Virus record (IMG/VR): IMGVR_UViG_3300009285_000106
Coordinates: 1 to 47,672 of that record
Length of the DNA stretch: 47,672 nucleotides
Direction: 5' to 3' (one strand)
Origin: a virus
Made by a program: the position numbers and the translations under genes. Every line of letters begins with the position of its first letter. Position 1 is the stretch's first letter. Under the pieces are notes generated by a model. The model saw nothing but the letters and a program-made list of their open reading frames with translations, was not told the origin of the DNA and searched no databases. This document shows, piece after piece, positions 1 through 47,672 of the stretch.

Positions 1-150
1 GGCGCGGTTGTGATCGCGGGCAATGCACTCCATGTGTTCTTTGCAGCGACCGAATGTCACCGCTTCCATGCCCGCAGGGCCAACAAAATACCATTCGCCA
101 ACCCTTACTACTACCCATCGCTTACTCATGGCATCATTCATCGCGTCCAT
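1..150 (-). CDS. Hypothetical protein, C-terminus cut by window edge
   Basis: The reading frame runs off the left edge; 50 residues are visible. The ATG at 150 follows GGAGG with a six-base gap, and an in-frame ATG at 153 is the alternative. The visible part includes WVVVRVGEWYFVGP and a Cys pair near the edge. It overlaps the end of the upstream gene by 17 bases. I do not recognise the family. The frame, the ribosome site and the tight packing support a real gene. Confidence 0.55.
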   Translation of the reverse strand, partial: MDAMNDAMSKRWVVVRVGEWYFVGPAGMEAVTFGRCKEHMECIARDHNRA

Positions 151-421
151 CATTGGCCTCCTCCAGTAGTCGTTTGCCTATCCGTATCAGCCCGTCGCGC
201 ATGTCTGACGGCTGCTCCAGTTCGGCCACCAGTTGTTCGATAACGCACCGCATGTAATCTCGCTCCCCGTCGCGGCTTCGGTGGACGGTACGCAATCTCG
301 CCCGCGCCGCCTTATTCCGACCCCGCATGTGGACGCGATAGGCACGAGGGATAGTCGGCTCATAGAGTGGCCGCGTCTCAGTTTTGGTGGTGATCGTATT
401 TGTGAACATACCGTCTGGCAT
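134..421 (-). CDS. Hypothetical basic protein, 95 aa
   Basis: I chose the ATG at 421 because GGAGGAG sits six bases upstream; the GTG two codons earlier is too close to that site. The middle is rich in Arg and Lys (RVHMRGRNKAARARLR) and the C-terminal half looks helical and acidic. It overlaps the next gene. Nothing in the sequence gives a function. Confidence 0.6.
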   Translation of the reverse strand: MPDGMFTNTITTKTETRPLYEPTIPRAYRVHMRGRNKAARARLRTVHRSRDGERDYMRCVIEQLVAELEQPSDMRDGLIRIGKRLLEEANDGRDE

Positions 422-423
422 TG

Positions 424-477
424 TCACTCCTCCAGTGTGGCCTCGATCTCGGCAATCTTGCGGATAAGCCAGGTCAT
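424..477 (-). CDS. Possible 17-residue peptide
   Basis: A short frame, MTWLIRKIAEIEATLEE, starts 8-10 bases after GAGAGG. Its stop overlaps the ribosome site of the next gene. It lies exactly between two better supported genes, so it may be a coupled peptide or simply spacer. Length alone makes this uncertain. Confidence 0.3.
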   Translation of the reverse strand: MTWLIRKIAEIEATLEE

Positions 478-488
478 TTACACACCTC

Positions 489-584
489 TCACTTGCCTCG
501 ATAGATAGCTATAACAATCTGCGTGAATGACAGCCAGAAAATCGACGCTGCCAGCACTATAATTGCGTCTGCAATCGCTTCCAT
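489..584 (-). CDS. Single-span membrane microprotein, 31 aa
   Basis: A strong GGAGGAG site precedes the ATG at 584. The protein is almost entirely one hydrophobic helix (roughly residues 5-28, AIIVLAASIFWLSFTQIVIA) followed by a positive end, YRGK, which suggests the C-terminus stays in the cytoplasm. It sits between two small genes of the early unit. Function is unknown; similar short spans recur elsewhere in the window. Confidence 0.6.
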   Translation of the reverse strand: MEAIADAIIVLAASIFWLSFTQIVIAIYRGK

Positions 585-611
585 TGTTACTCCTCCGGCG
601 GCTACCCGCCA

Positions 612-767
612 TCACTGCTGCCGTTTTGGTATCGCGGTTACTGGGATATTACGTTTCCATTCAGGCCAAGATGCTACTTCTTCCGATGCTCTCTCCAGCG
701 CAACGGCGAATTCCTCTGGGGTGCTGGTAAGCTCCCTCGCAAACTTGTATTTCTTCTTGCGCGGCAT
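612..767 (-). CDS. Hypothetical protein, 51 aa
   Basis: The ATG at 767 follows AGAGGGA, which lies over the last codons of the upstream gene, so translation is probably coupled. The N-terminus is basic (MPRKKKYKF), followed by an amphipathic helix with TPEEFAVALERASEE. No family recognised. Confidence 0.65.
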   Translation of the reverse strand: MPRKKKYKFARELTSTPEEFAVALERASEEVASWPEWKRNIPVTAIPKRQQ

Positions 768-769
768 TG

Positions 770-970
770 TCATCCCTCTGGCAGGAACTTAATTGTGATA
801 TGGCTACCGCTACTATGATCAATTAAATCGGATACATCCATTACTCGCACCCATCCGCTTCCTTCGCATTCATGACATGCGACAGTCGGGCCAGCTGTGG
901 ACGTACCAGCGGGAAACATCGGTAGTCTACCAGCCCCTCGGCATACAGGGCACAATTCAGCGTGTGACAT
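770..970 (-). CDS. Small zinc-finger protein, DnaJ-type CxxCxGxG motifs
   Basis: The 66-residue protein has two Cys pairs near residues 7-10 (CPVCRGAG) and 32-35 (CHECEGSG). This is the CxxCxGxG pattern of the DnaJ zinc-binding domain, likely holding one zinc ion. No J-domain is present, so a chaperone role is not implied. Short proteins of this type are common in phage early regions. The C-terminal part is an unrelated acidic/hydrophobic tail. Confidence 0.7.
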   Translation of the reverse strand: MSHAELCPVCRGAGRLPMFPAGTSTAGPTVACHECEGSGWVRVMDVSDLIDHSSGSHITIKFLPEG

Positions 971-1001
971 GGCTCACTCCTCCGGCGGATACTGGCCGCC
1001 A

Positions 1002-1487
1002 TTAAATGTGTTTCCATATCCTTCTTTGATTAATTGCTGCGGCATGTGACACGCTGATGTTAAAGTTTTTAGCTATTGTACGGTACGTCACTATACCCGT
1101 ATTACATAGAGCGCGAATCAATAACACTGATCCCTCACTAAGAATTGCAAAATGATTATCACAACCCTTTAGTGGATGATTTCTTTTCTTGCGCATCATA
1201 TCTTGTATATTATCGCGCTGTGTCCCACAGAATAAGTGATTTGGATTACAACATAAACCATTATCACATGTATGTAAAACGAATGGCTTGTCTTTAGTTA
1301 AAATACCACCACTTAATTTATAAGCTATTCTATGTGCTAAATCTCTTTTACAATAAATCATAAACCTTCCATATCCCTTGTTTCCTTTATGGGTAGTTCC
1401 TGACATCCAATTCCAGCATTCTTCCGGCCCACGCATATCAACATGACTCCAAAATATTGCCTGAGATTGACCAATCCTATGTGTCAT
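1002..1487 (-). CDS. HNH homing-type endonuclease with C-terminal helix-turn-helix
   Basis: The 161-residue protein has an N-terminal ECWNW element, then an HNH_3-type core (LAHRIAYKL, then HTCDNGLCCNPNHLFCGT, followed by RDNIQDM). These are the residues expected for zinc- and metal-binding in a nicking endonuclease. The end (TYRTIAKNFNISVSHAAAI) reads as a helix-turn-helix for target binding. The gene is visibly richer in A and T than its neighbours, which fits recent acquisition as a selfish gene. Its start overlaps the upstream stop by four bases (ATGA). Confidence 0.88.
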   Translation of the reverse strand: MTHRIGQSQAIFWSHVDMRGPEECWNWMSGTTHKGNKGYGRFMIYCKRDLAHRIAYKLSGGILTKDKPFVLHTCDNGLCCNPNHLFCGTQRDNIQDMMRKKRNHPLKGCDNHFAILSEGSVLLIRALCNTGIVTYRTIAKNFNISVSHAAAINQRRIWKHI

Positions 1488-2254
1488 ATTTCATCCTTTC
1501 CCGGCTGCCAGTCTATCGGCTTGGGTGCGGACCGTTTCACTATCGGAATCCACAATGAGTGATCGCGGCAATTGCCTAATTCCTCTGGCGCACCACAGAT
1601 TCCATTGCCAAATCCATACCCGCAGGTATCGCAGTCGTGCAGCACATTATGCCGCTCCTTGCCGTCTCGCGGGATGCGATTAAAAGAGGGCTTGACTGGC
1701 TCGGCATCTGGGACAAGCATGAGGATTTGTGCTGGACCATCTATCCGATCACTATTAGATTTAATGGCACAATTATTATCTGACAAATACCACTCCTTAT
1801 ATTTAGGTATTCGATATTGTTTGGCGTCCTTAAAGTGAAATGCTTTTGGGACGGGAAAATCATTTGCAAAGTAACCAGCTACTTCAAATCTCTCGCTCTG
1901 CGCAGGTTTGCTGGCGGAAGGTTCCGCGCTCATATCCTCCTCGCAACGGCTGTCGGGGAATAGATCGGGCGGCTCCTGCTCAATAAAGTGCTCAATAATA
2001 TCCACGGCGACCTCTCGTATGTATTTGCCGTCATCCGTGACCGCATGTTGGTCAAGTTCCATAATCAGAAGATCACCATCCTCCCGCGTCAGCAGTTGCT
2101 CCGTCTCCACGAGGGAGTCAAGAGTTGTGACAATATGACGAATGCTGATAAGAGATTCACGTGTCCCCGCCTCTACCTGAGCAAGGTCATACGCCCAAGC
2201 CATTCCACAGATACGCACCTTCAGCGCATCCGCCATCTCCTTCGTGAGTCGCAT
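1484..2254 (-). CDS. Hypothetical protein, 256 aa, Cys-containing C-terminal part
   Basis: The N-terminal half is helical and acidic. After about residue 120 come an AGYF element, then GPAQILMLVPDAEPV, and a Cys cluster (CDTCGYGFGNGIC) that could bind zinc. The GP..IL.LVPD block recurs in the 462-residue protein at 11159-12547, suggesting a shared module. It overlaps the downstream HNH gene by four bases and starts two bases after the upstream stop. Function unknown. Confidence 0.7.
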   Translation of the reverse strand: MRLTKEMADALKVRICGMAWAYDLAQVEAGTRESLISIRHIVTTLDSLVETEQLLTREDGDLLIMELDQHAVTDDGKYIREVAVDIIEHFIEQEPPDLFPDSRCEEDMSAEPSASKPAQSERFEVAGYFANDFPVPKAFHFKDAKQYRIPKYKEWYLSDNNCAIKSNSDRIDGPAQILMLVPDAEPVKPSFNRIPRDGKERHNVLHDCDTCGYGFGNGICGAPEELGNCRDHSLWIPIVKRSAPKPIDWQPGKDEI

Positions 2255-2255
2255 G

Positions 2256-2645
2256 TCAAGCCTCCCTCGCTATTTCGTCAACCGATTTTCCGCAGATTTT
2301 ACAGATGACATGCTGTCCTGGCTGTAAATGCTCTTGGATATGCCGAACGAACTTGTCACCCGCCGATAGGTTAGAAACATCCACGCTTTCATAAGTGGCG
2401 TCAAATATGTCAGGTTTGCATGGGTACTTCTCGCCCTTAACACCGGTGATTATCCAGTCGCCGGGGGTAACTTCACCAAGTCCTTCGAGCGTTTTTATCC
2501 CCCACGCATACCATGTATTGCTGACCCCATCCACGCTCTGCGTATGCTCTGCCGCGTACTGTTCAACGCCATCGGGCCACGGTAGCATAGTAGGGAAAAA
2601 TTCTTCGGCCTCAATCACCACTGGTTTCTTGCGATACTTTGCCAT
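2256..2645 (-). CDS. Conserved phage protein with PGDWI motif, 129 aa
   Basis: The start MAKYRKKPVVIEA and the central PGDWIITGVKGEKYPCKPDIF block are typical of a widespread small phage protein of unknown function. A CKIC pair lies near the C-terminus. The ATG at 2645 lies just after GAGGAGGAG, which also encodes the end of the upstream gene. I recognise the family but no role is established for it. Confidence 0.8.
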   Translation of the reverse strand: MAKYRKKPVVIEAEEFFPTMLPWPDGVEQYAAEHTQSVDGVSNTWYAWGIKTLEGLGEVTPGDWIITGVKGEKYPCKPDIFDATYESVDVSNLSAGDKFVRHIQEHLQPGQHVICKICGKSVDEIAREA

Positions 2646-2646
2646 G

Positions 2647-2814
2647 TCACTCCTCCTCGGGTGCCGTTAGTATGCGGGCCTTTCGTTCGGTGATAGTATG
2701 AGTGTCAATCATACGGTTTAATCGAGCGAGTATTACCCCATGATTGACACAGATCGGCATGGCCTCGCGTTTCAGCATATCGGCCTCATCAGGTGTCAGA
2801 AAGCGGTCAGGCAT
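2647..2814 (-). CDS. Hypothetical protein, 55 aa
   Basis: The ATG at 2814 has an excellent GAGGAGG ribosome site. The 55 residues look helical (FLTPDEADMLKREAMP, then VILARLNRMIDTHTITER). The three closing Glu codons double as the ribosome site of the next gene. Packing and ribosome site make this a confident gene, but it has no recognised family. Confidence 0.72.
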   Translation of the reverse strand: MPDRFLTPDEADMLKREAMPICVNHGVILARLNRMIDTHTITERKARILTAPEEE

Positions 2815-2845
2815 CGTCAAGCCTCCTCACTATGCTCGCCTGCAC

Positions 2846-3184
2846 CTATTTGCGCGTGTCGGCGGTATGGTCCTCGACCAGTGCGCCACAGTGAGCACAG
2901 AATATAACCACGTCATCGGTGTCCGTCTCCCAATCATTGTTGCACACAGAGCACACGTCTTTTCTGATGCGCTCAATTTCAAGCGCCACAATGTCTTGTG
3001 AGCGATGGTCGCGCAGGAAGGCATGGAAGTCATTGGCCCATCCCTCCAAATCCTTCGCGGTATCTTCCAATGACTTCCTATAATGGAATAAATATGACGG
3101 CGGCTCGGCGTTCACTCGAACATCAACAAGACGGTTGACACGTTGCGCAATTTTCGGCATTACGACTGCTTTTGTTTCGTTCAT
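2846..3184 (-). CDS. Zinc-ribbon protein, 112 aa
   Basis: A helical N-terminal region (about residues 10-75) is followed by two Cys pairs, CSVC and CAHC, about 18 residues apart, which form a likely zinc ribbon. The ATG overlaps the stop of the upstream 24-residue frame (ATGA), with AAAGGTGGG just ahead. Role unknown; nucleic-acid or protein contact is only an inference. Confidence 0.7.
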   Translation of the reverse strand: MNETKAVVMPKIAQRVNRLVDVRVNAEPPSYLFHYRKSLEDTAKDLEGWANDFHAFLRDHRSQDIVALEIERIRKDVCSVCNNDWETDTDDVVIFCAHCGALVEDHTADTRK

Positions 3185-3255
3185 CTTCCCACCTTTCTAA
3201 CCGCGCCCCGGATCAGCCACAGGGCGGCAAAGTAGATGTCACGCAGGGCGGTCAA
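3181..3255 (-). CDS. Possible membrane microprotein, 24 aa, TTG start
   Basis: The frame starts at TTG, 5-6 bases after AGAGGA. It reads a hydrophobic helix RDIYFAALWLIRGAV with a basic end and finishes in ATGA over the next start. It overlaps the upstream gene by 17 bases. The sense of the residues (aromatic, hydrophobic, flanked by Arg) looks like coding, but the TTG start and short length keep it tentative. Confidence 0.45.
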   Translation of the reverse strand: MTALRDIYFAALWLIRGAVRKVGR

Positions 3256-3469
3256 GGTTGTCCTCTTCCGCGAGTGTTATGTCATCGACCTTTATAGAGG
3301 TAATCTCCCCAACCCAGTCTTGTAGCCATTTTATATTGCCATCCCACATTTCAGCGAATGTGATTGCCCTTGACCGATAAGCGTCTTTACGCATTACCTC
3401 AAAACCGGACCGCGCCTCGAACTCATTTATGACCTCCATCTGCCGGGCAGTAAACCGTCGCTTGTTCAC
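3239..3469 (-). CDS. Hypothetical protein, 76 aa
   Basis: The GTG at 3469 was preferred over the upstream ATG because AAGGAGG lies five bases before it and it overlaps the upstream stop by four bases (GTGA). The sequence has RRFTARQMEVINEFEARSG and later WDGNIKWLQDWVGEI, probably a small alpha/beta fold. No family recognised. Confidence 0.65.
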   Translation of the reverse strand: MNKRRFTARQMEVINEFEARSGFEVMRKDAYRSRAITFAEMWDGNIKWLQDWVGEITSIKVDDITLAEEDNLDRPA

Positions 3470-4176
3470 ATCACCCTCCTTACCGTTGGCAGCCAGACGA
3501 TCGGGTTCGCGTCCCATGTGTGGCCGCGCCGGGAGAAATCGGCGTCGAATTGGGCGCGGAAAGAATCAATGAAGTATTCTGGTTCACCGGGTTTGCGAAT
3601 GTAACTGACCCCACAGACCACACATTCTTGCCACGTCACTTCCTGCACCCTTTTGCAGCCCGGCTCGGCAGTGACCTCAAGGGTGAAGCGAGACGCCCAC
3701 GCGGGCATCGTGACGGGAGAACGCCAGCGAGTCGGGCCGTGACCAGCAGACCATGACATTTTGCCGGTATTTGTGTCTGTGGCATATCCTGCTTTCCGCC
3801 CATCGAGATAAGATTCTCCAGCGTATCGCAGGAATTGGTTAATATCCGGTACTCGCAACCATTCTTGCCGTGCATAGCCGTCCGCTCGGTAGTCTACGGC
3901 GATTGATTGCTTGCTATAATTCCATGCACCAACCCGCCACGTCTCCTTCCCTATGAGCCGGTCGCCGGTGCGCCAGGGGCAACGGGCATTCCACACCTCG
4001 TCGCCATTATCGTCCCAACCAACCCATAGACCCGTTATGCCGCGCTTAACGCGCACTCTGTTTGACCAACTCATATTCATTGGCGGCTGCTTCTTGCACG
4101 GCCGCACAAGCAGCGTCACCGTCCCGTCGAGCAGGCCGGGAATCTCATGGGGGAATGGGAAGAAGGTGTGGGTCAT
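3466..4176 (-). CDS. Phage ASCH/PUA-like protein, 236 aa
   Basis: The motif order resembles a common phage protein related to the ASCH fold: VRPCKKQPP near residue 25, GDRLIGKETWRV near residue 72, then RWRSPVTMPAWASRFTLEV around residue 150 and QEVTW. A CVVC pair lies in the C-terminal third. ASCH and PUA-like domains bind RNA or modified nucleotides, but the role of the phage versions is not known. It overlaps the following 112-residue ASCH protein by four bases, so the two are translated together. Confidence 0.72.
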   Translation of the reverse strand: MTHTFFPFPHEIPGLLDGTVTLLVRPCKKQPPMNMSWSNRVRVKRGITGLWVGWDDNGDEVWNARCPWRTGDRLIGKETWRVGAWNYSKQSIAVDYRADGYARQEWLRVPDINQFLRYAGESYLDGRKAGYATDTNTGKMSWSAGHGPTRWRSPVTMPAWASRFTLEVTAEPGCKRVQEVTWQECVVCGVSYIRKPGEPEYFIDSFRAQFDADFSRRGHTWDANPIVWLPTVRRVM

Positions 4177-4511
4177 GGTTTGGCCTCCAATACCTCGAAC
4201 TCAATTACCCATAGTTCTTTTTTGGGACCGCCCATCATGGCAATATATTCCTCCTTGTCGTGCCAATACCGCAGACCGCCCTCACGCTCAAAATGCGAGT
4301 TCGGCATGTCGGTGAGGCGCTGACGGTATGGCGCGCTGGTAAGGTGTACCTGGCCGATCTTTTTCCCGCCGGCGCGTGGGTTCTTATCGTATGCATCCAC
4401 GATGTCCCCGGCGTGGAACTTCCGTGCATATTCTGTTGTCCAGTCCCGGCGCGTCACCGTCTTGGTGCGGTCGAGGATCGACGGCGTTGTCCATGCGAAA
4501 GAGATTATCAT
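4173..4511 (-). CDS. ASCH-domain protein, 112 aa
   Basis: The N-terminal ISFAWTTPSILDRTKTVTRR block is the signature of the ASCH superfamily, a small beta-barrel related to PUA domains. GDIVDAYDKNPR and the C-terminal strand ELWVIEFEVLEA fit the rest of the barrel. Some ASCH proteins cleave RNA or act on modified nucleosides, but no catalytic assignment is possible here. It is coupled to genes on both sides by four-base overlaps. Confidence 0.8.
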   Translation of the reverse strand: MIISFAWTTPSILDRTKTVTRRDWTTEYARKFHAGDIVDAYDKNPRAGGKKIGQVHLTSAPYRQRLTDMPNSHFEREGGLRYWHDKEEYIAMMGGPKKELWVIEFEVLEAKP

Positions 4512-4711
4512 GTCTCCTCCTCCGGCACATGCACGGTACGCCCCTGTTCGAGCATCCGGGCATGTTGGGTACAGTAGTCGTCGTTGGGGCCGTGACCACG
4601 CTTATGTCGGCACTGGTGGGGTGGCCAGCCCGTCCATGCGGCACCGCTGGCTACTTCCGTGATGCACCATGCTTTATTTTCGGGAACACGGCATTTGCCA
4701 TATCGTCTCAC
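4508..4711 (-). CDS. Small Cys/His-rich phage protein, 67 aa
   Basis: The order is C (KCRVP), then AWC, then CRHKRGHGPNDDYCTQHAR. The Cys/His spacing suggests zinc binding. Proteins with HxCxxxRGHGPDxxYCxxH are frequent in phage early regions, without a known role. Four-base overlaps at both ends. Confidence 0.7.
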   Translation of the reverse strand: MRRYGKCRVPENKAWCITEVASGAAWTGWPPHQCRHKRGHGPNDDYCTQHARMLEQGRTVHVPEEET

Positions 4712-4941
4712 TCTGCGCCCCCTGTCGCGTTTATAAATCTGCGAACGAGCCAGTGCATTTTATCGGGTATTGACAGATGATCACCGCGCATCCTGTCATA
4801 AATTGGAACCCATTCGCCATCACAAAATACCTGCTGAAGTTGCCACATGCCCTTACCCGCCCTGTGCTGATACCCGTTTTCATGGAGCCATGCGATGAAA
4901 TCGGCGTACTTATTCCGGTGTAGCAGATTGCGAGCGCTCAC
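4708..4941 (-). CDS. Hypothetical protein, 77 aa
   Basis: The protein has two helical blocks, YADFIAWLHENGYQHR near the start and PDKMHWLVRRFINA near the end, with an aromatic-rich middle. It is joined to neighbours by four-base overlaps. No family recognised. Confidence 0.65.
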   Translation of the reverse strand: MSARNLLHRNKYADFIAWLHENGYQHRAGKGMWQLQQVFCDGEWVPIYDRMRGDHLSIPDKMHWLVRRFINATGGAE

Positions 4942-5480
4942 TCTACGCCTCCTGTCGCGTCCGCCGGGGTGAGGGCGGCACGGAGCACCCTCACCGGACA
5001 GGACAGTGTATGCTCAATCAGCCGCCAATCCGCGTGACTTGCTTGGCAGCACTCGCAGTAGTAAATATCGGGGTTTATACCCAATGTCCCACGCCACCCG
5101 ATACTATCCTGAATGGCTATCGCCGCCTTCTCAATACGAGTAAGCCGCTCCTTCTCCGCTGTCAGACGTACGGCATCAGCCATGAATGCATCAGCGGCTT
5201 TCCCTGCGAGTTCAGCGGCAGTAATTACGACTTTTCGTTCCATTGTAAGCCGCTCATTCTCCGCCCGCAGCGCGTCCCGCTCAGCGGCGGCAATATCGTA
5301 TGCCTCGCCAAGTGCCTTAATCCGAGCAGCACGGAGATCGCTCGTTGCCCGCTCCGGCGCAAGGTGGGCGGTAACACGAGACTCGAACTCATTAGTCAAC
5401 TCTTCCTCACCCCACTTGTCACAGAGTATCGCGGTATTGGCCAAACTATTTGCCAGCGCCCTATCGTTTCTCTCGTTCAT
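4938..5480 (-). CDS. Coiled-coil protein with zinc-like C-terminal motif, 180 aa
   Basis: Residues 40-120 form a long Ala/Glu/Arg-rich coiled coil (AAERDALRAENERL, then AVRLTAEKERL). The C-terminal part has CECC, then H and SCPVRVLRAAL, a possible zinc site. Overlaps at both ends are four bases. It could be an oligomerising accessory protein, but no role can be assigned. Confidence 0.65.
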   Translation of the reverse strand: MNERNDRALANSLANTAILCDKWGEEELTNEFESRVTAHLAPERATSDLRAARIKALGEAYDIAAAERDALRAENERLTMERKVVITAAELAGKAADAFMADAVRLTAEKERLTRIEKAAIAIQDSIGWRGTLGINPDIYYCECCQASHADWRLIEHTLSCPVRVLRAALTPADATGGVE

Positions 5481-5689
5481 GCCTTCCCTCCTGTGAGTTC
5501 TGCCAGCCGTTTCATTGCCGCCTCGTCCTTGCCGTACCGTAGCCTGAAGTCAGAGACAGGTAGAAATTCATGGCGTTGGCCGGGCCAACAGATTTCAATT
5601 CTGGTGGATACGACCCGTTGACGCTTACCTTGGACATATTGATGGTATTTAATGCGTGGCAGCGACAGGTCAAGCGGAGAGGCGGTCAT
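5477..5689 (-). CDS. Hypothetical protein, 70 aa
   Basis: The start overlaps the stop of the DNA methyltransferase by four bases. The residues are basic in the centre (KYHQYVQGKRQRVV), followed by ICWPGQRHEF and a helical end. No family recognised. Its position suggests it is translated with the methyltransferase. Confidence 0.65.
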   Translation of the reverse strand: MTASPLDLSLPRIKYHQYVQGKRQRVVSTRIEICWPGQRHEFLPVSDFRLRYGKDEAAMKRLAELTGGKA

Positions 5690-7842
5690 GGGGATACCTC
5701 GGTTGTGAAGTCAAGGCGGGTCTGCGCGAGTTCGGCATCAATGCGCTTCTGTGCGATTGTCACCGCTTCCGTGTCACTGTCAACGCCTATAAACCGGAAT
5801 CCCTCACGGATCGCCGCCTTGCCGGTGGAACCAGAGCCGCAGAACGGGTCGAGGATTAGGCCATCAGGCGGCGTCACAAGGCGGCAGAGGTAACGCATCA
5901 GGGCAGTTGGCTTGACAGTTGGGTGGGTATTGTAGTTATTTGCACGTTGTTGGTCTGGTTGCCCGCCGATTCCACTACCCATTGTTGGTCGCGCCCTGGC
6001 CTCGCGCCCCTCCAGCCCTTCGTCCCGGTCAGCCTTGCTGGCCTTCGCGCAGTATTTGAACCTACTCGCTGAGTCCGCTTCCCCATGAACCAAGTTGTGC
6101 TGCATGATGTCGAACGTGGCAACGTCGGCAGACCCATCTGATTTCCAGTGGCTTATTGTAATCATCGTGGTGTCTGTCGGCTCTTGGGTTTTCGCAATAT
6201 TCACAAGGCATCCGTTTGGGATGGGCTTTCCGGGCTGCTGCCCTCGCAAGGCATCGCTTCCGATACTCAGGATCGCTGTGGTAATTGATGTAAGCAATCT
6301 GTTTAATTCGTTCTCCGTTACGGTCGTAGAAAGTTCCATCACACCGTTTAACCGCAGTTCCCCGAGGCTGACCGCGATTACTGCATCGTTTAGAACAAAA
6401 ACGGCGGCTTGCCTTGACAGGCATGAACTCGATACCACAGAACTCGCAATTTCTTGGCTGCATGGGCCTTCTCCTTTCAAAAGATTCCATGCAGATAATA
6501 TAGACATCGCACGGTTAAAAAGCAATTCAATTTCATCCGGCGCACAACACTTGAAGAAGCGGGCGGCGGAACCGGAGTCACCATAGGTCATATCATCCAT
6601 AGGCGGCTTCGGATTATTGCCCCCGAAAGTATTCCCTCCGCACCGATGGCGCACGGCTACTCCCGACTTGACATTCGGCATCAGTCCCACCACTTCCTCA
6701 CTGCCGTCGTGAATCAGATTCGCGGGCCAACGCCCTCGTAAAGTTAAATTGTCTATTACTCCGCCATTAGCAACTGTTCCGCCGACCATAACATCTTGCC
6801 ATCCACCCCCGTGTGTTTCTCCACCTTCTGTCCCTATCCGGCAACCTTCTATATTCATTGCCCCCGTCCCATACTTCAGCACATTCGCCGCGACCGTTCC
6901 TTCCAGTGGCTTCCGGGCAACCACTATCGGCTCCCATGCGGGCTTGAGCGCTACATTCCACCCTCGGCGCGTTTGTGCTGTCCGTTCGAGGAGAAAAGCA
7001 TGAGGTTGTTTATGGAATTGTTCGAGGGATTGTGGTCTATATGATGGACAACTTCCGTCCGCGTTAGGAATCTGCCAAGGTATTGAGCCATCACCAACCG
7101 ATGTTCCATGATGTACCCATCCTTCCGCGCCATCGGCAAGTATTCCATGGGACATCTTACATATCTGACACCCTTGTAATTCCCGTGCTTGCGGAAATAA
7201 GTCACTCCCCCGATCCACGCTGGATTGTTCGGGCCAGATAGTTTTAGATTTGGACCACGTGGCCCGAAGTTCCTGTGACTCTTGTTCCGACACGAACGGC
7301 TGCAAAACTTGCCCGCATTCCGCGCAAGCGTAGACGGGCGTCTGTAAATAGGTTGCCCGCACAAATCGCATGTTGTATTTGGGATGCGGCTTTTCTCCTG
7401 TTGCAATGTCCGCCGTATCCGCATCTGTTCCAGGGATAGATTTAGTTTCTTCATGGCTGTAATATACCATATTACCACATGATGTACAAGCCATTTTATG
7501 CATTATCCACGCAACATCTTGACCTTTCGGGAACCCCTGAGAATATACCCACATGATTGTATCCCGTAGCTCCCAACCTGCGTCCTCGATAGCAACCATC
7601 AGCCGATGAAATGTACGCGTTCCGCCAAATGCCAACAGGTGCGCCCCCGGCTTCGCCACGCGCAGCGCCTCGCGCCAGAATGGGCTACCCGGTACGCCGT
7701 GGTCCCATGACTTACCCATGAATTTGATGCCATACGGCGGGTCCGTCACCACGGCGTCAATACTCCCGTCTGGGATGCCCTTCATGACCTCAAGGCAGTC
7801 GCCGCAGACAACCTTGTTGATATAGTCGCCCGGCCAGTCCAT
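5686..7842 (-). CDS. DNA methyltransferase, beta-class N4-cytosine/N6-adenine type
   Basis: The N-terminal part has the catalytic DPPY motif at residues 34-37 (VVTDPPYGIKF). The C-terminal part has HPTVKPTALMRYL and the SAM-binding DPFCGSG near residue 665. Catalytic motif before SAM motif defines the beta class. The core would be near 350 residues, but the frame is 718 long because two regions (roughly residues 125-295 and 435-600) are extra. These regions carry HNH genes in other frames while the methyltransferase frame stays open. The ATG at 7842 follows AGGGGG and overlaps the upstream stop (TGATG). Its likely role is protecting phage DNA from restriction. Whether the full protein is active is not known. 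Confidence 0.82.
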   Translation of the reverse strand: MDWPGDYINKVVCGDCLEVMKGIPDGSIDAVVTDPPYGIKFMGKSWDHGVPGSPFWREALRVAKPGAHLLAFGGTRTFHRLMVAIEDAGWELRDTIMWVYSQGFPKGQDVAWIMHKMACTSCGNMVYYSHEETKSIPGTDADTADIATGEKPHPKYNMRFVRATYLQTPVYACAECGQVLQPFVSEQESQELRATWSKSKTIWPEQSSVDRGSDLFPQARELQGCQICKMSHGILADGAEGWVHHGTSVGDGSIPWQIPNADGSCPSYRPQSLEQFHKQPHAFLLERTAQTRRGWNVALKPAWEPIVVARKPLEGTVAANVLKYGTGAMNIEGCRIGTEGGETHGGGWQDVMVGGTVANGGVIDNLTLRGRWPANLIHDGSEEVVGLMPNVKSGVAVRHRCGGNTFGGNNPKPPMDDMTYGDSGSAARFFKCCAPDEIELLFNRAMSILSAWNLLKGEGPCSQEIASSVVSSSCLSRQAAVFVLNDAVIAVSLGELRLNGVMELSTTVTENELNRLLTSITTAILSIGSDALRGQQPGKPIPNGCLVNIAKTQEPTDTTMITISHWKSDGSADVATFDIMQHNLVHGEADSASRFKYCAKASKADRDEGLEGREARARPTMGSGIGGQPDQQRANNYNTHPTVKPTALMRYLCRLVTPPDGLILDPFCGSGSTGKAAIREGFRFIGVDSDTEAVTIAQKRIDAELAQTRLDFTTEVSP
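6062..6463 (-). CDS. HNH endonuclease nested inside the methyltransferase gene
   Basis: The 133-residue protein starts at an ATG with a strong AAAGGAG site. It reads a Cys cluster (CEFCGIEF, then RRFCSKRCSNRG), a DPEYRKR helix and a C-terminal zinc-bound core CEYC..RADRHHDDYNKPLEIRWVC..CH, typical of short HNH nucleases. It lies wholly within the methyltransferase gene but in a different frame. Its stop falls where the methyltransferase sequence resumes with SASRFKYCAKASK, close to a similar SGSAARFFKC before the insertion. This fits a selfish insertion. Confidence 0.8.
   Translation of the reverse strand: MQPRNCEFCGIEFMPVKASRRFCSKRCSNRGQPRGTAVKRCDGTFYDRNGERIKQIAYINYHSDPEYRKRCLARAAARKAHPKRMPCEYCENPRADRHHDDYNKPLEIRWVCRRCHVRHHAAQLGSWGSGLSE
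6951..7454 (-). CDS. HNH endonuclease nested inside the methyltransferase gene (second copy type)
   Basis: The protein has a zinc part (CDLCGQPIYRRP, then KFCSRSCRNKS), a GPNNPAWIGG linker and a classic HNH core: GYIMEHRLVMAQYLGR, VVHHIDHNPSNNSINNLMLF. It is in a different frame from the methyltransferase and different in kind from the nested HNH at 6062. The start is uncertain: the ATG at 7454 was used, with a GTG at 7478 and an ATG at 7424 as alternatives, none with a clear ribosome site. Confidence 0.78.
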   Translation of the reverse strand: MKKLNLSLEQMRIRRTLQQEKSRIPNTTCDLCGQPIYRRPSTLARNAGKFCSRSCRNKSHRNFGPRGPNLKLSGPNNPAWIGGVTYFRKHGNYKGVRYVRCPMEYLPMARKDGYIMEHRLVMAQYLGRFLTRTEVVHHIDHNPSNNSINNLMLFSSNGQHKRAEGGM

Positions 7843-8471
7843 CACCATCCCCCTATCGCTTCGATTGCCGCAGCCGGGATGTCAAGGCGGGTCTGTACCG
7901 GCTGATGTGTGTTGCCCCACTGGTCCGACATCGCATCAGCCACACCCGGAAGAAACCGCGAGCGTTCTTTCCCTCTATACTGCGATGGGGGCATTCTGTG
8001 AATGCGGTGTTCTCGCCCCGATACAATGTTCGTCGGCACCAGCGGCGGCAGATTTGTCAGCCACAGACAGGTTGCTTTCGTCTCGCCATGCCCGAACATC
8101 CACGGCTGAATGATTTGATCCGGCTTGCGATAGATTTTCGACATGATTCTTACTGGGTTTTCCACCGCAATCTGTCTGATGGGCGCGTTTGCCAGTGCCA
8201 TAAAGAAATCAATCCCCGCCTGTTGCCGTCCGTCCGCCCGTTTCGCCGTAAACCATCGCGCCCCGCTGACGGCCAGGGGATCACATGGCGGATGCGCAAT
8301 CATCAGATCCCAACCATCTTCCAGTATGTCCAGTACGTCGCCCTGGATATGCGGCCCCGGTATCTCAGTTGGCAGCAGGTCGCACGACCATGCGTCATGT
8401 CCGCGCCGACGGAACGCTTCGCGAACGATACCGCTGAACTCGCAGGCCACAAGGACACGGAGCACGTCCAT
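7842..8471 (-). CDS. C5-cytosine methyltransferase-like protein, 209 aa
   Basis: The protein opens with a Rossmann strand VLRVLVACEFSG and RGHDAWSCDLLP, then has the PPC motif at 61-63, whose Cys is the nucleophile in C5-cytosine methyltransferases, and VENP at 103-106 in place of the usual ENV. It is shorter than restriction-type enzymes and lacks an obvious target-recognition region, as is usual for the phage family. The ATG at 8471 overlaps the upstream stop (TGATG); a longer upstream reading was rejected because it runs over other genes. With the next gene it forms a pair of DNA-modifying enzymes. Confidence 0.75.
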   Translation of the reverse strand: MDVLRVLVACEFSGIVREAFRRRGHDAWSCDLLPTEIPGPHIQGDVLDILEDGWDLMIAHPPCDPLAVSGARWFTAKRADGRQQAGIDFFMALANAPIRQIAVENPVRIMSKIYRKPDQIIQPWMFGHGETKATCLWLTNLPPLVPTNIVSGREHRIHRMPPSQYRGKERSRFLPGVADAMSDQWGNTHQPVQTRLDIPAAAIEAIGGW

Positions 8472-8563
8472 CAGAACCCCCCGATTCGTGCGATCACCGC
8501 AGCCGCCGCGAGTATCGCCAGCCCGGCGAGCACGTACGCGAGGGTGTACAGGCGGGAGGTCAT
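8471..8563 (-). CDS. Single-span membrane microprotein, 30 aa
   Basis: The ATG at 8563 overlaps the upstream stop (ATGA) and the TGA overlaps the next start (TGATG). The peptide is one hydrophobic helix (LAYVLAGLAILAAAAVIA) with an Arg at each side. It is fully coupled on both sides, which supports translation. Function unknown. Confidence 0.6.
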   Translation of the reverse strand: MTSRLYTLAYVLAGLAILAAAAVIARIGGF

Positions 8564-8748
8564 GACTGTGCCGCCGCATCATGGGTTGTGTGACATGAGG
8601 CGTGATCCTCGCGCCATTGGTCAGCCATAATTTCATATCGGAATGCGCGACCTCTCTCGTCTCTTGCGCCGCCAGGTGTGATATAATAGGCAGGCCCGTC
8701 GTAGTGATATTCTGCGCCGCATGCACATTTCAGGTTAACACTCACCAT
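8560..8748 (-). CDS. Small zinc-like protein, 62 aa
   Basis: The ATG at 8748 was chosen because GGAAAGGA lies just ahead and it follows the upstream stop closely. The N-terminus has CACGAEYHYDGP, and DHASCHTTH near the C-terminus could complete a metal site. Unknown family. Confidence 0.65.
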   Translation of the reverse strand: MVSVNLKCACGAEYHYDGPAYYITPGGARDERGRAFRYEIMADQWREDHASCHTTHDAAAQS

Positions 8749-8752
8749 GTCC

Positions 8753-8965
8753 TTATCCTTTCCCTTCTGTTTCCTCGATGCGCACATACTTGGAGACACG
8801 GAAGTCATTGCCCTTTTCTGTGCTGATTCTGTCTGCCTTGGCCTTGGACATACTTTCATAGGCGAGAACTGTCCCTGTGTCAGCGTCAAGGTCGCCCTGG
8901 TACGGTATCCAGTGGCCGAATATTAACTGTTCCTGTATGTAGACTACTCCCTGTTCGCTTACCAT
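8753..8965 (-). CDS. Hypothetical protein, 70 aa
   Basis: Start at 8965 follows AGAAAGGA. The protein is likely beta-rich at first (VVYIQEQLIFGHWIPY) and then helical (SKAKADRIS). It contains a possible short SH3-like fold, but nothing is diagnostic. Confidence 0.62.
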   Translation of the reverse strand: MVSEQGVVYIQEQLIFGHWIPYQGDLDADTGTVLAYESMSKAKADRISTEKGNDFRVSKYVRIEETEGKG

Positions 8966-8977
8966 GTCATATCCTTT

Positions 8978-9178
8978 CTATTCGACGTTTACCCATGCCA
9001 TCGTGACCTGCAATAGGTGATCGTAGTCGCCCGACATCGCCTCGTTGCGGTACTTTTGGATATTGTTTTCAGAGACATCAGCTCGGCGTAGTGCCCGTGC
9101 GACCCTACCGAGAATTAACGTCGCGTTACCGTCATGTTCGCTTAATTCAACCGTGATGTCGGGATATTTGGTGTCCAT
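8978..9178 (-). CDS. Conserved small phage protein, 66 aa
   Basis: I chose the ATG at 9178, preceded by AAGGAGAAGGAC. The pattern DITVELSEHDGNATLILGR...ALRRADV and the ending SGDYDHLLQVTMAWV matches a small family found in phages and mobile elements whose role is unknown. Confidence 0.72.
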   Translation of the reverse strand: MDTKYPDITVELSEHDGNATLILGRVARALRRADVSENNIQKYRNEAMSGDYDHLLQVTMAWVNVE

Positions 9179-9197
9179 GTCCTTCTCCTTTCGAGTG

Positions 9198-9626
9198 TCA
9201 GTTGTCAAACCAGAAGACTATCCGCGCGTCCTCTATGCCTTCAGGTAATTCATCCAGACTATATCCCGGCAACTCACGGAATACTGGATTACCAAAAACA
9301 TAGCCGAATGGGTTATAGAAACGCCTGTTTTCATCTGTACCCGGTATTCCCTTCGCCGCTCGTTTCACCGCCAAGGCCACTTCTTCCCGCGCGAGCCATG
9401 AAGGGGTATGCGCGTCACCATTCATCCACGCGAAATGAAACTTGGTAAGCGTTGTTGCATCTTCGGGTATACCACGAGGAATTGCCACCGGCTCGTCATG
9501 GTCGTAATTACGGACACCCGCCAAATGAGCAAATAGGCGATAGTCCCGGTCTACACTCGGTATGCCGTAATGCTCCCACTGGTCGCCTATCTTTACTTCC
9601 ACATGAACATGAATGTCGCAGCCCAT
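9198..9626 (-). CDS. Conserved phage protein with MGCDIH start, 142 aa
   Basis: The opening MGCDIHVHVEVKIGDQW is the hallmark of a widespread phage family of unknown function. Cys3, Asp4, His6 and His8 look like a metal site. The rest has DRDYRLFAHLAGVRNY and an aromatic C-terminus. Length is normal for the family. Confidence 0.78.
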   Translation of the reverse strand: MGCDIHVHVEVKIGDQWEHYGIPSVDRDYRLFAHLAGVRNYDHDEPVAIPRGIPEDATTLTKFHFAWMNGDAHTPSWLAREEVALAVKRAAKGIPGTDENRRFYNPFGYVFGNPVFRELPGYSLDELPEGIEDARIVFWFDN

Positions 9627-9655
9627 AGTCGTCTTCTCCTTTTGTGGGTGCTCGG

Positions 9656-9901
9656 TTACTTCTTCTTGGCCTCGGCGGGTTTGGCCGGCGCTGCGTCCAT
9701 GAACTCCATGCCGTATTGTGTCTCGGGTGTCATGCGAAACGGTTTGCCGACGGTGACGGGCACGAAATGCTCCTCGCTGTATTTCTTGGGATTCTTTCGG
9801 GCGCGGCGCTGAAACTCAACCTGGTCCTTCACGTCCGGTTCGCCGACGGCTTCCGTGAGCACCTTCCGGCCGTCAATGATCTTACATGTGAATACCTGCA
9901 T
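9656..9901 (-). CDS. Hypothetical protein, 81 aa
   Basis: The ATG at 9901 follows GGAGGATACC, better than the ATG four codons earlier. The protein is hydrophilic and ends in a Lys/Ala-rich tail. Its leader is the structured element at 9920-10019, so its translation may be controlled by that RNA. No family recognised. Confidence 0.65.
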   Translation of the reverse strand: MQVFTCKIIDGRKVLTEAVGEPDVKDQVEFQRRARKNPKKYSEEHFVPVTVGKPFRMTPETQYGMEFMDAAPAKPAEAKKK

Positions 9902-9919
9902 GGTATCCTCCAATTTGTA

Positions 9920-10019
9920 GGCGCGGGGCAGGGGCTTTAGTTTGCTTGGGCGATCCCCAATCCGGGACTATCTCCCTGACGAATACCGGTACTCGCTCTG
10001 CAAGTGCAGCACCCGCGCC
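9920..10019 (-). repeat. Structured intergenic element, copy B
   Basis: A perfect 8-base inverted repeat (GGCGCGGG at 9920-9927, CCCGCGCC at 10012-10019) encloses three small perfect hairpins: 9946-9960 (TTGGG/CCCAA), 9964-9976 (GGGA/TCCC) and 9998-10009 (CTGC/GCAG). On the minus strand the RNA would be a closed junction just ahead of the GGAGG of the gene starting at 9901. Its ends match two other elements in the window. Confidence 0.6.
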
Positions 10020-10033
10020 ATTGTTATTCTCCA

Positions 10034-10098
10034 CCCCGGCCCTTGCGGTCAGCCGTAGCCTCCTACGGACCGGGGCGGTCTGACCCTGCGTGAGCAGG
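10034..10098 (-). other. Hairpin-rich leader region downstream of the annealing-type gene
   Basis: Two hairpins fill the space before element B: CCTGC/GCAGG with a 4-base loop at 10085-10098, and a nested structure of CCCCGG/CCGGGG (10034-10039 and 10070-10075) around CCGTAG/CTACGG (10053-10068). No run of T follows, so these are not canonical terminators. Together with element B they make about 180 bases of non-coding structured sequence. Confidence 0.5.
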
Positions 10099-10099
10099 A

Positions 10100-11122
10100 T
10101 TATACTTTGTCCTTGCCGATGTTGCTCTGGTCGAACAGGTCAACCGCGTCCGGGCCTGCTATATCGCCGATTGAAGCCGGTTCGCCGTCTCTCGGTTGCG
10201 CCAGCATGAACTCGTTGAAGTCGTGATACAACGTGTCGTAGACGGCATCGCACGATTCCGGCGTGAGCGACTTGGTTGACTTCGTGGACTGGTCAGCTTT
10301 CACGATTTTGAGATACTTGGCAAGCATCTTGCCCGCCTCCACGACATCGCCCTGCACCATTTCGAGCAGCCAGCCGCGAATCTCAAGGCGCTTCTTGTCG
10401 TAGCCGTCATCCTGGACTTCGGGCGGCGCGGGTGGCTGATCCTGTTCGGCGGGTTCCCCATACCCGTACAGGGTGGGGTTGTCTTCCACGTCCACGGCGA
10501 ACACGTCCGAAGCGGATGTGGCCCCGCGCACCCCGGATACCATCGCCCGCTTCTGCGCCATTTTGCAGCAGGTGTTGTAGTAATCGGCGGGGTCTTCATA
10601 CTCGACACGGCCCATCTCCTGGTTATCGATGGCGGTATCGCCGTCCTTGAACTTCGCGCCGCACCCACCCTTTTTCTTGAAACACAGCCAGCCGCCGCCG
10701 TACTCCTTCTTGCCCTTGATGATAGTGGCCTGTCCACATTCCGGACATTTCTGTTCGGCCTTGCGGTAGCGGTACTTCGATTCCATCGTAGAACAGGTGC
10801 CGTAGGACTCACTGACAATCGTGCCGGTCGCCATGTTGCGGATGGTACACTTCGCGGTGTATTCCCGGTGGCCGTTGCCGAGGTCACGGAACTCGACTTC
10901 GTACTGGTCCGATAGCCGGAATGCCATTTTGAGCAGTTCCGCACCGGGCTGGTACAGAGAAGGTTTCGGGCAACCAGGGATAGTGCCGAAATGCACCTTA
11001 TCCTGCATGATCTGTTTCATGATGTCCCGGACGATAGTAACCTGGTGCTTCACTTCCATGACCGTCAGGGCTGTTGACTGTACCTGTTGCGGCTGGACCA
11101 CAACCGCCTGAGACTCATTCAT
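10100..11122 (-). CDS. Phage DNA-metabolism protein, possible annealing/recombination factor, 340 aa
   Basis: The ATG at 11122 has a perfect GGAGGAAACA spacing and was preferred to the ATG 12 bases upstream. The N-terminal region (VRDIMKQIMQDKVHFGTIPG, then GAELLKMAFRLSDQYEV) and the block NTCCKMAQKRAMVSGVRGATSASDVF match a phage family associated with recombination modules. An inserted zinc ribbon lies at CPECG and CFKKKGGCG. The C-terminal part is a helical tail. I infer single-strand annealing or a related role from family recall only. Confidence 0.6.
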   Translation of the reverse strand: MNESQAVVVQPQQVQSTALTVMEVKHQVTIVRDIMKQIMQDKVHFGTIPGCPKPSLYQPGAELLKMAFRLSDQYEVEFRDLGNGHREYTAKCTIRNMATGTIVSESYGTCSTMESKYRYRKAEQKCPECGQATIIKGKKEYGGGWLCFKKKGGCGAKFKDGDTAIDNQEMGRVEYEDPADYYNTCCKMAQKRAMVSGVRGATSASDVFAVDVEDNPTLYGYGEPAEQDQPPAPPEVQDDGYDKKRLEIRGWLLEMVQGDVVEAGKMLAKYLKIVKADQSTKSTKSLTPESCDAVYDTLYHDFNEFMLAQPRDGEPASIGDIAGPDAVDLFDQSNIGKDKV

Positions 11123-11158
11123 TGTTTCCTCCATCGTCAGACTGCGTGAGTTCCGAGA

Positions 11159-12547
11159 TCACTTCTCCCCCTTGTGCAGATATTCCCATTGCGCCAGCGG
11201 GATGAGCGGCGCGTTGTTCTGTGCAGCGATGGCACGAGCGATTGGTATTTCGTCTACACCGAGCCAGTTGTACTTGAATGTCGCAATCGTTCCATGCTTT
11301 CCGAGCCAGTCTATCCTATCGGCGTACTCCACGAACCAGCACTTTTCCCCGCCGATGAGCACGGAGAGGTCGGAGAGAGTAATATCGCGGCACTGGTCGA
11401 TATAGTGATAATGCGGCACCATCCGCAATTTATCGAGGCAGAGCCGACAGTCATTAAACTTGTCATATACCCACCAGCCCTCTTTCCACCATTCCGGCGG
11501 CTCTGACTTGGCAGGCTTCGGCTCGTTCCGCGACCTCCATTTAGGTTGGTCGGTAAACATCCAACACTCATCACAAGGAGATTCCCGGCTGTCTAAACAT
11601 TCGTATGCACACGTTTTGCAGCGCCTTTGTGGATTCAGCTCATCCAGATGCTCCCCCGTCGTTATCCCCGCGATCTCGACCAGCTTGGAGGCCATAGCGA
11701 CGGCAGCAGCATGAGCGTCGGGAAAAGATGTACGGACGTTTCGCCAGTCGCGGAATAGTGAGCAGCATTGGCTCATTCCTTGGCATCCAAGCGGGCATTC
11801 ATTTGGGAACGCCGGGGCATTCTTACGGGCTTTGGTACAAAGGGCACATTCAGTGTTTTTGATTATCGCCTTCATCTCCCCGCACGTCTCCACCTTGCAC
11901 ATCGGCAGCCAGCGCTCGTAGTAGCTCTTGCGCGCCGCCTCGGCCCAATCATGGACGGGCTTCGGCGGATTGTGCTCACGGATGGCGGCGACGATGGTAA
12001 CATCATCCCATCCAGAATATTTACCTTTATATCCCTCTCCTATAAGGTCACAATCCCATATACCAACATATTTCCCTATGTATACGGGATGATAAAGTAT
12101 ACCGCCGTCTTTTCTTGGCAGAAACACATCGCCTTCCACCGCCGTCACTCGCACCACTTCGGCCCCTTCCTTATCAAAGCATTCCTTCTTCAGCCTCTTC
12201 CAATCCACTGGGCCGGTGAACTCATAGGAGTGCTCGACTGCCTCATTGTCCCACCAAGTCACCTGGACAAGCGGACCGTCAGGAACGAGGAGGAGGATTT
12301 CGCGGGGGCCGCCTGCTGTATACTGATACCCCGGTCTCCCCTCCGTCATAAATGCACATTCTACAATGGGCTGAACACTCCAGTCTCCTGCATAGGTAAT
12401 TCGATATTCGCCTGCATATTCAAAGTGATGATGAGCAGGGAAATTAATAATATCGGCTGGTCCCACTATTCCCTCAAACCGTTCGCCCTTCTTGTGAGCA
12501 CTCTTCTCCTTCGCCTCGAAGTTCTTGCACTCATCCTTGCAGTCCAT
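11159..12547 (-). CDS. Cys-rich hypothetical protein, 462 aa
   Basis: Start at 12547 follows AAGGAG. The N-terminus has CKDEC. Two stretches carry dense Cys: residues about 218-270 (CKVETC, CALC, CPLGCQGMSQCC) and 310-335 (CKTCAYEC, CDEC). Aspartates and tryptophans are frequent. The block GPREILLLVPDGPLV resembles one in the 256-residue protein at 1484-2254. Multiple zinc sites are likely. The gene is led by structured element A. Function unknown. Confidence 0.65.
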   Translation of the reverse strand: MDCKDECKNFEAKEKSAHKKGERFEGIVGPADIINFPAHHHFEYAGEYRITYAGDWSVQPIVECAFMTEGRPGYQYTAGGPREILLLVPDGPLVQVTWWDNEAVEHSYEFTGPVDWKRLKKECFDKEGAEVVRVTAVEGDVFLPRKDGGILYHPVYIGKYVGIWDCDLIGEGYKGKYSGWDDVTIVAAIREHNPPKPVHDWAEAARKSYYERWLPMCKVETCGEMKAIIKNTECALCTKARKNAPAFPNECPLGCQGMSQCCSLFRDWRNVRTSFPDAHAAAVAMASKLVEIAGITTGEHLDELNPQRRCKTCAYECLDSRESPCDECWMFTDQPKWRSRNEPKPAKSEPPEWWKEGWWVYDKFNDCRLCLDKLRMVPHYHYIDQCRDITLSDLSVLIGGEKCWFVEYADRIDWLGKHGTIATFKYNWLGVDEIPIARAIAAQNNAPLIPLAQWEYLHKGEK

Positions 12548-12570
12548 TGTCTTATCTCCTTATTTGTGTA

Positions 12571-12664
12571 GGCGCGGGGCTATCGTCCCGGACGATTCCG
12601 TCGTCACGGCGATACCCATTTTCAGGGGAGCAGATTTCGTTGCATTCGAGACGTGCCCCGCGCC
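12571..12664 (-). repeat. Structured intergenic element, copy A
   Basis: A perfect 10-base inverted repeat (GGCGCGGGGC at 12571-12580, GCCCCGCGCC at 12655-12664) encloses hairpins at 12582-12596 (ATCGTC/GACGAT), 12598-12609 (CCGT/ACGG) and 12615-12627 (CCC/GGG). It starts a few bases after the upstream stop and ends about 12 bases before the AAGGAG of the next gene. It has the same flanks (AATGGCGCGGG and CCCCGCGC then TA, ACAAA) as copies B and C. Confidence 0.62.
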
Positions 12665-12668
12665 ATTG

Positions 12669-12866
12669 TTATTCGCTGTCCCTGTAGTCGTCCTCATCCA
12701 AGTCCCCGCCGCACGTCGGGCATCTGCCTGTTACCAGGTCCGGCTCCGTCCACTCACCGCAGGCCGCGCAGAATAGTTCACCGGGGCCGTAATCCTCATT
12801 GTCCGGGAACTCGCTATCCATGTGCAGCGGGGGCCACTCGTCAGACAGGATCGCGTCGGGGGGCAT
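12669..12866 (-). CDS. Zinc-ribbon protein, 65 aa
   Basis: ATG at 12866 follows GAGGAGGACTGGA. After an acidic region the chain reads CAACGEWTEP and CPTCGGDLDEDDY, two Cys pairs 15-20 residues apart: a zinc ribbon. It overlaps the upstream gene by 26 bases. Unknown role. Confidence 0.7.
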   Translation of the reverse strand: MPPDAILSDEWPPLHMDSEFPDNEDYGPGELFCAACGEWTEPDLVTGRCPTCGGDLDEDDYRDSE

Positions 12867-13179
12867 TCCAGTCCTCCTCATCATTCGCCCGGCCGTGTTC
12901 CTTGACAGCCCTGTCGATTTCGGTTCGCAGATATTCGGCAGTCTGCCGGGAACAGAGCGCGTCGGCGCGGGCAATAGCCGTCTTCCGCCACGGGAATGAT
13001 GCCTTTTTCGTCAGTGAATATCCGCTCTCGAATTCCGAGACTTCAAAAAACGTATTATCATGCCATGAGCGGTGAACGAACGCTCGGATTTCAGGATGTG
13101 ACGGGAGTACACACGGTTCGGCACCGTCAACAAGACTTGGCCCGCGATCCGTCATGACACAGTAATCATGATATTTCAT
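12841..13179 (-). CDS. Hypothetical protein, 112 aa
   Basis: ATG at 13179 has a strong GAGGAGGG site. The chain begins KYHDYCVMTDRGPSL and ends with a helical, charged region (RTEIDRAVKEHGRANDEED). No family recognised. Confidence 0.65.
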   Translation of the reverse strand: MKYHDYCVMTDRGPSLVDGAEPCVLPSHPEIRAFVHRSWHDNTFFEVSEFESGYSLTKKASFPWRKTAIARADALCSRQTAEYLRTEIDRAVKEHGRANDEEDWNAPRRDPV

Positions 13180-13181
13180 GG

Positions 13182-13367
13182 TCAGCCCTCCTCGATTAAC
13201 CGCCGTAGCATACCGGCGGCCAGCAGTAGCATGATTACCCCGGCCCAAGTCGTTCCCGGTCCCGGCCATACATCAGGCGCAAGGCAGATGGTGAACAGGC
13301 GGGCGAATGCGATAAATCCGCCGGCGAACAGGAGCGCGAAGGCGAGGCAGGGGTGGAGCCATTTCAT
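13182..13367 (-). CDS. Two-span membrane protein, 61 aa
   Basis: Two hydrophobic helices are visible: residues about 6-28 (CLAFALLFAGGFIAFARLF) and 40-55 (WAGVIMLLLAAGML). The charged ends suggest both termini are cytoplasmic. It overlaps the previous coiled-coil gene by four bases. Possibly an envelope or superinfection factor, but this is only a guess. Confidence 0.65.
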   Translation of the reverse strand: MKWLHPCLAFALLFAGGFIAFARLFTICLAPDVWPGPGTTWAGVIMLLLAAGMLRRLIEEG

Positions 13368-13516
13368 TCCGGCTTCTCCTCGGCAAGACTGAAACGGGCC
13401 ATATCTGCTATCACAGACTGTAATAGGCCAACATCAGTAGTAAGCCGCTCAACTTCTTTCCTCAGCCACTCATTCTCGGCCAATAGTTCAGGGATCGTGC
13501 GCGCAGTCTTAGGCAT
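13364..13516 (-). CDS. Small coiled-coil protein, 50 aa
   Basis: ATG at 13516 follows GGAGG by eight bases. The sequence TIPELLAENEWLRKEVERLTTDVGLLQSV is a leucine-zipper-like coiled coil. It overlaps the genes on both sides. Likely an oligomerising partner; no known family. Confidence 0.65.
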   Translation of the reverse strand: MPKTARTIPELLAENEWLRKEVERLTTDVGLLQSVIADMARFSLAEEKPE

Positions 13517-13787
13517 TGATGGGGCCTCCGAGGTGTGCGAGCGCGTTTTCCAGCCGTGCCTGTTCACGGTCGAGTTCATGCTCGAACCAGGCGAGGAAAG
13601 ATTCGGCATAGACGTTCAAGTCAAACGAATACTTCCATCCAGCACCGACAATGGTAGCGGTCACGCCGATAGCGCGGTCATCCTGTACCGATTCGGCGGC
13701 TTTCTCAAGCACCTGCCTGTTATCCTCGACTTCGCCAAGCCGGGTGGCAATCTCAATGATGCGCGGGAGTTCCGAGCGGGTAATCAT
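13509..13787 (-). CDS. Hypothetical protein, 92 aa
   Basis: The protein starts with an amphipathic helix (RSELPRIIEIATRLGEVEDN), has a central hydrophobic beta-like part (GVTATIVGAGWKYSFDL) and closes with a long helix. It overlaps the upstream helix-turn-helix gene by four bases. Unknown. Confidence 0.65.
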   Translation of the reverse strand: MITRSELPRIIEIATRLGEVEDNRQVLEKAAESVQDDRAIGVTATIVGAGWKYSFDLNVYAESFLAWFEHELDREQARLENALAHLGGPINA

Positions 13788-13984
13788 AGGTTCCTCCGGT
13801 GTGTGACGCGATGTGCCTCGACATATCGCTCGACTTCCTGCTGGTAATACCGCACCGGGGAATTAGGAGCATCCCCGAGCTTGATATACGGTATCCCTTT
13901 TTTCTGCTGCCGATACTTCCGCAGCGTTTTCGCGGACACACCCAATATGGCCGCGACTTCCCTTGCCGTAAGCATCTTGTCCAT
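13784..13984 (-). CDS. Helix-turn-helix protein, excisionase/MerR-like, 66 aa
   Basis: The whole chain is a winged helix-turn-helix of the HTH_17 type: LTAREVAAILGVSAKTLRKYR is the recognition part, GIPYIKLGDAPNSPVRYYQQE is the wing and final helix. Such proteins act as DNA-binding regulators or recombination directionality factors. No integrase is visible in the window, so a regulator of the early unit is more likely than an excisionase. It is the first gene of the leftmost unit and sits beside a non-coding control region. Confidence 0.8.
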   Translation of the reverse strand: MDKMLTAREVAAILGVSAKTLRKYRQQKKGIPYIKLGDAPNSPVRYYQQEVERYVEAHRVTHRRNL

Positions 13985-14018
13985 TCAAGCCTCGCTGTTT
14001 CGTGGGGTATTACTGGAC

Positions 14019-14047
14019 AAAATAGGGGCATACGGGGGATAATGCAA
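14019..14047 (-). promoter_or_regulatory. Possible promoter for the helix-turn-helix unit
   Basis: On the minus strand TTGCAT (14047-14042) and TATTTT (14024-14019) are 17 bases apart, partly matching a sigma70 pattern, and lie 35 bases upstream of the helix-turn-helix gene. The -35 match is poor. Confidence 0.3.
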
Positions 14048-14130
14048 GCAATTATTTGCGAACATTGCGAAATAGTCTGTGAGGGTGATTATTCCACTGG
14101 TGGACTATGCGACGTGTTATGCTTCATACA

Positions 14131-14160
14131 TTAACGTCAAAGCAGGTTGTGACTTATAAT
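14131..14160 (+). promoter_or_regulatory. Plus-strand sigma70-like promoter signal
   Basis: TTAACG (14131-14136), an 18-base gap and a consensus TATAAT (14155-14160) on the plus strand, with TG ahead of the -10. A transcript would run antisense into the metallophosphoesterase gene. It is the only sign of opposite transcription. Confidence 0.35.
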
Positions 14161-14178
14161 GAGCCATTTATGAGCCCC

Positions 14179-14204
14179 AAAAAAAGCCACCCTTTCGAGG
14201 CGGC
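14179..14204 (-). terminator. Rho-independent terminator of the late unit
   Basis: On the minus strand GCCGCCT (14204-14198) pairs with GGGTGGC (14192-14186) over a CGAAA loop, followed at once by seven T residues (14185-14179). This is a textbook terminator about 160 bases after the metallophosphoesterase stop. Confidence 0.85.
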
Positions 14205-14239
14205 CATTGCAACCATAGACAGTTTGGCGACAAGTCAGT

Positions 14240-14258
14240 CGGTGACAGTTTGTCACCG
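14240..14258. promoter_or_regulatory. Inverted repeat, operator or stem-loop
   Basis: CGGTGACA (14240-14247) and TGTCACCG (14251-14258) are perfect complements around three bases. Symmetry suits a dimeric DNA-binding protein; the short loop also allows an RNA hairpin. No T run follows. Confidence 0.45.
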
Positions 14259-14366
14259 GTTGGTTGCTATTCCCATCAAATTCGATGGGTTATCCGGGGT
14301 TGCTGGATAAGTCAGTTATTGAAAACCACGAGCCGCTTCTGATCTTCGGGGTAGAGTTTCAATGTG

Positions 14367-15173
14367 CTATATATCAGCCCGCAATTCGTACCCCGAAGTT
14401 TTGCCCGGTTCGATTACAATAATCGGGCTACCTATCTCGGTAGGTGGGTATCCGGCCCGTTCTGAATAGGTACTTTCCTGCGTGTCCGTAAAGGTTTTTA
14501 GGTAAGTCCCACAAAGAACAAGGAGTTGCGGCTTCGATACCAATTTGCCCGCTTGCAGGCCGAGGCGCGGCATCCGGTCCGCCTGCTTCTTATGGACATG
14601 TCCGAACATATAAATATCAGCATCCCATTTCCCCATATCGCGCTCGAATGACGTGATGCTCCCCCCGCGTGTACGTGAGCCGCCGCCCCAGCCGTGGTGA
14701 ATCCGAATGACCAGCCGCACACATTTCTTGGGGTTGTTTTCAGCGAACAACGTCAGCCCGAGCAGGCAGGAATACCCGTGATACGGTACGCCGAGTTCAG
14801 CGCATAGTCGTTTCGTCGGGTGGGTTCCGCACTTCCGAGAGATGGAATCTTCATGATTACCGGTTCCGAGGCCGATGATGCGACTCTTATACGGCTCCAA
14901 GATGCGGCGCATTTCGCCTATCTGTTCATCAATAATTTCGTCGCCAGTAGTGGCGTCAATGGATTTCTGGTATCGCTTAATATCAGTGGTAATTATCGAA
15001 TCAGTGAGGTCGCCGCCGCCGAGAAAATAGGTATATTCGTCATCATCTTTCGCAAGGTATTTCTTGAATCCGGCTATGTCGCTTGCAATGTTTCCTGCGT
15101 GTACATCAAACAAGGGTTTGATCTTGACAACACCGCCATACTTGTACGGTATCCTAACCGTCCGAGTAACCAT
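14367..15173 (-). CDS. Calcineurin-like metallophosphoesterase, 268 aa
   Basis: All metal-binding motifs are present in order: DVH at 23-25, GGGD at 52-55, GNHE at 105-108, HHG at 159-161 and GHVH at 191-194. The family hydrolyses phosphodiesters or phosphomonoesters with two metal ions; phage members include protein phosphatases and nucleases, so the substrate is open. Length is normal. It is the last gene before the late terminator, three bases after the DUF4406-like gene. Confidence 0.88.
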   Translation of the reverse strand: MVTRTVRIPYKYGGVVKIKPLFDVHAGNIASDIAGFKKYLAKDDDEYTYFLGGGDLTDSIITTDIKRYQKSIDATTGDEIIDEQIGEMRRILEPYKSRIIGLGTGNHEDSISRKCGTHPTKRLCAELGVPYHGYSCLLGLTLFAENNPKKCVRLVIRIHHGWGGGSRTRGGSITSFERDMGKWDADIYMFGHVHKKQADRMPRLGLQAGKLVSKPQLLVLCGTYLKTFTDTQESTYSERAGYPPTEIGSPIIVIEPGKTSGYELRADI

Positions 15174-15176
15174 CCT

Positions 15177-15500
15177 TTACCCCTCATCAAAGAGGACGTT
15201 CACGCCGCGCCGTCGTGCCGCTGCGAGTTCCTTTACTGCACCCTCAGACTTCTCCCATCCGCGCATCATGACAATGCAGTCCACGTGCGGGCGCAGGCGG
15301 CGGATGAACGCGATGTCGCCTCGGAGCCATACGTCGTCGGGACACTTCCCGTCGAACAGGGCGGTATTCTGGTGCGCGCATATTACTGCAAATCCCTTAC
15401 GCCAGTACCGGATTGCCACCCGTCGCGCCTTCCAAATGTTCCAGATGACGCCGAAGATTGTCCGGGCGCGATATTTTCCAGAGATGTATGCAACCCTCAT
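15177..15500 (-). CDS. DUF4406-like protein (deoxyribosyltransferase fold), 107 aa
   Basis: The chain opens with a strand and ISGKYRARTIFGVIWN, then WRKGFAVICAHQNTALFDG, LRGDIAFIRRLRPHVDCIVMMRGWEKSEGA, with a C-terminal GVNVLF strand. This is the pattern of DUF4406, related to nucleoside 2-deoxyribosyltransferases. The YISGKYR and MMRGWEKSEGA segments correspond to nucleotide-site elements in the family. The ATG at 15500 overlaps the upstream microprotein stop. A role in nucleotide handling is inferred. Confidence 0.75.
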   Translation of the reverse strand: MRVAYISGKYRARTIFGVIWNIWKARRVAIRYWRKGFAVICAHQNTALFDGKCPDDVWLRGDIAFIRRLRPHVDCIVMMRGWEKSEGAVKELAAARRRGVNVLFDEG

Positions 15501-15616
15501 GGTGTTATCCCGCCGAGTGACATTACTGCAAACCAAGCAAGTGCCAACACACCCATACAGAAACAAGCATATAAAATTAACCCAATGAACATAGCAGTAT
15601 CGGAACGAGATTTCAT
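15497..15616 (-). CDS. Single-span membrane microprotein, 39 aa
   Basis: ATG at 15616 follows GGAG by six bases, just after the upstream stop. The stop overlaps the next start (ATGA). MKSRSDTA leads into a helix of about 25 hydrophobic residues (MFIGLILYACFCMGVLALAW and beyond). Basic N-terminus suggests it stays inside. Unknown function. Confidence 0.62.
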   Translation of the reverse strand: MKSRSDTAMFIGLILYACFCMGVLALAWFAVMSLGGITP

Positions 15617-15617
15617 A

Positions 15618-16082
15618 TCAAACTCCATCCTGGAGCGTGATAATCTCCTTTGAGATTTCGACTATCGCCCCAAGGAGTTCGCGGATCGCCGGTGCAGTAT
15701 CAAGCCGCCGCGACTCGTCAATCTTCTTCATGGCCTGCCCGAGCGCGTGACCTCGGAAGTGCCGGTTAATCCAGCACCCGATTTGCCCCTCGAATGGGCG
15801 GGCATCACCGTGGCGGATGTCACCCTTGCCGGTCGCCGCCTGTTCATAGGCCGCGTCCAGCACGGCCCGCAGCCGTGCATACCGGGTATCGAATGTGACC
15901 TCCACCTTGAACTCTAAAGGATCGCTTACAGGTTTGTCCGGGGCCAGCATGTCCTCGACTATCCCATCACCTTCCGGCTCGACAAGCGATTCAAGCGGGG
16001 CGGAAGTGAAGCCGCCGATTGCCGTACTACTCGGTGCGGAAGCCAAGGAACCCAAATGTTCGCCGTACCATTCACCTGTCAT
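15618..16082 (-). CDS. Conserved phage protein, 154 aa
   Basis: The N-terminal 60 residues are low-complexity. The C-terminal half has ATGKGDIRHGDARPFEGQIGC, GHALGQAMKKIDESRRL and AIRELLGAIVEISKEI, matching a phage family of unknown role often near nucleotide-metabolism genes. Start at 16082 follows AAAGGAG. Its leader is structured element C. Confidence 0.68.
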   Translation of the reverse strand: MTGEWYGEHLGSLASAPSSTAIGGFTSAPLESLVEPEGDGIVEDMLAPDKPVSDPLEFKVEVTFDTRYARLRAVLDAAYEQAATGKGDIRHGDARPFEGQIGCWINRHFRGHALGQAMKKIDESRRLDTAPAIRELLGAIVEISKEIITLQDGV

Positions 16083-16101
16083 GGTATTCTCCTTTTGTTA
16101 T

Positions 16102-16222
16102 AGCGCGGGGCAGGGCCGCTATCCTGCAATCTGCCATTCACCCCTATCGAGTGACCTTGCGTAGCCAGCAGATACCGGTACGACTATATACCGTGCTGTT
16201 TTCATTTTCAGCCACCCGCGCC
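16102..16222 (-). repeat. Structured intergenic element, copy C
   Basis: GCGCGGG (16103-16109) and CCCGCGC (16215-16221) close a region with hairpins GCAGG/CCTGC (16110-16127), TCAC/GTGA (16138-16154), CGGTA/TACCG (16176-16193) and GCTG/CAGC (16195-16212). It begins just after the upstream stop and ends before AAAGGAG of the next gene. Flanks match copies A and B. Confidence 0.58.
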
Positions 16223-16224
16223 AT

Positions 16225-16452
16225 TCACTTTGGTGCGCTCATCTTATCCCGCGTGTATTTCGCGTTGGCACCGGCAATCATCCATGCGAACCCGGCCTCG
16301 ATAACCTTGTCGGCATAGGGCACCTGGAATGCGAGCATAACGCCGCCGACGCCAACAAGCATGATGCCTTGAACGCGAGTTTTCCAGTACCACGGGCGCG
16401 TGTCTTGAATGGGGGTACAATTTGTCCCCCCCTTGTCTTTTTCGTCAGGCAT
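16225..16452 (-). CDS. Two-span membrane protein, 75 aa
   Basis: After a polar N-terminus two hydrophobic helices are seen, about residues 29-47 (GIMLVGVGGVMLAFQVP) and 50-65. It overlaps the upstream gene by eight bases and has a weak ribosome site, so it may depend on coupling. Size and context fit a holin or accessory lysis protein, but this is not proven. Confidence 0.65.
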   Translation of the reverse strand: MPDEKDKGGTNCTPIQDTRPWYWKTRVQGIMLVGVGGVMLAFQVPYADKVIEAGFAWMIAGANAKYTRDKMSAPK

Positions 16453-16810
16453 CGGTCGGTTTCGTCTTTATGGCGGTGAGGAATGCGCTCAAGAGTGCCG
16501 ATACATCGGTCATTTCGGCCCAAACTTTTTTCAGTTCATCGCCCTCGACCTTGCCGTTCTGCAAAGCTATCCCGATTACTGTGGGAATATCAGCAATGCC
16601 GTGTAACAGCGCACCGATAGCAATAAGGAGAACCGACGCCCATTTCGCCCGTGTCGCAAGACCCGCAACACCGATGAGGGTGGTGAGGAGAATCGCAGCC
16701 GTTCCCCATCCAGCGCCTTTAATGAATTCAGTGAAGCCTCCCCATCCGAACGCATAGGCGGATGTGGCGACTAATAGCAGGACGAACGTGATAGTGAGAA
16801 TCCGCTTCAT
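16445..16810 (-). CDS. Membrane protein with N-terminal signal-like segment, 121 aa
   Basis: Residues 1-20 (MKRILTITFVLLLVATSAYA) look like a signal peptide with an AYA cleavage site. Two more hydrophobic stretches follow (GTAAILLTTLIGVAGLATRA and SVLLIAIGALLHGI). AAGGAAAG precedes the ATG, which overlaps the upstream stop. It belongs to a cluster of three membrane genes after the endolysin. Confidence 0.7.
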   Translation of the reverse strand: MKRILTITFVLLLVATSAYAFGWGGFTEFIKGAGWGTAAILLTTLIGVAGLATRAKWASVLLIAIGALLHGIADIPTVIGIALQNGKVEGDELKKVWAEMTDVSALLSAFLTAIKTKPTDA

Positions 16811-17187
16811 AGTTCTTTCCTTCCGATGAATGTGAGGGCGATACCCGCCGCCAGACGTGCGCCATGCAGCACGGCAACGGGTGCGCCGGTCAGGGTGAAC
16901 GAGATTACATCGAACATATTAATATGCTCGTAAAACGTGAACTCGCCGAACCGGGCAAGCATGTAGCCGATTTCGGTGAACTCCCATATCAGGATCGTTG
17001 TGCCGAACCAGTACCAGAACGAGCGGCGAGTTTTGATTGCGGAGTGGACAAGGAGGGCGAAGACAACAAAGACTGCGGCGGAAATGGCGTGGTAGTATTT
17101 GAACCATCGGTGGTCGCGGACGCCGGGCTTGGTCATAATCATGCCCTCAGCCGTACCCCGGAGGAACCCGAATAGTGCTGCCAGCAT
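16807..17187 (-). CDS. Three-span membrane protein, 126 aa
   Basis: Hydrophobic segments near residues 32-50 (AISAAVFVVFALLVHSAI), 58-78 (WFGTTILIWEFTEIGYML) and 95-120 are visible with basic loops. Start at 17187 follows GGGGGA. The gene is preceded by an AT-rich gap with a perfect -35 sequence. It may act in lysis or host-envelope change. Confidence 0.7.
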   Translation of the reverse strand: MLAALFGFLRGTAEGMIMTKPGVRDHRWFKYYHAISAAVFVVFALLVHSAIKTRRSFWYWFGTTILIWEFTEIGYMLARFGEFTFYEHINMFDVISFTLTGAPVAVLHGARLAAGIALTFIGRKEL

Positions 17188-17240
17188 TGTGATTATCCCC
17201 CATGCGGATATTCCTTCCTATAAAATCATAGATATTACAA

Positions 17241-17253
17241 TGCTTGTCAAGCA
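17241..17253 (-). promoter_or_regulatory. Perfect -35 box inside a palindrome ahead of the membrane genes
   Basis: Minus strand TTGACA (17250-17245) lies inside the 13-base palindrome TGCTTGACAAGCA. AT-rich sequence follows, but no -10 box has ideal spacing (TATGAT is 14 bases away). Could be a promoter under operator control. Confidence 0.35.
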
Positions 17254-17257
17254 CTAT

Positions 17258-17728
17258 TTACGCCGCCAGCGCATAATCCTTTAATTCATCGGGGGTGTGA
17301 GCGTAAACATACAGGCCGGATTTATTGCGATACCAATAGAGTGTTTCGTTCTTCAAGTCGAGGTGCAGACCGGGGCTGTTCCAGAAGGGGTAGAATCCTA
17401 CGCGGGTAAAAATGTGCGAGTCCACGGCGAACGTGAACTGTTCCCAGACTGGCACGTCGTTGCGTTTCTTGCGGAAGAACACGGCATCTATGGCATTGCC
17501 GATGTGGTGCTGGCCTGTCGCTCTGCCGCCGGGCCGGAAGTCGTCATTGACTCCGTATGTCCAGTCATGCTTCCGCATGGCCTTATCGCACAGGTCATTG
17601 AATGCGTCCATACAGACGGTGCGCATATTGTCAATATCGTTGAACTCGTCAAAATGGACTTGCGGCCACCTTTTCGGCCAGTCCTCGGGCGGGATGCTCT
17701 TGACAAGGATACCATTGCCGGTCGGCAT
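17258..17728 (-). CDS. Endolysin, M15-type zinc peptidase, 156 aa
   Basis: The zinc site follows the M15 pattern: HxxGxAxD at residues 74-81 (HHIGNAID) and HLD at 122-124 (GLHLD). These enzymes cleave the peptide cross-links of peptidoglycan. The phage members act as endolysins, and the compact length with no wall-binding domain fits a Gram-negative host. It lies after a holin-like gene and before three membrane proteins, forming the lysis group. The ATG at 17728 follows GAAGGG. Confidence 0.85.
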   Translation of the reverse strand: MPTGNGILVKSIPPEDWPKRWPQVHFDEFNDIDNMRTVCMDAFNDLCDKAMRKHDWTYGVNDDFRPGGRATGQHHIGNAIDAVFFRKKRNDVPVWEQFTFAVDSHIFTRVGFYPFWNSPGLHLDLKNETLYWYRNKSGLYVYAHTPDELKDYALAA

Positions 17729-17754
17729 AAGCGGCCCTTCCCATCAACGGTGTT

Positions 17755-17961
17755 TCAAATCCATTGCTGCACGACGTATATCAGGATCGGCACAACCAGT
17801 ACGGTCAGCACGACCAGTCCGCCCGCCATGCGGTCTTTCCATGATTCGAGACACGTCACCCTCCCATTTGTTCTCGACGTTTGCTCAAGAATCTGGTCGA
17901 GTTTCGCATTCAAGGTGTCGAACATATTATCAATCTCCCTATTTGAGTAATCGTCATCCAC
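17755..17961 (-). CDS. Holin-like protein with one C-terminal span, about 68 aa
   Basis: A coiled region (DTLNAKLDQILEQTSRTNGRV) is followed by a C-terminal hydrophobic helix (AGGLVVLTVLVVPILIYVV). GTG at 17961 overlaps the upstream stop; the ATG at 17925, with AGGGAG ahead, is an alternative. It sits next to the endolysin. Small proteins of this layout are annotated as holins or XhlA-like anchors. Confidence 0.6.
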   Translation of the reverse strand: MDDDYSNREIDNMFDTLNAKLDQILEQTSRTNGRVTCLESWKDRMAGGLVVLTVLVVPILIYVVQQWI

Positions 17962-18052
17962 GCCTGCACCCCCGCCGCGCCTTATAGGTGTCCACAATGA
18001 CCAGTGCGAAACATACGGCCCATACGCCGACTATCCACCACGGGTTACTCAT
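17954..18052 (-). CDS. Single-span membrane microprotein, 32 aa
   Basis: ATG at 18052 overlaps the spike stop (ATGAGTAA), and the TGA lies in the next gene. The peptide reads NPWWIVGVWAVCFALVIV then a very basic end KARRGCRRG, a single span with cytoplasmic C-terminus. Possible holin or antiholin partner. Confidence 0.58.
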   Translation of the reverse strand: MSNPWWIVGVWAVCFALVIVDTYKARRGCRRG

Positions 18053-20150
18053 AGACGTATCCACGATAACCACCGTACAGTTGCCATACTTGATCGGCAG
18101 TCATTTCCGTAGTTGTCACTTCGGCGACCGTCATATCGCCCTGGAAGTGGTAACAGTTCACACCGGCATCGTTTTCTATCGCGCCGACATAAACCGGGGC
18201 GGTAAGGTTTTCCATGCCGACGTAGGAACCATCATTCGCCGCTGTAGACGCGACAGCCGCACCGTCAATGTAGATGACAATGCCGTTCGCCGCAGTCGCA
18301 CCACCGGAACCGTCATAGACAGCGGTAATCTGATGGAATCCCGCCGCTACTGCCGCATCGCTTGTGCGGGTACAGCCGACATTTGCGGACTCATCGAAGA
18401 TAGACACGACGACCTTTTCGGTGGCGTCCAGATGGATGCGCCATTCGCGGGCTTCGGCAGCCGCTGTCTCGTCCCACTTACTGATAAGCGTCTGCACGGA
18501 GTCGGTCGCCACGACCTGCGCGTTAAAGTTCATCGTGAATCCGCCGCTGGCCGTATCATCGAACGTAAAGTCGTTGTGATCTGCGGTATTTAGGTATTCG
18601 TTCGACCCGGCGTAGAAGGACAAGGAATACACGCGCCCGAAGTACCCCTGATCAGCGGCAAGGAAATTGTTGTACGTCAAATCATGGTTATGCGGCGACA
18701 AATCCTGTTCGGTAGTGGCGGGCGTGATGAATCCCCATAGGCCGACCCAGTTGGGATCGAGACTCAACATCTGGCCGGTAGCAATGTAGATTTCTTGCGG
18801 TGTAACAGTGGCACCGTTTATAGGTTCATCAAATATGTATCCGCCGGTAGCGCCGGTATGCACTTCCTGGTCGCTCGTGTTCCATGTTATCGTCGAGGTA
18901 TCACCGTCTGTTGCAAAGCCAGAGATAGTCGGAACGCCCAATGGAAGTGTTACAGTGAGTGCAGAGTCGGTAACATCTGAATGGAATGACATGCGCGCGT
19001 CAAGACCGGGATAGCCATGAATGCCGAGTGAGTCTGCGGAGCCAACCCTAATACCGCCAGCGCCTAACACGAGGCGGTTATGTAAACCGCCGGATGAATA
19101 TAAACCAGTATCGGTATCATAATAAAAACCGTATGCCGGAGCCGTTGGTGTTCCGGTGGCATTTTGCATATATCCTAAAAAAGAATAGGCCGCATTACCG
19201 GTTACCAACCCTCCCAAGAATGTTCCTTTACCAGTCGTGTCCGTCAGTGCTACCGTGTTACCGAGACTCGACCTCACCGACCACGCCGTATCGCCCTGTG
19301 CCGCCGTCGGCCAGATGCCCAATACCGTCTTGGTATTAGGTAACGTTCCGCGCCCAAGCCCGATTCTGCCGGTCATGCCGATATCGCCTACAAAGTCAAT
19401 CTGACCATTGGTGGCATTGCTGATTGTCTCGCCATTCTGGAGGTTCAGATCAACAGTGAACCCGCCGCCAGCCGTGCCAATTTTTATAGCAGCATCACCA
19501 TTACGGTAGCTGGCATGTTCACCATATATCCACAAGCCCCAGAAGTTATTGATGTTAGCCATTGAAGCGTATGTGAAGTACGGGGCCATCCAGATACGGG
19601 AGCCGATGAACGCCGTCCCGCTTTCGGCCACGACAGAATCGCCACCGGCATAACTCGCCCGCGCGGAGAACTCACCGCCGACCGCCGTTCGCATCGAAGC
19701 CGTAGCGCCAGGAGCGGTATAGGTGCGTCCATAGACACCTCGGAACGTACCGCCCTCATCCGCATAGTAGGAAGCCGCGACCCCTTCGAGACCATTGATG
19801 GTATACGTCCCATTGCTCCCAGCCCGCTTATTGTGCCGGAAATATCCCGCGCCTGTTTCGGCAGTAGAGGCCGCGTCGGTACTATCATCCACCACCGTCT
19901 CAAAGTAATGGAACCCATCGGCGCGGGACGTGTTGTTGTGGTAGGTATGGTCAATGATGCCCTCATAGCGCAATGGATTCGTGAAATCTTTGCCCGGTAT
20001 CGAACCCTCTGCGAAAACAGTCGAGTCCGCATTGGCCGACCCGACATAAACAGGATCGCCGGTCGCCGCTATAACCGGCTGCGGCGAAGTGAGGGCGAAT
20101 ACTATGAGTACCGCCGTGAACCCGGCAAGTATGCCGCGAAACTTATTCAT
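18045..20150 (-). CDS. Tail spike/fibre protein with signal peptide and LamG-like C-terminus, 701 aa
   Basis: The ATG at 20150 follows GGGAGGA, and the first 30 residues (MNKFRGILAGFTAVLIVFAL, then AATGD) form a Sec-type signal peptide. The middle (residues about 60-450) is Gly/Thr/Ala-rich and beta-like. The end (about 500-690) has a concanavalin/LamG fold pattern: LSFYAGSNEYLN, GGFTMNFNAQV, AGFHQITAVYDGSG, VIYIDGAAVAS and APVYVGA. LamG domains bind sugars, so receptor binding is likely. A secretion signal on a phage structural protein is odd. It is the last large gene before lysis. Confidence 0.72.
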   Translation of the reverse strand: MNKFRGILAGFTAVLIVFALTSPQPVIAATGDPVYVGSANADSTVFAEGSIPGKDFTNPLRYEGIIDHTYHNNTSRADGFHYFETVVDDSTDAASTAETGAGYFRHNKRAGSNGTYTINGLEGVAASYYADEGGTFRGVYGRTYTAPGATASMRTAVGGEFSARASYAGGDSVVAESGTAFIGSRIWMAPYFTYASMANINNFWGLWIYGEHASYRNGDAAIKIGTAGGGFTVDLNLQNGETISNATNGQIDFVGDIGMTGRIGLGRGTLPNTKTVLGIWPTAAQGDTAWSVRSSLGNTVALTDTTGKGTFLGGLVTGNAAYSFLGYMQNATGTPTAPAYGFYYDTDTGLYSSGGLHNRLVLGAGGIRVGSADSLGIHGYPGLDARMSFHSDVTDSALTVTLPLGVPTISGFATDGDTSTITWNTSDQEVHTGATGGYIFDEPINGATVTPQEIYIATGQMLSLDPNWVGLWGFITPATTEQDLSPHNHDLTYNNFLAADQGYFGRVYSLSFYAGSNEYLNTADHNDFTFDDTASGGFTMNFNAQVVATDSVQTLISKWDETAAAEAREWRIHLDATEKVVVSIFDESANVGCTRTSDAAVAAGFHQITAVYDGSGGATAANGIVIYIDGAAVASTAANDGSYVGMENLTAPVYVGAIENDAGVNCYHFQGDMTVAEVTTTEMTADQVWQLYGGYRGYVYE

Positions 20151-20208
20151 GTTGAGTCCTCCCGTCGTTGTGGTATATATCGCTACATACGTAGTATTCT
20201 TCACTACA

Positions 20209-20550
20209 TTACCCGTTGGAAACGCGCCCTTGTTTTTCGCGGCACACGCCCGCACTTTTGCATTCAAGGGTAATATTGTCATCGGCATTATTCATGACGA
20301 AATCGAGGTCACTGGCGAGAATCATATTATCCCCATTCGTCACGGTGATTGTGTGCCCGGATGCCGGATAAAGAGTCACCGCCGCCCCAACGGGCAACCC
20401 TGAAATCTGCGTCAGGGCATCACTTGTACTGGTGTACGAGGTCACGACGTAGTTACCCGGCTTGGACAGAGTGAGGACGCCGCCGGACGTGCCAATAGTC
20501 ACTGCCTGCGGTGCCGAGGGATTCTTGAAGGTCGAATCGAAGATGCTCAT
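20209..20550 (-). CDS. Small beta-rich structural protein, 113 aa
   Basis: The chain has SGGVLTLSKPGNYVVTSYTS, VTLYPASGHTITVTNGDNMI and a repetitive beta pattern, typical of small tail or fibre accessory proteins. It overlaps the giant internal protein by four bases and precedes the spike. Role inferred from position. Confidence 0.6.
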   Translation of the reverse strand: MSIFDSTFKNPSAPQAVTIGTSGGVLTLSKPGNYVVTSYTSTSDALTQISGLPVGAAVTLYPASGHTITVTNGDNMILASDLDFVMNNADDNITLECKSAGVCREKQGRVSNG

Positions 20551-23500
20551 TGTTGCTCCTTTGGTGCTGCGAGTTCGGCGTCAAGTTCTTCAACAAGTAC
20601 GTCGGTCCATGTCTTTTCCCCACCGGAAAGGCCAAGCTGCCTGCGCTTTTCCGACTTCTTCTTATTGTTCTGTACACCGCTAATGTCTACGGGGTTTAAT
20701 TTGTTCTCGCGGATCAGCCGCAATGCCGCATCCTTGGCGTCGCGGGTGCTCACCGTCCCGACCGAACCGATAATAAACAGTTTGGCATCAACCTCCGGAT
20801 TGCGCTGCCGATACAGCAACCGTGTCGTACCGGATTTAGCGGTGGCCTCGTCGGTATTGGATGGGATGCTTTCGTATGTCTTTAAATCGTCTTCCCATTT
20901 GCTTTTCAATTCGATTGTTGCAGTGATAGGATAGCTCTTTACCCCGACCAGTTGGCTGACAATATTGGTTGCTCCTCCCGCCACCATGCCTACATCTTTT
21001 TCTTTCGCCCCTTGATAGACCGCTAATATATCGGAGGGCATATCATTCCATGCAAAGGGAACCATACTTCTGCCGACCCATTTTGCTATGCTGGCCGGGC
21101 TGTCATTAACAGGCTTGTAATTGTAATCCCTGCCGACTATCACGTCCCACGTCATCGCCACTACGCCGGAAGATATTGATCTTGCCGCCCGCAAGGGATG
21201 CCCGGTGCCGATATTGATTACCAACCCCAATAAGGAATCCCACGGTCCTAATAGACTATAATAGTGGCCTCTATACTCAATTCGCATGAACCGCGAATTG
21301 CGTTTCCACCCGGTAAGTGAACCCTTATCTCTTATCATGGGTCTAAAGTCCGTCTCTTTATCCCGCAAAGCATTGGCGGCTACCGTGAGGAGTACGGAAT
21401 ATCCGATCAATCTTAATAGGGCGTTCCGGGCCATGTGCTGATCGAGCGCGGCGTTCGGGCCTAAGCCCCGTGCCGCCTTTGTTACCGTCTCGAAGCGCGA
21501 TTGCAGCCACCGGGGAGCGAAGAATACCAAGTCACCAAGGCTTCCGCCTGTTTTCGTTTGCGACCAGCCAGTCATGACGTTCGCGCCAGCGGCAATGCGT
21601 TCCAAGTCACCACTGGCAGTGATTTCTTCAAGTGTACGTTTCTGTAATTGATTGGCGAGTTCGGCGTCAGCCCACATCAGGCGGATGGCGTCGCCAAAAT
21701 AGCCGAAAGCTCGGTTGGCATTACGTATCAGCGGGAGGTTACTGATTTTACTTCCGACACCTTGCCCCAACTTGTATTCGGTTTCCTCGCCACCAACGCG
21801 CAGACCAGCTTTCGCCCACATTGCCGCCGTCAGACGCTTGGTATTAACCGCCATATTATCAAAGTCAATGAGGAATTGGCCCAAGATTTTGTCGCCATGA
21901 ATGCCCCACGCCTTTGCCTGAATTACAAATGCCTTGCGCCATGCCGCAGGTTGCGACCCAAGCCCTAATAGCCCCTGAATAGCGGAAGCGGACATATCAA
22001 GTGTAGCCCGTGTCCCGCGATACAGATTATTAAAGGCATTGATAAAATTGACCGCGTATGATAAATGCCCCCGCGTCGGCCCCTCTTGGTTCAGGATGAT
22101 ATTTGCGGCGTTGGCAATCTCGTCCGGGAACGTCCAGCCCTGCATACCCGTCAGGCCGATCATATTTTCTTCACGCGGAATTTGTTTCGCCTTATCCAAT
22201 GCCTTTTTATATTCAGGGCGAAGTGCGCGTATATCGTTTATGACTTCATGGCGTAATGTATCGACTTGTTTTTTATCCATACCAGCTGTAGGACTTTTGC
22301 TCTTTACATATTTCCCGATCTGTGGAACGAAACGACCCTTGGGAACGAGCGGAGTAAGTTCATGGAGCAATTCATCGTACAATTCTGATATATCATCATA
22401 CTCTGGATCGCCTTTCCATAAATCAATGACCTCTTGTTGCCTCATCGTCAAGGTGTCGCGTATTCTGGTAAGTCTATCCAATTTTCTATTCAGTGATTCC
22501 ATTTTGCGTGCGACTTCAGGAGACAACCTCATCATGCGCATTTTGGCTGTCTCGCCCACCAACTTGCCGGTTTCGTCCGTCAATCCCTTGAAATAATTGA
22601 CAATATGCTGGTTGGTAGCCCTCATGCCAGCGTCGAAAACAAAGGTACTCATTACCTCATCGACGGGGGCATACTCATATCCGCTTTCGATACCTTCGGC
22701 CTGTGAACCGAAGGTGGTAGGTTTCTCGAATCCCTTCTTGGTGCCCCTGCCGAATCCAGCCCCTATTTTCATTGGCGCGTCAGCACCCTCAATATCCGCC
22801 CGTCCTCTCGGGAGATAGAAGCCGCCCTCCATAATGTCGGGGCGTGTTGACACATCAACGCCGACTTCCGTGAGTAAATCGCTGTATGGCTGAATCATAT
22901 TATGAATGGCGGCCAGCGCGTTCATCTGGTTCGGAGTCAATGAGCCTGTGTAGAGCGGCAACCGTGCCGCCACATCCTGAATTGTCGGAGCACCAGGGAC
23001 ATCAGGCACAACACCGGATAGTGCCGGGATGCGCCCTTGTTTATCGAACTCGAACACCTTCCCTAATATGTTCTCTATTTCAGAGCCGACAATGGCGGAT
23101 TGAGATTCAACAGGAGCCTTTACCCGTGTGCGTTCCCTGAAAGCGGCATTGGCAAGTGGGTCGAATGTAACCATTCCGCGCCCACCGATTTTTCTTACGG
23201 GTATATTAACCGTATTGCGGAAATAATTGCCGATGATTTCTGACCGTATCAGACCGGGAGTAATAGTGCGTAGTCCGATGATATTCTGTGTCATCGGGCC
23301 GGGTGTGATTGATGGCCCATCCGGTTGCGGAGTCTCACTTGCCGGTATTACCGTTTCGCCCTCTGGTTCCGCGCCCAGAGCTGCGAATCCGCGTTCACCC
23401 TCATTTATATCCTTTAGCGCCGCTCCGAACACCTCGGCGAGTTTTTCACCCGCGCCCTGTTTGGCGGCTTCGAGTGTGGGATAGTCGTAAGTCGTTTCGC

Positions 23501-26500
23501 CTACTTTAACAATAAACTGTCTACCGCGTTTCCCGCCCTTCAGGGTGACAGACTTCGCGGTTATGGTTGCCCCGGCAGGATTGTTCCACCGTACAGGAGT
23601 CTTGCCGGATTGTTCAGCAACCGTCCATTCGGGGACATCAGCGTATCCGGTAGGCGCACCCCCCGCAGGAGGCACTATCTTCCCTTCAGCGGCTATCGGT
23701 GCCCCTTCGGGCAAGATCGTTGATTCTGGAGCCGTTTCCGTGCCCTGTAGCGGGGCTGGCTTCTGCCCAAACAGTCCGCCCTCAATCTTTCCTTCTAATC
23801 CCGCCATCATAGATTGCTGCGGTTCCTCTTTCACGGAATAGCTGGTATCCATCATGTCGCGGGGGACGGTTGGTTTCGCGGCAACAGGACGCGCGATTAC
23901 GGCAGGTATGGTTTCTTCTGCTTCGACGCCGAGTTCGGCTTGTTCGGCTTGCTCAGTCAGGTTGCGGTAGGTGGCTTCGGAGACGGTTTCCCTTGTATTC
24001 TTTATCTGATAGACGACACTCCCTCTGGGCATATCCACACCAGCACGATCATTACCCATATCAACCAGTGCGGTTGTGCGGTCGGCGGGAATGTCTCGGG
24101 TGATAATAGGAGTTGCCTTTATCTCACCGGCTTTATATTCGTTGCTTGGTCGGTCGGCATAGTCGCCCTCAAGTATTCTATACGCTTCTGTATCAATCTC
24201 TGCCGGATCGAGTTTAAGAATTTCGTCCAAGCGACCGCCTTTTCTCGCCCAGTCATAGACATCAGGATCAACCCCCAGTCTAACATATAAGTCCTTTGTG
24301 AGTTCGCTATCGGAATCCGCAGACCAATTATTATCGCGGAACCGTTGTATATCTTCAGGTGTTGCGCCGAGTTGTTCGAGCCAGTTTTCCTCTTGCCCAC
24401 GCGCCTCTGCGAGTGTGTAACCGTGGTTGTCTAACCGTTCTTGGTCTTCTCTGGCAACATCCTCCGGCGTCTTCCCGGCATAAGCACCATTGAGATATTT
24501 ATCCCAGTCAGCACGGACATCTTCAATGAATGTCGGCACATCAGCATTTTCATATCGAACCGGGTCTATCTCTTTCATGCGGTCAAAATGAGCAAGCATA
24601 GTGCGCGATAGGTTATTTGGTTGTTTTACATCATACGGTTTACGGAATCCCTTGCCGCCACCGATAATGACGATATTATCGAATATGTCTTTGAGTTCGC
24701 CATGATAGGCGAGACTACCATCAGGATTTTTAATACCGGAATCAAGGAATGCGGCAAGTGCGGAATAATTCTTAAATACCGCCGCGTTGACAATACGTTT
24801 GCCCTCGAATTGTTTGCGTGATCCGGCAACACGGCGAAGATGTGTCTCGTGTTCCTGCATCGAATAGGGAATAACACTAACCGGCGCACCCTTACGAGTG
24901 GCTTTACTTTCAAGCCACCAATCATTGTTTGAGTCAACAACAATATTATGCTCACGACGTTTCCCGCCGATGCTGACTTTACGGGAACCGATGATGTTTT
25001 TAGTTACGGTCGGCGCAACCGAAGTCTTTGCCTCATCCGAGACGGTGACATCCCACGCCGTGCGTTTCAGGTGATTTGTACCAGCAATGGCGTCATCGAC
25101 AGTATTCCATTGCCCGATAGACCCACCGCCAGCACCGCCAGCACCGCCACTGACCCACCGATTTGGTCCTACCGATACGGCAAAACCGGTTCCGTCGGGA
25201 TGGGGAACAACAATCGCCTGTCTTTTGGGTTTGCCAGTCGGCTCAACCGTTGCATTTTCCGCAACAGTTGGGGTGCCCCATGCTTCCACTTCTGCCCTTG
25301 TTGGCAACGCGGAAACGGCGGCGTCATCCTCTATGGTTGTTAGCCACGCCGGAACCGGTTCTGTCGCCTTCGCATGGTATGAATTGCCTTCCTGATCCCA
25401 TGCCAGTCGTGCATATCCAAGTTCGCGTAAATCTTTTAAATCTCGTGCCGATGCCCGTGTGTTCCGAATACCCTTTTGATTTTTTGGCGTTAATTCCCGG
25501 ATAGTTTGCCAACCGCCCTTGTCCAGTCTTTTCGCCATACGCTGAATTACAGGAACATGATTGGATATGGTTGAACCTTCCCATGATCCCATATCTGCGG
25601 GTGCGATTGCGGCCCGCTGCTTGCGCTCCCATTCATGCGCGATTTCAAGTGGTGTCTTTTTAACTACTATACCCTGCGCCTGTTTCCCGCCTTCCGTAGC
25701 CCCTATCTCTGCCGCCGGGGTAGTTGTAGCCGTCTCTGGGGAGATAATTGATTCTGGGGCGGCAGGAGGCGCTATGGCGGGGGCTGGCGCGACTTCCGGC
25801 GCGGTCACACTTTCCTGTTCAGGAATCCGCCCAGTTTCAGGAACAACCGGTATCGGAATGTCACCAGTTGGAGGAGCGGTCGTACCTTCCGTGGGTACGG
25901 TTGTCCCTGATATGGGTACAGTCGGTGTGGCTTCGACTACCGGCGGTTTAGCGGGTACGGCTGGTTTCGGCGGCTTCCCCTTGGCAATTATTGTGTCGGC
26001 GCGGCGGATAGCGTCATTCACAACCTTCGTCTGTTGCGCGGCCTTGATTACTTCCGGGCGAGGTATCGGGGTGCCAGCGCGTTCGGCAACCTTCTGTGCC
26101 AGATATTCCGAGCGTCCTTCCGGCGTCATCCGGCGCATCGCCATGCGGATTGCCTCGCCCTCGCTCATACCGTTCTTCATTGCTTCGTTGGCATCGAGTA
26201 GGACAAGCCCGCGCTCGCGGTTCGTAAGTCGATAAAACAGGTGGGTACGTTCAAAACCTTTTACTAAACTACCTGTGAGTACACCTTTCCCGATGAAATC
26301 CAATACATCAAGAGCGGTTTTTGACCGGCGGCTTAAATCTGCCGGAGCCAAATCTTTAATCCCCTTGCCCGCACCAAATTTGTATTCATCTTGATTGATT
26401 ATAGAAACAGCACCATTCTCAAGTTCAGTCAAACCCATAAAAGCACCCAATCCGGCAACGATGGATATTGGATGTAATACTAAACCGGCGGCAACAGGGA

Positions 26501-27221
26501 TGATCGGATTACCCATTAACGCAGCCGCTATCGGCAACTGTCCTAACCCCATAGCGAGTTCTATATTGGTAGGAGTGCGTCCGGGAAATACTTGGCGGGT
26601 AATCTCATCGAAGTTCCGTGCGGCGACCGACGGGCTGACTTTGAATGTTTCCGCCACTGACATAACCGCATCGGCCTCTTCCGAGGGCATTCCAGTAAGA
26701 GACTTTTCCCGCGCGGCCGGGTGTATATAGATGTCGGCAGCGGTAGAGCGCGGCTGTCCTTGTGAGATTGTCCCGGCGTCGGCAGTGCCGATGAATCGTT
26801 CCTTAAAGGTACGATTGTCCGGTTCTTTAATCGTTCGTTCAGGACGCGCAAACGGTACAGGCGCACCGGGTGTCAATGCTCCGCGCATCAGGCGGTCGCC
26901 TACCGGTTGTGTCGCCGCAGTCTCGGGAACCGTAAAGGATTCCTCGACAGTTGGGGCAACTTGTAAGGATTCCTTACCAGTTGGCTGCATTTCCCGCGTG
27001 AACGCGGCGGCGCGGCCGAGCACTATGTCGCGGCGCGGGCCGGATACTTCGGGTCGCTCGGTGCCAAGTAGTTCCGCCTTTTTTGCGCCCATCAGTTCAG
27101 CATAAGCGTCATCCGGCGTCGGCAGTTCTCGCAACATCGCATCCCGTGCGGGACTTGCACCCCTCGAACCAGCGGATGTCGTACCCCGTGTCATTGCCGC
27201 CAAAAGTTCAGCGTTCGGCAT
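20547..27221 (-). CDS. Giant internal virion protein, 2224 aa
   Basis: Very large internal virion or ejectosome-type protein. Residues about 240-275 form a hydrophobic span (LPIAAALMGNPIIPVAAGLV). Two long Pro/Thr/Ala-rich linkers follow (near 420-510 and 1120-1200). Repeated GGKR.R strand modules occur near 745-780 and 1250. The last 500 residues are helical with YAVNFINAFNNLYRGTRATL, FFAPRWLQSRFETV, LLRLIGYSVLLTVAANALRD, as in the large proteins injected by short-tailed phages. No lytic transglycosylase motif was found. Position after two ejection-type genes supports the call. Confidence 0.72.
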   Translation of the reverse strand: MPNAELLAAMTRGTTSAGSRGASPARDAMLRELPTPDDAYAELMGAKKAELLGTERPEVSGPRRDIVLGRAAAFTREMQPTGKESLQVAPTVEESFTVPETAATQPVGDRLMRGALTPGAPVPFARPERTIKEPDNRTFKERFIGTADAGTISQGQPRSTAADIYIHPAAREKSLTGMPSEEADAVMSVAETFKVSPSVAARNFDEITRQVFPGRTPTNIELAMGLGQLPIAAALMGNPIIPVAAGLVLHPISIVAGLGAFMGLTELENGAVSIINQDEYKFGAGKGIKDLAPADLSRRSKTALDVLDFIGKGVLTGSLVKGFERTHLFYRLTNRERGLVLLDANEAMKNGMSEGEAIRMAMRRMTPEGRSEYLAQKVAERAGTPIPRPEVIKAAQQTKVVNDAIRRADTIIAKGKPPKPAVPAKPPVVEATPTVPISGTTVPTEGTTAPPTGDIPIPVVPETGRIPEQESVTAPEVAPAPAIAPPAAPESIISPETATTTPAAEIGATEGGKQAQGIVVKKTPLEIAHEWERKQRAAIAPADMGSWEGSTISNHVPVIQRMAKRLDKGGWQTIRELTPKNQKGIRNTRASARDLKDLRELGYARLAWDQEGNSYHAKATEPVPAWLTTIEDDAAVSALPTRAEVEAWGTPTVAENATVEPTGKPKRQAIVVPHPDGTGFAVSVGPNRWVSGGAGGAGGGSIGQWNTVDDAIAGTNHLKRTAWDVTVSDEAKTSVAPTVTKNIIGSRKVSIGGKRREHNIVVDSNNDWWLESKATRKGAPVSVIPYSMQEHETHLRRVAGSRKQFEGKRIVNAAVFKNYSALAAFLDSGIKNPDGSLAYHGELKDIFDNIVIIGGGKGFRKPYDVKQPNNLSRTMLAHFDRMKEIDPVRYENADVPTFIEDVRADWDKYLNGAYAGKTPEDVAREDQERLDNHGYTLAEARGQEENWLEQLGATPEDIQRFRDNNWSADSDSELTKDLYVRLGVDPDVYDWARKGGRLDEILKLDPAEIDTEAYRILEGDYADRPSNEYKAGEIKATPIITRDIPADRTTALVDMGNDRAGVDMPRGSVVYQIKNTRETVSEATYRNLTEQAEQAELGVEAEETIPAVIARPVAAKPTVPRDMMDTSYSVKEEPQQSMMAGLEGKIEGGLFGQKPAPLQGTETAPESTILPEGAPIAAEGKIVPPAGGAPTGYADVPEWTVAEQSGKTPVRWNNPAGATITAKSVTLKGGKRGRQFIVKVGETTYDYPTLEAAKQGAGEKLAEVFGAALKDINEGERGFAALGAEPEGETVIPASETPQPDGPSITPGPMTQNIIGLRTITPGLIRSEIIGNYFRNTVNIPVRKIGGRGMVTFDPLANAAFRERTRVKAPVESQSAIVGSEIENILGKVFEFDKQGRIPALSGVVPDVPGAPTIQDVAARLPLYTGSLTPNQMNALAAIHNMIQPYSDLLTEVGVDVSTRPDIMEGGFYLPRGRADIEGADAPMKIGAGFGRGTKKGFEKPTTFGSQAEGIESGYEYAPVDEVMSTFVFDAGMRATNQHIVNYFKGLTDETGKLVGETAKMRMMRLSPEVARKMESLNRKLDRLTRIRDTLTMRQQEVIDLWKGDPEYDDISELYDELLHELTPLVPKGRFVPQIGKYVKSKSPTAGMDKKQVDTLRHEVINDIRALRPEYKKALDKAKQIPREENMIGLTGMQGWTFPDEIANAANIILNQEGPTRGHLSYAVNFINAFNNLYRGTRATLDMSASAIQGLLGLGSQPAAWRKAFVIQAKAWGIHGDKILGQFLIDFDNMAVNTKRLTAAMWAKAGLRVGGEETEYKLGQGVGSKISNLPLIRNANRAFGYFGDAIRLMWADAELANQLQKRTLEEITASGDLERIAAGANVMTGWSQTKTGGSLGDLVFFAPRWLQSRFETVTKAARGLGPNAALDQHMARNALLRLIGYSVLLTVAANALRDKETDFRPMIRDKGSLTGWKRNSRFMRIEYRGHYYSLLGPWDSLLGLVINIGTGHPLRAARSISSGVVAMTWDVIVGRDYNYKPVNDSPASIAKWVGRSMVPFAWNDMPSDILAVYQGAKEKDVGMVAGGATNIVSQLVGVKSYPITATIELKSKWEDDLKTYESIPSNTDEATAKSGTTRLLYRQRNPEVDAKLFIIGSVGTVSTRDAKDAALRLIRENKLNPVDISGVQNNKKKSEKRRQLGLSGGEKTWTDVLVEELDAELAAPKEQQ

Positions 27222-28174
27222 TACCGGCCTTTCAGGTAGGTATATCGGGTCAGCACATCATTCAATGAGAAGTCTTCTCCAAGTTCGTCCTTAACTATCT
27301 TTTCTGCGGCTTGAGGCCCACCGCCACGTTGCGCTACCGTCGCCCGCTGAATAAGTTCTCCGAGTCCCGTCAGATCGCGGACGAATAGATTGAAGTCTGT
27401 ATAGCCGATCCTCTCCGCACGATCCGCCAGTTTCAGTGTATCACCAGCGGCGGTTATTGTTTTATTTCGCGCTATGGCTTCTTCCGATGTCGGTTTCGGC
27501 TTTGGCGCCGAACCTGTTTGGGGCGGTTCCAGTGCCAAATGTTCTTTAGCAATACGGGTCGTCATACGGTCGCGTACTGCGGCTGGTGTTTCGGTCTTTG
27601 ATTCCGCAGTAGGTTTCTTCACCGCCTGGTATCTATTGAGCCAGTCCGTTTCTTCGGGCGTCGCCGTCTGATCGGCTACTCGACCTTGAATGTACCGTGC
27701 CTTGTCTTCCGGGGTTTGGTCTTTGTTGAGATACCCTTTGTTCTTTAGGAGTGTCATTTGCTGAAGGTTCGCGGTTTTATTGAGATAAGCGTTCCACGCA
27801 TCTACCTCTATCTGGTTAAGTTGCTGAGAGGGCGTCAGCGCAGTCGGCGGTTTCGCCGCTACTTCATCGTATGCCTGTAGCAGCGACTTCGTCCGAGCCG
27901 CATCTTCCGGTTTGCCGAGTACAGATTCCTGCGCGTATGCTGTTGCCAGACTGTCGGCATAGTCCCTACCGCGCAAGGGCAATGACGGCGTTTTGACGTT
28001 TTCAGCCGCCTGTTTCTTCCGCTGCACCGCGCCTGGGTCGCCCATCTTGAACAGATAGTCCTCGTAGGCGTTCAGGTCTTGCGGTGATGGTGACTTACTC
28101 CGTTGTGTTCGTTCAAGTTCGTCAATGGAATTAAGCAGATTCCTTTGGATGGCGGCGAAGTCGGGTCGGTTCAT
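27221..28174 (-). CDS. Ejection/internal virion protein, 317 aa
   Basis: ATG at 28174 overlaps the upstream stop (ATGA) with GGAGG ahead; the upstream in-frame extension is the shadow of the neighbouring gene. The chain is helical and Ala/Lys/Gln-rich (QQLNQIEVDAWNAYL), with a Pro-rich linker and a C-terminal IVKDELGEDFSLNDVLTRY. Helical ejection proteins have this look. Role inferred. Confidence 0.6.
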   Translation of the reverse strand: MNRPDFAAIQRNLLNSIDELERTQRSKSPSPQDLNAYEDYLFKMGDPGAVQRKKQAAENVKTPSLPLRGRDYADSLATAYAQESVLGKPEDAARTKSLLQAYDEVAAKPPTALTPSQQLNQIEVDAWNAYLNKTANLQQMTLLKNKGYLNKDQTPEDKARYIQGRVADQTATPEETDWLNRYQAVKKPTAESKTETPAAVRDRMTTRIAKEHLALEPPQTGSAPKPKPTSEEAIARNKTITAAGDTLKLADRAERIGYTDFNLFVRDLTGLGELIQRATVAQRGGGPQAAEKIVKDELGEDFSLNDVLTRYTYLKGR

Positions 28175-29247
28175 CTCCGCGCCTCCCGCCCGAAGGCATC
28201 GCGCAAATATCTGCTCATGCCTTCCGGTTCCCATCCGATGGAATTGCCCATATCCATATAATCGCGGTACGACAATGCTCCGCCGGTTAAATCGCTCACA
28301 TACTTCTCCATACCGGCTTGATCCCACCCGAGCGCGTTCCCCATATCGCGGATTTTACTGGTTATCATACTATAATCGACGGGTTCCGGCCCGACGCCCC
28401 TTCCGGTATTGTAATAACTGGCATCGAAGCCAGGGACATTCCATTTCAATGAACCGGCGTCCATTGATGCAAGTGTCGGTTTACCCGCTGACTGTGGGGA
28501 AAGTCCCTGATCGTATGGCAAACTCGTCGAAAGACTGGTAGATTCCATCGGTGCGGCCAGCCCGGTATTATTGTAGTCCGGTGCCGATTCCGAAATCGGC
28601 GCAGCCACGCCGGGAGCAACCTTACCCGCCGACTGGTAATAATCCGTGCCGATGAATGGGACAAGTGACCGCGCCCGTTCATAGTCACCGGAACTTATTG
28701 CGCTCTGAATATCGCCGAACAGCGCACGTTGGCTTTGATCAGTCCTGTAGTCTGCGTATCCCTGAAGCCCCATTTGCGCCGCTTGCCCAATGCCGCCTGC
28801 AAGGTTCTGGTTGAAGTCCGCCTGCCATTGCCGCTTTATGCCACGGCTTTCGTCCTTGCCCGCAGCGAGTAGATCAGCTGCCCGCTCTTTCGACGCCTCA
28901 TTCATCATCCACAGGTTCGTGCCGGTATTCGCAAGCGTCCGCTGCCGCCCGATACCGAGTTGCGCGTAGGGTTCGCCAGCCGATATGCTGTTCTCCATAC
29001 CACCGCGTATCTGCGAACCACGGATAGCCGATGCCGTCGTATTCTCGATGCCGCCCATCTGCGTGTTCAGAATGGCATTGATAGCCGCCATCTTCTGCGG
29101 AGTGAGTGATCCGGTCTTCGCTACGCCAGCCAGCCGTCGCCCTTCAAACGTGTTCTCGAACAGCTTGGGCTTGTTCTTTTTGGCTTGGCTTGCGTCGTAT
29201 GCCGTTTGCAGGAGGCTTATGCCCGCAGGAATGAGATACTGCCACAT
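28171..29247 (-). CDS. Ejection/internal virion protein with repeated C-terminal motif, 358 aa
   Basis: The N-terminus (MWQYLIPAGISLLQTAYDA) is amphipathic and may insert in membrane. TGSLTPQKMAAINAIL near residue 50 resembles a segment of the giant protein. The C-terminal 57 residues hold two copies of MGN..GW...GM..Y..D (starting near residues 302 and 332). It lies between the adaptor paralogs and the second ejection gene, as internal proteins of short-tailed phages do. Confidence 0.62.
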   Translation of the reverse strand: MWQYLIPAGISLLQTAYDASQAKKNKPKLFENTFEGRRLAGVAKTGSLTPQKMAAINAILNTQMGGIENTTASAIRGSQIRGGMENSISAGEPYAQLGIGRQRTLANTGTNLWMMNEASKERAADLLAAGKDESRGIKRQWQADFNQNLAGGIGQAAQMGLQGYADYRTDQSQRALFGDIQSAISSGDYERARSLVPFIGTDYYQSAGKVAPGVAAPISESAPDYNNTGLAAPMESTSLSTSLPYDQGLSPQSAGKPTLASMDAGSLKWNVPGFDASYYNTGRGVGPEPVDYSMITSKIRDMGNALGWDQAGMEKYVSDLTGGALSYRDYMDMGNSIGWEPEGMSRYLRDAFGREARR

Positions 29248-29249
29248 GA

Positions 29250-30170
29250 TCAGCCTCCCTGCTGCGCAGCCGCAGCGAAGCGTTTGTAGGCGCTCGTGCC
29301 GATACCTTCGGCGGGACCGTACCGGCTGTTAAGCACTTGAATCTCATTGAATGCGGCTTCAAGCGCGGCATTGCGCCGTGTCAACTGCCGGTCCATCGCC
29401 CAGCATTCCGCTTCCGCCATGAGCAACACCACGTCATGCAGGCACGGATTCAGTTCGCAGGCGACACCGGCCTTGTTCACATCGTCGAAGTCGTTCTTGA
29501 GGAAGTAGAAGATGTCGGCATTAGCACCTGCCGCCGCCAGTGCGGTATCAACGGTGATGGTGAATGTCGGTGCCCCATAAGCGAAGTCATTGACAACGAA
29601 ATACTTCTCCTTCGTCTGGTTGTAGACGAGAAGACCGTTGTAGTAATCGGCCGTTACCGACAGGTTTGTATCCGTGGATAGGATAGTCGCGGTACTACCA
29701 CCTGACGCCGTGTAGGTGTAGTACATCGTCGCCGGTTGCCGAAGCATGAACACGTCTATCGTTCCGATGCCCGAAGTCGGCAGCACATATATCTTGTTCC
29801 CGGCGATATAGAAGTACGGGTTCAACGTCGTCGCCCGGAAGTACCGGCTTTCGTTCTTCTTGATGTCGCGCAGTCCGATCTGCGTCAGATACACGTCGGT
29901 CGTCGCATCGCGCACCTTGAGAATGCCCTGTCCGCTGCGGAGCAAGTCATAGGTGAGTGACGAAGATGTCAGCGCCGCTGTTGCGCCGTTCGTCACCGTC
30001 AGATCAACCTTCAGGTATTGCAATTCCGTCAGGTAGGCGTTGTGGACGAACTGCGGTAGTTTCTTCTGCGCGTTATTCAGCGTCTTCAGCTTGAACAAGT
30101 CCGTGAACTTGTCTTTTTCGGGGTCTTCCAGCCGGTATGCCAGCCGGTGAATCATCGTCGCGGTATCCAA
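29250..30170 (-). CDS. Adaptor-like tail protein, paralog C, 306 aa
   Basis: TTG at 30170 follows AAGGAGAAGCC; an ATG five codons later is an alternative. The N-terminal DKFTDLFKLKTLNNAQKKLPQF, the IKNL-type strands and the C-terminal DVVLLMAEAECWAMDRQLTRRNAAL match the neighbouring gene 30183-31115 and the gene at 36672. Both neighbours end in EGIGT followed by a short basic tail. Likely a head-tail connector or tail-tube component. Confidence 0.65.
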   Translation of the reverse strand: MDTATMIHRLAYRLEDPEKDKFTDLFKLKTLNNAQKKLPQFVHNAYLTELQYLKVDLTVTNGATAALTSSSLTYDLLRSGQGILKVRDATTDVYLTQIGLRDIKKNESRYFRATTLNPYFYIAGNKIYVLPTSGIGTIDVFMLRQPATMYYTYTASGGSTATILSTDTNLSVTADYYNGLLVYNQTKEKYFVVNDFAYGAPTFTITVDTALAAAGANADIFYFLKNDFDDVNKAGVACELNPCLHDVVLLMAEAECWAMDRQLTRRNAALEAAFNEIQVLNSRYGPAEGIGTSAYKRFAAAAQQGG

Positions 30171-30182
30171 TTCGGCTTCTCC

Positions 30183-31115
30183 TTATGATGCCCGCAAACC
30201 AGCGGCGTAGCGGCGGTCGCCCACAGTACCGATACCTTCGGGTTTTTCGACGCGCTCGTTCAGGGTTTTGATCTCGCTGTATGCGTTCGACAGGGCGGCG
30301 GCACGGCGGTCTTTATCGTCGTCTACCGTCCAGCATTCGGCTTCAGCGAGGTCGAGGATGATTTCATGGAGGTCTTCGGATAGTTCGCAGCTTGCGTCTT
30401 CCTGATGCGCCGTCTCGAAGTCGTGCGTCAGGATGTAGAACTTGTCGCCATTAGTGCCGGGTGTGCCCGAACCGGGGTTATCAACAGTGAATGTTCCCGT
30501 GCCATCGGCACTGACAAAATCGTTGATTTTGTGGTATCTGGCGGTCGTGATGTTCCAAATTACCGCATCGTTGTAGTAATTTTCGGTCGTGCTGAGGTCG
30601 GCGTCGGCGCAAGTAATCGTCCATGTCGGCGTTCCAGTACCGCCAGATGCCGTATACTGCCGGTAAATCGGCAACGGGTTTCGCAGATACCAGAAGTTGA
30701 TATAGGTGATGGATGTGGGAAGGGTGTATATCTTGTTCTGGAACACGAAGTACAGCGGGTTTTGGACGGTGCCGACAATAAGGGAGTTCTCGTTGCGCTT
30801 CAGGTCGTCCAATTCGACGCGGGTGAGGTAGATGTTGGTATTATAGTCCTGCACCTTCAGGATGCCTTGCCCGCCGTTAAGTACGCTGTATGTGCTCGTC
30901 AGATTAGTTGAGTCGAGCGTTGCCGTCGCCCCGGAAGACACCGCAAGGTTGCTTTGCAGCACTTCCAGTTCGGTGAGGTAGGCATGGTTGAGTAGATTAG
31001 CCAGCCGGAGTTGTGCGCTATTCAGCGCCTCCAGTTTGAACCAATCTGAGAAGTTCTTTTTGCTCGCGTCCTCCAGGCGTAAGGCCAAGAGATCGAGCAT
31101 TTCCTGTCCAGTCAT
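30183..31115 (-). CDS. Adaptor-like tail protein, paralog B, 310 aa
   Basis: The N-terminus (SKKNFSDWFKLEALNSAQLRLAN) and the late block HEIILDLAEAECWTVDDDKDRRAAAL align with the two related genes. The central YTASGGTGTP and VIWNITTARYHKINDF region parallels paralog C more closely than paralog A, suggesting recent tandem duplication. Role as connector is inferred. Confidence 0.65.
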   Translation of the reverse strand: MTGQEMLDLLALRLEDASKKNFSDWFKLEALNSAQLRLANLLNHAYLTELEVLQSNLAVSSGATATLDSTNLTSTYSVLNGGQGILKVQDYNTNIYLTRVELDDLKRNENSLIVGTVQNPLYFVFQNKIYTLPTSITYINFWYLRNPLPIYRQYTASGGTGTPTWTITCADADLSTTENYYNDAVIWNITTARYHKINDFVSADGTGTFTVDNPGSGTPGTNGDKFYILTHDFETAHQEDASCELSEDLHEIILDLAEAECWTVDDDKDRRAAALSNAYSEIKTLNERVEKPEGIGTVGDRRYAAGLRAS

Positions 31116-31136
31116 AGCGAGACCGTCCTTGTTAAG

Positions 31137-31778
31137 TTATTCAGTATAGATCGAGAGCCGATGGATTTCAGTTGCCGTCGTTGATGTGGCGGTATCCTCG
31201 ATGCGAACGCGAACCTTTGTCGCTCTCTCCCTGATGCCGATTTTGACGGTCTTCACCCCGGTCGTAATGGGTAATACAGCCGGTTCATACGGTAAACTTG
31301 TGTCCGATTTATAGAGTTCGACTATCCCGGTGCCCGCCTTAATGGTAAATGTCGATTTCCCGACAAGGCCGGTGAATGTCTGCCCGTGCGTGTAATCGAA
31401 GGCGCTACCGACAGGATATGTTATTGTATATGTCGTGCCGTTGACGTATGGCGTTTCAAACACGTAGTACACGACGCCCGTTGCAATGTCTCCTGATTCG
31501 ATCTGGTTATCCAGCCAAACCTTAGTCGTGATTTTTGTCGCGGACGTATAGGTAATTGCTATATACCGGACGACGACGCCGTTCACATCGTCGGTAAGCG
31601 GTATCGTCTTCGTCTCGTAGGCACAGGCAACCGCTTCGCTGGTGCCGAAAGAGTACACCTTGCGGTCGCTGGATTCGTAGACGATCAGGTTGGCATTCTC
31701 GTCAATGGCGATATTGTCCGGGCCTATCGCGCTTGTAATTTCTCGGAATGTCTGATGCGTGGTGTTGAAAGCAAACAC
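31137..31778 (-). CDS. C-terminal piece of the nozzle/propeller protein, 213 aa
   Basis: The chain begins at a GTG directly after the upstream TAA, in the same frame, with no clear ribosome site. It reads FAFNTTHQTFREI, NLIVYESSDRKVYSF, VVVRYIAITYTS, KVWLDN and ends VKIGIRERATKVRVRIEDT...EIHRLSI. These are the last propeller strands and closing domain of gp10-like stabilisation proteins. The 956-residue protein at 33802 lacks this part and stops in DEIIIIGM. Read end to end the two make a plausible single protein. The middle also holds a NGTTYTITY module seen in the gene at 36672. Confidence 0.62.
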   Translation of the reverse strand: MFAFNTTHQTFREITSAIGPDNIAIDENANLIVYESSDRKVYSFGTSEAVACAYETKTIPLTDDVNGVVVRYIAITYTSATKITTKVWLDNQIESGDIATGVVYYVFETPYVNGTTYTITYPVGSAFDYTHGQTFTGLVGKSTFTIKAGTGIVELYKSDTSLPYEPAVLPITTGVKTVKIGIRERATKVRVRIEDTATSTTATEIHRLSIYTE

Positions 31779-32018
31779 TTAAGTAGTCCCGTCGTCCCCG
31801 TGTTGCGGCTGCCCCTGTGCGGCCGTGCCTGCGTCCTTTTCAACTTTCATTTTCTCCGCCTGTTCCTGCGCTGCCGCTTCATTCAAGAGGTCGCGCAAGG
31901 CGTTCAGGCGACTCCCCATCTCGCGCTTCTCATCTTCGGCGGCTACCGACTTGGCGCACGCTTCATTGAACATGCGCTGCGTCAGAATGATGTGCTGCTT
32001 CAGAAGTTCGCTGGTCAT
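31779..32018 (-). CDS. Small coiled-coil protein, 79 aa
   Basis: ATG at 32018 follows AGAAAGG. The chain is a helix (QHIILTQRMFNEACAKSVAA, then KREMGSRLNALRDLLNEA) with an acidic, Gly-rich tail. Its TAA abuts the next frame. It may be a fibre chaperone or structural accessory, judged only by its place after the tail fibre. Confidence 0.62.
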   Translation of the reverse strand: MTSELLKQHIILTQRMFNEACAKSVAAEDEKREMGSRLNALRDLLNEAAAQEQAEKMKVEKDAGTAAQGQPQHGDDGTT

Positions 32019-32031
32019 AGTGCCCTTTCTA

Positions 32032-33798
32032 TTATGTCTCTGCTCTTGCGGTAAGCAACCCATTGGTAAATACCAGCGTATAGGACGTGCTGGCTTGGTC
32101 AAGCACGGTAAATGTGGCGTCAAGCCCGTCGGCATCTATGCCGTAAGTTCCCGCCGCTGTGCGCTTCATGAATCCATTAGTCGAAAAATCCCCGTCCATG
32201 ACAGCGCCCGCTGCGGCAACATTGGTCGCGTCAGTCACATCAGCAGCGGCTTCGATACCGTCGAGTTTCGTATAATGTGCCGAGGACATTGAACCAGCAG
32301 CGGCCCCGGATGCGGCTCCGATAGAGATAGCGGGGGCCGTGCCGCCAGAAGATGCGATAGGGGCTGTCCCCGTGACTCCAGTCACCGTTCCGGGTTGCGC
32401 ACCAGCGGCGATACCGTCAAGTTTCGTGCCGTCAGTGGCAACGTCTCGTCCGTCAACCGTACCAGCGCATGTGATGTTTCCAGATGAGTCAACGCCAAAT
32501 TTTTCTGCGGTGTCCACATACCCAGCAAACAGATGCGGCGTTGTAACCCCTGCGCTATGCAGGGCAAGTATAGTCGTTCCCGCGCCGTTAGCCGAGCGCC
32601 GGACCCGAAGTGGGTTCGCCGCATCTGTTACATCATTAAGAATATCTATATAGCCATCAAGTAGTTGCGTTATTCTGGTAGCGCCAGCACCGAATAGTGC
32701 CTTTTGTAATATGAGGAAGCCGCCAATCGTGTTTCCAATAGCGATGCCTGGGCGGTTCGCGCCATCCATGAAATCATCAATGGTAATAACAGCATCACCG
32801 TCTGTATTTGTAATAGTGATGTTGTTATCCGCCCCACTGACCACGGCTCGCTGTCCGGTCGCTGCCGTCTGCACCGTCCGCCCAGTGAGCGTACCCGCCT
32901 GAATATTATCTGCCGTCAGATAATCAGCCGTAACCTTCCCGGCGGTGATGATTGACGTGCTGATTTCGTTCGCGGTTATTGACCCTGCCACAATACTCGC
33001 TGCGTCGATATTGAGGCCGCCCTGGCCTTGCAGCACAAGGAATGTTGCCTCACCCGTATTGGCATCCGCGACAGCCACCATCACTTTGCCGACACCGACA
33101 GCGGTAGTTGCTGTAGTCGTCACTTGATATGCAGTTGTTGACACCGCAATATCGAGGTATATATATGTCTTTGTTGGCATGGTAGTCGTGTTGCCAGAAC
33201 CAATGCTGTATGCCGTACCGTCAGCGGATGTAAAGGTTCCGCTTGTCCATGCAATATCATTGGAGTCAATAACACTGAACACGCAGGTCTGCACCCACCT
33301 ACGATCAGCAACATCCAAGTTCGCCTGGGGGATGTCCCCATTGAGATAGCCGGTGCTTATACTCGAACCTGCGTTCGCGGTAAGAATGGCCTTTACATCG
33401 AGCGTTCCCGCGCTTTTGTCATACTTCGCACCTTGGGCGCTACCATAATCACCAATAATGACATCACCAATATCCGTGCCACCGACAAGGCACTTGAACA
33501 CATCCGCCGCCGCATCGTCAATGACCTGTATGCCGGTGTTCGCATCCGGGAATATCTCTACTCGCGCCCCGGACGTTGCCGACTGGTAATGCCCGCCGAG
33601 CAAATCGAGCTTCAGAGCGTCCAGCGAATCGAGGAAATGCAGCCATTCCGTATTTGTCGGATCGTGGCCCAAGCCAGCCGTGCGGATCATGTACCCGTCG
33701 CGGTCTGTCTTGAACCCAGACATGGTCAGCCAGCGGTTCTCATCGAGAAATTGCTTGAGCTCCGCCATGCTGGAAGTCGATTTAAGCCGTAAGGCCAT
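32032..33798 (-). CDS. Tail fibre protein, 588 aa
   Basis: Residues 1-120 form a conserved fibre base (VEIFPDANTGIQVIDDAAAD, DIGDVIIGDYG). Next come beta-structured repeats around SIVAGSITANEIST and ITAGKVTADYLTADNIQAGT, characteristic of trimeric fibres. TKLDGIAAGAQPGTVTGVTG and HYTKLDGIEAAADVTDATNV are common phage fibre shaft repeats. It recognises the host surface by inference. It lies between the two parts of the nozzle gene. AGGA precedes the start. Confidence 0.8.
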   Translation of the reverse strand: MALRLKSTSSMAELKQFLDENRWLTMSGFKTDRDGYMIRTAGLGHDPTNTEWLHFLDSLDALKLDLLGGHYQSATSGARVEIFPDANTGIQVIDDAAADVFKCLVGGTDIGDVIIGDYGSAQGAKYDKSAGTLDVKAILTANAGSSISTGYLNGDIPQANLDVADRRWVQTCVFSVIDSNDIAWTSGTFTSADGTAYSIGSGNTTTMPTKTYIYLDIAVSTTAYQVTTTATTAVGVGKVMVAVADANTGEATFLVLQGQGGLNIDAASIVAGSITANEISTSIITAGKVTADYLTADNIQAGTLTGRTVQTAATGQRAVVSGADNNITITNTDGDAVITIDDFMDGANRPGIAIGNTIGGFLILQKALFGAGATRITQLLDGYIDILNDVTDAANPLRVRRSANGAGTTILALHSAGVTTPHLFAGYVDTAEKFGVDSSGNITCAGTVDGRDVATDGTKLDGIAAGAQPGTVTGVTGTAPIASSGGTAPAISIGAASGAAAGSMSSAHYTKLDGIEAAADVTDATNVAAAGAVMDGDFSTNGFMKRTAAGTYGIDADGLDATFTVLDQASTSYTLVFTNGLLTARAET

Positions 33799-33801
33799 AT
33801 A

Positions 33802-36672
33802 TCACATTCCTATTATGATGATTTCGTCTTTCTTCTGATCAACGCCGAGAATGATCGCTTCCTTCTGCGCTTGCGTCAGCGCCATATACACGTCGTTGAT
33901 CGGCTCGGACAGCTTCAATAGTTCGGTCGGCGTCGTATCGGACGGCGATAGATTATTCGGAGCCAGCCGGTAGATACCGTCGTAGGAGCATACATACAGG
34001 TATCCGCGATAGACAAGGCTGCCGCGCTTGGCAATGCAGCCGATGTCGTGCTTCGTTTCCTGCTCGTACCACAGTGACGGGTCGGACGGCGCGTTCTTCT
34101 GGTTGATGATGGTGATGGACTGCTTCTTCAGGAAAACCGGATTGCCGTAGAACTCGTGGAGGCCGGTTATTGGCCCGCCAGCGCGATCCTGGATACGGCG
34201 CACGTTCCCGATAGGCGTCACGTCCGGCTGGCCCTCCTCGGAGTACGATCCCCAATCCTCATGCGCTTCGTTTGCCGTGCCGGGATCAATGACGATGTTG
34301 CCTTGCCACATACGGCTTCCGACCATTGCCGCGAACTCGCCGTTCACCTTGATACTCGAAACGCCTTCGAGCGGGTGATAGTCCTGATCGGCAAAGCCGG
34401 GGTCGAAGAAGGTATAGGCGTGCGTTGTTCCGCCGTCCGTATTGTAGTACGTGTCGGTGGCGGGCATAACTTTCCACGCATACCCACCGGCAGTCGTCAG
34501 TTCGGTCATAGTGTCCGCGAAGTGGACCGCTTTCTGATAATTCTTGTCTATCACTCTCGCGTTCGTGGTAGTGGCGTTGAGTATAACTACACCGCCGACA
34601 TACTGGTTATCTGTAAGTGATGTGCTGACAATGGCGGTATTGTAACCACCATAGAAGCCGGAAGTGCCGGTTGCAACGCTTGCGAAATCCCCGCCGGTAC
34701 TCTCCTGTAAGTCCCATGATTTATTCCAGTTGTCAACATCCATGTCGGCAGTCAAGAGAAACGTCGTGTGCCCGTCACCCGCACCTGGGTTGGTAATAGT
34801 GTAGTATGTCGTTGACCCGTCAATCACTTCAAAGCGGTATGAGTACCCAGCATTAAAACTATACCCCGTCGCGCCCGGTACGTAACATGCCTTGTCGCCT
34901 GAATAGCCACCAGTCGTCGCGCCCGGAATATCAGCGGCGGGCCGGAGCAGATTGATCGTGTGGATATGCCGGTATCCCGTGAGGATGTCGTTCGTATCAA
35001 CTTTTTGCGTTCGGTAAACCTTTATCCCGGTCACACGCTTATTGAACGTCGATTCCGAAATACCAGAGATCGTCAGGCACGGCCATTTTGCGGCTGCGGA
35101 TACATCCCACCGGGAAACCACATAGGATATTTGACTCTCCTGTACGCCGTCGTAGATATATGAAATCTTGTAATAGAAAACATCGCCGGAGGTAAATAGG
35201 GAGTTCGTATAACTCGATAGTTCAGAGAGCGTTAAAGTCAGTGTTGGCTTGTCTATCGTGGTCGCAAAGTCATAGAATCCCGCCGTCGGGGTATAGCAAG
35301 CATCAAAGAAATCGCGGTCTATATATCCTACCCAGATGCCTTTCGCTTCACTTGAACCAGTCGCGTACCCGACATTACCAGGCAGTACGCGGAGTTCCTG
35401 CGCGTACTGAATAATCGGATTCTCGTCAACTGCGCCGGAAGTGCTCTTGTGGTAATAAGTACCGAATGACGTGTTTGCAGTGAGGGTGTTGATGTTTACC
35501 CATGCCGTATCAGCCGCCGCGCCGGTATTCGCCATGATGGTTACGACTTTGGTGCTCGTGTCCACATAGACGAGTATGTATAATTTGTCTTGCGCCAGCG
35601 CATCGTGTAGGTAGGTTGTGAATCCGCGCACGATGTCATCCGTGAGCGCGCCGACCGCCGTTGTCTGTTTCGCGCCAATGCCGAACGTCTTTTCAAGGCG
35701 GCTCTGATTGAGCGACGGCCGGAGATTGACCAGATCGGTCGCCATCTCAATAGGCAAATCTTCCCAGTCGGCATTCGTGTAGACACCGTGGAACGTGCGA
35801 ATGTCGGTTACATTGACGTTGCTACCGCCCTGAATAGCGGGGGCTATAAGGTTACGAGTAGAGGAATCGCCGCCGGGAAACATGATTTCCGTATCGGACT
35901 TGTACTGCGACTGCGGGCGCGATGGAGCGTTGGGATGAAGTAAGGCAAATTTATCGACGGGGGTTCCTATTCCCCCATCCCCCGGTCCGGGTGTAGGCCA
36001 ACCAGGTTCTACTTCACCCTCGCTGCCGCTGCCGGTATCACCAAGACGGGGAGGAGGATACGCCTCAGTAATATCCCCGCCAAGAGCGCCAGATTGCCCC
36101 GTTAAACCGGCTCCTAAAGCCCCGACCACTGCGCCGACAGGCCCGCCGGTTAATCCACCAATTATGGCATCAATAACCATATTTGGATCAATATTGCCGC
36201 CGCTGACAATATTAGGGACCACAACGGTTGCATCACCGCCCATTGAACCAGGATCGCGGATAGTGATGTCGTTCATTGGTTGTCCGGTGCCGACGGAATC
36301 AGGAGGCGAAGCCGTATGCCCTGTTATATCATAATATTTTACTTCTTCCCATCTATTCCTGCTGGGGTTCCATTGATAGTTTCCGCTATCCTCAGCTCGA
36401 AGTATCTGAAGCGGGTCCATTCGCCACGGCTGAAAGGCGGTTCCTCCTCGCGCACGCGAATCCCTTACAGTATATCCGAAATATCTTTCCATGCCCGGCG
36501 TGATACTCCACCCCGTGCCTTGCCATGTCAATAATTGTCGCCGCTCATATTCGCGCGTATCCGCCATTGATAAATTGCGATACGGGACAGTATTACGCAT
36601 ATTCGCCGACTGCGCTTCCTGCGACGTCTGCGTTCTTGCCTCATCTTCAGGGGTCCACCGGGGTATAGCCAT
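33802..36672 (-). CDS. Tail nozzle/DNA-stabilisation protein (P22 gp10-like), 956 aa, probably lacking its C-terminus
   Basis: After a Gly/Pro-rich N-terminal third comes VTDIRTFHGVYTNADWEDLP, then repeated beta-strand blades. The late part has TGLHEFYGNPVFLKKQSITI, KHDIGCIAKRGSLVYRGYLYVCSYDGIYRL and GVDQKKDEIIIIGM. These fit the beta-propeller and hub of P22 gp10-type proteins that close the tail tube. The expected final strands are missing here but occur in the frame at 31137-31778. Start overlaps the upstream stop by one base. Confidence 0.7.
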   Translation of the reverse strand: MAIPRWTPEDEARTQTSQEAQSANMRNTVPYRNLSMADTREYERRQLLTWQGTGWSITPGMERYFGYTVRDSRARGGTAFQPWRMDPLQILRAEDSGNYQWNPSRNRWEEVKYYDITGHTASPPDSVGTGQPMNDITIRDPGSMGGDATVVVPNIVSGGNIDPNMVIDAIIGGLTGGPVGAVVGALGAGLTGQSGALGGDITEAYPPPRLGDTGSGSEGEVEPGWPTPGPGDGGIGTPVDKFALLHPNAPSRPQSQYKSDTEIMFPGGDSSTRNLIAPAIQGGSNVNVTDIRTFHGVYTNADWEDLPIEMATDLVNLRPSLNQSRLEKTFGIGAKQTTAVGALTDDIVRGFTTYLHDALAQDKLYILVYVDTSTKVVTIMANTGAAADTAWVNINTLTANTSFGTYYHKSTSGAVDENPIIQYAQELRVLPGNVGYATGSSEAKGIWVGYIDRDFFDACYTPTAGFYDFATTIDKPTLTLTLSELSSYTNSLFTSGDVFYYKISYIYDGVQESQISYVVSRWDVSAAAKWPCLTISGISESTFNKRVTGIKVYRTQKVDTNDILTGYRHIHTINLLRPAADIPGATTGGYSGDKACYVPGATGYSFNAGYSYRFEVIDGSTTYYTITNPGAGDGHTTFLLTADMDVDNWNKSWDLQESTGGDFASVATGTSGFYGGYNTAIVSTSLTDNQYVGGVVILNATTTNARVIDKNYQKAVHFADTMTELTTAGGYAWKVMPATDTYYNTDGGTTHAYTFFDPGFADQDYHPLEGVSSIKVNGEFAAMVGSRMWQGNIVIDPGTANEAHEDWGSYSEEGQPDVTPIGNVRRIQDRAGGPITGLHEFYGNPVFLKKQSITIINQKNAPSDPSLWYEQETKHDIGCIAKRGSLVYRGYLYVCSYDGIYRLAPNNLSPSDTTPTELLKLSEPINDVYMALTQAQKEAIILGVDQKKDEIIIIGM

Positions 36673-37532
36673 TACCGCCCCCCGATATTCGTCAGCAAGT
36701 CAGGGCGATAGGACACGCCAGCCGTGCGGCTAAGCGGATAATCGGCGGCGTGTTCCAGATCAACCTTCGTATTGATAACCTGCACCATGTCGTAGGCGCG
36801 TTTCACCTTGAACGTAGCGAGTGCATCAGCACCATTGAGCGCATGGCCGAAGTGCATGGCGTATTCGAGAATGGCATCCTGAAGGTCGTCTTCGAGTTCG
36901 CAACTGACGGTCACGGTGCCGTTGCCAGTTTCCGTGTAGGAGGCTGTTGCTGTGGCAGTAAACGTTTGCCCGTCATATTTATTAAAACCGCCATAGGTGA
37001 GATAGTAGGTCGTGCCGTTGATATACGGGAATTCACACACAGTATATGTTCTGCCGTTGACAAGGTAGCCAGATGCGACATCCTCCGCCATGTCGAGCGG
37101 TTCGCGCATGTAGTACACGTCTATACTGGCAATCGTCGTCGGGTAGACGTAGATGGACGACCCGCGCATCATGTACGCCGGTTTGGTGGTGGCAAAGGTA
37201 TGCCCGTCGCTTATCAACTGCCGGTACTGCGCGAAGTCGATAGGGTCGAGGAATATGCCACTGGCATCGGCACTCTTGACGCCCATGATTCCCAAGTGCT
37301 TGCGAAACACGGTGTACGTCAACCCGCTCGTGGCGAACGCGCCGGTTGTGATCGCCTTCCCGGTATCCACGGTATGCAGACTGACGACGTACTGCGAGTT
37401 CACCAGCCCGAGAATGTGATCCTGCGCCCGGTTCAACCACGATACCTTGAGCCGGTTCGGGTAATCATTCCCGTCTATGTCCTTGATTTCGATGTCGATC
37501 AGATCGAACATCTCATTCAGTGTATATGCCAT
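36672..37532 (-). CDS. Adaptor-like tail protein, paralog A, 286 aa
   Basis: The N-terminus (LNEMFDLIDIEIKDIDGNDYPN, then WLNRAQDHILGLVNSQYV) and the C-terminal ELEDDLQDAILEYAMHFGHALNG match the pair at 29250 and 30183. It differs in the middle, which holds PYINGTTYYLTYGG and YDGQTFTATATAS, a block also present in the nozzle C-terminal piece. A head-to-tail connector role is inferred from its place beside the gp4-like gene. Confidence 0.65.
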   Translation of the reverse strand: MAYTLNEMFDLIDIEIKDIDGNDYPNRLKVSWLNRAQDHILGLVNSQYVVSLHTVDTGKAITTGAFATSGLTYTVFRKHLGIMGVKSADASGIFLDPIDFAQYRQLISDGHTFATTKPAYMMRGSSIYVYPTTIASIDVYYMREPLDMAEDVASGYLVNGRTYTVCEFPYINGTTYYLTYGGFNKYDGQTFTATATASYTETGNGTVTVSCELEDDLQDAILEYAMHFGHALNGADALATFKVKRAYDMVQVINTKVDLEHAADYPLSRTAGVSYRPDLLTNIGGR

Positions 37533-37533
37533 T

Positions 37534-38514
37534 TCAGTAATACCCCGAAAGGTCAGGAATCATTTGAATGCTCTTGATTTCAGTATCGAATATTTCGGCT
37601 TCGGCAAGCGTCTGTGCCGCCGTCTCGCGGATCATCTGCAACTGGCGGGTATTAATGGGCCGGTATACCTTGGGGTTCTGCATATAGAGCGTCATGTACT
37701 CCGGGGCCAGTTCGACCGCAAGGTTATACTTCAGCGCCCGCAGCCATTCGACCGGGAATTGCGCATTGTTCGCCGCAGCGTCGAAATCGTCAATCGGTAT
37801 CTTGACCGTCATGTGGATGCGGTTTTCAACCGAATTATTCACCGGCCACAGGTAGACTTTCCCGGTCGTCAGGAGCGGATCGTAGTAGAGTTGGTTCGGC
37901 TTTCCGGCACTGTCCTTGTCAGCAATGGCAAGGTAGTCAGCCCGCGTCACTATCTGTATCGGCGTATCGTCGTCGTTGGCATCGCGCACCCGTGCCTCGA
38001 TAATGTCCAGCGGCCTGTCCATCTTCGACGTGTAGTTGTAAACTACCGCGCCTGAATCCACGTCGTCCGTCAGCACAGCGGCAAGCGTCACCACGTTTGA
38101 GGATGGTGTCCCGGAGATCGTCGTCCATTGCATTGTCCCGTCTTCCAGTTCGATACCGATGGCATCGCTTGCGGTCATATTATCATCGGTTGTGACGGTG
38201 ATTGTTGAAGCCCCTGAAGAAGCCGCAGCGGATGTCGTTGTGATATATGAGACGTATGCCGCCCGGTCGCCGCTGGTTGACAGCGAATAGGACTCCGATG
38301 TCGTATCCAGGTGCAGGGTCGCAAACGAGTTCAGCCATAGCCCAATATCCCGATTCTGCCATGACTTCACCATCATATTCAGGGCTTGAGACGCCGCCGT
38401 GTATTCGAGGACACTTGGTGTCTGCCGGAAATCAAGCTGGCCGAGCAGTCGCAATGCCCCTGCAATCAGTTCGTCACGGGAAACGGTAAAGTCTTTCGAG
38501 CCGCTTGTTGCCAT
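37534..38514 (-). CDS. Head-tail adaptor, P22 gp4-like, 326 aa
   Basis: The opening RDELIAGALRLLGQLDFRQTP and LNMMVKSWQNRDIGLWL, the centre DRPLDIIEARVRDANDD and TRADYLAIADKDSAGKPNQLYYDP and the end WLRALKYNLAVELAPEYM are typical of the P22 tail accessory factor gp4 family, which extends the portal and connects it to the tail. An inserted beta domain lies near residues 95-165 (ASSGASTITVTTDD). Length is above that of P22 gp4 because of the insert. Confidence 0.78.
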   Translation of the reverse strand: MATSGSKDFTVSRDELIAGALRLLGQLDFRQTPSVLEYTAASQALNMMVKSWQNRDIGLWLNSFATLHLDTTSESYSLSTSGDRAAYVSYITTTSAAASSGASTITVTTDDNMTASDAIGIELEDGTMQWTTISGTPSSNVVTLAAVLTDDVDSGAVVYNYTSKMDRPLDIIEARVRDANDDDTPIQIVTRADYLAIADKDSAGKPNQLYYDPLLTTGKVYLWPVNNSVENRIHMTVKIPIDDFDAAANNAQFPVEWLRALKYNLAVELAPEYMTLYMQNPKVYRPINTRQLQMIRETAAQTLAEAEIFDTEIKSIQMIPDLSGYY

Positions 38515-38524
38515 TTCCTACTCC

Positions 38525-38758
38525 TCACAGGTCGTCAACCGTCACATCGCCGTATTCAAGGTATACCGTCACCGGGGGCCGTGGATCGGTTACAGCCACA
38601 TGGTCGGGCTTCACCCGCAACTTCTCCTGCGGATGCCGCGTCTCATAGCAGGTGTCGGCGCACACGATCAGGCCGTTATAGTTCTTCCGGGTATCGCTCC
38701 GCCACCGCTTGCGGCTGCACATTTGGCAGATTACATAGTAATCGTGTTTATGACGCAT
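38525..38758 (-). CDS. Small zinc protein of phage head region, 77 aa
   Basis: ATG at 38758 overlaps the upstream stop (TAATG). The chain has CQMCSRKRWRSD, then GLIVCADTCYETRHPQEKLR, a double Cys-pair site followed by the RHPQ motif. A small phage protein with this order commonly sits next to head or tail genes. Role unknown, perhaps assembly. Confidence 0.75.
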   Translation of the reverse strand: MRHKHDYYVICQMCSRKRWRSDTRKNYNGLIVCADTCYETRHPQEKLRVKPDHVAVTDPRPPVTVYLEYGDVTVDDL

Positions 38759-39393
38759 TACCTGTACTCGCCCTGCGTAATCGTGAGGTACACGGTATCG
38801 CTTGCGCTCGTCCAGTTGGTAATCGCCAGACGGCAAGCGGTGATAGAACCCTCAGTCACGTTGTCGGCATTACCCGTCTGCGCCGACAGGTCGGTGAACC
38901 ATGTGATGCTGTCCTCGGGAAGTGATATGCCGAGAACATCGCGGGTCGTGTACTCGAACGCCCATGTCAGGCCCGCGCTGGCGGATAATTCCACCTGGTA
39001 GGTTGTTGACGGCGCACGATAACTCACTGCGTAAATGGCGGTATCGGCCTGGTTGGTTGATCCTACCTCGACATTGGTGCCTACAGCCGCGTCTGCGGCC
39101 ACCTGCGTCACGGTCTTGAAGTTCTTTGTCCCATTGACGGTCGTCGCGTTCACGCCGGTAATCGTCTCGGTGATCGAATTGCCGTATCTGTCTGTGCCGT
39201 AGACGGTGAATGTTACAGTATTAATGTCACCCGCGCAGTAGATGCCGATATGACGCGGAACATCGAGCGTTGCCACGCCGCCGGTTGCCAGCGCCCCGGT
39301 GATAGTCAGATTCGCGGCTTCGGCTGTTTGCTGCGCGGTACTGATGCCGTTCCGGTCGAGTACGGCCATTGTGAAGGTCTTCGTTTTGTGCAT
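38758..39393 (-). CDS. Structural beta protein, 211 aa
   Basis: The chain is rich in beta strands and Thr/Val: LTITGALATGGVATLDVPRH, TVTFTVYGTDRYGNSITETI, TWAFEYTTRDVLGISLPEDS. It resembles Ig-like virion surface or tail proteins. No diagnostic family. It lies between the glycosyltransferase and the small zinc gene. Confidence 0.6.
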   Translation of the reverse strand: MHKTKTFTMAVLDRNGISTAQQTAEAANLTITGALATGGVATLDVPRHIGIYCAGDINTVTFTVYGTDRYGNSITETITGVNATTVNGTKNFKTVTQVAADAAVGTNVEVGSTNQADTAIYAVSYRAPSTTYQVELSASAGLTWAFEYTTRDVLGISLPEDSITWFTDLSAQTGNADNVTEGSITACRLAITNWTSASDTVYLTITQGEYR

Positions 39394-39407
39394 TCAGGAT
39401 TCTCCAG

Positions 39408-40049
39408 TCAGAGCGTTGCTCTTAGTTGATATGCCCATTCCCCGTTATCGTTCCGTTCGGGCCACGCGGCTATTTCCCCGATGTGCCCGATCCATGTTTC
39501 CGTGTCCATGTATATGTCGTACCCGGCTTCCCGGATTTTATCGCAAAACTCAAGGTCGAATGAAAGATTCTCTGCCGACCGTGGATGATTGTTCGTATAC
39601 CACGGTTCCGGGATTTTCTCGAATACTTCGCGCCGCATCAGCATCCCGGATGTGCCGACACAACGGTTTCCTATATTCACCAGCCCCGTCCAGCCCTGCA
39701 TGTCCGCCCATTCAATCTGCCGAAGTCCAGCATCCATCGGGTTGTGAAGTGTAGGGCCGTAAGGCGTCGTTCGCCGAACATTCACCGGGCAAACGACCGG
39801 AACCTCATGAGCCAAGAGATTCTTCAGTACATCCGGCTCGAACACATGGTCGTTGTCTATAAGCCATACCCACTCGAAATCGTTTGCCAGCATCATGCGT
39901 ATCATCTGATTGTAGTTATGGGCGATGTTGTTGCCGATGCCCCACGACAGAACGCTGCCGCCGGGCTTCTGCAAAGCGTGAAGGGCCATCTCGAACGCCA
40001 CGTACCGGGCCAGTTCCATTGACGCGACGCCGATAATGCCCTTGCTCAC
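39408..40049 (-). CDS. Family 2 (GT-A) glycosyltransferase, 213 aa
   Basis: The chain has IAHNYNQMIRMMLANDFEWV, the metal-binding DND at 65-67 in VWLIDNDHVF, VPVVCPVN, a GNRCVGTSGMLMRREVF acceptor-loop region and FDLEFCDKIREAGYDI followed by GHIGE. These match the GT-A nucleotide-sugar binding fold. The target sugar and acceptor are unknown. It is coupled to the methyltransferase gene upstream (four-base overlap). It could decorate virion proteins, DNA or host polysaccharide. Confidence 0.8.
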   Translation of the reverse strand: MSKGIIGVASMELARYVAFEMALHALQKPGGSVLSWGIGNNIAHNYNQMIRMMLANDFEWVWLIDNDHVFEPDVLKNLLAHEVPVVCPVNVRRTTPYGPTLHNPMDAGLRQIEWADMQGWTGLVNIGNRCVGTSGMLMRREVFEKIPEPWYTNNHPRSAENLSFDLEFCDKIREAGYDIYMDTETWIGHIGEIAAWPERNDNGEWAYQLRATL

Positions 40050-40540
40050 AGGCCCATTCCTCCGAAAACTGCGACGACATCCACTGTATTGCTTACCATG
40101 CTGGTTAGCGCCTTGCCCCGTGCTTTCCAGTCATAGCGGTATGTGAAATCGTTTAGCACTTCGTATCCATACAAATCGGGGTTGTTCGTGTCGTGCGCGA
40201 TAATGACCGGCACATGCGCCAGCTGCCGTATAGACTCCCCGCGCTGTTCCGCTATGCCGTGATCGACAAACGCCAGTCCCCATTCGCGGTCGTACTCCGG
40301 TAGATTCCTGTAATCATCCACCAGAACAAACTCATGCCAGTCCTTGATGTAGTGCGGCGTGAATTGACCGAACCACGGTTTGTTTGATTCCACCGTGAGC
40401 AATGTTCTTCCGGTGCTTCCGCACAGCCCATGTAGCATGAGTGTGCTACCATATCCAGCCCCCAATTCGATAACCGGGCCGGTTGTCCGGTTGAACGCCG
40501 CCGCAAGCAACGCGACATGGGAAAAGTAGTTCGTATCCAC
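40046..40540 (-). CDS. Class I SAM-dependent methyltransferase, 164 aa
   Basis: Motif I is VIELGAGYGST (residues 23-33). LLTVESNKPW is the acidic post-motif II strand, and AFVDHG and PVIIAHDTN follow. Short length and lack of target domain suggest a small-molecule or sugar methyltransferase. It overlaps the glycosyltransferase by four bases, so the two may act on the same glycan. The start overlaps the upstream stop. Confidence 0.75.
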   Translation of the reverse strand: MDTNYFSHVALLAAAFNRTTGPVIELGAGYGSTLMLHGLCGSTGRTLLTVESNKPWFGQFTPHYIKDWHEFVLVDDYRNLPEYDREWGLAFVDHGIAEQRGESIRQLAHVPVIIAHDTNNPDLYGYEVLNDFTYRYDWKARGKALTSMVSNTVDVVAVFGGMGL

Positions 40541-40803
40541 TATACCTCTTCCCCTTCAGCATCAATCTTCTTCTGAATCTTTTTAACCCGACGAAGTGTT
40601 TCCTTACACACTGATAGTATTTCCGCCAATGATACTTCAGTTTCCAAAACACCTTTATTGACATACCCATCCCCGCTGCAATTAGAGCAGTCAATGATTA
40701 TATCAACAACATCGCCATTAGCATCAACATCACTACATAATATCCTTTTACCGCTTCCACCACAATAAAAGCACTTGTCGTTTATGGCATATTGTTCGCT
40801 CAT
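40540..40803 (-). CDS. Zinc-finger protein with CxxCxGxG-type sites, 87 aa
   Basis: ATG at 40803 was chosen over an upstream extension that runs over the hairpin. Residues 11-18 read CFYCGGSG and 39-46 CSNCSGDG, DnaJ-like zinc pairs, followed by a helical, Lys-rich C-terminus. It heads the methyltransferase/glycosyltransferase group. Visibly more A/T than its neighbours. Confidence 0.7.
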   Translation of the reverse strand: MSEQYAINDKCFYCGGSGKRILCSDVDANGDVVDIIIDCSNCSGDGYVNKGVLETEVSLAEILSVCKETLRRVKKIQKKIDAEGEEV

Positions 40804-40827
40804 ATTCTTGCCATTCGTTAAATGGAT

Positions 40828-40858
40828 GCTGAGGCCGCCGTTAAGAGACGGCCCCAGC
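40828..40858 (-). terminator. Strong hairpin after the beta-helix gene
   Basis: On the minus strand GCTGGGGCCGTC pairs with GGCGGCCTCAGC (12 bases, two G-U) over a 7-base loop. Only a weak run of T follows, so it may stop or process the transcript of the capsid genes. Confidence 0.55.
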
Positions 40859-40867
40859 AGGTTAAAA

Positions 40868-41860
40868 TTACGAAGCCACGATGCCAAGGCCACCAGTCGC
40901 ATGGCCCGCACCGTGAGTGACGTACACCTTGTCGTTCCCGGTAACGGAATCCCACAGCGCCCAACCAATCATGCCGCAGTTCTGGAACAGCAAACCGCAG
41001 TTGTTGGGAGCCGCTCCTGTCGCAAGCAGCACTGAGGTAAGGGCTGTAACCGCACCCGGATTCCAGTTGGTGAAGGTGCAATCCTTGAAAATGATCCAGC
41101 CATTCAGGGCGGAGGCGGTGTAGAGGCCGATAGCGCCCTTCCCGGCAGTCGCGGAGTACGAAAGCACTTCGCAACCCGTGAACTTGTTCTTGCTCTGCGC
41201 AGCGCTCAGAACGATGTTCGCGTTGGCTGCGGCACGGATGATCGTATTCGTGCCAAACAAGCAGTCAACAAACTCGTTCTCAGACGATGCCAGGTTGAGG
41301 TCATGGCAACCGAGACTTGACCCCGCCGAAAGCGCAACCGCTCCCGGAGTAGCGTGTCCACCACCGTGAATATGGCAGCCGACAAATTTATTCCGGTTGC
41401 CTGTCACCTTGAGACATCCGAGCGCGGTGTTCGCATCGCCATAGTTGGCGATATTGAGGTTCACAAACAGATTGTTCGCACCCTGAACGTCAATCAGGTA
41501 CGCGAGGTCAGCGGTAGCACTCGCGGAAATTCTCGCGCGGCCCTCATAGATTGACCCGGACGAAAGACCGACAGTGGTAATGCCGTTCTTGGACCAGTCT
41601 ATAACCGCAGTGAGAGCGGAACTGGTAGCCGCTGCCGTGCTGCCGTAAGACACATGCGCGATGCCGTCGCCAGCACCATCCGTGCATTTTCCATACGCCG
41701 TAGTAATATCGGCCAGCGGTTTGTCCATCGACTTGCCGGAATTGCCGTTCGAGCCGATGCCCGGCACGACAAAGTAATACTGCCCGCGAATTGCGGGAAG
41801 CGTCCCATACACCGGAATACCGCCGCTGTACACAGGACCGCTATAATGTGTTCCACCCAT
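40868..41860 (-). CDS. Parallel beta-helix protein, capsid-linked, 330 aa
   Basis: The front has VPGIGSNGNSGKSMDKPLADI, a usual lead into pectate-lyase-like helices. The body repeats short coils with N, G and V (CLKVTGNRNKFVGCHIHGGG, ASSENEFVDCLFGTN, AAQSKNKFTGCEVLS, WIIFKDCTFTN). No catalytic site can be picked out. The gene follows the major capsid gene, so a head fibre or decoration is as likely as a tail spike. Confidence 0.7.
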   Translation of the reverse strand: MGGTHYSGPVYSGGIPVYGTLPAIRGQYYFVVPGIGSNGNSGKSMDKPLADITTAYGKCTDGAGDGIAHVSYGSTAAATSSALTAVIDWSKNGITTVGLSSGSIYEGRARISASATADLAYLIDVQGANNLFVNLNIANYGDANTALGCLKVTGNRNKFVGCHIHGGGHATPGAVALSAGSSLGCHDLNLASSENEFVDCLFGTNTIIRAAANANIVLSAAQSKNKFTGCEVLSYSATAGKGAIGLYTASALNGWIIFKDCTFTNWNPGAVTALTSVLLATGAAPNNCGLLFQNCGMIGWALWDSVTGNDKVYVTHGAGHATGGLGIVAS

Positions 41861-41885
41861 CTTCAGCCACCCATCGTTTTGGGCA

Positions 41886-41912
41886 GTAGCGGGGCGGGTT
41901 AGACCCCGCTAC
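41886..41912 (-). terminator. Hairpin after the major capsid gene
   Basis: GTAGCGGGG (41886-41894) and CCCCGCTAC (41904-41912) pair perfectly over nine bases. There is no T tract. Position between capsid and next gene suggests transcript damping or processing. Confidence 0.5.
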
Positions 41913-41949
41913 CAGCCGTTGTTAAGTTACTGCTGTTAAACTACTTGCT

Positions 41950-42861
41950 TCAGCCACCAGGCGACGCGAAGATACCCTTGGGATCGGCGTAGCCGAAGGT
42001 ATAGCGCCCGACACCCTTGAAGCAGAAGTTATCGGTGTCGAACTCCTTGTCCTTCGCCAGGCCGTCTTTCCGGCGCTCCTGATAAATCATGCCGTTCGCA
42101 CAGTCGGTGATGAGGAACCACGCATCGGAGTCAGTCAGTTGGTTGTTGACGTGATACCCGCCGGGGATGATACCAATGGAGCGAATCGCATTGATGTCAT
42201 TGTCGGCACTGTCAACACGGCCCGGAGTCTTGAGCAACCGTTCGGCGTTGAACCGGTCGTTGCCGTGGATGATGAGGCGCACCGGCTTGATGCCGATAGG
42301 CAGCCCACGGTCGTCAGTCCAAGCGTCGATGTCGATGCACGCCTGTTCGAGCGCGTACTCATTGAGATCGGACGCGGTGGTCAGTTCGTTCTTGTACGTT
42401 CCGCCGCCACGATTGATGTGGAGGAGCGAACAGAGTTCGAGGCCGTCAGCGCCGAGATAGGACGTACTGAACGCCCGGTTGAGCACGTTAGCGCCGACCT
42501 GTTCCTTCGTCTTCCGAAGTGAACGGGCAAGCGATTTCGCGCCCTCGGTTGCAATCTTGATGCCCTGCCCATCGTCAACGGCTTCCTCGGTGACTTTGAT
42601 ACCGAGGCCATACTTGACGTTGGTGAGGCGAGAGACGAATCCCTGCGCCATTGTGTCGTAAGACACCGCTTCGCCTTCAGCAATGACAGGCGCAAGGCCG
42701 GTGCCGCTCATGGAGACATATTCCTCGTATGCCAACGTGGAAGTCTCCTTGGTGAAAATCTTGTCCCACTGGACCTCGTGGTCTTTGTAGGACAGGCCAA
42801 AATACAGTTTGACCCCAGGCCAAACAGCTTTGGCAAATGCAGAGGTTGTGATGAGACCCAT
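41950..42861 (-). CDS. Major capsid protein, HK97-like, 303 aa
   Basis: The chain has WDKIFTKETSTLAYEEYVSM, EGEAVSYDTMAQGFVSRLTN near residue 65, VKYGLGIKVTEEAVDDGQG and a C-terminal NFCFKGVGRYTFGYADPKGI. These match the HK97-fold/Mu gpT-like capsid family, and the size is normal. It is preceded by scaffold and probable decoration genes and followed by a hairpin. It forms the capsid shell. Confidence 0.85.
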   Translation of the reverse strand: MGLITTSAFAKAVWPGVKLYFGLSYKDHEVQWDKIFTKETSTLAYEEYVSMSGTGLAPVIAEGEAVSYDTMAQGFVSRLTNVKYGLGIKVTEEAVDDGQGIKIATEGAKSLARSLRKTKEQVGANVLNRAFSTSYLGADGLELCSLLHINRGGGTYKNELTTASDLNEYALEQACIDIDAWTDDRGLPIGIKPVRLIIHGNDRFNAERLLKTPGRVDSADNDINAIRSIGIIPGGYHVNNQLTDSDAWFLITDCANGMIYQERRKDGLAKDKEFDTDNFCFKGVGRYTFGYADPKGIFASPGG

Positions 42862-42907
42862 GTGAAACCCTCCTGATTGTTGTCGTGTGGATTAGCACAC
42901 GGATCGG

Positions 42908-43483
42908 TTAGACACCAGTTGTCCCGGTTTCAGTGACAAGCTGCTTGTCAAGAACAACGACGAGCACCTTGTTATTCGTGGTGTTGATCTCGTTGTCGGC
43001 GCGATCAGGAAGGCCAATGATCTTTAATTGATAGGTATTGGTCGTCGCTTCGGTCGCATTGACCTCGAACCCTGAAGTACCGGCAGTGCGGGAACCGGAC
43101 TGCGTGAGGACGATATTGGCGTTCATGCCAATCTCGGTCACGTCAACCGCCGCATTCGCCTGAGCCTCGTAAACCGCGTTCGGATCAATACAGACGAACA
43201 CGGTGGCGGCATCGGCACCATCAACCCACGTTCCTCGATCCAGATGCGTCGGCTGCGTCTTGATGCCAACGACAACGCCGAGAATCGGGTTGCCGTCACC
43301 GGCAGTTGAGACGGTCACGCCGGTATTCCCGGTCGCGGAGTCACCCGTGCCGGAGAACGCAACCGGATCGCCAACGAACATATCGTTGGTCACGGTCGTC
43401 CCGGCCGATTTGTAGCACGGGATAACCAACCGGCAATCGTACTTGACCGGCCTGAATCCTGTAATCTGGTCGGTATTTGCCAT
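42908..43483 (-). CDS. Probable head decoration protein, 191 aa
   Basis: The chain is beta-rich: ITGFRPVKYDCRLVIPCYKS, FVGDPVAFSG, NPILGVVVGIKTQP, VFVCIDPNAVYEAQANA. Small Gly/Thr-rich proteins with this pattern upstream of the capsid gene are capsid-stabilising proteins in many phages. Identity is by pattern and place only. Confidence 0.68.
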   Translation of the reverse strand: MANTDQITGFRPVKYDCRLVIPCYKSAGTTVTNDMFVGDPVAFSGTGDSATGNTGVTVSTAGDGNPILGVVVGIKTQPTHLDRGTWVDGADAATVFVCIDPNAVYEAQANAAVDVTEIGMNANIVLTQSGSRTAGTSGFEVNATEATTNTYQLKIIGLPDRADNEINTTNNKVLVVVLDKQLVTETGTTGV

Positions 43484-43500
43484 AGAAATTTATCCTTGCG

Positions 43501-44121
43501 TTAAGTCTTTACGGTCGTTTCACCGTAACTGTTCGGCATTGATGTGCCGCGCAGTATCGGCTCTTCGGCGCGTTTGATGCGGTCGGTTTTCGCCTGCTGG
43601 TCTTCCTCATACCACTCTTTTGGTTTCGCCATGAGGTATGCCCGCTCTCCGTTCGAGTTCACGATCCGCGATACGAGTGCGCTGTCCGCGCCGGACTCAA
43701 GTGCGCTCGTCCATCCTGGGTCGCGCTCCATGCCCTCGGGAGCTTCGACCAGTTGCCATCCTGCGGCTTCATATTCTTTGACTCGCTGCCCTGTGCCGTT
43801 GGTATCGTTCACGAAACGCAGTGTGAGGTTATGCGCCTCTGCCATCTCCTTCGCCCACAGCGGCGCGTCTAACTTGGTCGTGCCGTGCATAGCTCTGCGG
43901 TGGCGGTTGCGTTCCGGGTCGCGCCAGCGGTCTGCTGTCTGGCGGGTACGGGGTGCGGGTTCCGGCGGCTTCTGTGCGCCGGTCGTCTCGGGTGCCGTTT
44001 CCTGTGTCGGCTGGTCCTGCTGGTCTATGGATTCCACGATCTGCTCCTGTGTGGGTTCAATCGGCTTCTCAGCCGGGGTTCGCCTTCTCGTAACGGTGCG
44101 CTTCCGTGTTTTCGTTGCCAT
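43501..44121 (-). CDS. Hypothetical basic N-terminus protein, 206 aa
   Basis: MATKTRKRTVTRRRTP gives a strongly basic start, then a Gln/Glu/Pro linker to residue 70, then a globular half with LTLRFVNDTNGTGQRVKEYEAAG and ERAYLMAKPKEWY. Its place between scaffold and decoration genes suggests a head protein or assembly factor. Confidence 0.6.
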   Translation of the reverse strand: MATKTRKRTVTRRRTPAEKPIEPTQEQIVESIDQQDQPTQETAPETTGAQKPPEPAPRTRQTADRWRDPERNRHRRAMHGTTKLDAPLWAKEMAEAHNLTLRFVNDTNGTGQRVKEYEAAGWQLVEAPEGMERDPGWTSALESGADSALVSRIVNSNGERAYLMAKPKEWYEEDQQAKTDRIKRAEEPILRGTSMPNSYGETTVKT

Positions 44122-44127
44122 CTTGGT

Positions 44128-45141
44128 TTATCCTTCCTTGTCGATTGAGTCGAGGTAATCCTGCTTCGTCTTGAAAATCCCGAGATCGCGGAATTTCTTG
44201 AATGCCTGCTGTTCGACGACACTCATCTCATGCGCCTCGCGCCGGTGTTTTCCCGACTGGCGGGCGGGACTATGACTTGCGTCGATCACATCCGCTGTGC
44301 GCTTCTGCGGCTTCACTGGTGCCGGGTTAAGGATCGCATCCATCCGCTCAGTGATCTTTTCGAGCACCTTGGTATTCGGCCAATCGGGATGCGACGCCCT
44401 GATACTCGCGTCTATACCGTGAGCGGTGAGCCGGTTGTCCTCGCTTGCGTCGTACCATTTGTTCACGTCCCGCCATGCGTCGAACTCATCGAGCATTTCC
44501 TTGGTAAACTTCGGCCGCTCGGTTGCCTGTTCCGCTGGTTTTTTAACATCTTCAGCGGTCGGAATCTGTGCGTTCAGCCGCGCGATTTCATCGTTTATTG
44601 CCTTAAACCGCTCCTTATCAACGGCCTCGAACGCCTCATCCGCGTCGGCTTCGAGCGCCTTGATCTGTGCTTTCAGTTCCGATGTGGAGCGTTCGTCGAA
44701 GCGCCGGATCAGGCCGTCGATCTTGCGGTCGCGCTCGCGCACTTCATCGCGGAGCAGACCAACGGTATCCTTGAGCGTTTCAGTGATATTCCATTGTTTT
44801 TCCACGAACTCTTTTGCGTCAAGCGGACCGGATTCCCGGAATCCCCACTTATGCGCTATTTCAAGCAGATCGTCGGAATATGTCTTCGCGGCGGATTCCT
44901 CTACATCCGCTTGTACCTCTGTATCGGTATCGCCCGTGTCGGATGATTCATCTTCAGAATCGGATGATTCGTCGGATGATTCCTCCTTATCGGGCAAAGT
45001 AGTATCGTCTTTAATCACGCTTTCATGCGTGTCATCGCCGGATGCGGCTGCGAGGTCGTCGGCGTTGTATGTTTCGTGTATGCCTTCGTCCTCGTCGTCA
45101 TCAACGGCGGTTGCGTTTTTATCGTCCACCTGGGTCGTCAT
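44128..45141 (-). CDS. Scaffolding protein, 337 aa
   Basis: The first 95 residues are extremely acidic (runs of D, E and S). The middle (about 100-200) is coiled coil (TLKDTVGLLRDEVRERDRKI, SELKAQIKALEADAD). The end is basic (SGKHRREAHEMS), as is usual where a scaffold binds the coat. Size and location between portal and capsid genes fit. It overlaps the GroES-like gene by four bases. Confidence 0.78.
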   Translation of the reverse strand: MTTQVDDKNATAVDDDEDEGIHETYNADDLAAASGDDTHESVIKDDTTLPDKEESSDESSDSEDESSDTGDTDTEVQADVEESAAKTYSDDLLEIAHKWGFRESGPLDAKEFVEKQWNITETLKDTVGLLRDEVRERDRKIDGLIRRFDERSTSELKAQIKALEADADEAFEAVDKERFKAINDEIARLNAQIPTAEDVKKPAEQATERPKFTKEMLDEFDAWRDVNKWYDASEDNRLTAHGIDASIRASHPDWPNTKVLEKITERMDAILNPAPVKPQKRTADVIDASHSPARQSGKHRREAHEMSVVEQQAFKKFRDLGIFKTKQDYLDSIDKEG

Positions 45142-45440
45142 TCCTCATCCTCCACCTCTATGGCTGTTACGTCCTCATCGTTGAGAACCAGATACTTGTC
45201 ATTCTCGTTGTCACCGAACCACACTTCATCGCCGGTGAATTTCTTGTACCAGACCTTTGCGCCGATGGCGACATTCTGTAGCCCATAGGCTACATCCGGC
45301 CCTTTCGCCATAAGTGTCCCGCGCTTCCAGGCACGCTTCATCCGGTCGCGCAGTTCATCGGGGATAACGATTCCCCCTGAGGTTGTTTCTTTGATTTCTT
45401 CCTGCTTTATGAGAACCTTGTACCCAAGCGGCTTAATCAT
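45138..45440 (-). CDS. groES: GroES-like co-chaperonin, 100 aa
   Basis: The chain follows the Cpn10 pattern: KPLGYKVLIKQEEIKETTSGGIVIPD, where GGIVIPD is the mobile-loop region that contacts GroEL, then GTLMAKGPDV, GAKVWYKKFTGDEV and YLVLNDEDVTAI. Length is normal for GroES. It likely works with the host GroEL to fold capsid proteins, as phage gp31-like proteins do. No groEL lies in the window. It is coupled to both neighbours. Confidence 0.88.
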   Translation of the reverse strand: MIKPLGYKVLIKQEEIKETTSGGIVIPDELRDRMKRAWKRGTLMAKGPDVAYGLQNVAIGAKVWYKKFTGDEVWFGDNENDKYLVLNDEDVTAIEVEDEE

Positions 45441-45706
45441 TGCGGTTCCTCCCCGTCGTCTTCATCTTCACCCGTTTCCACCTGCCCGTCACGGAGATCG
45501 AGATTCAATACAGCCAATGCGCCTTGCATCCAGCCGCATACCTCCGCGTATTCCATCGCCGTTCTATCCGGCGACTCCTTCCTCAGACATGCCCCGTCCG
45601 ATAGTGCCTCCCGTTTCTCCTGTATTTCCTGCTCCACCCGGCGCTTCCATTCCAATGTTACCGGGTTCCCCAACCACGCTTCTACTTCCCTCCAGTGTAT
45701 CTTCAC
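45437..45706 (-). CDS. Small protein overprinted on the portal 3' end, 89 aa
   Basis: GTG at 45706 follows a strong AGGAGGAG with eight bases between, inside the portal gene. The protein (EVEAWLGNPVTLEWKRRV, then YAEVCGWMQGALAVLNLDL) is a helical phage protein that commonly follows portals. The first 143 bases overlap the portal reading in another frame. The stop overlaps the GroES-like start. Role unknown. Confidence 0.78.
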   Translation of the reverse strand: MKIHWREVEAWLGNPVTLEWKRRVEQEIQEKREALSDGACLRKESPDRTAMEYAEVCGWMQGALAVLNLDLRDGQVETGEDEDDGEEPQ

Positions 45707-47672
45707 CTTCCGCTCCTCCTCCCATCATCATTTCGCCCATCTTATTCAAGCGGTCTATGAGTTTGTTCATCTCGGTCGCCCGCTGGTCAAGCAGCATCTT
45801 CAATGATTCAATCGTAGTTGCGGCATCCTCCGATTCCGCCTTCGCCAGCAATAGGGTCGCGTTGGCGTTCAGTTGCCCGATTTCAGCCTTGATACGTTCC
45901 ATTTCCGCCATTGTTTTCAGGCGTTCCACCTGGAACCGGGTTTCCTGAAGCGTCTGCCGCGCTTCCTTCACCGCCAGTTCACCCTTCTTGAGTTCGATTT
46001 CCGGGTCGGTCATGGCCGCAAGTTCCTCTTTCGGCCGCATGAACGACTTGGCGTCGGGAATGCTCATAGCTTCGAGCAGATTCATCTTGATCTTGCGGCT
46101 GTCAAATTCCGGGTCGTTGACGAAATCCATGAGTGTTTGCGCCCGGAGCATCGTTACCGCGTCGCTCATATTATTCGGGTCGCATTCCGGGATAACATCG
46201 CAATCGCGGTCTTCGTAATCGGCGCGGGCAACGGAGTTCGGCTCGTCAACTACCGTGAAATATTCCTCATCCGTCAGGTACAGCCGGTTAAGCCGGTGGA
46301 GTTTCTTGAATTCCTCGCGCAACGCTCTGTAGATGCGCTTGTAGACGCCAGAATAGACTTTCAGTGATTGTTCGATCAATGTGACGGTCGTCGTCGCCGG
46401 CGTGTTCGCGGGCGGCATCTCGCCAGCCAGAAGGTCGCTGTTTGAAATCATCTTCGAGGTGCTGATCATTAATTCGAGCAACTTGAATAAGACATTCGAC
46501 GGTTGCGGCGTCTCGCGGGGTACGATGCTTTCGCGCAACGTTGCCCCGGTAACGCCGACCTGCTTCCACTCGCCGGGCATAAAAGAAATCACCGCGCCGA
46601 GCGCGTTTTTGCCAAGTTGCACCGCCTTACTGATGAACCCGCCACCTGTATTCTGATTCGTCCCGGCATCAAGAAGCTGGTTTATAGTGGCGTTGACAGT
46701 CTCGTTCATGTGGCCCATGAGAAGGCCGAATCCGAGGCCGTAAATGGAACCATCAAGGGAGGGTAGAAATTGCTTTACCGTCCAGTGATTCACCGCTTTG
46801 ATTCGGGTAATGTGGCCCTCAGCGTTTCTTGTAATGCCGTCAGGGTCGAACCGTGCGGTAATCCGCACAACCGTCGAGGTATAGACATGAACTGTTACAA
46901 TCCACGGCTCTTCATAGCCGTCTTCATCGAGGTCATACCAGCGGTGCTGCTCATAGAATAAGTGCGGTGCAGCCGAATCCTGCGCGTTTATCGCGCCGTC
47001 GTCCCCGGAAAGGCTCGTATCGGCATCGTCAAGTTCTTCGACTTCGACGCCGGTGGAGTTATCATACTCGAATTTTCGGAATGTGCCCGTGCGGATGTAT
47101 GATTCAATCTCATTCGGATATAACTCGAATGGTTGTGTGATTCGCGGTGCTCGTTCAATGGATTTTACGCGGTAATTGACAATACAGTCTTCAGCATTAA
47201 CGTACTCGCTGACATTAACGCCCTTCGCGTAGTCCCGGTACGTTTTCTTGAATGTCGTGCCAACTACCGGGAGAATGAGCAATTCTGCGTCGAGTTCATC
47301 TTCCCATCCAACCATCTGTTCGGTCAACTGGTAACTCATGTGCAGGCCGATTCGATTTGCGCGATCCGCCTTTTTGCCTTCCGGGTCGGGACCGATGACG
47401 CGGCCCTTGACAATACGCCCGTTGCTCATGATTGCCGGATATGCGCGGGCGTTGAACTGTATCGCCGCTTGGGTAATGAGTGGGTACTTGATGTTGGCAC
47501 TATTCGGCCACGGAAAATCTTTCGCCTCTTTCGGCATACGCGCCAGTTTCAGGGCGTCGGCATAGTCTTCCTTCCACTGACTGCGTGAGTCGTCATCAAT
47601 CCTGGCTTCTTCAACGACGAGCGTGCCGAGTGTCTTCAGCGTGTCATCATCAAGCCCTTCGGCGGCGTTCTC
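45564..47672 (-). CDS. Portal protein, P22-like, N-terminus beyond window
   Basis: The frame is open to the right edge, so the start is beyond the window; 702 residues are visible. The usual portal patterns are here: FPWPNSANIKYPLITQAAIQ near the start, then VGTTFKKTYRDYAKGVNVSEYV, EQHRWYDLDEDGYEEPWIVT, NQLLDAGTNQNTGGGFISKAV, and a long helix-rich C-terminal stem with Glu/Ala. The last 45 residues are Gly-rich. P22 portal is of similar length. The portal forms the dodecameric gate for DNA. Confidence 0.85.
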   Translation of the reverse strand, partial: ENAAEGLDDDTLKTLGTLVVEEARIDDDSRSQWKEDYADALKLARMPKEAKDFPWPNSANIKYPLITQAAIQFNARAYPAIMSNGRIVKGRVIGPDPEGKKADRANRIGLHMSYQLTEQMVGWEDELDAELLILPVVGTTFKKTYRDYAKGVNVSEYVNAEDCIVNYRVKSIERAPRITQPFELYPNEIESYIRTGTFRKFEYDNSTGVEVEELDDADTSLSGDDGAINAQDSAAPHLFYEQHRWYDLDEDGYEEPWIVTVHVYTSTVVRITARFDPDGITRNAEGHITRIKAVNHWTVKQFLPSLDGSIYGLGFGLLMGHMNETVNATINQLLDAGTNQNTGGGFISKAVQLGKNALGAVISFMPGEWKQVGVTGATLRESIVPRETPQPSNVLFKLLELMISTSKMISNSDLLAGEMPPANTPATTTVTLIEQSLKVYSGVYKRIYRALREEFKKLHRLNRLYLTDEEYFTVVDEPNSVARADYEDRDCDVIPECDPNNMSDAVTMLRAQTLMDFVNDPEFDSRKIKMNLLEAMSIPDAKSFMRPKEELAAMTDPEIELKKGELAVKEARQTLQETRFQVERLKTMAEMERIKAEIGQLNANATLLLAKAESEDAATTIESLKMLLDQRATEMNKLIDRLNKMGEMMMGGGAEGEDTLEGSRSVVGEPGNIGMEAPGGAGNTGETGGTIGRGMSEEGVAG

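Follow-up and report, generated by a model that had tools for sequence, protein, structure and literature searches.

Intergenic phage elements with common inverted ends and variable interiors at gene borders

Three elements ahead of ribosome sites

Three intergenic elements of a tailed phage share their ends, differ inside and stand ahead of genes, which raises the question of what fixed ends around a changing interior might serve. The window analysed is the complete 47,672-base IMG/VR virus record of this phage and includes genes for a portal protein (45564-47537), a major head protein (41950-42861) and methyltransferases (5686-8726). As the genes around the elements are carried on the minus strand, the elements, termed E1, E2 and E3, are read on that strand. 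A preliminary description had placed three copies at 9920-10019, 12571-12664 and 16102-16222, and all three were indeed present there on the minus strand. E1 (9920..10019, minus, 100 nt) extends from GGCGCGGG to CCCGCGCC with an interior of 84 nt and precedes an ORF of 85 aa (9656-9913). E2 (12571..12664, minus, 94 nt) is closed by a 10-bp helix, GGCGCGGGGC/GCCCCGCGCC, and precedes an ORF of 462 aa (11159-12547), while E3 (16101..16223, minus) is closed by a 9-bp helix with one G-U pair, UGGCGCGGG/CCCGCGCUA, and precedes an ORF of 154 aa (15618-16082).

The ends common to E1-E3 read AATGGCGCGGG ... CCCCGCGC(C)TA. A search of the window with the pattern AATGGCGCGGGN{74,104}CCCCGCGC gave three matches, compared with none in dinucleotide shuffles. 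The likeness between E1 and E2 extends further than previously described: the 5' end of E1 with its extended flank (GAGAATAACAATGGCGCGGG; 10012..10031, minus) agrees at 19/20 bases with that of E2 (GCGAATAACAATGGCGCGGG; 12657..12676, minus), which includes the TAA of the upstream ORF, and the right ends agree at 13/13 bases (CCCCGCGCCTACA). The 3' end of E1, CCCCGCGCCTACAA (9915..9928, minus), is followed by GGAGG and a start codon, and the 3' end of E2, CCCCGCGCCTACA (12567..12579, minus), by AAGGAG and ATG. In all three cases the Shine-Dalgarno sequence lies 8-9 nt past the 3' end of the element. The elements had also been described as lying between an upstream stop and a ribosome site, which is accurate for E2 and E3, both starting a few bases past the stop codon. 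E1, however, does not adjoin the upstream stop (10100), since a block of 80 nt (10020-10099) stands between them.

Relatives in other phages and homology breakpoints

Homologues exist in other phages, with genuine relatives in three IMG/VR contigs: L131 (59.4 kb) and L133 (10.2 kb) each contain a full copy, and L173 (33.5 kb) contains a full copy (L173a) and a truncated one (L173b). Viral contigs were scanned with several degenerate versions of the ends, which yielded many chance matches inside reading frames. A match was accepted as genuine if it was intergenic, was preceded by a stop or by a different intergenic element, and was followed by a ribosome site and a start codon. Because the selection was pattern-based, copies with altered arms would mostly have been missed. 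The known total amounts to six full copies, representing five different interiors, and one truncated copy, with at most three copies per genome. L131, L133 and L173 are mutually related, sharing stretches at 84-99% identity, whereas the window has almost no genes in common with them. The sole window protein matching the contig of the L131 element is an HNH endonuclease (1002-1487, minus), at 40% over 94 residues.

Further searches added little to this set. Scanning for the right end plus a ribosome site returned L131 and the truncated L173b as genuine. The matches listed for ATGGCGCGGGN{65,95}CCCCGCGC in viral contigs were almost all coding or chance; two of the candidates, L044 and L069, looked promising at first but read as coding. 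Bacterial and archaeal genome contigs gave five matches, all within long reading frames. No additional genuine copy emerged from viral contigs when the inner two helix pairs were left free, no further full-end copy was found in the window or the related contigs, and a DNA search of the phage collection returned nothing significant. In contigs encoding relatives of the 344-aa protein or of the portal, which are too distant for intergenic comparison, no copy was apparent by the stem pattern. An inverted repeat in L121 (7124-7242) was discarded, as it overlaps with the end of a gene and with a hairpin resembling a terminator.

Comparison of the related contigs showed where homology starts and stops. 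Between L133 and L173, the element is identical at 115/115 bases, as is the start of the next gene, which later diverges. The 8-10 nt that precede the first G of GGCGCGGG are unalignable, and farther left the two sequences become alignable again; there, beyond the gap, they have another structured element in common. L131 and L173b agree at every base from the right arm CCCGCGCC across the ribosome site and on into the gene, which encodes a putative secreted protein, but their interiors differ; what is left of the left part of L173b is a remnant joined to a truncated gene. Homology therefore breaks once at the left end and once at the right arm.

Fixed ends, a replaceable interior, the position at gene borders and the location of the breakpoints are consistent with a boundary module that is used, or at least repeatedly hit, by recombination. 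We thus tentatively propose, at a probability of roughly 45%, that the ends define these elements as modules, the interior being free to change, and that the modules mark the 5' boundary where phage cassettes or the interior recombine. The left family end, (GAATAAC)AAT-GGCGCGGG, and the right one, CCCGCGCC-TAYAA, are inverted repeats around the variable interior, and the module would border, on the 5' side, one gene or a small group of genes having its own ribosome site. It could then be the point where gene cassettes, or the interior alone, are swapped by recombination, and the ends may be retained because the recombination process or a sequence-reading protein uses them. Once transcribed, the ends would pair as a GC-rich helix between two reading frames. 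We infer this function from few copies. Recurrence before unrelated genes in otherwise unrelated phages, together with breakpoints at the arms in two comparisons, argues for the boundary module; against it stands the fact that the homologues all belong to a single set of related phages. A scan of about 40 window proteins recognised no recombinase, transposase or integrase, and both breakpoint comparisons might stem from ordinary mosaicism and coincidence. A bolder version, which we regard as quite unlikely, is that virulent phages possess a cassette-boundary system not yet described, in which two short inverted ends would be read in trans, fold as single strands and allow single genes, or the interior between the ends, to be swapped between unrelated phages without an integron integrase. 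Little has been described of what marks the joints of mosaic phage genomes, and a family with fixed ends, a replaceable interior and breakpoints exactly at the ends would offer a concrete handle on them.

Closing helix and interiors

The closing inverted repeat had been described as perfect in each copy. A helix is found in all three elements (8 bp in E1, 10 bp in E2, 9 bp with one G-U pair in E3), and inverted repeats of 8-10 bp occupy both ends of every full copy. In a context of 100 nt, the element and 120 nt, the predicted pair probabilities of the closing helix were 0.97-1.0 for E1-E3, and the helix of L131 was likewise predicted at a probability near 1. A GC-rich helix formed by the paired ends should therefore form in RNA according to these folding models, and it is mainly the arms that account for the folding significance of whole elements. 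These predictions are consistent with a generic RNA spacer or processing element, in which the end helix would insulate the genes of a polycistronic phage mRNA by blocking coupling or decay, or by offering a cut site to a host RNase, and the interior would be a loop. Every copy has a stop on one side and an A-rich ribosome-site leader on the other and always has the sense orientation, i.e., that of the downstream gene, and E3 retains its helix through the G-U pair plus an added U-A pair. However, the helix of L133 reached a predicted probability of only about 0.4 in context. A structural helix should moreover vary with compensation, yet a search of viral contigs that left the two middle pairs unspecified revealed no compensation and no additional genuine copy, recovering the same two copies only. 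Among the few copies, found by searches that partly required its sequence, the closing helix keeps that sequence instead of covarying. An intrinsic terminator is an unlikely form of such a spacer, as the helix is followed by UACAAA or UAUAACAAA and not by the U-run that accompanies the GC hairpin of a terminator. Taken with its supporting evidence, the spacer is possible but doubtful; if it proved right, the elements would be an ordinary yet useful addition to what is known of phage mRNA organisation.

It seems to be the sequence of the ends that is conserved, since only GGCGCGGG/CCCGCGCC copies emerged when 1.87 Mb was searched, outside long ORFs, for the layout of AAT, an 8-bp helix of any sequence, TAYA and a ribosome site, with many of the loci searched having been chosen by that sequence. 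The interiors behaved differently. Each element had been credited with three or four inner hairpins, but these did not exceed chance: when the arms were removed and the folding energy was compared with 500 dinucleotide shuffles each, the interiors alone scored z = -0.61 (E1), -0.77 (E2) and -0.67 (E3). The L133 interior also resembled shuffles (z -0.68), that of L131 being the exception (z -2.51, p 0.024). The related suggestion of a conserved topology with changed sequence is likewise contradicted, as the interiors fold like shuffles, differ in the number and arrangement of hairpins and permit no reliable alignment. Likeness between the interiors of different copies was no greater than between shuffles, save for weak signals uncorrected for multiplicity and for the orthologous pair L133/L173a. 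What the interiors have in common is a length of roughly 78-106 nt. A small upstream ORF starting from the shared ATGGCGCGG was considered and dismissed: it occurs with differing length and residues in E1-E3, L131 and L133, and is absent in L173a.

These results bear on the initial proposal of a leader RNA, riboswitch-like or protein-responsive, with a conserved architecture. The position of the elements before the ribosome site and the closing helix agree with such a leader, as does a short hairpin (5 bp, loop of 7-8 nt) that immediately adjoins the 3' arm in three of the five copies (E3, L131 and L133). This hairpin, noticed afterwards, has a combined chance probability of about 0.0005 post hoc and hints at a constraint inside the element at the RNA level; E1 and E2 lack it. 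A leader RNA would nevertheless be expected to have a conserved interior fold, whereas the interiors have shuffle-like energies and no common sequence, and Rfam returned no family above the gathering threshold. No relationship links the downstream genes of the five different situations, and in silico deletion of the element hardly altered the accessibility of the Shine-Dalgarno sequence (E1, 0.41 to 0.40; E2, 0.92 to 0.88; E3, 0.88 to 0.95), so that occlusion of the ribosome site by the element was rejected for E1-E3. Owing to these two observations, the idea of a leader that regulates through the ribosome site gained no positive support. A regulator that hides this site is unlikely by these predictions, and we regard a leader RNA in general as very unlikely.

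The hairpin at the 3' arm also recalls the T-arm of a tRNA. If the elements were tRNA relics or mimics, the closing helix would correspond to an acceptor stem and the adjacent hairpin to a T-arm by its 3' strand. L131 contains GUAGG-UUCAAUU-CCUAC beside the 3' arm, a perfect T-arm look-alike, in addition to a loop UUGCUAA, and a 5-bp hairpin occupies the same place in L133 and E3. Because of the look-alike hairpin, L131 weakly matched the tRNA-Sec model (21.1 bits vs a gathering score of 47). E1, E3 and L133 matched no tRNA model, E1 and E2 have no such hairpin, and the elements possess neither CCA nor a consistent 7-nt anticodon loop. ARAGORN found no tRNA at default stringency, and a cloverleaf with a 7-nt anticodon loop was recognised neither by this program nor by the tRNA models; tRNA and tmRNA readings were both rejected after default and relaxed searches, and no copy besides L131 speaks for a tRNA. 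Matches of L131 to tRNA-Asn genes in the phage collection covered about 26 nt at E about 3. A tRNA origin is thus highly improbable. A match in L177, a phage of 35% GC, from the scan for the right end plus a ribosome site was taken as chance, being a degenerate tRNA-like sequence beside a tRNA cluster (2300-2420, minus); it has a CUUCUAA loop, a T-arm and a CCCGCGCCUAUAA end, and was not called by ARAGORN.

Described elements and neighbouring structured regions

Among described features, the ESAS (extended start-associated sequences) of cluster K mycobacteriophages come closest; they are imperfect 17-bp inverted repeats with a 4-13 bp spacer that are tied to the SAS motif (PMC3203893). ESAS stand shortly before the ribosome sites of numerous unrelated genes and are oriented to the gene, and their function is also unproved (PMC3203893; PMC12699233, a later survey). 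Both families are phage-specific inverted repeats before a ribosome site, with a variable spacer and the same orientation to the gene. In contrast to ESAS, the elements have perfect repeats of 8-10 bp around 78-106 nt and no adjoining SAS motif, so that they fall outside the ESAS definition in spacing and sequence. By analogy, the ends might be inverted binding sites for a phage protein, which would read them as DNA or RNA and control the next gene, with the interior serving as a spacer. The conservation of the ends as sequence and of the interior as length only is consistent with this idea, as is the location before the start sites of diverse genes, like that of ESAS (PMC3203893). Yet the spacing is far longer than the 4-13 bp of ESAS, copies lie within apparent operons at no more than three per genome, and no known protein is a candidate for binding. 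We therefore consider binding sites of this type unlikely.

The preliminary description had named a MITE-like mobile unit as its main alternative. This suggestion lies nearer to the boundary module proposed here, but defining features of MITEs are missing as well. Like MITEs, the elements are short, non-coding and dispersed, with terminal inverted repeats (8-10 bp in all full copies); unlike them, they share only the ends, keep a fixed orientation to genes and have no parental transposase. A shared interior was seen in the orthologous pair L133/L173a only. The flanks, compared by eye for a target-site duplication, show a loose AAT ... TAYAA resemblance in which the repeat differs among copies, and no autonomous parent with a transposase and the same ends was found among about 40 window proteins or in the window and related contigs.

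The attC sites of integrons have the core sites RYYYAAC / GTTRRRY. They resemble the elements in being intergenic, with conserved ends, a variable folded interior and exchangeable single-gene cassettes. Such core sites are not at the ends of the elements, however, which border the cassette on its 5' side, and the scan of window proteins recognised no integron integrase. The boundary sequences of mosaic phages offer another parallel, as short conserved sequences at gene borders where the homology of relatives starts or stops. Classical ones are single stretches, whereas here two inverted ends enclose a replaceable interior. Each definition tested (MITE, attC, riboswitch, tRNA and terminator) lacks at least one feature in the elements, which are therefore judged to be a variant among intergenic elements that repeats delimit at the borders of phage genes. 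The small copy number is the chief source of uncertainty.

Other structured regions were observed in the neighbourhood of the elements. The block directly upstream of E1 (10020..10099, minus, 80 nt) is a GC-rich double hairpin (z -4.8) outside the shared family. Its arrangement with E1 resembles that of a second intergenic hairpin family lying directly 5' of the element in L133 and L173, with no sequence similarity by eye. This second family is present in L131, L133 (5414-5519, plus) and L173, with short copies in contig G001, and gave no Rfam match. It consists of three consecutive hairpins, ACGCCCGACGC-TTGA-GCGTTGGGATCGCC ... GGGGAATGCCGA, the first of which displays compensatory changes (CCGACGC/GCGTTGG, TCACCAT/ATGGTGG and CCGCCTC/GGGGTGG). 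Elsewhere in the window, a 335-nt gap (14032-14366) with several hairpins, one of them with a T-run (GCCGCCTCGAAAGGGTGGCTTTTTTT, minus strand), is probably a terminator and regulatory region. In L133, a low-complexity repeat (GGCTATGGCGATGGCAATGGC...) with reading frames spans 5203-5523, with a conserved gene on one side and the structured elements on the other, and a variant form of it occurs in G001.
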